Origin: Mycteria americana
Taxonomy: Eukaryota; Chordata; Aves; Ciconiiformes; Ciconiidae
NCBI RefSeq assembly: GCF_035582795.1
Contig: NC_134373.1
Coordinates: 18,250,001-18,314,000, forward strand
Length of the DNA stretch: 64,000 bases
Reading direction: 5' to 3'
Shown here in pieces: positions 1-64,000 of the stretch (its first letter is position 1; the number at the start of each line of letters is the position of its first letter). The notes under the pieces are model-generated. The model was given only the letters and a program-made list of their open reading frames with translations. It ran no database searches and was not told the DNA's origin. Made by a program: the position numbers and the translations under genes.

Positions 1-3000
1 CCCAGAATGGAGCAGCACCATTGACCTAAAGTACTTTATTTCTCTACCTCTCATCTGCCAGAGCAAATGCTGTTGCCTCCTGCGTTCTGCTCGTATGCGC
101 ACACACCCTTATTAGCAAAACAGAAATAATGAGCAAAACCTAAACTTTGACATTTGCTATCTTTCACTTCTGACCCATTGTGTTGCCTTTGATCATGCCA
201 CTCTTTTGCTACTCTTGATAAATCTATGGAAATAGAAATGCAAAGCGCATATTTGCTTCAGATAATAAAAAAATATTTTCTCTAATTCAAATCTACAGTA
301 TTTTCAAAAGATGTGTATAGGGATACCTAGAAGATCATTAAAGCAACAAAAAAAATTTAAAAATTAAATACGTTTGGCTTGCTGTCAACAAATTAATAGG
401 AAACCTTTGTCCAGGGATGTATAAATTATAACATTTCCATTTATAAAAATTAAACTGAAGAACAAACCCTCCACAGTACCAATACTTAAACACTGACAAA
501 TTTCAGTGACTACAAAGATAACACAAGCCATCACATTACTGAATGAGCAGAAAACTAACCCATGATAGGGATCATTTTCAGTTTCTTAGGAAGTTTCATT
601 TCCTCAAAGAAAACATTCACCCTCTTAACTTGAGGTACTTGAACAAAGGCTTTAAAAAGCACCACAATTCCATCATTATTTGAGTATTTAACTCGTACAC
701 ACAAGCAACGGTTGGCAATGAGAATAAAATGACAAGCACTAAGTATGCATTATACAAAATATAAAGATAAATAAAGATTAGCTGTCTGGGAAGCGCACAG
801 AAGTCGGAGAAGCCTAGAAGCCTCACACTTCCTCATTTATCCTTTAATGGAAAAAATTGACATTAGCTGGAAAAAGTATTGATTTTCTGTGCTGCAATCT
901 GTGGGAGCCTAAAGAACTGAAAGTCATTTTTGCAGCATACTGAGATTGTTTAAAAAGAAAAACTTCAGAGAGGTCTGCTTGAATTACTTTCTGGGTCTCA
1001 CAATGCACATATACATTTATTTCTGTTCAGACTTGTCCTTCTAAATGAGAAACTCGCATTTGGAAGTTGTACCATTACGTTTAAATCTGGCTCAGCATGG
1101 ATGACATGTACAACCCACCTTGGCAGAATCACCAACATGAAGTGCAAAAATATTTCACTTGCTGCCATTAAGAAATGGCACCTTACACTGCTATTAGGCA
1201 TAAGGCCCATTAGGAAAATAACCGATTTTCCTCAGTATGCTTAACAGTGTGAATTTCCAGGCATTTTGTTCTCCAAGGCTTTTTTCCTTTCGTGCTCCCC
1301 AACCCCTGACAGCCCCCACCGAGGATGTCCTGAGATGGCAAAGGACCCTCAGGAGAAGCATGGAAGCCTGCATCAGCCAGGATGCACGAGGGGCAGCTGG
1401 AGGGGAGCGGCATGGAGCCCGGCAGCCTGGACAAGGGGGTATGCCTGTGTCCCCAGGGGGGACCGGTGAGCCTGGGCACAGGACCGAAATTCAGAGGGGG
1501 TGTATTAAGGGGTAGGGAGTGACCTGCGGAGGAGAGGCAGAATGATAAAGAGGCCAAGAGCTGAGAAAGCACATCTCGGTGCTGGAAACCCAGAGAAGGA
1601 ATGAACACACCCCTGGTGCACTTGTCTTTAAGAAAATTAGTTTCAAAATCAGTTGGCACTCATTACATTTCTTTGTAAGAAACTAACTTTCATCTATAAA
1701 CAGATTTATCTAACGTTGGTGGTTTTTTCAGTGTTATATCACACAGCTATGACGCATTTTTCATGGCAAACTACCCAAGAACCAGCCAAGAAAGCAGAAC
1801 TACACGTTCCTCAAGATATCTGTGGCCTAAAGAGCAGTTTGTCTCCATTGGCTTTCAACATGGGAATGTTGCCAGAGATGTTAAAGTATGAAATGAATAA
1901 AGCTGCCATGCCCTCCACAAGCATGTTCTGCATTTCTCAGCATTGAGCACGGTGTCCACAACCAGACAAAGCAGAAGAACAGAAGAAAGAAAAAAGACAG
2001 AGAGCTTACCACTGAACACATGCAGTGGCATCAAGAAATAACATTTCTTTATTATGAGTTACTGCTCCTTTTCTAGAGAGCGCTATTAGCCTAATTTACA
2101 CCAATCCCAGCTTAAATAGTTCTGGTTTACTGTACTTAAAACCCCTTCAGCTGATGTAAGTTAGCATACTTCTGTTGCCCTCAAGGGAACATCACCATGT
2201 TTATCAAGTCCTTATTGTTAGTCCCTACCTATTTTTTATATAGTGTTATTCTTTACCACGTCTTTGAAATTATTTTTACTGATTTACTACAAATAACACA
2301 AGTGAAAAAGAATGAAGAAAATGTAGAAAATGCTGAAGTCAATATAATTAAACTTTACAAAAGAATGCTGTGTAACTTAAAAATAATTCAAATAGAAAAC
2401 AGTATATAGAATAGTAAAAAGATATAGCACAGTTTTATGACTGGCATTATTTGATAGCTTTATGCAAAATGATTGAGTTAATGTGTTCACAAAGTTAAGA
2501 TTAAAGCATAAAAATTTGCAAATACTGAATAAATCTCTCAAAATTCTGAAGAACATTGAGGGGAAAATCTAAGAATAAATGTATGAGAAAGTAATTATAC
2601 CAGAAATAGCATAAGGTGGCAGGGGCCAGTAATACCACAGCGTATTTGCACCACGAGCTGGCAGCCAAGGGCCAGTACAGCTCTGGACCGGACAGCGAGC
2701 AGGTATCAGAGCTGGAGGCAACGATCCTTCCCCCCCAAACCGTGCACAGCCCCGGTACAATGCATTAACAGTTCGAATAACATTTCAACTATTAGAAAGT
2801 GCACACATCATAGAGGGCAAGTACGTATTTGGATCTATAAAGGTGGTACAGTTAGGAGAAAAATGAGGCAGTCAAGAAGGCACAAAATGTCAGGAGAACT
2901 ATGAGCAGCGATCTGTTACACAGCCTCTGGGGAACCGGTCTAGGCATTTCAAGTGGGAAACCTAAAACCTAAGGGTATTAAGAAAGATATCACAGCTTTA

Positions 3001-6000
3001 GGAAAGGCCAAGTGATTACAACGTGGCTGTTCTACCACCTCCTCTACCTGCACTTACTGTTCACAGGTTCATGTTACATTGATTTGGCAAAAATATTATA
3101 AAAAACGAAAGAAAATTATGAATTGAAATTCGTAAATTTTGAAGTCAAATAATCTGCCACTCACTCTCCTCTTCCTAGTGTAGCTCACAAAATGTTACTT
3201 AAATTTGTAGCACATTTTCTCTTCTTCAGGCAGATGGACACACAGCAGCTGCTACGGAGAGGGTAAGAGCTATGAGCCCAAGCTGCCACGGTCATTGTTA
3301 CGTTTAAGAGCAACCAGCTACTTTGCAGATCCAACAGCAACCTTTGCGTCACCAGAAATGGAAATTAAAAAGCGTATCATAGATTACTTTTGAAACTGCT
3401 TCTATTCCTTAAACTCACAGACACTGCATAACCTTGTGGAGCTACTGAAGAGTCCCGTAAGGGTCTGAGGGTTAGTCACCGTGGCTAACTCTAATCCCCA
3501 TACTCTGACCTGGTTTGAGGCCTACCCCATTAATCCTCAGCTCACATTTCACAAGAAAACACAACCGTTATTGTATTAATTAGAGATAGAAGCCACTCTA
3601 ATCATCAGTTGTAAGCTCTGTCATGCAACGGTATTTATGGTGACTGGGACGGGGACAGAGTGTGCAGCTACTAAAGAAAATACCTTGTAAATTTTTTTGT
3701 AAAGATTATTTTGCATTGCATGTCACTCTGAATCGTATACTGCAAACTGACCACGGGTTTTGGATGTAGGCTACACTACCAGTCATAGGAGGGACTGAGA
3801 GAAGCCTGCGCAGTGGACCACCATATATTTTACATTTAGCTCCCCATAGCATATCTGCACACCCACACAAATACAGGTCACAGCTAAGGAGCGTTATAGA
3901 ACTTTTTTTTTTTTTCAGTCAGAGAATGGGTTATTTTCGCCTGTGATTATGTCACCCAAGAACATTAAACCAGGTAGCAACTATGACCTGACCATAGTTA
4001 CCAGAAGTTACATGCACAAAAAAGCACAGTTGTCAGGTGCAAGTGAACTTGGAAAGACAACTTGCATTTAGCCAGGAGGAACAGGGGAAAAAGAAGATGG
4101 ATTTTATGCATCAACAGCCATTACAATGAAAGACACAGAATGTGTATGGCTACAGAGCTAACCTTCCAGTACCAGGGGCACATCGATACTTTACATCCAG
4201 ACTCATCCTCCACGTACCCTACGGCTCCATTTCATATCATTCCCATCCTTCTGTTTTCTGCAAACATCTTCTGAAGAAAGCTTGTTTTCCAGAAACAGAT
4301 TAAAACCAAGAAACACAGACTTTAAACACAAAAGAGACATAATTACTTCCCAGAGGGATGCGTGTGTCATGCTCACATTGGGGTCAGAGGGACCCTAAGA
4401 TGACTCAACACCAACTGCCAGTTTCAGATCTCAACAAGCTGTTTTATTTTGAAGCTTTTTCCTTGTAATCAAGTATCATTTCCACCATCAGCCACCACCT
4501 TCTCATCCAGCTGACCCACTCCACTCTGAAGGAAACATTTGTCAGTAAACTAACCATTTCAGCTTCCCATTTACAACCTGAAAGTCCCTTTATCTGGTAC
4601 ATTTGTTGCAAAATCACTGATGGAGAACTACAGAAATGGCCTTTCCAGTTTCCTCAGAAGATCAATCCTTATATGGCTAGCCAGCACCCTAAATATAAAG
4701 GTATAAAAGAAAATAAGTTGCCCCCCACCACTTTCCTAAAAGTTTTCCTACTCTAGAAAATAAGTTAATCAAAGAAACTTTTATCTTGTGGCCAGAACCT
4801 CAAAAATCATAATCTGAGAAGATGAGCCACGGTCTATCTGGATTCATTTCTCTCCCACTTCTCAAATCACAGTGCCATTACTTTCCAAACAAGATACTGA
4901 ATTTTATTTTCAAAGACAGGATGGGAAGAAACAGTTAAAAGTTGTTTTCCTGAACAAGATCACAGGGGTGTCAGGCAACCCTGAGTAGGTCAGGCATAAA
5001 AATGCTCATACAGAAGAAGTGGGGACAAGAGCCCATCTGCGGTCCCACTGCAGAACCAGGCTGACCACACACGGGAGAGAGACGGTGAAGGCAGAGGTGA
5101 AATGGGAAGAGCAATCACCAGCTTGGAACCATTCCTGTAAGATGTCCACAGAAACTTCTCTTGACCCAAATCCTGTTTAGCATCGCCCACATTGGTTTGT
5201 CAATGGGGTGGGGTAGTTGCAAGAACAGAAAGACATCACTCTGTGTCACATAATCTAGTTGTGTTTTACTAAGCAGGATGGGTGCGGCATTTCTGTTCCA
5301 GCTTGTCTATTCTATGACACACAGAAATCAAGGACAGGTGGCACTGCCACCAGAGACCTGGGGAACAGAACGCTCACCCCAACTGCTCAGTGTGTCCAAG
5401 TCCTTGCCGGTGGCCTGGACCTCACACCAGACTGTTCCCCTCCACCTCAGCCTCCCAAGCGTCAGAGGCATGTGCATGTCCCATGTCATGTTCCCTCATC
5501 TCCCGCACCTGGGGCTACTGCTGCAATTATTTATTGCTTTCTCATTTAAACTATCAGCATGAGCCGTCAAAGGTCTCACCAATTCCACAGACCGTATCTA
5601 AGGTCAATTAGCAGTCACCACCAAGGTTTCTGTAGCTCTTTGGTCTCCCACCCCAAATGTGTCACAGGAAGTGTGAAGTTAGCAACAGTTACAGAACAAA
5701 GTTCTACTATTGTTTTTTCATTTTCCAGGATTAATCAGGTCAGCTAGAGCTGGGCACATGTAGCCAAGGTCTACTCTGTCTGGGCAGGTAGCCCTCAGCC
5801 CATGGCACAGGTTTCATACAGCCTTTTCTTTGGGCAACCTGAACTTATTCCATTTCTCAAAAGAAAACTTTTCAGTTCATCATCTGAAAGAGGGTATCAC
5901 AGCCTTGAAACATTCTTGAAACACAAGTCTTGAAACGCAATCTTGAAATTGATCTATAGATCATTCTTACACCAACATTATTTACTTTGGGTTTAGTTGT

Positions 6001-9000
6001 TTTTATAACAAAGCAAGCCCAGATATATGCCCTACTGTACTGATGTAAAGGATCTAATACATTATTTTAATACCTTTGAATCCTTCACAAACATAATTCA
6101 CTAACTTAATTGGAAATGATATATGCTATAGAAAAGCTTTGTACCAACAGAACAGCATTTGCATTAGAGGGTAGGACTACATTCAATACCATATGCAGAC
6201 AAATTAATCCAGCCTTTTAAGTAAAGAATCCGTAAGTTCCTTAGCATCTCTGCTTGGACTAGAAACACGCAAATCAACAGGGACTAAGCGTAGCTTTTGT
6301 GATTTTTGTGATTTTCACAATTTTCATGTGAACTGAAAAGTACAGGGTTTTTTATATAGTTTATAGGCAACAAGCATTTCCATCTCTCAATTTCCACTGT
6401 AAAACAGGGAAAATAAAACCCTTATTTTAGCAGAGTTATGAATGCAAGCAGTCAGATCACACTGTGAGAGATCATAACCAAGACTGGACTTCCTATCTGC
6501 TAAATTCTGGGTAAATTCAACTGATCCACTTGATTCTCAGCATCCCAAAATAAGGAGGAAAAGATTCATTGGAGTGGGGGGAGGGCTTAAACTCCACAAA
6601 TGTGAAATATTTCATTGAGGAACATAGAACCTTTAAGAGATGCCCAGGGACCTCACTCTGCTAGAAATACAGATACCATCCCCCAGGAAGACGACAGCAA
6701 GAAAACCAAGTTTCCCAGAAGGAAATTGATTTTTTGGTAGAAAACTTAATCTTTGACTCTAATGCGACATGACACCTGCTACTTGAATTTCTTGCAACTC
6801 CATAGTAAGCTCACAATCAACTAGAGATTTCTTTTCTTTACACCTCAAGTTAATGTATCCATTATTTCCCTTAAAAGAAGTACTCCCAACTAGTATTAAA
6901 ATATATTCACCTTTAAGGAACTCAGAAAAACCCAATAAGGAAATTATTTAACTTGGTTTCAAAATGCAGCTGTTCTCTCTGCTACAGTGAGGCATTTCTA
7001 AGGATCATTATAAAGCTCTCCTAATCTTTAGGACATTACAGCTGCCATACATTCCAGACCCATCCTCTTACTCTTCTTCAATCTCCAACTTCCTCCTCCT
7101 CCAAATCTTCTCTTTTTAAAGTTACAGGTAACAAGTAACGAGATACAATCTCTTTTGGTTTCTGAGTTGACGATGGAGGAGCTCACATTGAAACCATTTA
7201 AACAACCAGTCTGTATCTTTCTCAGAAAGACAAGCTTGGAAATTCAGCAGCTCCCTCCCTGCTGCTACCACCCCTAACTGTATATAGCCCTCAGCACATA
7301 CTGACACATTTTACATGGAGCCAGCTCCTAAACTAGCTGGAAATTCTGTAGGATTAATACACATACTCCAGAAAAAAATAATTCAGAGTTTCTAAGCACC
7401 GTCTATTTTTCATTGTAAATAGAAAATAGTAGTGTCTGGATTTTGCCTTGAATGCCAAACCAGTTAGAATTATAGAACAATTTAGGCTGGAAGGAACCTC
7501 TGGATGTCACTTGGTCGAACCCCTCTTAAAAAAAAGAAACACACACACACCCCCCCCCAAAAAAAACCACTTCAACCCTGGTTTTCCCTCTTTCAACAGT
7601 TGTCTCTAGTATGTTGGTATTGTTCACTTTTTCCCTCCCTTAATATCTTAACAAGTCTATTCAGCCCAGAAGTTTCCCTAAAAGACATGAGTTTGACTGT
7701 CTATACACGATAACTCCCGTGGTCTTCTCCTATCTTCCACGTTTCACGTTTAGCTGTCCTCCCTTTGACCGGCTTATCAGCTGTCAGCACCAAAAGGTTC
7801 TTCCATCATTTTTCAGCTCTTCTGACAAGAGAGGGATATGCTAGAAACACCATTCACCAGGATGCATACAGCGGTGGCAGCATTTAAAGAAAACTTTTAA
7901 CCTCTCTCATGTCTGTATTTTGACTTACAGGAAATAGCTGAAAGCTGTAGGCTTGTATTTACAGCTCAGAAAACCTAGGTGTGGAGATAGTGAAATTAAT
8001 TACAAACATACGTAAATAGCACCATTCATAGCATGAACACTACTATAATTTCATATTTCATAATATTACAACCAAATTCAGTTCACGATACCTGGCACCT
8101 CATAATGCAACTTCCTCCCTGTGAGACTTCCTACAGCTGGAGAGTTGTCTGTCTGTCACCAAAGCCATGTTCTGAATCTGCCAAAAATCCAATATCCCTC
8201 ACATGGCCTGAGCATGTTTACTTTCATTGGTATATAGTACCTGTTGCTGCTTCCTTCAACATCTAGAACCCTGATATTGCAAATCCATTAAAAAAAAAGT
8301 AAGCATTTACTTTAATATTCCACTGGGAAGGATTTTTTTTTTTAATCTCATTAAACTCAGCTTAATAAAAGAAACTCAAGCCTGAAGGAAATTCTTGGAG
8401 AAATTCCTTTTAGAAGTACGACTGCCCAGAGTAACGTTTCCCATGAAAATTATCTATAGAAACTGCTGCCTTTTCCCATGCCAGCAGAGTCAAAAGCTTC
8501 AAAACCACCAAGCATTTAGTTACCAGGAAAAAAAACTGAAAAATAAAGCCTCCCAGTTTTTAGTCACCACGTACACCAGAAGTCTCTGGGAACTGTTTGA
8601 ATTGTTCAGTGTTCAATATTAGAAAACGCAGGGATAATGGACAATTATTTTCTACCCTATATATGAGGCGTAGGGTTAATTAAACCATTAGGACAGGCTC
8701 ACTGTATATACACACACACCCCCCCGCTTCAGCAGGGAAGCACTGGCAGTTCCCTTCCCGTCTCCCACTGCAATACCAGTACCAGTGACAGCAGGTTCTC
8801 CAGCATGGCACAGAAGGGCTGACCTGGAGGACTAATGTTCCTTAAGAAATACAACCCTCCTGAGACAAAGCCGCGTGGTACTAGAAGCGTAAGTTCTCAG
8901 GAAACTAAAGAAGTATATGCAAAAAAAAATCCGCAGAGAAAGCCCCTGCTGATATCTCATGTTTTTGGCAAAACAAGAGCAAAAACATTCACTTCTGTCA

Positions 9001-10929
9001 CACTGAGAAGTGCAGTGGTGGGCCGTACTTCAGACGAAATGTGAAGCACCAAAGGGCAGACACACGTACATACCCCACACACAGACAGGCGCCGAAGGAC
9101 TGAAGGAAAATGAAGCAGTACTATGAACACCTCTGCCTTCATCTCCAGCACGGATTGAAGGAAGAAGTGCCGAAGGAGAGCAGCCCCCGTCTCCAGCAGC
9201 ACTTGCAATAGAGCAAGAGGTGGGGTGACTGCTGAGGAAGCTACAAGGCTTTCCATAGCCATGGTGGCTTTGTAGTAAGGTCTGAATGGCTGCTCAGTTA
9301 ACATCTGTGAGCAAAGTTCTGGTTTTGATGGTTGTAAAAAAACACATCCAAACATATAAATACATATATGTGTGTATATATACAGTACAGCCCTTCAACA
9401 CCAGCACTTGAAAAAATCCCACTTGTTCCTACAAGTAGATGAACCAATGTTTTGTTATTCCTGGGTGGAACAGAAACAAAATAAAGACTAGAAAAGCAGC
9501 AATAGAAACTTGGAGCATCAGAGAGATTTACGAATAAGCTGCCAGAATGGGCTAAGAACAAAAAAGGGCCAGCAATAAGAAAGACTGCTAACAATACGCC
9601 TAACAACATGGCTCGCAAGCACCATGGAGGACCCGGGAGTGTAATAGCAAACTAACAGGAAGTGGAAGAAGCGAGCTTGCGGAACTGCAGTACAACAAAA
9701 GGTACTCTTCCAGCCCTCACTGGCACGGGAAAAATGTTCAGAGGGTCTTCAGTCACAAATCCTGCAATATTTTTTTTCCAGATATACATCCTACCGTTTA
9801 CTTGTACAGAAAAAGTAGTTTAAATATAAACCTCCTTAGGGTATTTTAAATAATAAATGTTGCACATATCTCTGTTAATTTATCTAAAATGGAGAGAAAA
9901 GAGAAAGTAGTCCTCCTCTTGCGTAGTTTTTAAACAGAATTAAAAGAAAACTCTATTTACTATATATACATAAAAATAAATGTTTTATTCAACATGTAAG
10001 ATGTGATCCACATCAACCACATCTGCTTAACCTCTAAAGGTCAAGGTCATGTCATTTATACCAAGATTTAAAAAGTCTAATTATAGTATCTACAGCTATA
10101 TGGACAGAGAATGGTTATTAGAAAAGAACTATTATAAACCAAACACAATTGTATTATACAGAAACCATTAGATATTTGACGAGATTTTAATCTTTGAGCT
10201 GGTATCATTCTGCAAGTTAATCATCTGGAGAACAGAAAATCTGTTAGGAATGCAATTAAATGTACTAGTCCCATTAAAATTGAGCTGATATAGTTAATTG
10301 TAGTCCTAAAATAGCTATTTCCTCACACCTTCACTAAGCGATTTCTTTTCATCTACTGAGTAAGAGTCTATTTAAGGAACACTTTTCACTTAAACTCTCT
10401 AATAAGATGGGTGAATACTTTTGTCCTGTTACCTTACCCCATACAAGTTGCACTGCAGTTTGCTGTTCGACCTTGGATTCCTAATTCGCCCTGAGAAGTA
10501 CAGCAAGGTCTTTTGTTTCAGTTACTATTAGTCCGTAGTATCTGCATTGCTGAAGCTTTTGGGAAGAATATCAACAATGTAGCCTTGCAGCACACTAAAG
10601 CAGTTATAAAATAAAGTGAAATGCCGGACCAATGGCAAAACCCACGTCAGACGGTCATTTTAAGCATCAGCACTTCTGGGAGGCAGGTAATTTCCAAACA
10701 ACTGTTTCAATGAAGCCATACATATTCAAAGTACTTGCAAGGGTTTTGCAGCATTGCTAGCAGATTGGGAATACAGGCCATTCCTGCCCTTGTTTGAGAG
10801 AGACAGAGGATGAAAACAAAAAGGTACCCTAAGAGCGTACCAACTTAGCAACGTCCGATCTACAATTCATTCTCATCGGCCAGGCAGTTCATTGGGGCAT
10901 TTGAAATTGCTCTGCATGGGAGGGGGAAA
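1..10929. other. non-coding, probable OSBPL6 first intron
   Basis: AT-rich sequence with no exon I can recognise. By conserved gene order, OSBPL6 lies beyond RBM45 and is transcribed leftwards here, so this stretch is probably its long first intron; that is inference, since no oxysterol-binding or PH-domain coding sequence is visible. It holds poly-T runs (e.g. 3902-3916), a CR1 fragment near 7.5 kb, short CA/TA tracts near 8.7 and 9.36 kb, and a GC-richer patch at about 1290-1640 with a chance reading frame on the minus strand. Confidence 0.45.
7465..7527 (-). repeat. CR1 LINE 3'-end fragment
   Basis: The stretch reads like the antisense of the CR1 3' end: an AT-rich TAGAATTATAGAA start, then a ggctggaaggaacctc core and a cgaacccctc end, matching the usual avian pattern in which GGTTGGAAGGGACCT follows ATAGAAT. 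The 3' end of the element is therefore on the left. A low-complexity A-rich, CA-rich and C-rich tract follows directly to about 7568. Confidence 0.7.
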
Positions 10930-11020
10930 AAAACGCGACTTCGGGGAGCGACAATTACGCCGCCGGGCTGGGGCTGTCACCAGCGCATCCCGCTGCGCGG
11001 GTCCGCTTACGTAACCCAAC

Positions 11021-11046
11021 CCCGTCCCCGTCCCCGTCCCCCCCCC
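11021..11046. repeat. CCCCGT hexamer repeat with C run
   Basis: Three CCCCGT units run into nine consecutive C bases. On the minus strand this gives at least four runs of four or more G, so it could fold as a G-quadruplex inside the CpG island. Confidence 0.8.
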
Positions 11047-11505
11047 AGGTCCGGACGCGCCGGCTTCGCCCCGGGGCCGGCCGCAGCTGCCACCGCCGGA
11101 CCAGGCCACAGCCCCCGCACCGGGCCCGCCACCACCGCGCCCGGCCCGCTCCCGCCTCCCACGGCGGCACCGCCGCGCCCCGCCACCCACCCCGGCACCC
11201 GGCCGCGCCGCGCAGCCCCCCGCGGGGCCCGGCGCCGCCGAGCTCCCGCTCCGCCGCGCGGCGCGACCCGACCCGCTGCTCCCCAGCACGGCCCGTCCCG
11301 CCGCTCCGGGCCCGGGCCCGATCCCGAGCCGCTGGCCCCCGCGCCCCGCCCGTGCGCGCCCCCGGCGCCGCCGCTCAGCGCCCACCTCCTCGCCGGGATC
11401 CGCGGCGCATCCCCGCTGCGGCCCGGGCGGCTGCGCCCCGCCGCTCCCCGCGCCCGCCCGCCGCAGCTCCCCGCCCGTCTGACGGAGGGAGGGAGGGGGC
11501 GGGCA

Positions 11506-11545
11506 GCCGCGCCGCGCCGCGCCGCGCCGCCGCCGCCGCCGCCGC
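11506..11545. repeat. GCCGC / CCG simple repeat
   Basis: Several GCCGC pentamers followed by a pure CCG trinucleotide run, inside the putative OSBPL6 CpG island. Such tracts in a 5' leader are often length-polymorphic. Confidence 0.85.
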
Positions 11546-11800
11546 AGCCCCGCCGCGCCGCCCCCCGCCCCCGCCCGCCGGCCAAGGTGCCCTCCGCGCC
11601 GGCCGGCACCCACCTGCGGCGGGCGGCCGCTCCGGCGGGGCCGCCCCGCGCCTGCCCCCGCCACGCCGGCGGCAGCGGGCCGGGCCCGGTGAGAGGCACC
11701 GCGGGGCTGGGCTGAGCGGAGGGGGCAGGCGGCGCCGGGATGCTCCTGCCGAGCGCGGCTGCGGCCCTCTGCGCGCAGCGGCGGGGAGGGGCGGCGCCGG

Positions 11801-11835
11801 GGCACGGCACGGCACGGCACGGCACGGCACGGCAC
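11801..11835. repeat. perfect (GGCAC)7 microsatellite
   Basis: Seven exact copies of the pentamer GGCAC, ending at CACCTCGCC. Perfection over 35 bases suggests recent expansion. It creates the repetitive CRAVP reading on the minus strand, which I do not regard as a protein. Confidence 0.95.
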
Positions 11836-14800
11836 CTCGCCGCCCGCTCCCGCAGCCGGCCCCGGTGCGCGAAGCGAAGCCCGGATTCAAGTTGATGCCG
11901 GCGCGCCGGCGAAACGGGGCAGCGGCGGGGACCGGGAAACGGGCTTCGGTCATGAGATCAGGTCTAAAATTATACTGGAAAGCACGTGGGCAACGGCGGG
12001 GACGTGCTGAAGCAAGAGGGACCTCCGTGCCGCGGGTGGGAGGGTGCTGTCAGACAAAGGGATGCCGTTCAGAGACCCGGGCGCAAGTGCAGAGCAGGGC
12101 TGGCAGCAGCCGCGGTACGGGCCTTTCCCCACAGCGGCTTGGTAACACGAGCACGATACCCACCGTTGCACCGTCACCCTCCCCGCAGCTTTCATTGCGT
12201 TAGCTGATTTGGTCTTTGTCATCCAGTAATGGGAGGCTGTTGAAAAGAACACATTACATACTCTTGAAAACTGCCAGAGAAATTACTGCCTTAGTTTGAT
12301 CTATATCAGCTTTCTTTTTTCTTTTTTTTCTGTAGATCCTCCATCACAGCTTTCACGACATCCTTGACGGCTTAGACACACCTTTGGAAAGGGGAAGCTG
12401 GACTGTCTTGTGTAGGGAAGCTACTGAGTGGCACAGGTCACCCTGCTGTGGAGGAGACAGGTTGCAGACACACCTACCTGGTTAAAGACTCGCCTCTGGC
12501 ACCCTGGCCCTTCTGCTAGAGCCTGGTCACTCCCTGTCCCCAGGGCTGGCACGCTGTCCTGTCCTCTGGGGATGGCTCTGAGGCCTCTCTCAGCAAACTG
12601 GACTCCTCGTGGCTGTCCTATTTAAATCCTCCAGCTTAGCCCTGCTGTCTGGCTCATGGTAACAAGATGGGAAATATATTCTGTCGTCCAAGAAAATCAG
12701 TTGAAATCCCTGGAGAACTAGATGCCACTGCCAGCGAATTTCAACAAGAGAAGAGGGAAAAATGGCAAATTCCTTGAAAAAAAGTAGAGAGAGTTACAGG
12801 ATTCTAGAAATCTAATTACTGAGCCTACACTATTCATTACTATTCAATACATTACACTATTAGTATCCTACACTATTCATGTGATGCTGGTTTATGTTTT
12901 CCCCATTTCTCATACTGGCAGTTCCAAATTTGGCAGCATCGTTGTGCAGCAAAGGATCATTCTGGGGACCCTGGCATACAAAAAGCCATGGCTGTTTTCC
13001 TATTGAAGTGGAGACCTCCAGAGAAGGTTCCCTTGAGACAATATTTTTAGTGTAACTTCTAGGATAAGCTTCTCAGAAAAAAATGCTTTATTCTCTCAGC
13101 GTGAACCTGCAAGTCTTATTCTGAATGTGGTTCAATAAAGTTAGGGAATTCATTAAGTAACACAATCTTTTATTTTCTGTGTTCAGTTTCCAAAAGTTGA
13201 AGCAGGAAAAACATTAAGCAAGATTTTGGGAGGTGTCAGAGTAAGTTTTTGTATAAAATCCGTAGAAAGATTAAGTAACAAGCCACATACATTATGGAAA
13301 GCTTAATAATATCAGGAATGTAGTCACTTGTTTTTCTCCTAAAAGAAATAAGTAACAGGGCAAGGAGATAAAGGACACGACTTTTAATCGTGTCTTAAGG
13401 ACACCGTTCAACAATACCTTATTCATTTCAGTCAAGAGGCCACTCAACATCTGCGACCTGAAAAAGCGAACCATGGACAGAAAGAAGTTTCTGAAAGAAT
13501 AACTGTGTTGTTAATTAGCTGGCTTGCTTCTAACCAATTTATTCTTTAATATTCTCTAATGATCTTGATACTAAATTCTTAAGTGACTATTCTACAGAGA
13601 TTTTTTTTTTTTTTACTACTTTGCCTACACTTAAACCAAAGAGAAACAAACATGTAGAAAGGCGGTTTAAATATTTTGTTTAAATGATACAATTATGTTA
13701 CATGGATGGTGGATCACAAAATGCTAGTAAAGTGTATGCACACAGATACCCTCCTCAGCTTCTAAGGGTTTATCTACATAAAACTTTAGACCTGAAATAA
13801 GCCATCATTTGGATGGATTCATATGGACATTTCTTGGATAATTGTAGAAGATTATAACCATACCACTTCAGAAACACTGGCAAAAGATGTTGATATAAAC
13901 CGATCCTATGAAGTCTTATATAAACTTTTTGAAAATCAGTGCGGTTGTTACCCAATGACATGAGAATTTTTTTCACTGATTTTTACTCATCATTTACACC
14001 ACCATCACCAACATTTGATGAAATGTTGAGGTAAGAATGTAAATACAGGAGAGGAACTATATTCTATTTTGTCCATCCAAGAACTTGACCTGTTCTTCTC
14101 AAGTTTAGTCTCATTGACAATTGGGAGGCATGTTCTCCAAAAGAAAACTGTAAAACATAGTTCAGTTCTTCATGCAAAGATAAAACCTCCACAGGTTAAA
14201 CCATAGAATTCTTTCCACAATTCTTGGCAAGACACAAATGCCTTTAAAATGTCCCATTCTTTAATTCAGGCAGCAGGAAAGTTTACTAAATATAATATGA
14301 AATGTTTGCTTACCACCCATATGCCTAGAATAAGCCGATCTATGGGTGAAGCTATAAGATTCTAATAATCTATAAAGATCTCTAAAAATTAAGAAAATAT
14401 TTTTATTTTCTCCTGTAGTAGCAATATTGTTGTTTCTTTGCTGTCATTTATTGTTAGGGTTTGTGTGTGTTTGGCAAAACGGTACCCTTAGGCAAGGCAT
14501 AGGTAGCAGACACATGTTTTTATTAAAGATTTTTGCAAATTACACCTTGTCTTTTTGCAAATTAATTCGAATTATGCAAAACTGTGAGAGTACAGCAACA
14601 GCAACCAGTGAACTGGAAATGCTTTGAAGAACAAGCATGAAGTAGAGCACCAAAAAGCGTTAAAGTGTGTCTGATAATAAAACAAATTAGGCAGAGGGAG
14701 AATTCAGGAGGCAGTGGGAGGCTTATGGCAGGCACGTGCTGTAAAGGCAGCAAAAGGCAAGCGCCAGCGAGATGGAAACTGGATGTGCCCTAGAACATGG

Positions 14801-16901
14801 GAGTGCCAGAAGACTGAAGAGCCATCTCCGAGAATCAGAAAGCACAGCTGCCATCAGGACTGACATCGGGAAACTCCGTTTTGAGTAGGAAACTGGATCA
14901 ATGTCCCCTTTCTTTCACAAATACTGACCACCCAACACAACATTATTTACTTTCTTCTTTGAGTCCTCCTTAGGGCTGAATTACTTAGAATACTTCTGGC
15001 CGAGCACTGTTGCACCTAAATAGCCCAAAATTCCTTGTGTGAGGACCAAGGATCTTCACAGTTTCCTGATGATGCAAAATTACTCATGGTAAGCAAAACA
15101 AAAGCTGACTCTGAGCAGTTGTAATAGGGTCTGACAATAGCGAGCGATAGGGCAATGAGACGGCGGCTGAAAGTCTATGTCAATAACTCCAAACTAATGT
15201 AAACAGTAATGAAAATAACCCTAACAAAACATACGTAATAATGGGCTCTAAATTAGCCTTTATCATTTGGAGTCATTGTGAGTAGTTTTCTGCAAACATT
15301 AGCTTGCTACTCAGCAGTAGTCCAAAAGGCAAACAATGTTAGAAATTACTCCAAAAGCAGCCGAGAGCGAAGCAGAAGAGCTCATTACATCCCTGTGTAA
15401 ATCTCTTGTGCACTCGAGTGCTGTGTACAGTTCCGGTTCCTTCATATGAAAATGTGGAACTACAAAATGCATGTACACGGCTAAAAGAATATATGCAGAG
15501 GTATGGGAATACATCTGTGTGAGGAGATAATTTCCAGCTGGAGAACAGACTGAGGAAGGATTGTCTTCCGATATATAAAATCCCAAATGATACGTAAGAG
15601 GCCGACAGGAAACGACCACGCGCTATTTCCCATCACACAAGACTTCAGGGAGACTCAGTAAATGATCAGGCAGTGGATTTAAAACAACGGCTGGGAAGAA
15701 CCTTTCCATACAGAACGTTATTAAGTCGGATGGCTTGCTGCTATACAACACTATGGAGCTGAAGAGACAGATGTTTTTAAGCAGGGATTATACGAATGAA
15801 TGAAGGATATCTGTAGCTATTAAGCACAATAATTCCCTTTGCAGTTCCTGCTTAAAAGGTGCCTGCCCATTGCCTGCTGAAAGTTGCCCAAGAAAGGACG
15901 CTTTAGCTGCCCTGTTTCAATGTTCTCCCCAGGCATCAGTTTCCAGCCACTGCGGAGAGCAGGAACCAGATTAAATGGACCTTTACACTGGTCCTGTACA
16001 GCCATTCAGATGGTTTATTCTTTTCTTTCTGCTCAGTTAGGTGCAAGAAACCAAAGACAAGCAGCATCTCTAGGTGTGAAAGCATATGCCTGCCTTTCCC
16101 CATCTTCCCTGGGAGTAAAAATCAGACTCAGTTCTTGGTCTTCCCATTTGGGTGTTTTTCCATTCCCCTGAAGAGAATTTGGAAAAACTGTTTTTCTCTT
16201 CTCAACATTTTGCTCTTCAGTTTCAGTAATGATAATCCATATGCATGCAGATCAGCACCATTTTTTATCTCCTTTATACAAGATTGGGGCAGTACATAGC
16301 AAGAGAAATCCTGAAGCATAATAACATAAAATATGCATAGAATATAATGAAAATACTTTGCATATTCATAGATCATCACAGGGATAAAATCTAAACCATT
16401 CTTGGACGTCCTGGAAGAGAAAGGGATAGTGATTTCTTCTCATTGAAGAAACTGGAAAGGGAAGTAGAACCACCCAAAGATGCTTTAAAACTCAAATGGC
16501 AGGTAAACATCTTACGTAGATAATCACAATTTATAAGAGTTCTATTAAGAATATCCCTATTAAATACAAGAAACTAGAAATCTGAAAAGCAAATCTGAAA
16601 TGCAGTTTGGCAGAACTCCAAGAATCCCTGAAGACAAACATATGATAAATCAGCTGGAGTGGTTAACTCTCATATAAACAAAATCTGTATGGTTGATACT
16701 CTGTATAGCTAGTTATTTCCACTCAAATATAAGGAAAAGAGTTTGTTTCATACTTGATTTCGGCACTGGATAGTAGTCCCATGGCCTCATCTTCAGCAGA
16801 ATGCATACCATTTCTTTACTGTGTAAACTGCAAAACCAAAGCAGTATAAACATTTTAAGCTATGCATTTGAAACAACAACAAGAAAAAGAAAGAAATCTC
16901 T

Positions 16902-16935
16902 GGTTGTAAGGGTTGTTACTACAACCCTTATAACC
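16902..16935. repeat. 15-bp inverted repeat, 4-base loop
   Basis: The left arm GGTTGTAAGGGTTGT (16902-16916) pairs with ACAACCCTTATAACC (16921-16935) around the loop TACT. There is one non-Watson-Crick position (G opposite T), so 14 of 15 positions pair canonically. It is too short for a typical microRNA precursor, and no transposon ends were identified. Confidence 0.85.
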
Positions 16936-19900
16936 CTGCTGGCTGTTACCAGCACTCTAGTTTCTGTTCTAGACTAGGTTCTTTAAAACTTCAATATTTA
17001 AAAAATCTTTTCTCTCAATACCTCTCCTAGAATAGCTTTAAAAAGGGTCACAGTGGTACCGTTTCCTCTGCACTCTCCGAGAACTACTTAATTTACTTTC
17101 GCAAAGCCACAACAGAGATTATCCAGTTTCAAACAGTTTCAGATTGCCTCCAGGATAAAATTCCAAGAATGTTGTTATATACAGGCATTGAGGCCATCTT
17201 TGTATCTTCGTCCTTTAAGGCAAAGGAAAAACCTACTGTGATACCTGTGTATGAATAACCCAAAATTCTGTGTCCAAAATTCTGGCAATAATTTTAAGTA
17301 ACTAAGCTGGTATGTTGTCCCAGAGAAGTAAGGCAGCAAATTTTAGTGTCCCCCAGCATTATTATAATAGAAGTGAACTCTGAATAGGACTGAATTCTGT
17401 GGACTTGATTAAAAGTTAAAAACATCAGTGGGTCAAGACATACAGCGCATGTTTTCACATGCCATTGCCTTTGATTTTGTTTTGCTGATTAAATATAACT
17501 TCACTCCCGCTATCCTTAGATGTAACAGACACATTAGGAGGGGGATTTAGTGTGCCCAGGATGAGGACAATCAAAACTCTGATACTTAAAATAACTTTCA
17601 GCAATCTTGCGATTTCGTTTGTGAAGTTGCTTATGATTTCAATTTCAGAAAATATTTCCAGGACATATTTGCATTTCCAATACAGTTTTGATGTCCACAT
17701 ACCTGAATACGCTCTGTTAATATTGTCCTGTATTTCTTAAAATGACATCTGAAAAAGTCACTCATTAGCTCTTTCCGAAGACAGAACTCGGTCAGAAGAG
17801 TTGGAAGAATTCCCAGGGTATCTTCTGTACTCCCATGCTCAAGATTTGTAAACACTTTCTCTAAATATAGAGTAGGGTCTGGTCAGCAGTTAACTCTTCA
17901 GTCTTAGTGAGGTCCTGCAGATATTGCATGTTAATGTTATATTTGAACACTTCATGTTGGGTGAAGCCCCACCTTCCCAAGTCCCACAGAGTTTGGAGAC
18001 TTTCAAGAAAAACTCATAATAAGAGAATTAAGGTTTGGGAGCAGGCAGATGCATATTGCTAAAGTAGATGAAATAAAAGTCTCGTATCAATATTTAATTA
18101 ATCTGACAGTGCCATGTATAGTTCAAAACAACAGCCCCACCATCTATGAGGTATATGGATTGTACAGTACTGAAGCGTTATTTTCAAGCTGTGATTTACA
18201 ATGTTTACAAAGCACCAAGGCCATAAAAGCCATCATCCCTCCAAGCAACTCCTCTTTAAAGCTTCCTTTAAAGCATTTATAACCAAGCAGAGCAAGCAGC
18301 TGAACGGTGTTATGCATTATGTTCAGCTGCACACTTCTCTTCCCTCTCATCCCCCGCAGAGTCGCCTGATGCAGAGCTGCCTCCTTTTGTCTCCACCGCT
18401 TCAGCTACCAGAGCTGTCTGAGGCGTCTGGAACCACCTGGAGTTTTTTTGAGTGTGATACAGCATCAGGCCGGCGGCAGGAGGCCTGATCCTGCCTGTAA
18501 CCCAAGCTTCTGCTGCTGTCCTTGTCCCTGCCAAAAGCAGAGGCTGTGGATGAGCAACCTGATGTGAATGTGTGCTACAAGTTGTTCAGTGAACTCAAGA
18601 CAGCTGCAGCTCGGGGCAGGCTGTCAGTGCCTGGAGGAAGGAGGAGGAACAGAACCACCACACAGCAGAGGGATGAAGGAGAAATTACCCAACAAGATAA
18701 AGGAGCTCAACAGAAAGCACACAGTTTTGAATAACAGATACTGCTTTAAAAGTAATCCTGGTGCCATAATATTCATTATGTGCATATGAAATGTGCATGG
18801 TGCACGACAATCAATGTATTTCAAAACAAAGGAGAAATAAGACACAAGAGTGATGTTACTACAGATGGACGTAAGGGCTTCTGCGGTTCATTTGTGATAG
18901 ACATCCATCCAAGAGACTCCAAATCCCTACACCCAACCTAATCTTAAAGCACTTGGCTTCCAGAGCACCACAGTGCCCTCCATCTCTTCTCTCTTAAGAT
19001 ATGAATCATTTGGATTATCCTGCTTTTCCCAGTATCTGAACTGACTTTCCCTCAGGAACGTCCCCCATGCCTCACCTCTTATTAGACTGTTTCCTATTCT
19101 GTTGTCTCAAAATCAGAACTCCTTTTTTATCACCTTCCCTATTTTTGCTTTGTTTTGTCCCTCTTTCCTCTGGTTCTCTTCCTAGTTCCTGCTCGTTATC
19201 ACACTCTTAATCTTTTACAGAGAAATTGCAAAAATGCCAAGAAATGGTATTAAAAGGTGTTCTGTATGTGGTGTTTTCAGGTGTGTCTCAGAAAATTTTC
19301 ATACTGGGAACAATAATTTTAAAACTACTTGGCTAATCCTGCATTTGCAAACCTATGAAAAACCTCTGGAACAGCAAGAAAAAAAATCAGAAATAGACAT
19401 GTGAGACTTGTGCAAGCAAAACCAGATCATTTGTATTTCAAAACTAAGAGGCTATGAAGAAATTAATGGTTTAAAAAATAATTCAGAGAAAAGATGCAAA
19501 GTTAAACGAGGATTCTGTCTTCTCCCAATCACTTTTAAATTAATTACTTTAATACAATTTAATAATTATTATTTAATAATAATTAAAGTATTTTAAATTA
19601 CGTGTTTGAAATGGATACCCCTTGAGATAATTCTCTCTCTGTGAAAAAGAAACACAACCTTTTGGCTAAGAAGTTCTATGTGTAGGTTGATTACCTTAGA
19701 AGGCGGGTAGGATTTTCAGTAGTGTCACTTTCGAGTTGCAGCCCCCATGTGCACATGCAGGAGCCCAGTGACCTCTGCTGGAACAGGGGGGATTGCCTCG
19801 CAGCGCTGCAGGCGCCGGCACCACCCTTTGGCCCTTCGCTCCGATGATGTTAAGCGAACTTGGCATGGTTAACCCTCCTTCTTCCCTTTATCATTGTTTC

Positions 19901-22260
19901 TCCAGTTTATTTCGGAGAAGATTTAGCACTGCAACTGCAGTTCAAATCTGACATTCTGTGAAAAACTCGAGCAGAATCTTTGACAAAGTTTTAAGTGGAT
20001 GTTTAACAAATAGAGATAGAAAGTTTAGAAAAACGGTACAGTGAGAATGTGAAATGAGTAGTTTTCCTGAACTGGAGCTGTACACATAATTGCATGTTGT
20101 TTTCACCTTCAACAGCTTCCACTTACATACGATTATTCCTTCTTCTGTCTCTCACTTACTGCTACAGTAATTGAAAGAGCAGAGGTGCCAGGCATTGCAG
20201 ACATTCGATGATATCTCTGTAGACAGAGTAGAAATAACATGACTGAGTACCCTGGGTCAGAAAATGGACCATTAACAGGAAGAAAGAGGAAGGATGCAAA
20301 GGAAATCCAATTCCACTGCACAGTGCCAACCTGGGCTCTGCCCCCCCGTGAGGTACTCTAGTAGTGGTTTGTACCACCAAAGAAAAAGGTCTCAAGTAGG
20401 AGCCCCAAAACCAGTGAAGGGAACTAATTGCAATCACCGACTCACAGGTCACATTGGGAACGCACAGCCCTGTTGAGAACGGCTTGCTTTCACTTAATGA
20501 TCAGAGATACCCTAATGTAGACATTCAGGCAACATAAGCAAATTAGTATCTGTCTCCAGTTACACAAACAAAAGGCTCCTCTGCTGACCAAGTGGTTATG
20601 ATTCAATAAATGGATAAAATAATTTCTACTGGGCATCACTTAGCATCTCTATTAATGAAATCTCTCTTGTCTCATTTTCAAAAGGTACAAAAGCCCCTTT
20701 CAGTGGCAACAGAAACTATGGCTGATGAACACAGCTGAAATCCAACTCACTTACAGATAAGCATACTAAATTCTACTTACTAACATTAAAGCACTATTAC
20801 TGCAACACAACACAAAAAAACCCTACAGTTTTAGCCAATTTACTAACCACCAGCAAAAGGAATACACATGACAGTTTTTTCCAGTACGGGAACCTAATGC
20901 TCATCCTCACAGCAGTTTTTTCTTACCAATGAAATGACCTAGAAAAGCAGCATGCCAGCTACTTATCAGTAGTGCTATATAAGAATTTAAACAGGGAGTG
21001 ATGAGTACCATATCCAATCAAAACTGCTGCGGGACTTTAAAACAGCAAAATGTATTTACACAAACTGGTATTTAGCTGGAGAAAACTGGTACATCAATGC
21101 TTTCAGGAAGTACACTGAACTCTAAGGAGGGCCAGTAATGAATTTGCTTTGAAGGATCTTCTAAAAAATGTTACCAGACCATTACAAATGACTCCACATG
21201 AGTCACCTAATAGACTGATTCAACAGTGACTGAAAAGGAAAGATGCTGTCTGCTTGCAGAGTTGCTGGGTATCTTGAAGTCTCAGTACTGAAAGAGGAAA
21301 TTTCTTTCCTCTGAGTGCCAGCCCAATTCTCTTCAGTTCAAGACCTGACGGAACAAGCAGGCAAAAGAGCTCTGCAGCCCGAAGCAGGACTACATACAGA
21401 GCACTGATCTTCCATGCCCAGGAGAGTGCAGTGGCCCACTATTCCCACAGACATGCAGTAATAGAAACAGGATTGAGAACAATTAGAACATGGCACTATT
21501 CTGTCTGCTTTGTAACATTACTTCAAGATGTAAAGGGTATCTTTTAACCCTCCGTGTGTGTTGAATGCTCCCTCGTGTAGCTGTTAGGATCATTCTAACA
21601 GGTGATTCTTCTTTCCCATCTTGGATGGCCAAGCTCAGACACCAGTCACTTCATTTTTGAGTGTTTACACTCCTGGGGATGTTTACATCCCCTAAACACG
21701 CAGGCATCCACCTTCAGTGCCACGTTAGACTGGGGATCTAGACATAGGAGAGACTCATCAAAAGGGCTGGTTCAAACACGCAAATGAGAAGTTTTTCAAC
21801 TGACTCTACAGAGATTCTCAGCATTTCACCTGGCACCTAAATAACACGCCCACCATTATCCTATACTTTAAAGCGCTCTCTTGAGTAAAGAAAAATAAAG
21901 ACAGTAAAGATCTGCACATACGCTGAAAAGATGCTTGCACTGGCACGGTATGTCACCTCTTGTAGGCTGTGCTTTAGCTTACTCCTAACATGCAGATACA
22001 CCGCATCACACTCACTCAGCGGCACGTGTCAGAGCCGCTATATGAGCATGGTGTCTCTGTCATGTTTGCACAGCAGGACTGATGCTTTCTAAAAATATCG
22101 GACTCGCTGCACATGTACACTGTATAGTTAAGGCTGCAAAGGTGCTGCTTGATGGTTCTGGAGTTTTGGATCTATGGCAACCTGGTCAGAATTATTTCCG
22201 CTGAGTAAATACAGGAAAGCCCCAAATTCTACTCAAAATTTATGGTGAGGACGAGGGAAA

Positions 22261-22300
22261 CAAACAAACCAACCAACCAACCAACCAACAAACACCAAAC
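22261..22300. repeat. AAAC/AACC tetranucleotide tract
   Basis: CAAACAAACC is followed by about five AACC units and then imperfect copies. A simple microsatellite in intergenic sequence. Confidence 0.85.
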
Positions 22301-23133
22301 AGGACTTTTCCAGAGGAACCCCAGAGAAATGGCAACCCCCCTCACAAACCATCTCTGGGCCAGAGTCGGAGATTGGATCCCGTTCTCCAGGCTCAACCAT
22401 AAACCTGTTTTATTCACTATGGAATTTCTAGCATCTACAAAAAATTAAGCAGGAATTTTACAGCCTGCTTTAACCATGTAGCCCTGATTCAATTTCATTC
22501 TTTGTGCTGAATGAAACAACTGCTCTTGGGGGAAAAAAAGCTGCTGGTGAGTCATCAAGGACTGCATCGTAACACGTACTAGGGGAACAGAAAGAAGCCA
22601 AAGGAGGTTTCTTAGGCAACCTTTATTCTTCAACTTCCTAACGTTTGAGCATTTGAATTCTAATATTATTTTAACATAAGAAATAATACTGCTTTGTGGT
22701 TTTTTAAATACATAGTTTCTGTCACTTAAAATTTAAACTTCTGAACCAAGTGCAATGACAGCACTGATTCTCATATACCCTCCCTAATGCAAAAATATTT
22801 TTACTGATACTTCTTTTTATAAAGAGCAGGAAATAAAGAAAAACTAGTTTAATATGGCTGTATCTTCTATTAGAGAACAATTTACTAAATCCTTTAAAAT
22901 ACTTGCTGCAGAAGAAATGTTATGTACACTGCATGCAAATATTATTCTAATTGCATTAATTTGATAGTAGGTGAAGTCACACATTACTAGATGGCTAAAT
23001 AATAGGTTTGTATCCTAGCAGTATTCTGAGACAGCAGACTGTAAAGCACTGAACGGTAAAGCTGTAAGTTTTGAGTAAGGATATCTTCCAGTTAAAAAGA
23101 TTGTATCAAACTCTCTGCTCCCTCCTCTTCCCG

Positions 23134-23150
23134 CCCCCCCCCCCCCCCCC
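23134..23150. repeat. 17-base C homopolymer
   Basis: An uninterrupted run of 17 C bases after CCCG, then AACCCCAACC. Its true length is likely to be uncertain or polymorphic. Confidence 0.85.
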
Positions 23151-25873
23151 AACCCCAACCAGGGGCGTTGCTTTAATGGGTGCATGGCTTTTGCTGTTGG
23201 AAAACAACAGAGAACATTTAAAAGAGTCTGGCCCGAAGCTTTCCGCTACTTACAACTGGAGGTATTTCCCAATACCTTCTCATTTCCTCCTCCTCTTTGA
23301 AAAACAAAACAAGAAAAGGAGACCATCTGTTGTAGGTAAAAACATAGCTTAAATTAATAGAAAGACACAAGACAAAACCACTAATTATAAGTTGCTGTGC
23401 TTCTGCACATTCACTGCTGAGATTGGGAAAGTCAGGGGCTTGGAGCACCAGAAAGGAGGCTGCAAGGAAGGTTTCCTGGTAAGAAGTAATGTTCTTGGAA
23501 AGAATAAGGAGCTGGAGAAGCAGAAGGTGAAGATCGTGGAAGGGGAGATGATCCTGGAGCTCAGCAAGCTGCACAGAAACAAATGTCAAAGGCTGCCCAG
23601 GGACACTGGCCAGTGGGACCCGAGGCTGGTGACCGAGAGTCACTGCACAGCACAAATGCCACTTTCCGCCCAACCCTCCTGACAGCAGCGATCTCCCTGC
23701 TGGGAAGAGAATCTGAGGCTACGTGAACCTAACGCTGCTGGCAGGGAGGGGAGAAAAGCAGACAAGTGCATTAAATTATAAGGTAGGATAAAAGCTGAGA
23801 TCTTGTTGGTTCTTAAATAAACCCCGCTATCCAGATCTACGATGGGCTGTCATTCACTCTGTCTCCCCTGTGACCCATCCCCCCCTTATCAATATAAATA
23901 ACTCTCCCATCACATTAAAATTGTATGCACTGGCCTTATCTATCTGAAACCCAGTTCACTATCCTGTGCCTGGTAACTAAGGGAGTAAGACCTGCATTTT
24001 CACCCCTGGTTTCCCGTGGGCTAGGGCTTTCTTGGAAGGAAATATTTCTGAAGGTGCTCGGAGCCAGAGGAAGTTACAGGATGCTCCACCGTCTCTCCCC
24101 ACACCAGTGATCAAGGGAGCAGGACTGGAGATGCTGGGAAGCAGGATGCATCCGAGAGCATGCTTGTCCACCAGTGTGCATACAACTAGAATTTATCAAT
24201 TTTATCTGTATAAATTATTTTAATAACCAGGATATTTTCAATTCAACAAGTAGTATTCAGGAATACAAGAAAAGTATTTGGCATTTGAAAACTATCTGTG
24301 CACATACTTATTTGAACTATCTTCATTTACTCTTCATCAATGCTGAAATCCTCTTCATCCTGCTGAAATGCTGAATTGTCCAGTTCTTACTTAAACAACG
24401 TATGTATTGAAACCTTTTTTAAAAAAACTCGTAAAACAAAAGACCCAAAAACCCCAACTCCTCAAAACAAAAAACCCACCCCTAGACTCCATACTTTCCC
24501 CACAGTTATAACCAAAAGACCTCAGGATAAGAAAGGATAAATGTAAGCAGCTCTGGTAGTCTGACCCACAGTCAAATGTCCTTTTCATTAAACAGCATAA
24601 AAAGCATAATGAATACTTTTGGCCCAAATCGACAAAATATTTAAGAATGTACTTGAATCATTTTCTTGATTACAGCTATTTTCTTAAATCCAGCTTAATA
24701 CTGTCAGGTTTGCTAGCAGTTTTTGAAACAGTTATTTCATTTTCTTTGAATTTACTGCTGTACTTCAGTTTTCAATGCAATTTGGATCATGAGAAGTGTC
24801 TTCTATTTTAACAGTTATAACCTGAATCATTACCAACTAAGCAGTCAAGCCACAAAATGCTGACTTCTTTATTTCCCCCATCATTGTAATTTCCATCTTA
24901 GAGGAGGAATTCAGTTAAACACAAGAGAGAGATTTCTGTAATACACGATTATAGACTACTACAAGAACAACCACCAGTTTACAATTTTTAATGCCTAGAT
25001 AATTTTCAAAACTGCATGTCTGCATTTTCAAAACCAGAAAGTACCATATATAGAGAGAGAGATCAACTAAGTAACAATTAAAAAAGAAAAAAAAAAAAAG
25101 CTGTCACTGTCCACAGGAACCATGTCTAGTCACGTTTTCAGTCAGTCAGTCAGCTAGCTGAGGGTCATGTCATTATTTAGTTTCTGTAGAAAAAACAGAA
25201 GTACAAAAATAGTATCAAAAAGCAACATATCTACTTTAAAATATATATAAAACATAATTGTTACAACAGCATATAAATAAGGCTTTTAATATATTTAGAA
25301 GAATAATATTAACATTTTATATATGCTTCTCTAGCATTTAAAGAAGTACCTCTTTTTCTGAGCAGTGCGTGAAAGCCAGCAATTTTTCTGCAGTATACTG
25401 TTGATACAAAATATAGTTAACTTTTTTTTTTTTTAATACCGGACTATATTTCAACTATGATACAATTACTTTTCTTAAAACATTTTTGCACAGAAATAAA
25501 TCATTATAAATATACATGTTAAACTTCAGGATTTTAATAAAGTTTTAACTAAAAAACTGAATGCAAATCAAATCAGCGATGCAGGACTTCTTCAGGACAA
25601 GGATAATAAAAGACAACAATAACAAAGTATTTCATGACAGAATAAATGTTTTTCAACTTAGTAACTAACTAACTAATTACAAAAAACACCACCAAACATT
25701 TTCAGAAGGGGAAAAATGCAATTAATCCATTTGCTGTGGGTTAAAGCCCATCAGCAATGATTATTAAGAGCCACAGAATCCAGCCCTAGATATCTGTGTT
25801 TTGCATTTCTAATATAGTGCTAGTTAGAAGCTCTGCTTTCTAAGGACTACTTGAAAGCTTTGTGAAAAGTGTT

Positions 25874-25936
25874 TGGGGTGGGGTTTGGGGCTTTTTTTTT
25901 GGTTTGTGGGGTGTTTTGGGTTTGGGTTTGGGTTTT
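25874..25936 (+). repeat. G-rich tract with quadruplex potential
   Basis: The plus strand carries GGGGTGGGGTTTGGGG, a nine-T spacer, another GGGG and then three TTTGGG units before a T run and GGTGGTGGTGG. Two clusters could each form an intramolecular G-quadruplex. The TTTGGG unit resembles but is not the vertebrate telomere repeat TTAGGG. Confidence 0.75.
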
Positions 25937-28900
25937 TTTGGTGGTGGTGGTATTTAAATAGAACTACTAGGTTGCAACGAAGAGATTAATCGGAATTCCA
26001 CAATACATTCTTCTGAAAGATACCAAATTCTTTCCTTCCTCTTCTATTTTTGAGTGATATAATTTACACAACAGGCATCAGACAATTGCAGAGAGCTTCA
26101 CACAAAATACTCAAAGCAATGCAAAAACCTGAGTAGAGGAGCACAAGCTGGTCAACCCCAAGAACATTAAGATAGTGTCTGCTTTTAGCAACTGCCTAGA
26201 AGTAGACACTGTAGTTGTCTTCTCAAGCCTACACCGACTCAAAGCAAGATGGTTTAAAGTGATTATTTCAACCATTAATACTTACTTAGCATAAGAGGGG
26301 AGAATCTCACTCCCAAAAAAAACCCAAACAAAACTTACATTAGAACATAAAGTAGTTAAGAGAACCATATTGGTCTGTATTTCCATCATTTCTCTGCTAC
26401 TTTTAACTAGTCATATAAACAACTGAATTTTCATTGACTTGTAGGAGAGCCAGAGCCTGCAAAATTCATTACATGGATTAGTTTAGAATATTAATACACA
26501 TGTATTCAAATTCTCCTGATAAACAAAGGTTGTTGTAAGATAATAGAATGTTCTTATGATCAGAAGTTTACATTGCAAGAGCATTATCAGTAGCATACCA
26601 TTACCATAAAACATTTTTTTAAGAAACAATTTTGTAAATTATATTTTAAAAGATTATTTACGTAAGAAAAATATTATTGTGGAAAAAACTTCAAAAAGTC
26701 AGATAAAAGCTGTGTTGAAATGATAAATATTTAAATTGAATTAGTCAATTAAATTTATTTTCTTATAGATTATATTGAATTCACAGATCTTATCATGGAC
26801 TTTAATCAGAGAACCTTGCATAGAAAGGACTATTGCAGAAATCCAGTCATCGTGTTAGAGATCAAAGGCAAGCCATACAACAGGACTTTAGAAAGGATTT
26901 TTTTTTTTTAAGAGGCAATGACTTCTCCTTAAGTGAAAACTCACTGAAGTTTTAGCTTAAGACTACTTCCTCCAGCTAAAATTCAAAAAGAACAAAAGTT
27001 AATATTCTCACATCCTAAAAAAAAAAAAAAATTAGTACTATTTCAGAGGTAGAGAGAATTCCATCCCCTTTCACATGCACAATTTAAAGCTTTAATTGAA
27101 AGCAAAATATAAGCCTCTATACTACTGCAAAACTTGTTTGTCAGTCAGTCCAGAGTCACACAGTGATAAGCTTGATTTAAATGGGCAAGCCCTTTTAAAG
27201 AGGAGCACAGATGGAATCTTTCTTTTTATATATCATTTTGTTTGAATTCGAGAACCTGGCTAATGGACAAAAAGAGAGCCAGTAATTTTGTCTGTCTGTC
27301 CTAAGAAGAGATAGATGCTAAGACAACCTGCTAAGAGACTCAGAATCAGGAACATGACGTACAGGATGTAACAAGATGTAACACAGTAAATTTAGAAAGC
27401 TCTTCTACCTGTGTTATTGCGCGGACACAGCAGATGAAAGGCAGAGGGGAAGTACTCAGCAGTCATTTGCACCAGAATTACAGGTAATCTGTCCAAGACA
27501 GATTTAGGTGTCCGTCTTTGAACAAACTAAACCTAGTACTCTTTATTATTTGAAAATTTACAGAAATGCAAAAACCTAGGAGAGGACAAAGAGCTCTGCT
27601 GTAATTTTGCATGTGTAAAAACATTATTCTTCAAATATGACCTTATTTCTCCAGTTTTCTAATTAGGTAGAATGGCACAACAGCAAATGTGTATGTCTTA
27701 CCCTCACCTTATAAGGGAGTTCAGGTTTCTAAGTAGTCAATAATAGGTATATATTAGAATTTTTGAACATAGTTTGAAATATGAAGTCAGTTTTAGCCTT
27801 TTGAAAATCCCATTTGGTGACGAGCTTCACCGTTTGTCAGCTGGAGACCTTAAAGAATCTTCTCAAAAATCACACTGGAAAAATGTGTGCTTGTGTATGT
27901 GTGCACATGTGTGTTTGTGATTAAAAAAAATCAGTTTTAGATTGACAATCAGAAGAGAACCTCCCAGTCTTCTCACTCTTATCTTTCTTCAAAACAAAGA
28001 AAGAAAAGGTAAGGACAAATCATCTGTCTAATGTTGGATGCATATCATATCTACACTTTTCTAGTAAAAAGTAGTCAAGGCAGACCTGGTATTACATTAC
28101 ACTTTACATCATAGTTTTTCCTGTAGTGACCAAGAGGCTGGCCTTTTATTATTGGAAGTAAGCGTCACATTAAAAACAAACAAAACCTTTGTACAAAGAT
28201 AAGAGCATGGGTACAAGTTACTTAAAATTACATTCACTAGAGCTGCTGATGAGAAGTTTCAAATGAGTTTTAGCTATAATTCAATGCAGCAAAGAATGCT
28301 AGAAATCCATTTTTTTAAAAAGCAAGTTGTGTATAAAGACTAAGGTCACCTTTAGTAACTGCTGCTTATCAAAAGAACAACATGAAAGTCCTCAGGAAAA
28401 AAAGAGGAAAAGAACACTGTGGGCAAAATCTTTTTTGGTCTTCACAACTCCCGGGTCACAAAGAGTATCTACACAAAGACAGGTACAAGGAGTGAAGCTT
28501 AGAAGTAAAATATTGATGCGAAGAGAGTCAGGATTTCATGTGAAGTTTTCTGAATGAGTTAAAGCAAAATTGCATGTCCCCTATAAAGATAATATGGCTA
28601 CTGAAATTATTTGGAAGCTACAGTAATATTTGGGAGTTATTTTGTAGAAGACAAGGCTTAGCCTTTCCTCCCCCAACTATATTTCTCTTTTGGTAAGAGT
28701 CCTAATATTAAAAAAAATTAAAATAAAATTTAAAAATTATATCATTCGTATCAAACCAATGTTTTAAAAGGACAAATGAGTTTTGGTCCCTGAAGTCTAT
28801 AAAACCTCTCTAGGAGCTTAGCCAGCTTTCATAGGCCATAAGCATCAACCAATACATTCTCAAACTAATAATCTTAAACATACACCTCAATCCCACCACA

Positions 28901-29030
28901 ACAGGCTCTGCAATATTTTCTTTACTATCACACATTCCAGCTACACCTGATTTCTGAGAGTCCAGATGACCCAAATATCCCAAACCTTTGGTTTCACCTG
29001 GCAACCTTCCCTGTCCTTCCCATGTCCTTT

Positions 29031-29036
29031 TTTATT
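29031..29036 (-). terminator. distal candidate RBM45 poly(A) signal
   Basis: TTTATT on the plus strand gives AATAAA on the RBM45 strand, about 480 bases beyond the stop codon. It would be used only if the nearer signal at 29155-29160 is bypassed. Confidence 0.35.
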
Positions 29037-29154
29037 TACCCCTTCCCTCCTCTGCCCTTCAAGGACTAAACTCTGCATCTTTATGCAACACCATTGTGAG
29101 GCCATGTGTTTTTAATGAAAGAAAGACACACACAAGCTGATCTCAGTTCCATTG

Positions 29155-29160
29155 TTTATT
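29155..29160 (-). terminator. RBM45: proximal RBM45 poly(A) signal
   Basis: This is the first canonical AATAAA on the minus strand downstream of the RBM45 stop codon that I find, about 350 bases after it. It would end a short 3' UTR covering roughly 29512 to 29135, which is AT-rich and otherwise featureless apart from a TA/CA tract. Confidence 0.55.
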
Positions 29161-29298
29161 TTTGCATACTCTTTTCAATGTTAACTGATACTCTTATGTA
29201 CATCAAGTGAATATTTCTATGAACATCCAGATTGTTGTTAATCAACTGGTTCATATTTGTTCAAAAACTATAAAAATAGATTTTTACTAAAATAAAGT

Positions 29299-29370
29299 GT
29301 ATGTGTGCATATATAAGCATACACACACCCATATATACATATATATGTATACACACACATATATCACAAA
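29299..29370. repeat. TA/CA-rich simple repeat
   Basis: Alternating purine-pyrimidine sequence made of ATATAT, ACACAC and GTGTGC blocks. It lies inside the predicted RBM45 3' UTR. Confidence 0.7.
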
Positions 29371-29512
29371 TTAAATTTCAAGTTGTTAGCTAAAAATAGA
29401 TTTAAAGTTTATCATTGCATGTTCATATCTAACTTTAAAATACTTTGCCTATTGCTATTTCAAGTAGTTGAACTTCAGTTTAAGTAACAGCTCAGACTGG
29501 GTACTCACCTGC

Positions 29513-29705
29513 TCAGTAAGTTCTCTGACGTTTGTTAGATTCTTCTGTAGGTGAGTCTGCCAACCTTACTTTAAGCCTGACACCGTTCACAATCTTGCCA
29601 TGTAACGCAGTTATGGCATCACTGGCACTTGCTCTGTCTGCAAATTTTGCATAGCCCACATTTTTTCCAGCCACAAGGTAAACTTTTATCAAGTGTCCAA
29701 AACGA
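29513..29705 (-). CDS. RBM45: RBM45 exon 9 (terminal)
   Basis: Encodes [12 protein letters not shown], the RNP1-like KNVGYAKF and the C-terminal ESNKRQRTY, then TGA at 29515-29513. It is preceded by an unusually long pyrimidine tract (29708-29766 as purines on the plus strand). Confidence 0.95.
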
Positions 29706-32700
29706 CTGGGGGGGAGAAGGGGGGGTGAAGAAAAAAAAAAAAAGGAAAAAAAAAAAAAAAAAAGAATTTACAGGTTTTGCTGCCATATAGATACCTATTA
29801 CCCAATCTGAAGTATATATGATTTGGTAGCTGCAAAAATTACATTCTCATATGTATGCTATAATTTTTTGTGCTGCCCTCTTCCAAAACTCCCAATTTTC
29901 ATATTCCCTTCTCTAGAATTCCAGGCAGGAATAGAAATAAAACCAAAAGTTCATAGGCAATGTTTTCTATGGAATATTACAATAGAACTGCAAGCACCAG
30001 TGATTTATCTCTTATTTAAAAGAATATGTAAAGCTAGTCAATACCATAGTCCCCAAACACTAAATGGCACTCAAAAAAACCCCACAAAAACAAAACAACA
30101 AAACCCCCAAACAAACCAAAAAGTACACACACACGCAGACCAGCAGGTAATTCAGAGGCTAAACTTGCATCTCACTTAAATGAACCTGCTCAGTTGTGAT
30201 TCACCTTTGAAAAGGTCTCACTGAAATGACTTAGAAAGCAAGCGCTAAAGCTTTACAGAAAAACCCAGATTTCCAAGTCCTCAGGATATTCCTAGACAGT
30301 TCCTTAAAAAACATTTTAAATAAATAAATAATAATTAAAAAAAAAAGTCTGCTTGCTTCATACTGAAGTTATACAAGTGTCAAGACCAGGGTGTATAGCC
30401 TTTTTCTTCTCTAGCACCTGATTAAGAAAATCCAGTACATCAAATAGGTACAGTTTTAAATTCCACACAAGTGCATACTGTTTCTTTTCCTCTCCTGGTG
30501 CTTTGAAAATATTTTGGCTTTCCAAAGATTTATTGCAAATGCCAGCTATTAGAAAAGGGAAATGTCTTTTTTTTCAAGAGTATACTAAAAATAAATACTA
30601 TAAAATACTATAAAAGAATAGCTGAACTATAGATTGTTTTAAAGATGGCAAAAATTGTCTCTCATGTCCTTGTTCCTCATAGGGACGTAGTGTGAAAGGA
30701 CGGTTGAAATACTGTCAATAAGATGCAAATCATCAAAATGTCTCAAGATATATCAGAAAAACAACTTCCTGTACTTACTCTCTTAAGTTACTGTGGAAAT
30801 GTATCCAAATACTTAAATTCCTAATAGAAATATGTACAAGAAAATGCCAAATAAATCAGGCTATAAGAACCAGAAGTACCACATTTTTTGGTTAAAAAAT
30901 GTTAAGAGACTAGACATTTTACTACAGATTATGTTAATCAATAATAAAGTTGCTGTACTGATGACATTGCATCTATGCTTCAAGGTGAATTCCACTACAC
31001 TCTTTTTTCAAAAAGCAACTGTTACCTATTGATCACTTACTACTTATTGATCACTGTGCACTGTCTTTTCTGGAAAGAGTTTTCATGATGACTATCGTTT
31101 TTCATTTTCAACATTTATTTTAAATACTTCATGGTTATTTTTTTGGTTAGAGAACACTTATTTGTAAATGGAGTCTTACCAGAACACATCCTCCAATACA
31201 TTTACAGGTAAAGGATGGGGATGAAAAAGTATGAAAAGCCTTTCCTTCACAGAAGTGTCAGGTGGAACTTTTTTTTTGTGTGGTGGAAGTATGGCATCTG
31301 TTTGGGGCTGAAGTAACTGTGAGCCAGAAGTTCCTCCAAATGCCTGCTGAAACAGGGGAAAAAAATGCAAGTATAAATTAACCAATGGGGGCGAAAAAAT
31401 AAGTTTACCTTATTTACATTTTTTGTTCCTATCACAGGACATAAACAGGCTTTACCAGTTCTCATCTTAATTAATTTACTTTGGTTATTTCATTAAATTG
31501 GACAATAAATCCAAGTAAGGTCAGACACCTTTGCAGGGAATAAAAATGTACAAACCAACCAGAGGTACATCTTAAAAATGTAGTATCCAAAACACTTACA
31601 GAAGGAAGTGAGCAGTGTTCTTTACTGACATATCTGAAGTTTCTTACAACAATTCAGAAGAATATTAATAGTATCCATTATATTAACTTACAGGAGGCGT
31701 CCTATACTGCTGAACAATTGCGTTGTTATTCCGCAACACTGATGACACATGTGCTGTTACCAGCTGTGTTGCCATTTTTCTGATGAGGCTGCAAGCAGAA
31801 GTGATAATAAACTAGTTTAAAGAAAGTTCTAAGTTACAGTAATCTTAAATTCAGCAAGAGAAAATAAGTTTTAATGCACATCTGAAAGTATCTCTGGAAA
31901 TCTGTAAATTCAGGTAAATAACGAAAATCAAGTCAGGCTTTCGTGACACTCTGGACATGATCTGGAAGTAGGCATGCTAGCTGCAACTCACTGATAACAC
32001 TCATACATTTCTACACAGAGATACAAAACTCTTCTTTGCTTTTTTTTAAATACTCTAGGAGAAAAAAAAATTTAAAATTAAGTCTATAGAGCCCACTACA
32101 TTTTGTGAAACGTGCCTAAAAGGCAGAAGGGACAGAAAATGTCACCTGTTTCAATAACAGGCACAGAGATTCAATTCAGAACTCAGAATATTATCACAGA
32201 AAGTTTACCTCCAGCTCTCATTTTGCAGTAATTTTTCTTTGTTCTATTGTGAAATAAGAAAAAGCAGTTGCACTTTTTGCATAGATTCACAGCCTGCGTT
32301 GTAGGACCATGAAATAGTAGGAATTATTGAAGAATGAAATAAATTGTTTGCAAGAAGGGTGGTTGCAATTAATTTTTTTTTTTTTTTAGTTTAGATCAGG
32401 CATGCACTTCTGAAGCGAATCCCCCCATTGTCCCTCCTTATTGTCCTTGTTCATACCACAGAACAGGTTTGACATGAACTAGATTCCTTTAGGATGAAAC
32501 TCAGCCAAAATATTCAGTGCAGGAGTGTACCTAAGCCGCTCCAACTTGTAATGGGCATTCAAATCACAGGAACGGATTAGAGATGGTCAAAGTAAAACCT
32601 GACGATCCCCATACAGTGGGGATATCAGATCCTCAGCACCCAACAGTTTTACTCTACATATGTGCTTCACAAGGCTGCTATTTGCAGTACTGCAAACACA

Positions 32701-35700
32701 ACCAAGAGATCAAACAGATAAATCTGTTTTTAATACAAAAACCTCATCAAAAAGACATTCCAGCCTTGTTACATATTACAGAGACATTTACAAAGATTCT
32801 TGCCAAATCCAAGATTTTCCAATGTATCTTAAGAATATATATTTTAATCTTTTCTTTATCAAAGACTAGTAAGTTTCAAAAGGCTTATTCTAAACCATTC
32901 AAAAAAACCCACACCCAACACACTTAAATTTCACAAAATACTATCTACAAGTATGAAACAAGATCACAGTGACATTGCTGTTACTTCTTATGTTAAAAAT
33001 ATTTTTATTTATTTTAAATTTTGCTCTCCAGAACACAACTTAAAACCTTCTATCTCTATGTATTGGTACTTACTCTGAGCTATCACTCCCATCTTCGAGG
33101 AAAATGACAGTTAATCGATTTCCAGGAGGATACTCAAAACCGTGTAATTTATACTTGGCATATATAGCTGACGCAGCAGTACTGTACTGAATCACAGCGT
33201 ACCCTACAAATACAGTGCACACAGTTTCAGTATGATATGGGTAAATCCTAAGAACAAACTACACTCCTATAAAGCTATATGATTAAACTGCACATTACTC
33301 ATGGATAATATAAAATTCTTAAGTCTTTTTACCACACATTATGTTACTTAATAGCAACATCAGTAGTATTTGTGAAGAAAACTTCAGTGGAATTAACTAG
33401 TGACTGATCAGCTATATTTATGCTAACTTGAAAAGCTGGTAATAAAGCAACACAAGTGAAAACATGTCTTCTTCTCTAACCCTGAATTAGAAACAAACAC
33501 ATATACAGTTTCATTTTAAAATGTAGTTAGCCCATCAACAGTGAATCTCAAGTACTGTAAAGTTACATTTTAACTCTCTGTACCATTTCTATTTCAAGCT
33601 TCTTGGAGAAGAGACCTCTTCCACATTTTTCTCAGCAACAGCAAAACAAGAAGACTGAAACCAAAATGACCCTTCCAATACGAAACATGATTTGTTTTGG
33701 AATAATTTAATCCAGTTTACTCATGTCAGTTTCTACACACAGACACACCACCACCACCACCCTCATTTCAAGATGAAAACTCAAAAGATCTTTTTAGAGA
33801 AGATTTAAACTAGATGTCTAATAATTTTTGAAACTTTTTCTCCGTTTATTCTGCCCAAAACTATTAACTTAATTTGACCAAAAAACACTTCTCATGGTTT
33901 TGATTCTGTCCTTCTTGAAATTCTATTATCTGAAAATAAAGGTATTTAAGGCTATCTGTAAACAGGGGTTCAAACAAAACTGAATTCTTGGGTTCATGCA
34001 TCAGTGATAGCAGCAACCATTGATACATAAAACATTAATTCTTTCCAACAAGTGTACTGTATTTTGCAATACAATGAATTGCAGTACAATTAAAAGGTAT
34101 CCCCTTCATAGAAAGAAGAAGAAGAAAAAAAAAATCTTTTTGTACTTTTACTTACCACTATTGGTATGAGGATCTCGCTGAACATCACAATATTCCAGTC
34201 CTGGGACTAGGTCAAAGAGGGCGAACAGCTGCTCTTGGATAAAGGGAAGCCGCGATACCACTGACAGACGTTTGGAGACTGACTCTTGAATTCTGCTCTC
34301 ATTTTTTTCAAAACTACAAAACTCTGGCTGCCCACCTCAAGAATCAACATAAAAATAAATAAATCGAGTCGTCACACTAGCATGCCTTCATTTCATACAT
34401 ATTTTTCATTGAACTTTTAAAAGTAATCTAAGTCAATTATATACTAAAGGTAACACATTTATTTCACCAATGCAGGTCACAAAATAATCGACCAACTAGA
34501 GCAAAGCAAGCCATAAAAATATAGAAACAAAATGCCTGGCTTGTTTCTAACTCCAACATCCAATCTACTATTGAAGTGTTGACCTATGCCTCTGTTAGCT
34601 TCCCTTCTTCCAAACTGCATTCTTACCTTGTGACCATGCTCAAGGCTAGAAATCGTTTTTCGTATAAAAAGCTGTGACTTACAAAACGGAAGTGTATTTC
34701 CTCTTGGTTCTTGCCTCGTGTTATTATTATAATAATCGTGTTCAAAAGACTCAGATGACTTATTTTTCGGTTCAGCCAAAATGGCCCTGTAGCCTGAAAG
34801 AAACAACCACACATAAAGCAACACCTCAGCATACCTGAATTATCTGACCAGATCTGCATTCTCCAAGTACTGTATTTAGAAACACACTATTCAGAAAACC
34901 CAGTAAGTGCTGGCTTTAGGAAAATAACTAATCTATAACTCTTGAAGTCTGCCATAATAATTGTGTGAAAGTTAACTTCCACATAGAACTACTCCTAGTT
35001 AGCACAAGTTAAGCACAATAGAGCCTACTTGCTGTGAGGGTGACTGAACACTTGCCCAGAGAGGTTGCAGAGTCTCCATTCTTGGAGATATTGAAAAGCC
35101 GTCTGGACACGGTCCTGGGCAACCACAGTGCCCAGGTGACCCTGCTTGAGCAGAGAGGTTGGGCAAGATGACCTCCAGAGGTCCCTTCCAACTTCAACCA
35201 TTCTGTTGATACTCAGCAGGATTCAGAGACACTCCAGAGGCAGTTACCTGAACTTCCATGCTATAACAGCAGTTTATGTATGTTTTGCACTGATCTAGGT
35301 TTTGCTTTTATGAAAGAAATAGGTATTACTCTCAGGCTATCCAACTAATTTCATTTTAACTTCACAGCAAAAAGGAAATAAAATTTAACTGCTATGTAAT
35401 CTCAGACTCATATTCCTATGCAAGAATTGTCACAAATATAATTTTTGTAGAACCACTTATGATAGATATGATGTAGATCCACCATGTATATTACTGGATA
35501 AAAAAGAAAAAAAAAACAAACCTCACACAAGAACAACAAAAAAACAACCACACCCACACACCAAGTTGTTTCATATTTGTGATTAAGCGAACATTGAACA
35601 GGAGGTTGGACTGGAAGGCTCCTGTTAGGTTTGCCCAAAAGCCTTTCTTCTCCTGGATGAGCAAGCCCAGTTCCCTCCACCTCTCCTCATAAGTCATGTG

Positions 35701-38619
35701 CTTCAGCCCCTGATCACCTTGGTGGCCTTCCACCAGACTCACTCAAATTCATTAACACCTTTTCGGTACTAGAGCATAAATGACAAATGGTTGGTCATAA
35801 AGCACACGAAGTCTTTCATTCTGTAACAGATTAATCATTACATTAAATGAAAACAAACAGGAAACACACACCCCACACCCCCCCAACTTCAATTAGGATG
35901 AATTTGTTCTTAAATAAATGTAATCACAACAGAATCCCTACAGATTATCAAATAAATTTTTATATATACATTCATTTTATATCAAATATATTTGATTAAA
36001 AATGCATATTCCCAGGGATACATTAAAATGAGGTTTTCCTGTGTATGAAGCCCTATATTACAGGCCAATAATAGTGCATGAAAGAAAACTCTGTATCCAT
36101 TTCCAAACTCTTTTCACTGATCTTACTTGCAGTTTGGTCCTGCAAGAATGTAATCAGGTGACTGTTCTCAATGAATGTTAATAATACTATTTTTTATTTG
36201 CAATAGAACTTTGTCTCAAGATGTGTTTACTTCATAAATAATTTACCTGCAAACAAAACTAAAAATTAAAGGTACATTAATGGGATACACACTCATTGTG
36301 AAAAACTTGAGAGAATTCAGTCAGATTCTTACTTCGATCACACTCTTCAATTGCTCGGGCAGCTTGCGATGGTTTTAAATACCTCACATAGCCCAAACCT
36401 TTACTTTCTCCAGTAGTCTTGTTTTTAATAATGCTGCAATATTCAATGTCTCCATACATCTAGAACAATTAAAAAGCATATTAATTTACAATAATTGAAA
36501 ATGCATTCAAGTTCCATGCATTAAGCCCTTCTGATAAATTAAGACAAAGGCAATTTAAAATAACTATTAACAGTGAATCAGTACCTTGAACTTCTCTCGC
36601 AGATCTTCCTCTGTATAGGATTTTGGTATCATAACAAAGATTCGTGTAAGCTCCTCATCTTCAACATCTCGGTGGCTTCCAGAAGCTCTTGACTGTGCAA
36701 TGAATACCTAATGAAATAATTAGATAGACATTAACTACTGGACAAAGGGTCTTAACCACATATTAACAAGTAAGAAAAAGAAGTTTGTTTTAACAAGTCT
36801 TTGTATTTGTCTTTCACATAAGCTAGCTTTCCTAATATGGAAAAAAATACCATCTCTGATCATAGCTGCATCTGTGACAAAAGACCTGCAAATATAATAC
36901 ACCCCAAGTGGTTTCCCAAACAGGACAGAAGCCAGCAGTTCTCACTGGGGATAATGAAGAATGGTCAGAAATATCAAAGCCTGGTTCAGCAGCACTGCCA
37001 ATGTTACAGGTGGTATGTGAGGTAGCAAAAAATGCATTACTGCAACAGGTCTAGTATAGCAGTAGTAACAAAAAATAAGCAAGCAAACAAACAAACAAAA
37101 AAGCCTAGCAGCTTATTAAAACCTTGCTACTGCAGTTCACTGCTCAGTGGGGCTGAAGTCTGCAAGTCTAGTGCTCTATGAAGGATCATAACTTCTCACA
37201 TCTGTAACTGCTAAAATCCTTTTTAATTACTGAAATAAATTTCATTTCAGAAGTGCATCCCAGAAGACAACCAGGCAAAAAAACCCACAAAAAATAAACA
37301 AACTCACCCAAAACAATCAAATAAGAAAAATACAAACAACCTTCAAAGTAAGCCTCTTATGCAAAAGTAGCAACAGATTTCACACAGCTCTTAAGTTATT
37401 CTTCTAATAGTCATGCAGGGGAGTAAGGAATACAACTCTGATCTTCTGGCTCCTAATGACAAGTTCTTCAGAAAATATTTTACTGACTCAATTGCTTTTT
37501 CAAATGAAACACGTGAAATCTTCTTTCACTGTTCAAAGTCATTCATATCTTCTCGGTACTTGGGGAATATGAAAACAATTCAAGAGGTTGAAAGCTGCCA
37601 GCAAGTTCCATAGATTTAAAAAACCCCATAACTCTTTTGAAAGAACTGTGCGTAAGATACAAAACCAATATAAAACATACTTGCAAAGACAGTTCTACTT
37701 ATCCACGTTGATCTTGCTTACAACACTTAAAATATACTTAGAATATTTCAGAGATTCCCTCAAGGTTTTAAAAAAACAAACAAACAAAAAAAAAAACAAC
37801 AAAAAAACCTAAGCTAGTTTCCAGGTACTGCATTTTCCCCAGGCCTGTTGCAGCTTATGCCACGCGTGGGAACTTCTGGCAAGGGTGGGACCCACTGTAG
37901 CTCCTCCTGAAGAGCACCACCAAGCCCGCAAGCCCCGCAGCCCGAAACCGCCCCGGGTTTGACCCAAAAGGGTGACAACATCAGCACCAGTAGGCGTGGA
38001 GAGAAGGCCACGGGAGCGGGTTTGACGCTCTCCATGGCGGCTCGCTGCCTGCCGCCAAGCGAGGCGGCCAGCTTCGCTGCGGGTGTTCCAGGGCTGCTCC
38101 CGGCGGGCCTCCGCCACCGGCCGTCCCCGCAGCCCGCCCCCCGCTCAGGGGCTTCCCGTTGCCCCCACATAGGCCAACACTACCTTCAAGCGGCAAGCTC
38201 GGGGCGCAGCGGCCGAGGCCTGCCGCCCTCCGCGGCCGCCATGCTGGGAAGGGAGCGGGGGACACCCCGCCGGGCCCCGCTCGCTCTTCCCCGACCCCGC
38301 TCCCCGGCAGGAAGGAGGCGGCGCGGCCCGGCGGCGGTACCTTAATGGGCTTGGTGTCGGGGACCAGGCTGCGGCCGTGCATCTCCTCCATGGCCCGGCA
38401 GGCCTGCGAGCTGCGGGCGAACTTGATGAAGGCGATGCCGCGGGACTCGTTGGTGCGCTTGTCCCGCAGGAGCCAGATGTTCTGGATGTCCCCGAAGGGG
38501 GCGAAGCGCTCCCGGATCAGCGCCTCCCCGGTGTCCTTGCCCAGCACCACGAAGACGCGGCTGTTGGGCGGCTCGTCCAGGCACTCGGCCGAGAGGCGGA
38601 AGCCGCTGCCTTCCTCCAT
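29513..38619 (-). CDS. RBM45: RBM45, RNA-binding motif protein 45 (complete)
   Basis: Complete nine-exon coding sequence, joined as 38619-38341, 36707-36585, 36459-36333, 34793-34683, 34335-34156, 33203-33074, 31788-31692, 31346-31180, 29705-29513. All introns are GT-AG, all phases agree, and the total is 1407 nt or 468 aa (human protein about 475). It has four RRMs: RRM1 from about residue 21 (RNP1 GIAFIKFA, 61-68), RRM2 from 115 (RNP1 KGLGYVRY, 154-161), RRM3 from about 236 and RRM4 from 385 (RNP1-like VGYAKFAD, 421-428). The C-terminal SNKRQRTY tail is the usual nuclear-localisation end. The family is a nuclear, self-associating RNA-binding protein found in neural tissue and in inclusions of motor-neuron disease (known of the family). 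I start at 38619 because MEEGSGFRL... aligns with the human start; an in-frame ATG 99 bases upstream is also possible. Confidence 0.96.
29708..29766. repeat. purine/pyrimidine tract at exon 9 acceptor
   Basis: The plus strand reads two seven-G runs in a GA context followed by two long A runs, with one T (29726) in 59 bases. On the transcribed RBM45 strand this is a nearly pure pyrimidine tract ending in CCCCCCCAG at the exon 9 acceptor. Confidence 0.9.
31180..31346 (-). CDS. RBM45: RBM45 exon 8
   Basis: Encodes [10 protein letters not shown], the basic HKKKVPPD linker, and the start of RRM4 with RNP2 RLFILF. The acceptor is a tandem TTTCAGCAG, so the first Gln may be included or skipped. Donor TTCTG|GTAAGA. 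Confidence 0.93.
31692..31788 (-). CDS. RBM45: RBM45 exon 7
   Basis: Encodes the linker [18 protein letters not shown] through YRTPP, the region before RRM4 that is least similar to mammals. Acceptor GCAG|CCTCAT, donor CCT|GTAAGT, ending at phase 0. Confidence 0.92.
33074..33203 (-). CDS. RBM45: RBM45 exon 6
   Basis: Encodes [19 protein letters not shown] and the rest of RRM3, then FLEDGSDSS. Acceptor GTAG|GGTACG, donor AGA|GTAAGT. Enters at phase 1 and leaves at phase 2, in agreement with its neighbours. Confidence 0.94.
33746..33763. repeat. CAC/CCA trinucleotide run
   Basis: About six ACC units within RBM45 intron 5. A simple microsatellite with no evident role. Confidence 0.75.
34156..34335 (-). 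CDS. RBM45: RBM45 exon 5
   Basis: Encodes [11 protein letters not shown]... through [12 protein letters not shown], the RNP2 region of RRM3, to DPHTNS. The acceptor TTGAG|GTGGGC has a poor pyrimidine tract but gives the only frame matching the human protein. Donor GTG|GTAAGT. Confidence 0.92.
34683..34793 (-). CDS. RBM45: RBM45 exon 4
   Basis: Encodes the end of RRM2, [11 protein letters not shown], and part of the linker with an Asn-rich [10 protein letters not shown] stretch. Acceptor CAG|GCTACA, donor TTTT|GTAAGT. The linker is slightly shorter than in human, which accounts for much of the length difference between the proteins. Confidence 0.93.
35030..35207 (+). repeat. CR1 LINE 3' fragment in RBM45 intron 3
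   Basis: The plus strand carries the CR1 terminal reading and 3' UTR: gagggtgactga, gagaggttgcagagtctcc, tggacacggtcctgggcaac, ttgagcagagaggttgg and cagaggtcccttccaac, ending near aaccattctg. Part of the coding end is deleted. It is antisense to RBM45. Confidence 0.9.
35600..35757 (-). repeat. CR1 LINE fragment, RT C-terminal region
   Basis: The minus strand reads [16 protein letters not shown], the conserved block that follows the CR1 reverse transcriptase (usually GLEHLSYEERLRELGL). The upstream and downstream parts are decayed. It lies about 400 bases from an oppositely oriented CR1 in the same RBM45 intron. Confidence 0.85.
36333..36459 (-). CDS. RBM45: RBM45 exon 3
   Basis: Begins MYGDIEYCS and ends after CDR plus one base (donor GAA|GTAAGA). 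It carries the RNP1 of RRM2. Intron 2 before it is only 125 bases; intron 3 after it is about 1.5 kb and contains two CR1 fragments. Confidence 0.95.
36585..36707 (-). CDS. RBM45: RBM45 exon 2
   Basis: Forty-one codons (residues 94-134), VFIAQSRAS through REKFK, with an acceptor at TTAG|GTATTC and a donor at AAG|GTACTG. It starts RRM2 with RNP2 RIFVMIP. Phase 0 at both ends. Confidence 0.95.
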
Positions 38620-39097
38620 AGCGGGGCCGCCGGGCTCCCGGGCCGCCGGGGACCGCTGGCTTTTCTCGGGGGCCGGCGAGGAACGGCCGCAGCGCCCTTT
38701 CCGCCGGGGAGACAACATGTCCTCCCCCTCCGCGCCGGCCGCGCCCCTCCCGCCTACCCCGCGCCCAGTCAGGGCCGCTGCCTCTCCTGCGGCGGGCGGG
38801 GCTCCGCGGCCGCCCCGCGCCGGGCTTCAGCGCCCGGCCTGGGGGCGAGGGCGGCGTCGCCTTTAGCTGGCCTGCGCGGCGTACCCTGCTCCCGGGGGAG
38901 AGGGGCTGTGCGGCAGGAGCGGCTCCTGGCCTGTCCGGGGCACCGGTGGGTCTACCCTGGAGGAGACAGGCACCTGCGCCCCGGGAGCGGCCGCGGGCGG
39001 GTGGGAAGGACTAAGCAGGGACGAATCGAGGGTGGGTGCCGAGGGGAGGCGCTCCCGCGCTGCCCCTCTGCCCTGGCAGCGCCCGGCCGGGGGCGGT
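37830..39097 (-). promoter_or_regulatory. RBM45: RBM45 CpG-island promoter
   Basis: CpG-dense sequence spans RBM45 exon 1, the start of intron 1 and several hundred bases upstream. GC boxes (GGGCGGGGC near 38794) and the absence of an evident TATA box suggest a dispersed housekeeping-type start somewhere above 38620. The next gene, the CYCT relic, faces the other way, so the island heads a divergent pair. Long open frames on both strands here are composition artefacts. Confidence 0.8.
38341..38619 (-). CDS. RBM45: RBM45 exon 1 (coding part)
   Basis: Encodes residues 1-93, from the start through all of RRM1 to DTKPIK, ending in frame at AAG|GTACCG. The start has G at -3 and G at +4. The exon is very GC-rich because it lies in the promoter CpG island. 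Confidence 0.95.
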
Positions 39098-39955
39098 GTC
39101 GCAGAGCCACTGAACCGGAGGAACCTCCGGAGCTCAGCGGGGCCAGGCCCCTGCTCGGGCAGGGCTACCTGGAGCCGGCTGTCCCGGGCCACGTCCAGGC
39201 GGCCTTCGAGTGTCTCCAAGGAGGGAGGCTCCACAACCTCTCAGGGCAACCTGCGCCAGTGCTCGGTCACCCTCACTGTAAAAAAGTGTTTCCTGATGTT
39301 CAGATGGAACCTCCTGCGTTTCAGTTTGTACCCATTGCCTCTGGTCCTGTCACTGGGCACCACTGAGAAGGGTCTGGATCCATTTTCTTCATTCCATCCC
39401 TTCAGCTATTTATACACAGTGATGAGATGGCACTGAGTCTTCCCTGGGCTAGACAGTCCCAGCTCTCTCAGCCTTTCTGCATAGGAGAGATGCTCCAGTC
39501 CCTTAGTCATCTTTGTGGCCCTTTGCCGGACTTTCCCCAGTATGTCCGTGTCTCTCTCGTACTGGGGAGCCCAGAGGTAGACACGGTACTCCAGGTGTGG
39601 CCTCACCAGTCCTGAGCAGAGGGGGTCATCTCCCTTGTCCTGCTGGTGACACTCCTCCTAATGTAGCCCAGGATACCACTAGCCTTCTTTCCCACAAGGG
39701 CACATTGCTGGCTCATGTTCACCTTCGTGTCCACCACAACGCCCAAGTCCTCTTCTGCAAAGCTGCTTTCAGCCGGTCACGCCCCAGCATGTACTGGTGT
39801 GTGGGGTTGGTCCTCCCCAAGTGCAGGACTCTGCACTTCCCCTTGTTGAACTTCTTGATGCTCCTGTCAGATCATTCTCCAGCCCGTTGTGTCCATCTGG
39901 ATGGCGGCATGACCCTCTGGTGTATCGACCAGTCCTTCCAGTTTTGTACCCTGTG
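39098..39955 (-). mobile_element. 5'-truncated CR1 LINE retrotransposon
   Basis: The minus strand gives the C-terminal part of CR1 ORF2 with frameshifts and stops: a start near TKLEGLVDTPEGHAAIQ (just after the reverse-transcriptase active site), then [56 protein letters not shown], and a 3' end still showing the CR1 pattern of a leucine-rich tail followed by a decayed ggaggttcctcc core. About 850 bp remain of a roughly 4.5-kb element; no intact enzyme is encoded. Its 3' end lies about 480 bp upstream of the RBM45 start codon and is unusually CpG-rich compared with other copies. Confidence 0.93.
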
Positions 39956-41390
39956 TCAATATTTCCCTAAATACTCACTTCTGCTGCAATAATTTATTTT
40001 TAAAGGGCCTCCTTCAACCAGAGACTCACTACACTAAATGGTGACCCACCTCCTTTGAAACAGCACTAGTGTCATAAAGAGAGAGTTCCTTCATGAAGAA
40101 ACCATTTTCAATGCCTCTGCTGATATAGGCAACAGCAGGGCTTAATGTGCATCTTAGGAACTCTCAGGATACAGAGGTCCAGGGAACTCAATGTATTTCA
40201 TGGGAAACAAACACAAAAAATACCTGGGAAAAATAACTATCTGTAGGAAAACAAGCACACAGCTAATAAAGTGTGAAGAATGCAATGTTATCATAAAGTT
40301 CATCACATCTTTAATAATTGGATTAAAAAATAAATAATTCCTCAGCTGAATACCAGAGCTGTCAGTGCCCTAGGGTTGTAGTAGCCCTGACCAGTGCACA
40401 CCGAGGGGTCAGTGATCCGCAGTACGGTTACCCGGGCTGGGCACAGGCTGGGGCTGTGCTGGGCTGTGCTGCAGGTACAGCCTGGCCTTCAGGCCACGCC
40501 GTGCTGCGTGCATCCCTCAGCCGCGGGATAAACTCAGCCAGCTCGTCGTTACAGAGGAGCCTGCGGGCAGCTCCCGCTCGGTACCGGTGATTACACCTCC
40601 TGCCCGGCCTTGCCTTTATCTAACAGCGCAGCAAGAAGCATCGTTTCTGTTTTGACTGTAGAAATGATAGAGTTGTTTCCCTGTAAAAAAGCTTTTATAA
40701 AATCTCATAAAAGCTTGAAAGACCAAAAGGGGAGAATCTCTGCTATGGAGGAGGTTTGCACGGCATGCTGTGTGTGGACGGGTGGCCCGCTCAGTGCTAC
40801 ACCATGTGGGCCTCCCACCATCTAAAGGGACGTGAGATCATCTATGCTATTCTCTTCTGTTAGCATTGTAAATAAATAGCATTGTAGATGATACTTTACA
40901 AAATCTAAGTGCCGTTCTTAATGGGATGAGAATGGACCAACACCTCCTGGTGCAAAATGGGGTTAAATAAAGAAATCAGGGGATTGGGGTGTGCACATTC
41001 TATTATTTTCCACAAGCAAATTAAATATGCAGACCCCCCCCCCCTCCTTTCACACGTGCAGATGTAGTTGACAAGTTTGTATCAGCGAAGTTTCGGGGAG
41101 GCACAGTCTGGCGATCTGAAGATCTGCAGGAGGCAGTAAGTTGAGCACTGCGCAGTCCTGGCAGTGGCCTTGGAAGCAGCATTTTTGTGGGGGTTAAATG
41201 GTGTCCTGTTTTGGGAGTGTAACGTAGAAGGTTGGTGAGTATTTTCAGGGGAACATACTTCGGATATAGTGGTTGGGTTTGGTTCCATGTAAAGGAATAT
41301 TTCAGAAAATCCAGTAAGCTCGCTCTTTGCACACCAGTGGGAAGTCTTCAGAGAAAAGCAAGGTTACGACTCAACACATCAGAAACAATG
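39956..41390. other. intergenic between CR1 and CYCT promoter
   Basis: No coding exon recognised. A GC-richer patch at about 40370-40620 has imperfect GGCTGTGCT repeats (40450-40475). An 11-base C run lies near 41034-41044. Confidence 0.55.
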
Positions 41391-42010
41391 TTTTAGGGCT
41401 GGAAGGCGATGTCCCTTCCATCACCGAACTCTGCACTCACTTGTTCCCAACTCCTGACACCATTTTTTCCTGGCACTGCGGAGTGGAGCCATGACAGGGC
41501 CACAATGCCACGCACCTTGAAAAGCAAGCATTTCGGCGTGAGGAAGGTGCCTACAGAGGGAGGGCGGCACTGCCAGGGCGCCATGACACTGTGGTGTGTG
41601 TGTCCCGGCCGTTGGGACCGTTGGGACCGCTGGGACCATTGGCACAGCGTGCGACACTTGCCGCCTCCCCCTCCCGCCAAAAAGAAGGGCGCGAGGCTTA
41701 ATCCTGCCCCGTGGGCCTGCGACACACCAATCAGGAGAGAGCGTGCTGAGTTGTCCTCTCCGTGATTGGACGTCTCTTTGATGACACCTGCTGTTTGACG
41801 GGCCGAGTGCGGAGCCGCGATGGGTGGCTCGCTGGGCTTAGGAGGGGTGGCCGGTGCCCGGGTGTCACCGGGGAGCAGTGGGATGGCCGTGCCTTTCATG
41901 CCCTCCAAGGATCAAAAAGGTGCTTGACTCCCCTTCATTCCCTGGTGGACACGGGCCTGAGGGCAGCCTCGCAGGCACCTTCCCCCTCTGTCCAGGCCGT
42001 TGTCTCTGGA
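41391..42010 (+). promoter_or_regulatory. relic CYCT promoter region
   Basis: A GC-rich stretch with moderate CpG content about 0.8-1.0 kb upstream of the cytochrome c start codon. It holds CCAATCAG at 41727-41734 and the inverted TGATTGG at 41763-41769, both good NF-Y (CCAAT) sites, plus another ATTGG at 41638-41642. A non-coding first exon is expected somewhere after 41770 because the coding exon has an upstream splice acceptor, but I cannot fix its donor. In mammals this gene is testis-specific; whether this region is still active in the bird is unknown. Open frames across it on both strands look like composition artefacts. Confidence 0.5.
41609..41644. repeat. four 9-bp tandem units
   Basis: CCGTTGGGA twice, CCGCTGGGA, then CCATTGGCA. 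The last unit contains an inverted CCAAT motif, so the array may have been built from a duplicated factor site. Confidence 0.85.
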
Positions 42011-42586
42011 AATCCCCCTTATCATGAACATGTCCTGACAGGCACTGGAGGAGGAGTTGAAGTCGACAGTTCTGGAGACATTCTAGGTAGCACTGCGGCC
42101 CACAGGGAAATCCTGAGGTGCTGCTGTGTTTTAGATCGGCCTTCTAGACAAAAGTACATTGACCTTTACCCTTACCATCAAAGTAGCTCTAGAAGAGCAG
42201 TCAAGGAACTTAAAGCTACCTTAACCTCCAAAAGATAAGAATAACAACTTCTGTAATTCTGCATCTCTCAGAGATGCAGCAAAAAAACATGGTGGTTTTT
42301 CCTAATTGTAAACTGGATAACTTAAAAAAATTTAATTCATGACCATCGCAACCAGATTGTGTTAAGAAATCATGCGGCTTAACAGAGTCTTACCCAAACT
42401 TATCTTTACAATGAAGACTGGATGAAATTTTCATTACTTTGAGACATATTATTTTTATTACCATGCAAGACAGAAATATTTTATAAAACTGTAGAAGGAG
42501 ATGAAAAATGTGACCAACAACAGTGAACTTTTCTGTAATATTGTTCAAATTTCCTTCTTTTTTTTAGATTTTTTACGTAGATCAAA

Positions 42587-44292
42587 ATGGGTGATGTTGA
42601 AAAAGGCAAGAAGATCTTTATTCAGAAATGTTCTCAGTGCCACCCAGTTGAACAAGATGGAAAGCACAAGACAGGACCAATTCTTTGAGGTTTATTTCGC
42701 CACAGAATAAGACAAGCTGCAGGGTTTTCTTACTCAGATGCAAACAAGAACAAAGCTAAAACTAACAGGTGATATGGATGAGGTGCAGTGCTGGAGGGGA
42801 CATATATGAAAAAAACCTTTTTACCTTTTTCTTTAGAGGTACAACAGAAAGCCTTACTCACAAGGAGTTGCTCTCACAACTGTCTACTTTGCATTACTGC
42901 AGATGAATCTGAACTATAGTTTCAGAAACAAAAATCCTCAGTCCCTATATTAAAAAGAAATTTTACCAATATCCAGCACACCAGGTCGGAAGGTATATAG
43001 CTTTCCCAGAACTTTGTAGTATCAATGGGCAGATTTTAATTTCTGTTTCTTAAGAGTGCTTTTATATTTTGTTTTGCTGGTCACTACCCTCTACTGGCAT
43101 CGTGGTGTGCTGCAGTTGTTTTGCTCACAACGCTTGACTAAATACCATCAGCTACTAGTAAGCTATGATTTGTCTTGTGTTTTTCATACAGACAGTCTTG
43201 AAAAGCAGTGGAACATCTAAAAATGGAAAATAATTGTGTGCAGGTTTCATTGTTTTTATTTACATTATTTGAATATAAATTATATTATTTGAATCAAGCT
43301 ATTAATTACAAATACAGCCCTGTTTTTTTTCCTGGTTACTACAGTGCTTTAGAATTGGCTGACTTTTTTATTTTCCTGTAATTTCTAGGAAATATTTTGT
43401 GACGTTCACTTTATACTGGGACTTCCTTCATCCAAAACATTGTCAGCATATATTAACTATTTTTTCTCATTAAAAATTTAGTGAACAAATCATACAGATG
43501 TTAGTGCAAGTTTTTAAAAGAAAGCCAAGAAAGTGATATCTCAATCCACTTTAGACAATGGGAAGAGTCAGCTCTGGAGGACAGAAGAGAAACTTGAACA
43601 TGTCGTTATAGGTATTTCAGTAGTCTTCAGTACAACAGTAGGCTTCTCTTGACAGAAACAGGTTTTAGCAGGGTTGGAAGGGAACACTAACGGTTTTTCA
43701 ACTTCTGTCAAGAAATTCCAGGAAGTGGCCATTGACAACCCTTTTTCTAATGCCCTTCAATGGAGCGCAGCTTCGATGAATTTCACGTCAATCTGTAGAT
43801 GCTCATTTTCAACAACTGTATGAAATTAAAGTTGGATCTTCTGGATACTGGAATTACAAAGATACTTACATAGTTCAAAAGTAGTAAGTAGTTGTATGTG
43901 AAATGGTGCAAAGAACTGCAACTCTCCATGATGCAAAAAGGATTTGTATTTGACTTATTAAAGTGACACAAAGAAAAGGTATACCTTGTGCATTTTATAT
44001 TATGTATCATTTATGCTCACATTCCTCTGGGATTCTAGGTGCATTATGTTCAGGAGCATCATACCTTTGACTTGAGACCGTTGATACTTTCATAAATATA
44101 TGATGTTGGGCCAGCCTTGTATTTTACTGTGTTTTTTGTTTTTCAGGAGTTGTCTGGAGTGAGGATACACTGGTGGAGTCTTTGGAAAACCCTAAGAAAT
44201 ACATTCCTGGTACAAAAATTATTTTTGCTGGAATTAAAAAGCAGAATGAAAGAGCTTATCTTATTGCATACTTGAAAAAAGCAGCTTCATGA
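42587..44292 (+). pseudogene. CYCT: CYCT, broken testis-type cytochrome c gene
   Basis: Two coding exons, 42587-42755 and 44147-44292, split by an intron at the ancestral cytochrome c position, so this is the original gene and not a processed copy. Exon 1 starts [10 protein letters not shown] and keeps the haem-attachment CSQCH. Exon 2 gives [26 protein letters not shown] and a normal stop. VVWSE and the lost Trp33 mark the testis rather than the somatic type. Defects: Trp33 codon is TGA (42686-42688); conserved sites in GLFRHRIRQ are changed; the donor after 42755 is CT instead of GT; Tyr67 is Ser and the axial haem ligand Met80 is Ile (44218-44220). An acceptor-like pyrimidine tract precedes the start (AG at 42566-42567 or 42579-42580). 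The position between RBM45 and PDE11A matches mouse Cyct. It cannot make a working electron carrier as sequenced. Confidence 0.93.
42594..42710 (+). other. PDE11A3-type frame overprinted on CYCT exon 1
   Basis: An ATG seven bases after the cytochrome start opens the +1 frame: [18 protein letters not shown], then LNKMEST... to a TAA at 42708-42710 (38 aa). The first 19 residues differ at three places from the human PDE11A3 N-terminus as I recall it ([19 protein letters not shown]). From this ATG to the ancestral exon end at 42755 is exactly 54 codons, the length of the human PDE11A3-specific head, and the exon then ends at phase 0, as needed to join the second PDE11A exon (first exon also phase 0). 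In this bird the TAA and the lost donor make the frame unusable. See the findings for the argument. Confidence 0.8.
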
Positions 44293-44442
44293 AACTTTGC
44301 TGCAGCAGCTGTAATGTTAGTGAAAAATGTTTTGAATTTTGACTAGCTCCTATGTCAAGTTTTAGTATTTTGATGTTAATTATTCACTAGGGACTGGCCT
44401 TAGCAAAATCAAATAAGGATATGTTTTAAGATGCTATGTCCT

Positions 44443-44448
44443 AATAAA
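44443..44448 (+). terminator. relic CYCT poly(A) signal
   Basis: AATAAA about 150 bases after the cytochrome c stop codon, the expected place for a short 3' UTR. A canonical signal still present after coding decay. Confidence 0.5.
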
Positions 44449-46980
44449 CAACATTGGGAGGTGAGCATTATTTATATTGTGTTATATATTTCATAGACCT
44501 TTGTGGAGCGCACTATAGAAATACTGTTCCTTTCTCTAAGGAGATCTGAGAGCCCAATTCTGCAACTAGTTATTCAAACACCCACTGAAACTATTATTCA
44601 ATTGTGGCTATGTAAATAAGAAAGCTCCTGTAAGTATTAGGACTGACAACTAAATGAAGTTTTTATTTTGGAAAAAAGTCCTCAGCATTATCATCTGTGA
44701 AGGAAAGCACCATACACAGTAGATAACAAAACATAACCTTACATTAAAAGAATTCTACATAAAGATGATGGAAGCAGAATACCAAGAATATCAGATATTT
44801 TCAGGGGACAAGTAACCTTTCAGTAGTGATGTTGACCTAAAAGAATCTTGAGGAGATACCTGAATACCCATGACCTTTTTGGTTTAAAACTATAACCCCG
44901 CTCATTGTATTGTTAGTGTTCCTTTGTGTATTAAAAAACCATAATCATCTACTGGTCATTTTTCAGAGTTGTGGATTGTTTTCTCCATTTGAGGCTAATA
45001 TATTAAGGTATCCTTATCCTCTAACATGTAGAATGAATGAGGGCTAACTACCTCAAGCAAATGATAGTAGTAGATATTTTCACCAACAGTAGCGGATTGA
45101 TGAAGGTGATCAAAGTCCTCCTAAAACCTCCTCATGAATCTCTACCACTTCAATTGTGATTTACAATTTAATTCTCTGTTTACACAAATGTTATAGATTA
45201 AAACATACTTTACTCAAGCAAGGTTTCCTTATGTCATCACAGAAGGGAGCATTAGTACAAAACTAATTTGCTATAGCATCTGTTCCCAGGTACTAATTTT
45301 CTTGGTTTTGTTCCAATGCTTACCCACCGGGGGCTTTAACTGATTGTCTTACAGTGCTCCATAGAGCTGAACCGCTGTTTTTAAGTAAGGGTAGTAAGCA
45401 AGAGTTGGGTAAAAAGTTCTGTGACACAACTGGATGAGTACCTGCCTTTTCTTCTTTTGTGCTGTAGCTGTTAAGATTCTCCCTTTCAGTTTAATAGTTG
45501 GGACCTGTTCTGTTGACTGTTTAGACAATTAAAGCTTCTGCCTGAATGACAAAAATTTTCTCAAGGGCTTTTCTCAGTTGCATTTTGAAGAGTGCTATGC
45601 CACTGCCTTTCTGAATAGAGAAACACTCCGCCTGAGAAATGCACTGACATTTCTCCTTGTGATTCTTTTAGGGCATGTCTGCATGTTTGTACCCGAGGAG
45701 ACCAGGTGAGCTGGCTAAAGCTTGCCTTGCTGTCTGAGTTGGCATTGTGCATCCACGCCGATAAAAGGTGCATCATACATAAGATGAATCAGATATAAGC
45801 TGCCTGTACCTCACTGCAGCATACCTGTAGAATTACGAAGGCAGCACAACCCCGTGGAGATGACAAAATCCATTTGCAATTTTGACCCTCCCACAAAAGG
45901 CTGCAACTAATCTATCTCAGGCCCACATACGAAGCTGCAGCCCAGAGTATGGTGTGCTTGGTTTTACTCACCCTGCAAACAGAGGTATCATTTGATGTGT
46001 GCCACAACACAGAGAGACCTGTTTTCTCCTAACATCCACCGATGCACACCAGGCCAGGTTTCTGAGGCAGGTTTTACCATGACAGCATGTCAAAAGGCTG
46101 TTCAAGTTACAGAATAGATAAACCACTGTGATCATCTTTGTCACATTTTATCTTTAAAAAAGAGGATTATAGTTTACACAGAGATTTGGGGCTACATAGT
46201 TCTTTACAATTCAGGTGTTACAGTAAATTGGTCACTATGTATTTTATGCAATGGAGATAACTGTGTTTTTACTTCCTTCAGTCTTGACTCTGCTATTTGA
46301 GAGGTTGTCAATACACAGACTTCTGCTGTAATCAAAGCCCATGCATAAAACCCCCCGCAAATAAACTAAAGATGCCACAAGACTGAAGAAATGGTAAGGG
46401 AAGACCTTGCTTATACCTCGGCTTATGCAAATACTAAATTGCTTTAAGTGTTTACATACAGAACTGCTACACAGTAACCATTTTGTTGTAAACACTGTTG
46501 TGAGAGCTCAGACCAAACCTCACTATAGTGAGATGGTAAAAATTATTTACATACAACTATTTCACTTTTATGCAGATGCCCAAGGTCCTTGCTTGAGAGC
46601 TCGGGGTACGTGCCTGCCAGGCCTTCAGCAGCTTATGCGATTTCTTTGTGTAAGAGGAGTGTTTGTGCCGGTGTTGCAAAAACGCAAATGCCACTGGAAA
46701 GGCCAAGCAGCAATTAGTGGCTGCGGGCAAGTGGGTGCCCTTTGAGGATGATGGCGACACAAGCGCTGGCGAGCGCCAGCAGCTGAGGACACTTCAGCGG
46801 CAGCACGGGCAGCAGTGTACAGATATGTGCTGACAGCGCGGATGCCGTGGGGAGCGAGGGTGGCACCTCGGCTGTGTCCTCCCAAGAACGGGGCCTCCAC
46901 CGACGATGTGACAACTCGCTGGCGTAGGCTGAGGAGCTGTGTCTGCCGCCGCGCGTGAAATCCCTTTGCTTCACAGCCCC
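44449..46980. other. intergenic between CYCT and PDE11A island
   Basis: AT-rich with no recognised coding exon. A moderately GC-rich shoulder from about 46570 leads into the PDE11A island. If a PDE11A transcript does start at the CYCT promoter, this interval is part of its first intron. Confidence 0.55.
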
Positions 46981-49218
46981 GGCAGCGTGTCAGCAGCGCG
47001 CTGAGAGAAACGCTTAGGAGATTAATATTTCAGTTGCCCTTGCCCTTACCGAGATACGCCTGCAATTTCACGTCCAAGCTCCCTGTACGGAAAGAGCTCA
47101 GCTTCTTTAGAGGTGCGAGCAGCTCGGGGACGATCCCCTACAGCCTGTCCTCCGACGTCCCCGCTGTCCGCCCCCTCGCCCCGCACGCCGCTCCCCCCGC
47201 AGCCCACTCGCCGCGGCTGCTGCAGCCGGGCGCTCGCCCGGTAAGTCAGCGGCGGCAGCGCACGGCGCGGCTGCCGGGAGCGGCCCTTTCCCCGGCCCCG
47301 CGGGAGCCGGGGCCAGGCTGGCTCCCCCCGCCGCCCCCACACGGCGGGGGCTGCTGGCGGGGGCGGCGCCCCCGCCCCCGGTTGCCCGCGCACCTCCCTC
47401 CGCCCGCCCCACCGCCGAGCGGGTGCCGCCGGCGGCGCGGTGTCTCAACGGGAGCCGTCCTCCTGCGGCAGCCTCCCTGCGCAGCGGGGAGAGCCGGGAA
47501 GGCAGAACGAAACCCCGCCGCGGGGCGGGGGGCAGGCACGGAGCCCCGCCGCCACGGCGGCCCGGGGCCGGCGGCAGCGAGGGAGCTGCTGCCCAGCTGG
47601 CAACAACGCGGGCACCGAGACCGGGAGGCGAAAATCCTTTGTCTGTCGCGTCCTAAGCAGTCTCCGAGCTGCGGGAGTCACAGCACCTGCACGGAGCCCC
47701 TCGTCCCCCCGCCTGCTGCGGGAGACGCGGCAGCCCTTCGGGCACACACACGTAGCCCTCCCTCCCCGGCTGCCACCCGCGCACCCGCCTGCACTACCGA
47801 CACGCGTCCCAAAATCGCTCCCTCTCCTTGCAGGCTCTGCCCGGACCCCCGCGCCGGGAGGGGCTGCTGCAGGAACAGGGTCCCCGGCAGGTCGGAATCT
47901 CGTTTCGTTGAAGATTTGTCCGTGTGTTTTCCCAGCCACCCAAACTCCCATTCATGAATTTCTGAAGCCGCCTTCATTCAGTCTTTGGTGAGCGCATGAA
48001 AGACATTTTTCACGTGTTAAGATCCATGACTCCGGTTTTTCAATCGCTTATGCGTAGGCATCGATTTAGCAATGAAACGTGCTCCACGTGCGCATAAAAA
48101 TAACCCCGGTCCGTCTGCCTCGGTGGATGCGGCCGGTTTCCGTCTGCCAGCCGGTGCTGCAGGAGCGGGCACCCAGGCGCGCCTTGGGGCACCCCGCGGG
48201 CGCCCGGCCCCGGGGCAAAGCGGCGTTCGGGCAGGAGCCCGCTCCCTGCCCCTCTTACACAGCCCCGGGCGTGACACGCCGCACAAACGGTGCGCGCCGG
48301 GCAGAGCCCGGTCCCCGCACGGGAGAGGCTGCAGGCGTCTCAACTCAGGGATTCAAGAAACGGAATTCACTTGGTCTATCTGAAAGGGCTGCGTTTTTCC
48401 GCCCGTCTTCTGAACTACCGAAGTAGCGCAAATGATGCTGTAAATGAAAGATCTTTAACAGGAGTGCTTGCGTTACCTCCGCCCGCCTCTCCCGCAGACG
48501 GCGGGCGGGAGCGGCGGCCCGCTGTGCCCCCTCCCTGCACACGCCGCACAGACAAAAGGACCCTCCCTCTCCCCCCGATGTTCTGAATGAGGCGCCCGCC
48601 GGCGCGGAGCTCCCTAGCGCAGCTCCCCGCTGCTCGGGGTCCTCCCGCCGGGGACCCTGCGCGCCTCGCCCCGCACGCTCGCCCGCACCCCCGCGGAGGC
48701 CGCGGCGGCGGCTGCCGCCAGGCGGGTGGCGGTGCCTCCCCCCGCAGCGGGGCTTGCCAGCCCTCCCTCCTCCCCGCCTGCCCCCCCCGCTCGGCTCACG
48801 CGTCCTTCCCCGCCCTCCCCTCCCTCCTCAGTGGTCCGCCGGCTGGGTTACGCAGCAGCCGCCGCCAGCACTGACAGCACTTGGCAGGAGGGGTTTGCCC
48901 GAGCGCTCCCGGAGCATCTCCAGAGGCGCGGCGGCAGCGCCTGCCCGGCTCACCGGGGGAGCCGGCCCAGAACCAGAGAAGGGCCGAGACCCGGGGAGCG
49001 GAAAATACCTAGAACAATACGAACAATACTGCTACTAATAATAAAGAGTGGTGGGCAGGAAAAGGAGGTCGCGGGGGGAAGCAGGGGGCGAGGAGAAGGC
49101 GCGCCCCCGAGGAGGGGCCCGGCAAGGGGCGGGAGCAGCCCCTCTCCGGGGCTGCCGGCAGTCCCCCGCGCGTCGGGGCGGCCGTCGGGGCGGCGGCAGC
49201 ACGTGGCGGCGGCGGGGC

Positions 49219-49248
49219 ATGGCCGCCGCGGGGGCTCCCGCGGCCTGA
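49219..49248 (+). CDS. uORF in PDE11A 5' leader
   Basis: ATG GCC GCC GCG ... TGA, nine codons plus stop, ending 21 bases before the main PDE11A start. It is in frame with the main ORF but separated by its stop. Context GGGGCATGG is weaker at -3 than the main start (GGCACCATGG), so leaky scanning or reinitiation is expected if the transcript starts upstream of it. Confidence 0.5.
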   Translation: MAAAGAPAA

Positions 49249-49269
49249 GCCGCCCCCGCCGCCGGCACC

Positions 49270-50073
49270 ATGGCGGCCGCCGCCGACGCCGGCCTCGACG
49301 TGGCGGCGGTGGAAAGTTTCCTGGAGAGGCACCCGGAGCTGGTGGAGAAGTGGCTGAAGAGGAAGAACTCGCTCCCTAAGGCGCCCGCCGCCCCCGCCGC
49401 CGGCCCGTCGGAGGAGCGCCGGAGCAGCGGCGGCCCCGGCGGCGGCTGGGGCAGCGCGGGCGGCCCCGGCGGCCCCGGCCCCGGCGGCGGGGGGCTGCAG
49501 CGGCGAGCCTCCCAGAAGGAGCTGCGGAAGAGCTTCGCCCGCTCCAAGGCCATCCACGTCAACCTCACCTACGACGAGCACGTGCACGCCCGGGCGCAGG
49601 AGCCGCTGAGCAGCGTGCGGCGGCGGGCCCTGCTGCGGAAGGCCAGCTCCTTGCCCCCCACCACCGCCCACATCCTCAGCGCCCTGCTGGAGTCCCGCGT
49701 CAGCCTGCCCCAGTACCCCCCCACCGCCCTGGACTACAAGCGCTACCTCAAGGAGCACAACGAGCGCCAGTTCTTCCTGGAGCTGGTCAAGGACATCTCC
49801 AACGACCTGGACCTCACCAGCCTCAGCTACAAGATCCTCATCTTCGTCTGCCTCATGGTGGACGCCGACCGCGGCTCCCTCTTCCTCGTGGAGGGGGCCG
49901 CCGCCGGCAAGAAGAGCCTGGTCTCCAAGTTCTTCGACGTGCACGCCGGCACCCCGCTGCTGCCCTGCGGCTCCACCGAGAACAGCAACGAGGTGCAGGT
50001 GCCCTGGGGCAAGGGCATCATCGGCTACGTGGCGGAGCACGGAGAGACGGTCAACATCCCCGACGCCTATCAG
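49270..50073 (+). CDS. PDE11A: PDE11A coding exon 1 (A4-type N-terminus)
   Basis: 268 codons from a strong Kozak start (CACCATGG) to NIPDAYQ, donor CAG|GTAGGA, phase 0. PDE11A hydrolyses both cAMP and cGMP; the long isoform carries two GAF domains before the catalytic domain. Seen here: ESFLERHPELVEKWL near the N-terminus, a Gly/Pro-rich spacer (about 53-75) shorter than in human, the basic block RRASQKELRKSFARSK with the two kinase-site serines (81 and 88, matching human Ser117 and Ser124), RRRALLRKASSLPP, and the first part of GAF-A (about 180-268). The rest of the gene (second GAF-A exon starting DRRFN in mammals, GAF-B, catalytic HD domain) is not in the window, so this is a partial gene. 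Residue 202 is Gly in DADRGSLFLVEG where I expect Cys. Confidence 0.96.
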
Positions 50074-50189
50074 GTAGGAGCCGGGCAGACTCCCGGCGCT
50101 CCCCCGACCCCCGGCTCCCCCCCCGGACCGCGGCGGCGGAGGCGCCTGTCGAGACGCCCCGCCGCCCCCCGGCCTTGCCTCTCCCCGGA

Positions 50190-50460
50190 GCGTCCCTCCC
50201 CGCCGCCCTGCCGCCCCCCGGGGCGTCCCTCCCCGCCGCCCTGCCTCCCCCCGGGTGTCCCTCCCCGCCGCCCTGCCTGCCCCCGGGGCATCCCTCCCCG
50301 CCGCCCTGCCTCCCCCGGGGCATCCCTCCCCGCCGCCCTGCCTCCCGCCGGGTGTCCCTCCCCGCCGCCCTGCCTGCCCCCGGGGCATCCCTCCCCGCCG
50401 CCCTGCCTCCCCCCGGGTGTCCCTCCCCGCCGCCCTGCCGCCCCCCGGGGCGTCCCTGCC
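50190..50460. repeat. GC-rich minisatellite, eight ~32-bp units
   Basis: Eight copies of a unit with the core TCCCTCCCCGCCGCCCTGCC followed by a variable CCCCCGG tail, plus a truncated ninth. It starts about 115 bases after the PDE11A exon 1 donor. The C-rich strand is the transcribed sense, so the opposite strand is G-rich with quadruplex potential. Confidence 0.92.
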
Positions 50461-53400
50461 GGGCCGGCGGCGCTGCCACCGTCGGGGCGCCGGGGGTTGC
50501 GTGTAGCGGCCGCGGGTGTGCTCGGGGCAACTGTTGACGGGGCGGGAGGGGACTCCCGTGAAGGAGGGAGGGAAGGCCTCTCCTGGGTGGCTGACGGGAC
50601 TAAAGTGGCCATTAAATCGGTACAGCAGAGCTTCTGGATGTCGCAGGAGCGGTAGGCGGCTTCATGCGTTTTCGAACCGTATTTTGGAATCGGCTGAAGA
50701 AAAGTTTAAAAAAATGCTTATGACAGTACCAATGATAATATTCTTAAATCTCTGTCTCACTTAATGTTCCCTGCCTGCCCGCTGCTGAAATAATCTTATT
50801 GCTTTCAGAAGAGCATGTATTTTCACCTTTATGCCCACTCAGCCCACATGGCATGTGTTTCAAACCTATTCCTAGGAGTGATATAACCAGTCCTGTTATT
50901 CTCCTACAAGGACTTTCCCCACCCTTTACTTTTATAGAGGCTTCAGTGTGAATTGTGAAAATGTAGTCCTGGCTTCAAGGCAAAAATTCCCTTTGACTTC
51001 AGCAGGGACAGATGTGCCTTCGCCTGCGTGTGTTAATGCAAAACAGTGCATTCGGTTTACTAGCTTGAAATTTAACTCCCTCTCTCTTGTCCTAGGGGCT
51101 ATTTCTAGTGTTTATTAGTATGAGACACTATCAGCAATTTGAGGTTCTTGAGAAAAGTAAGAACCACAGAGCAACAGATTTTCTCAGTTAGGATCTTGGA
51201 AAGCTTTAGAAAGGTGGGAGATGTATGTCTTTAGAATTTTAGTAATAACCATTGCCCAGTGTTTAGTTTTGCTCTACAATAATAACAAAAATACTATATT
51301 AAAAAAATGATGATGCTTTACAGCAAACCATACAAGAAAGAAACTTGAAAAATAAGATTGGGTTATTTTTGTTTGAAATACAGAAAAGCCAGGGTAAATG
51401 TATTTTGGGCTGAGTATTTATTTGTCAGGCAGTGAGAAATACTAGGCACTTCACAGATCCAGACTGACAGAGGTTCCCAACTCACAGAGTTCAAAGGCAA
51501 AGAACAGAGCTTGGTAAAAATGCTGCAATATTCAGACTAAAATCATTGAGTGTTGGATCACCTTTGAAAAAATCTGAGCTTGCTTTCTTCCTTTATTTTT
51601 CCTTTTCTCCATTATACACTTTCTCTTACCATCTGATTTTTTTTTAATTACTTTTACTTCTAAAACTGTACTCTTCCCAAAATATCTGCTGTTGGGGGTC
51701 AAGCAGATGATGTTCTCAATAGTCTCAAGTGGCTAAACAGGTAAAGGATATCTGAGTTTGGCTGGGGAAAAGCTCGATCTCTCCTTTTGACTCTGGATAG
51801 CTCCAGCCACCTTTTTTTGGAGGTGAGAATGCCACTGGAAAGGCAGAGTGTTTTCTAGTTTTAGGGGACTGTATTATTTTTTCTCCAGTGTTTGTTCACT
51901 TCCCTCTGAAAAAGCCCAGCTACTTTAAACAGCTTATTGTCCATTTCATTTGTGGAGAAAAGTGAAAAACAATCCATCCAGTTGCCATTCCCCGTACCAT
52001 TTATATTATACTTTTGTCTGACTCCTATTAAAAATCGATTAAAATACTATAAATAATACAATTCATTGTATATTTAAGCCGTAAGTACATTAGTTGCAGT
52101 AGAAGGGAAAGTTCTAAGCCAAGTTCATCCTGTAGTTATATCAGTTGCAACTTCCCTGCTTTCAGTGGAGTTACTTCTGATTAGAGCAAAAGAAACTTTA
52201 GACCTTGCAACTTTAATGAAAGTTTGGCTTGATAATAAAATGGGGGATCTGCTTTCTGTTAGGTTTCTGAGTTAGTACAGTTTATCTTCTCTTACCTGGC
52301 ATGTATATATCCATTGTGCATCATTAAAAGGAGACCTTTCGAATTTAATAGTATAAAGAGCCCTGGGGAAGCCCAGGTACATGTGTGTAAAGAAGTGACA
52401 GCTGTTGCATTTCAGATCATTGTAGTGCTCACAATACAGCACTTTAAAAATTAATAAATATGATGATATAATTTTTGACAGCATTGCCACTGATGATGGA
52501 AGTGTTTAATCAACCATCAGGTAAAAAAAAAGCACCACCAGGAAACTTTGTCAGGCTGACAGATGGAGTTGGAGGAAGAGGGGTGGCAGCACAGCACCAT
52601 TTTGTCCATTGAAGAGCATGTCTACATTGATGCTACCCATTTGGTAAGAAAAGGCCTTATATTAGGTCAGAGGAACACCTCTAGATTAACTTAAAGTTTT
52701 TTTGCTTGTTTTTTACATTAACAAACTTGTTTAAAAAGAGGTAAAGATACTTCCATATCATCAGTTAGCTAGTTTACACTATTGGGAAATTTGTTTTATT
52801 ATCATCCAACCATCTTTATTTTCTCAGAGCCTGATCAAATACCAGTCGGAATTCTACCGTCGAGTACAAATTGGGTTGCCTGCTTGTATTGTCCGCTACT
52901 ACTGACATTAATGGGACTTCAGTGCGATCAACACTGCATTTAAATCCTGTCACGTCCTGTAATGTGCTTCATGCAGGCAGACCCCTGTGCCTGTACACAG
53001 ACTGATTGCTTTAGGAAATACTTGTAAATGACTTGCAGTGTCATTTTCAGAGATAGTGTAAGATTTCAATTACACATTTCTTTTTCTAAAGAGAAAAAAT
53101 TCTAAAAAATGAAATCGAATAATAGGCTAGGGCTTTTCCATGATCCAAGTGATTATTACTGTTGTTGAGTCTGACTGTCACAACCTTCTCATGTAAACAA
53201 TCTTCCTTAAATCAATAAGCATACTTAGATACAAGGTTTGGAATTAATATTATGTATTGAGGACTGTATAATAGTAACTTATTTTAATACTAGACAATAA
53301 CTATGTAACATCTCACGGTAATTTGATTTATGAGGTTCAGCAGTGACTGAACAAACTTTTTGTAGTTTCACAGCATCAGAGAATTGATAAATAGTTATGC

Positions 53401-54093
53401 AAAGGTTTAGGTGACTGATTCAAAAGTTGCACAATTTTATTCATGGCATTAAAAGCTGTATTTATTACATTGCAAAGTCATGTGATGAAAGTGAGTTTAT
53501 AATTATAACAGTTCGTAAAATATATGATCCAATCTGTAAGAGTTAGCACTACAGAGGATCTGAGAACAGGAAAGGAATTGGATACTTTCTTTGCATTTTG
53601 GAGCCAGCCTAAACCTCTCTCCTGGAAGTAACCCAGTTGACTTGTAAATTGAACTCCTAGTTAGTTTAAGTTTTAAAATAAGGCCTTACGTCTTCCCCTA
53701 TGTTAATTTTGGGAAGCATTTCTGACTCCTTATTCTTATGTGAATAATGCACCATGTCTTGAGCACACGTGTTGGAAGAATCCAGTCATACTGGCAAGAA
53801 AATTTGGGACCTACATGTCCATTGAGGCTCCTTTTAACAGAGCATAAATGTAGCTTTTGCAGTCATATATGAAGACTATTAAGCATATCGTAAGTACACA
53901 GGCAGAGAGACCATTAAACCTTTATCTGCAGTTCTTATGAGTTCTTTAAAAATTTAAGGTTTTTTCCTATTTAAAGCTATGGATTTTTTCATGTCATCCC
54001 TTCTTCTCACAGGTCTTCTATGATGTTTAGCTGAAATTACTGATCATTTAAATTTTGTTCCATCTTTTAGAGGAGTATTTAAATAATAAACAT

Positions 54094-54160
54094 TTTAAAT
54101 CACATGTAATGTGATTTAAAGTAATGTTTGGTTTATTTTAATTTAAAGTAATGTTTGGTT
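54094..54160. repeat. 12-bp palindrome overlapping a 20-bp direct repeat
   Basis: TTTAAATCACAT (54094-54105), loop GTA, then ATGTGATTTAAA (54109-54120), a perfect inverted repeat. Overlapping it, ATTTAAAGTAATGTTTGGTT occurs at 54114-54133 and again, identical, at 54141-54160. Confidence 0.9.
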
Positions 54161-55414
54161 GTTGTTATACCTTTAGCTGTGCAAAAGTTGGGAGATAATT
54201 TAATAGCATCCCAAGTCCTTCTAACTAGTGAAAAAAAAAATCTTACTCTTTAGAATAGTAAGCATACATCAGAAAGTGGTGAAAAATATGTTCTGCCATT
54301 TGCCAGTGTCAACTGAATAAAGTTGCTGTACATCTTATGTTAAATTTGGAATTTAAAAAGTAGCTTTAAAAGACAGAAGGAAAATGTCTTACCAGATGGA
54401 TGTTTTAATAAAGTGGGGAGCAAAGAGAGGAGAAATATTAAATGGAGTCACGCTAAGACATGGGTTTTTGTCACTTGGAGAAAGTGCCATAAAAAGATGA
54501 TCAGAAATTATTTTTCAATACAGCTGAAGTCTTTAAAAAGAAAATTTAACCACATTACTGGAACTAAAATCAAGCAAAAGAAGAGACAAATCGAGCTCTC
54601 TTTGTTCTGGACTCTCCTGTTACCTCTTTCAAGTTTAGGCCAAGTGCAATGTAGCAAAAGCACACACAACCCTTTACAGTAAATTTTAAACATCCTTGAA
54701 CCCCTAGGTACAGACATCTATGTTGCCTTTTTCAGGCCCTCTGGGTGAGCTCCGAGCATTCATTGTCTCCTGCTGTGCCAGGACAGCAATACAGAGTCAC
54801 TGCTTGTGGGTGCAAACCCTTGAGCCTGGGAGGGCCCACGTGGGATGGCGTATTCTTCATACGTATTCTTCATATACTTCATGTGGTGTAGAAGGTCACG
54901 AACAGGCGGGAGCCACATTTCATTACACAGGGTAGCTGTTTGTTATCATCAATATTAACAGTGCCTCTCTTTCAATTTTAAAGAGCAATTAAAGCATTAA
55001 AACCCTGGGTCCTGGGAGGTTCAGTTCTGCAAATGCGAGGCACTTAAGCACTGTTTTATTCAGCAGCACTTGAGCAGCAGCACCAACAACAGCTGTGTTC
55101 ATTTCGGTGCTGACTCCTGGACAAGGACAGAGGTTGCTCTGTAGAGCAGAGAGCATGAAACCTGGCAAGCAGAATAAACAATAATTTTTAAAAATTCCAT
55201 GCAATACAGAAAAAATGAGCTAAAACAGTTTTTGTTGTGCATTAAACATGACTAGGAAGTACCACAGGGAACGCAGGAGATAATTGAACAAGTAAAGAAC
55301 TAAACTGCTCTAACATGCTTTCCACAAAAGGACGCTCCAGTCCATCATGCAAAATTTAGGAAAACTTGAAATTGTAAGTAGAAGTGAGTAAATTGGTGAA
55401 GGGATGTTGTAATT

Positions 55415-56600
55415 ATGCCCGAATCTGCAGCCCAGCAGAGGCGAACACATCCTTCGTGTCACAACAGCGCTGGCCTGGGAGAGAGGGCTCTCCCGGCAGA
55501 AGGCAGCACCCTCCTGTGTCTCCACAGCGGAGCCCTCAGGGCAGCAGCTGAGGAGGTCTCCTTCCCTCCTGTCACCTCCCTGCTCCATAGGTCTTCTTCT
55601 CAGGGAACAGCTTCTGACTGATGTGTAAAACGTCCTAAGGCCTTCCTGGGTCACACCACCACCGTTCTCACTTTGGAGATGTCTGCCGGCGGCAGGAGTT
55701 CCGAGTAGACACCAGGACTGTGTAGAAGGGCACGTGTCCGAAGCCACCCGAGGGCTTAGATACATGTCTCCGTTTGTGTCTCCATGCTGCTGCTCAGGTG
55801 GATCACCAGGTCAGACAGGGCTGCACAACACAGTGCACACCGCTGGTGACAGCCCTCAGGTACCATGAGGGAACACACCTTCTTCTCCACGCTGGCATGG
55901 GGCAGACAAGGTTACCTCACCAACAAGGCGGGCAATGGCCTGTCCTCCAGGGTTGCCCAGCCCTTACTCCATGGATGCACAACACCTGCTTGCTGCCCCA
56001 GGTGTGCCTGCAGGGCTGTCTCATGGGTTTGAAATGAAGGTGGGCTGGTGGCAGCTGGGTGCAGGGTGCCCAGGTGGGGCTTGTTTGCTGCCAGTCCCGG
56101 GGCTGGGAGCAGGGGGGCTGGGGGCAAAGGAGCCTGCCCATACTAGGGTAATGAGTTTTCTCTACTTCCCACTGGGTCTGTTGGGTAATTATCAGCCATT
56201 TTGTGGGGCTTGCATGCTTAAAATTAGCACTGGAGGATGTTGTGCTGTCTTGTTTCAGTGCTGGTGTGAGGGGGTGCTCAGGGTGGGTACAGGCTCCCAG
56301 GCAAATACAAGCATGGAGGACTTCAAGGCATTAACAGGTTAGTAATTTGGGTTTGAATTTTTTTTTTTAATAATAAAAAAAGTCTAGCTGGCTCACTTTC
56401 TTAGTTGCCTTACAGAGTAAGTACTCAGTATCCTGGTACCTTTGGCTTCTCCAAAGGAGCAGCTGCAAGGCCTGGCTCCCCAGCTCTCCCTCCTGCAGCA
56501 GGCCCCTGGGCTGGTGGTTGTGTGGCGCTTGAGTGGGAAAGGCCTTTGGGAGAGCTGGGGTGGTTTTCCTGCACCCCCACCCCCGTAAGACTGTCTTTTG
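55415..56600. other. GC-richer block in PDE11A intron 1
   Basis: About 1.2 kb clearly richer in G and C than the intron around it but without CpG-island density. It supports several short open frames on both strands, none with a domain I recognise. It could be a regulatory element or an old insertion; I see no long terminal repeats or target-site duplication. Confidence 0.4.
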
Positions 56601-59600
56601 TTGATAGACTTTAAACAGTTTATTGCTCAGCCAGTCCATCTGTCTGAAGAAGACAGACTTTTTCAGGTTTTTTTCCCTCAGACACTTGTAAAACTTCCTT
56701 CTGGAATATGTGTGAAAACTGGTGCCTCTCTGGCCTGTAATTTCATTGTGAGAAGGAAATATGTATATCTGATTAGAGCAGGTCAGTGACTGTGAGAAAA
56801 AATTGCAGGATTAGGCTCTTCAAATTTTAGCTGAAATCCCATTATAAGCACAACACTGAGTAAAGCTGTAGTTTCACTTGGTAATGGATTTTGCTGTTCT
56901 GTTCGATTGGTTTTCAATTTTTCAAAACAAATGGATGTTTCATTTTGGTTATTTACAGTCGTATGCTATTGTGTAGTTTTTCTATAGAATAACAAAGTTA
57001 ATAGACAAGCATACATACATCATTATGCAAGTTAATTTGTTTTACTTTTCTAAAACAACCCTATTGACAAACTACGAAATATAAACAACTCTAATGGCTC
57101 AGCAGAGTTGCATGTTAACAGGGTAACAGCAACTGTGTGCAGTCTGAGCTTCATGTCTTTACAGTGCACATTTAAAAATGAGTGTAGCTTAGTTAATAAC
57201 ACTACTGCTTTGTCACAATAAGATATTTTCAATTTATTATTCAAGAATCTTATTATACTGCTTCTGTAAGACTTGAAGCCATATGTTGCTCACCTGAGTA
57301 AACACCTGCAGCTGCTAAACCATACACAGACTTCTGTTGAAACAGGAGTCTTGTTGGTTTCTTTGCTCAGAGGAGTATCAGGTTTTTAAAGCCACGCTCT
57401 GTGTGTATATATTTTATATAAATAATCATTAATATTTAGGAGACCAGCACTAGGACCTGGCTCAAAGTGAGGCTGGAACGAGATGGAAACGTGGATGTGA
57501 TTGCAGTTGGTTCCCAGCGGGGTGTCAGTCAGGTCCAGTACAGAAGGGCACAGAGAACCACTGTGATGAAGCAAACAGTAGTGGGTGTGGTCTCTAGATA
57601 TTTAAAATTAGAGGAAAAATATTTCTTTGGTAAACATTTTTTTCTTTAATAATGATACAAGTGGAGCAGAAGTGCACAGAAGCTGCCATACATAAGACCA
57701 CAACTTGATTTACTGATGTGCTATTGGTGATCTAACAGGAGTTTGTTTTGAAGGAAGAAAACAAAAACCTTACATGATGGATCTGGATAATGTTGCCTAC
57801 ACCGGAATCTTTACTGATCACTGCTGTTGATCTTTTCAGACTATGAAGCATGAAATGTAATTATGCTTATTAGTTTGGCAGTCATGTCTGCAAACTTGCT
57901 AGTGTTTATAAAGTTATTTACTCCTGTCTACGAAAGATTACCTATACTATTTTTTCCCATTAATTTTGTGCCAGTCATAAGTAGACAATATGCATTGTTA
58001 CTTAGGTCCATTGTCTAACTAATAAATGAAACAGTGGTCAGAAAAGGACATAAATCAACTAAACAAAAAGCCCTGAAATACTAACACATTTTAAAAAAAC
58101 AACCCCCCCAAAACTTTAGTATTGCATCATTGCAAATGAACACCTTTTTGGTTTTTTTTCAAAGGAAGCTATTTTTTTAGTCCAACTCTATATGGACTTA
58201 CTTAGTTTTAAATCTGAAAACTCAGAATTTTTGAGGAAATAAAGAATTTTTGAATTTTTGTTCCCTATTTTTTTTTAAGAATTGTTTTGGGAGTGAAGGA
58301 ATAGAATTGGTTGAGCTGTTTTGCGCATTCTTATCTGTTTTATTCGTTTTAACTTATAAGAAATATTGCTGTTGCTATATAAATAGTCACAATAGCACAC
58401 AATCCAGTTATTATTTACTTGGGAGAATTAGGTTTGAGATGCTGGTGAATGGCACTAGTTTGTTCTCCTGCTGCCTTCGTCTCTGGGGCTTTAGGGATTT
58501 TGGGGGAAATGACAGGAATAGCTGCAGCAATCCTTACATGGACGTCTCTTCAGAAATTGCTTTATTACTTGGGGTTTTTTTGTGTGTGAGTTTCTTCTCT
58601 AAAAGGTTTTGCCCATATCTACTGTAGTGGTTTATTACTTGGTTTCTGTTTCTTGTTTATGCACAATGTAACTTATACTATATGTGATTTTTAGAGAAGA
58701 GTATCTAGAACAGACTGGATGCCTTAATTTTTTTAATTTGCTTTTTAATGTTATGCTTTGAATCTAGATAACTTACTGTCTTTTGGTTTGCTCTTTTTGT
58801 TTTCTATAGAAGTTTATGTATTATGCTCATGGGAAGCACAATTAAGAAATTGAATAGGTCTCTTCCAACTTCAGTTTCTTTACTTCTGTAAATGTAGAGG
58901 CTCCTGCAGGATGGCTTCCCATAAAGTCAATCAAAAGTGCATGAAATGAAATTTGTCTATCCCATGCAGTTTGGTAGTACAATAATAATTGGGTTAATGA
59001 TGCTGTCAAACATAGTACTCTCATTTTCTATTTTTGATACAACTTAGCTAACTCAATCAGTAATTTAAATACAGTATATTTAAAGAAATTTTGCTGCAAG
59101 TTTCTTGTTTTATTTTTCTTGAGCCCTTCCTAAGAAAAAAATAAAAAAAAAGATGCAGTGAACTGTAAAATATAGTAGGCCAGGCCTATTAATTGAGCAC
59201 CTCTTGTGTGCTTCTGTTCTGTGTGATTAAAAAGCAGTATTTTCAAATCATTAAAAAAAATCAGAAATGTTTTTTCCTTGTAGCTGTCAGCTTTGGCTGA
59301 GTCACTTAGTCCATTTCACTAGGTTAAACACTTTCTCCTTAGACTTTGGAGAAGGAAAACAGTGTCTTTGTCATGAACACTTAATTCCTGGAAATGTATT
59401 CAGGTAGGTTTCATCCTCCATTATGTATCTGAGTTTTAGCTAACTTGGTTTAGGATTATACTTTTTCTGTTCTAAATCATGCTAATAATGCTCACATAAA
59501 TTGTACTAGCTCTGATAAGGATATAAAAGGACACATTGTCTTCCCAAGTTCAGAGCTATCCTATGTTTAAAAAAAAAAAAACCCAAACCAATAAAACCTG

Positions 59601-62600
59601 TACCTTTACTAACAATGTGTGAACCATCTACTTAAACTGAAAATCAACACTGAAATGCAGTTGGTGAAACTTTGCTCAGAAGTTAAAACAGTTTTCATTT
59701 TGAACATAACCTATTATATTACCTCAAATGTCTTGAGAAAAGAAGAAATGTAGATTTAAGTAAGATAAAACAGTAACAAAATACTTGTTTTGACTGTTAC
59801 ATGGGAGTTTCAGAGACCCTCTACAGCCTTCTGTGGAATAGTGCATGTCCTTAGAATTTTTTGAGAAGATTTTTTTTTTTAGTTGGAAATGTGTAGATTC
59901 TTTTAGTAAATGATGTAAAACCTCATTAAAGAGTCGCTTTTTCTCTCTTCATCCTGGTCAGCATGGATTATTTTGTGGAGGCCTCCTCTAAGTGTAGCTT
60001 TTCAGGTTTAATCATGATCAGTGATAGCTATTTAGTGACCTCAGATCACTAAAAGAGTGATCAAAGAAAAGAGGATTGGGCCCTAATGGATTTTTCTCAT
60101 TTGCCACTTCTGTCAATAATACCGCTGATTTTGACTTGTTTTTAGTCCTTGCCCAATATCTGTATAGCTCTGTCAGATTTACAGACTAAATTTATGAATA
60201 CAGAGGTCAATCCAGAGGACTTGACATACACAAGATAGGCATTATTTGGTTAGGTCCTGATTCAAATTGCCCGAAGCTTCAGGCATATCTAGATGAGTAG
60301 CTTACGGGATCAGAGCTTGTAAGCATGGTCAATATTTTGAGTTTTCAGCTGATATGATGAGGGTAGGGGATCTAGAAAAATGAATTTGAATATACCAGCT
60401 CACTGATAAGAATTCATGCTGCTCAAAATTGCTGTTCCAGGTTCTAGCATTTCTGATCCTTATGTTCTTGATTACTTTCAGATCATGCTTTTAATGTTAT
60501 CCTCACAGTTACAGGAACTAGAAACTTAATATATTTTTTTAAATGGAAGTTGAGATTCTGATAACATTATATGATTCCAGAACCCTAGGAAGAAAACCCA
60601 TCTGTACCTTAATCTGGTCTTTTATAGAATAAAAGCATGAAGGTGTTCGCCTGTTCTCATTTATTGACAATGTTTGAATATGTCCAAAAAGAACCAGGAC
60701 TGCAGTGTCACTGTGCAGGCAGCTGACATACCAGCACTTGCATTGATGCATCAAGCCTGCTCTCTTCTGATTCTTTACTTGACTGAATATCACACTTTAC
60801 AGGGTAATATTTCCCCAAAGAAGAATTTACAATCAATAAATAACTTGAGACAAGGATAAGGTTTATCCTACAGAATAGCTGTTCATTGTTGGTAGTTCTG
60901 AAATTCCAGTTAAAAGTGCCTCAGTCTTCACATTTTGAATGTCTCTGGCATCTAGAAATATCATTATATAGAACCAAAGCAGTAAAACCAACTATGTTTG
61001 TTTTTAGTAATGTTTTAAACAGTCAGTGGAAGACTTTACTTGTAATTCTTGAGTGTTCTTGCATGAAAATACTGCCAGTACAATTACACTTTTGAGACAG
61101 AGACTTCACCATAATTGTATCTTGTATCTGGTCTGTCCGTAATTTCTGAATGTAAGTCTTTATTGTAAAGGAAACTTAAAAGCAAATGCTGCATTGGTAT
61201 CATCAACTTTGACACTTGTTACTACCCAGGAGCCCGGGGTAGTGCTGCAGGCTGCCCTAGTGTGGGATAACACAGTTTGTATCACAAAATGTCTGCAGTC
61301 TGACAGAGGACTTCTCTCTGATTTAGCAGCTTTGTTATCGGCTGCTAAGCAGGCCTCCTTGCTCAAGGTTACTACCCTGTGAGGAGAGGTAGACGTAAAT
61401 TTTGTACAAGTTTCTCAGCCTTCACAGATCACACTTGGGCACTGAGGTTTTTATTGATGCTGTTAAACCCAGTAAAACCTCTCAGCTAGATCCTGCCATG
61501 TACATCCCATTATGACAATATGTGATAGAAGAAGGGGGATGTGGGGATAGAAGGTTTGGGGCATAACACAGGTCATCCAGTCATTTAGTTTTCCTATGTG
61601 TATATTGCATGATTCAACAATATTAATGTTGCCAGAAATAGTATTTTATTTTGTTGACTTGCATATCTTTCATCATTGCTTTCCCAGATGTCACCAAAAC
61701 AAAATCCTTGCCTGCTTTTCCACAAAAGTTTCACTTCACACCTTGATGATTTTCATTTTTTTGAGGTTTTCCTCAAAAATGTCTCCTTTTTCCAATTAAA
61801 CACTAACTTCCCTATACTGTGCTTACTGTGCCTTTAGTCTCTGCTCCAGATATGTAATACCCCTCTGCAAAAGGTAGTCCAGTTCACTAGCATAAGTAGA
61901 TAGTTTGATATCGGATGGCAGGAAGACCAAAACATGTTGTTGCATCTGTCTCTGAATGGCATACTTCTGGGACTAAGGCTGTCTGACTGCTCCAGGATCC
62001 CTGTGCTTCCTTTCTCCTAGTGTAGAGGTCCCAGCAAGAGATATAACCAGGAAACTTCCAAAATCCACTTGAAAGGAGAAGCAATATAGCAGGAATGAAT
62101 TGTACTTCAAAAAACACTTCCCAGATTGCTGATCCCTCCTGTGTCTCTGGTTCTCCATAGCATCCATTAAGGAACACAGGATTGATAGCTCATCATTAAA
62201 TCTGTTCCTTACACTGGCAGCTGTACTGTATATATCAAATTCAGACAGGTTCACAAGCCCCTCTCCTGTGTGCCACCATCCACTGCAGGTCAAACAGCAC
62301 TTTGTGTATTAATCTTGTGGCCTGTTGTAAAGGCAATGACTACATATTCCACAGGATTGCAAATTACAATTGGATTAAAATACCCACTACAGAGAACCTT
62401 GTTACCTAGCAAAAGAAACTCAGATAATCTTTCAATTGGAAGGCAATCAGAAACTCAGAATACATCTTCCTGATTTTTATCCTAGACCTTTGTTTTGTCT
62501 TACAACAATGTATCTCTTTTAATTGAGGGTATTCAGATAAACAAATCACAACTCACTTTTGGTCTGTCCCACAGTTGTCCTCTTTCAATTAAACTCCCCC

Positions 62601-64000
62601 TTGAAGGCTTACTACTTTTATAAGGCCCACAAGATGTAAATCAACAACAATATTACTAGTCAAGGCATGTTGTCATTTCAATGTTTCCTCATGTACTCAG
62701 TTTTGCTTTGAACAAAATTAGTAGAGCAGGGACTGTCTCTTCAGTAACACAAAGCATATTACCAATATTTCGGCAACAATGGCTAATTCTAAATAGTAGT
62801 TCAGACATTACCAAGAAGTAGTTGAAGAAATAATGCTTAATTTATTCATTGGTGAAGCCTACTGTGTGATAATTGCACTGCATTTCACTTTCTTCTTTTG
62901 TAGAAGAACCATCCCTTTCTAGGCAGGATTCTCTACAGTGCAGAACAGTTCAGCTTCTGTTGAAGTTGATATAAAAGTGTTAAGAAGCATGTGGAAAGAT
63001 CACAAGATCAGGCAGGTCTGGGCCCTCGGTGCCATTATTAAAAACCATTCATCATGGGGGTTCTGGTTCTCCTAAGGAAGTTGTTAGGCACAAATAAATC
63101 AAGGGAATCTCACTGAAGTCTTATCAAAGACTGCATATTAGTAATCTGGTTTTTATGGAAGAAAAGACTGTTTAATACGCTCCAGAGGCAGAAATAGGTC
63201 TAAGGAAGAACAACTCCTAATGAAGTTATCAAGTTAAAACAGAACAAAAGAAAATAGTATAATTAAAAAAACAAAAAAAAAAACCCCAAGAGCTGGATAT
63301 TCTGTGGCAGAAGAGCACTATAAACTGTATAGGAATACCACAGTTGATATTAATTCCTTATGGTTGAAAGGTATGTAAACTTGCAACAAGTAATAAAATA
63401 GCAAAATGTATATGTTGTTATGATAAATGAGAGTAGAGCATTTCTAAATCGTGTCTCTTTTTAGGTGACTTAGTCTATTTCCATAGCATCTGCAATTCAC
63501 AACAGGGAAATAAAAATAGAAATAAAATTGCCAGGAAAAAAATTCTGTCAGTTTTTAGCATCAGTAAAGATTTAATGAATTATCTCTTCCTCATCACAAT
63601 CAAATCTTGTCTTAGATTAAGGACTGTATGGATTGTTTTCATTACCTGAGACAAATAGGGACACTATTTCACAGCCCCTATTGTCTAAACTTTTGAAAAC
63701 AAAACTCATGCTTATTTTTGTAGAACAGCTCACTTCCCTCATGTTAGGGATGTCAGAACTGGCTGTAACTATTGTCTGGAATATAAATGCTAACCTCACC
63801 CTGGAGGAACGGAGCTGTGGCCAGTAAATAGCAGTAATTCCCTCCCTGGCTGACAGAAGAGCTGTTGAAGACTATTCTCTACCAAGATGAACAAAGATGC
63901 TCTTGGCACCACCTCTTCTGAACTTTGCAGCATCCTTTGAGTCACTTTGTGATCTGCAGTTTGAGTTGTACTGTTCCAGAGAATGGATTTCTGCACACTG

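Follow-up and report, generated by a model that had tools for sequence, protein, structure and literature searches.

A testis cytochrome c pseudogene beside PDE11A in Mycteria americana, very probably orthologous to the mammalian exon that doubles as the start of PDE11A3

Architecture of the locus

The analysed window, a stretch of 64,000 nucleotides from the bird Mycteria americana, comprises RBM45, a relic of the testis cytochrome c gene (CYCT) and the first coding exon of PDE11A4, in that order. RBM45 extends over positions 29516..38610 of the - strand, as located exon by exon by tblastn with a provisional human RBM45 sequence. Coding exon 1 of the CYCT relic (42587..42755, + strand) matches mouse CYCT (2aiu) with 71% protein identity (tblastn, E 7e-24) and carries cytochrome c as far as NKNK and one base into the following codon; coding exon 2 (44147..44292, + strand; tblastn, 76% identity, E 3e-19) begins behind a CAG acceptor, stays open until a TGA and is separated from coding exon 1 by 1391 bases. 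An AG acceptor, read from the sequence, precedes coding exon 1 at 42566..42567 (+ strand) and suggests that the relic had a 5' untranslated intron like that of the somatic-type gene CYCS, where CTAG stands just upstream of the ATG. The PDE11A4 first coding exon (49270..50073, + strand) comprises 268 codons with no stop, ends in phase 0 and shares 93% identity with residues 112-304 of a provisional human PDE11A4 sequence (E 1e-110), its part before human residue 112 being shorter, at 75 codons. The intron directly behind this exon carries a GC-rich tandem array of nine copies of a unit of about 32 bases (50165-50457). Further PDE11A exons lie beyond the window on the + strand (C9:18317442 to 18436451).

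The relic is thus situated upstream of PDE11A and in the same orientation, with RBM45 on its other side, a placement in which splicing of the cytochrome c exon into PDE11A is possible. We take this to be also the place of CYCT in mammals, in part on the basis of Pierron et al. 2011 (PMC3196546). A search of the whole genome (1.35 billion bases, 279 contigs) gave four matches from nine scored candidates, namely the two exons described here and the two exons of CYCS on C2. Intron position and phase are alike in CYCS and the CYCT relic. Cytochrome c coding exons with the intron of the family, lying between RBM45 and PDE11A, identify the locus as orthologous to mammalian CYCT, a pseudogene in its original place that has retained its intron.

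Two other origins were considered and ruled out: a retrocopy of CYCS, which the retained intron and the CYCT position contradict, and a chance resemblance, since the agreement extends to both exons, to the phase of the intron and to the neighbouring genes. A 24-base pattern that occurs once in the window was drawn from the window itself and adds nothing against chance. A mammalian or primate origin of the window is ruled out: the genome measures 1.35 Gb, the residues Ile3, Ser15, Asn33 and Glu44 of its CYCS are bird-like, and among PDB chains of single length its alpha-A globin comes closest to 3a59/3fs4, an ostrich hemoglobin subunit alpha-A, behind six chains of 283-285 residues, at least three of which are double globins.

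The cytochrome c frame begins with its own MG, one base ahead of the +1 frame in phase, retains CSQCH and is interrupted at residue 33 by a TGA stop one base away from TGG, the codon for Trp; this residue is Trp in 2aiu and Asn in the CYCS of the bird, which carries Ile3, Ser15, Asn33 and Glu44. Exon 2 has Ile in place of the heme ligand Met80 and Ser in place of Tyr67. Measured against an intact frame with the heme-binding residues Cys14, Cys17, His18 and Met80, the stop at residue 33 and the exchange of Met80 exclude a functional cytochrome c, and the cytochrome c frame of bird CYCT is dead.

Between 38.0 and 43.0 kb, CpG-rich sequence is found by RBM45 (38.0-39.0 kb) and, less markedly, at 41.5-42.0 kb. 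Both strands were scanned from 37.5 to 50.3 kb for promoter motifs; five CRE half-sites were found there, and neither an NRF-1 site nor a full CRE occurs in that interval, a result that says nothing firm on the CYCT promoter. Elsewhere in the window, at 11125-11835, several short GC-rich tandem arrays perhaps belong to a different gene, as its CpG-rich promoter or first exon.

The second reading frame and the PDE11A3 head

The +1 frame of CYCT exon 1 (42594..42755, + strand; 162 bases, 54 codons) was reported by the sequence-only reading to open with ATG, to begin with a given string of 18 residues and to reach the end of the ancestral exon after 54 codons. All three points stand, the first 18 codons reading as claimed, and over the whole length 30/54 residues are identical to a provisional human PDE11A3 head. 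That reading left two lesions unmentioned: a TAA at codon 39 (42708-42710) and the loss of the splice donor at 42756..42757 (+ strand), where CT takes the place of GT (AACAAAG/CTAAAAC in the relic, AATAAAG/GTAAACT in bird CYCS, the slash marking the exon end). It had also pointed to the shared length of 54 codons; the length is present but carries no independent evidence, since any cytochrome c exon of this kind measures as much when counted from the inner ATG.

The phases of the neighbouring exons bear out its further claim of a phase-0 fit to the second PDE11A exon, as PDE11A4 exon 1 ends in GAC GCC TAT CAG, followed by the intron sequence GTAGGA, and exon 2 starts behind AAG with GAT CGC CGC, both in phase 0. 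In the relic the phases therefore fit, but the frame is closed by the TAA before the exon end and the donor reads CT, so that a full PDE11A3 head is impossible from the bird locus, and the likeness of its +1 frame to human PDE11A3 is attributed to common descent of the exon. A donor-like site (CAG/GTGATA) 13 bases beyond the old exon end, with 42768 as the last exon base, might be invoked for a PDE11A3-like protein that the bird still makes from the CYCT exon; since the TAA at codon 39 precedes the site, which would moreover leave phase 1 instead of 0, we regard such a product as having next to no chance of existing.

The human PDE11A3 head, in a provisional sequence of 54 residues, was compared with mouse CYCT by back-translation, each adjacent pair of residues restricting the shifted codon between them. 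In this provisional head, 48 of the 53 shifted codons compared permit the mouse CYCT residue, Trp33 included, and five do not fit, whereas 5000 shuffled heads gave a mean of 11 fits and a best value of 24. The protein lengths agree with this structure: the bird PDE11A4 exon 1 ends in DAYQ, aligned to residue 304 of the provisional human sequence, and with human lengths that we assume to be 934 and 684 residues, the latter for PDE11A3, the sum 54 + (934 - 304) = 54 + 630 equals 684. A review describes PDE11A3 as a protein of 78 kDa with an incomplete GAF-A domain. The back-translation, the phases and the gene order uphold the proposal that CYCT exon 1, read in the second frame, encodes the PDE11A3 head, which Pierron et al. 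2011 also state (PMC3196546).

A head of this kind need not have been an improbable find, as simulations of synonymous codings (20000 random codings per setting, two codon-usage settings) indicate. For mouse CYCT exon 1 the +1 frame was open in 75-76% of the codings and open with an ATG in 37-43%; for the bird CYCT-like protein the values were 56-57% and 28-33%; for bird CYCS the frame was open in 17-20% and never with an ATG. The +2 frame was open in about 1% or less. The actual CYCS gene of the bird differs from the relic, its +1 frame starting with ATA and holding a stop, a TGA across Leu32-Asn33 that cannot form with Trp at position 33. These rates imply that testis cytochrome c offers a ready second frame, and an open +1 frame with an ATG is not improbable.

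Taken together, these data make it very probable that the locus holds an orthologous CYCT pseudogene, lying between RBM45 and PDE11A on the strand of PDE11A, whose mammalian counterpart doubles as the start of PDE11A3, a product ruled out for the bird. In mammals, CYCT exon 1 would be spliced to PDE11A exon 2, with the PDE11A4 first exon skipped, and reading from an inner ATG, seven bases downstream of the cytochrome c start codon, would yield PDE11A3; that product is excluded in the bird by the second-frame stop together with the loss of the donor. Exon identity, gene order, phases and lesions are shown here, with the DNA of the CYCT locus coming from one bird and the human head being provisional, whereas the human splice form, its expression in testis and the use of the promoter of CYCT are inferred or follow background knowledge or the 2011 paper. 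The sequence-only reading had known of no description of this origin of PDE11A3; the shared exon had in fact been in print since 2011, as a remark in a discussion (PMC3196546). The present analysis adds a bird in which neither frame is intact and a weak, testable hint on the age of the double use.

Age of the double use

Birds and humans separated about 320 million years (My) ago. Each third position of a cytochrome c codon falls in the middle of a codon of the second frame. A substitution that leaves cytochrome c unchanged will thus usually change the second protein, and third bases can record a constraint on the second frame. Between human and bird, 40/54 third bases match in CYCT and 30/54 in CYCS (Fisher one-sided p 0.035, paired one-sided p 0.026), where the human CYCT bases are taken from the provisional PDE11A3 head, the human CYCS DNA is likewise provisional and a single bird was read. 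For scale, six CYCT-CYCS pairs match at 23 to 31 of 54 positions, human and mouse CYCS at 42, and mouse and bird CYCS at 27. Shuffles within codon classes set the chance level at 22.3 for CYCT and 23.3 for CYCS, the observed value being reached in 0/20000 and 2.6% of the shuffles, respectively.

This excess, seen between orthologues of equal age, speaks for the possibility that the double use predates the bird-mammal split, with both frames selected in the amniote ancestor and both later lost in the bird. So does the perfect agreement of the first 18 codons (CYCT 18/18, CYCS 12/18), although that stretch was picked out because it matches and the difference over codons 19-54 is small (CYCT 22/36, CYCS 18/36). 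The latter codons, with third bases hardly better conserved than in CYCS, fit a double use confined to mammals, in which the bird +1 frame would be a mere shadow of cytochrome c coding. That account agrees further with a bird that has neither an intact second frame nor the donor, and with the simulations, in which 28-43% of the synonymous codings for a cytochrome c of the testis type have an ATG and an open +1 frame.

A simple decay model, calibrated on the rate of CYCS, predicts 29.2 matches when no constraint acts on the second frame (P(>=40) 0.022). Constraint on the human line since 100 My raises the expectation to 31.1 (P(>=40) 0.052) and since 180 My to 32.9 (P(>=40) 0.10), so that the conservation over 54 codons is somewhat above what an origin within mammals would predict; if the human line has been constrained since 320 My, 37.1 matches are expected (P(>=40) 0.32), in favour of the older date. 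Yet the fit is good when the human line alone is constrained, and constraint on both lines that ended 100 or 50 My ago would lead one to expect 47.3 or 50.5 matches (P(<=40) 0.063 and 0.002), more than are found. The model thus weakly favours an old origin and does not settle the bird side; a lower mutation rate at CYCT would give the same picture, and the provisional human sequences and the single bird also count against reading an ancestral double use from these figures. On balance we lean towards the double use as a mammalian acquisition, and consider its presence in the amniote ancestor unlikely.

Were the ancestral double use true, the exon would rank among the oldest overprinted exons in vertebrates, and the bird would have lost both proteins. 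It is uncommon in vertebrates for a single exon to encode two unrelated proteins in different frames, and in this case the order in which the frames arose is known. The bird, with both frames broken, provides an outside point on whether the loss of one frame frees the other to decay.

Comparison with known systems

The mammalian locus described by Pierron et al. 2011, where Pde11a3 uses the testis cytochrome c first exon in a different reading frame (PMC3196546), shares with the bird locus the same exon, the same neighbour gene and the same second frame. The same paper reports that chicken still has both cytochrome c isoforms (PMC3196546). Cyct is listed among the human unitary pseudogenes, on the chromosome 2 minus strand, in PMC2864566. 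The cytochrome c frame is dead in primates as it is in the bird, but the lesions differ: according to PMC3196546, the primate stop arose at an Arg codon (CGA to TGA), a change that is silent for Pde11a3, whereas the stop of the bird lies at residue 33, Trp in mouse CYCT, and its second frame and donor are also broken. As the stops are different, the primate and bird losses of testis cytochrome c look independent.
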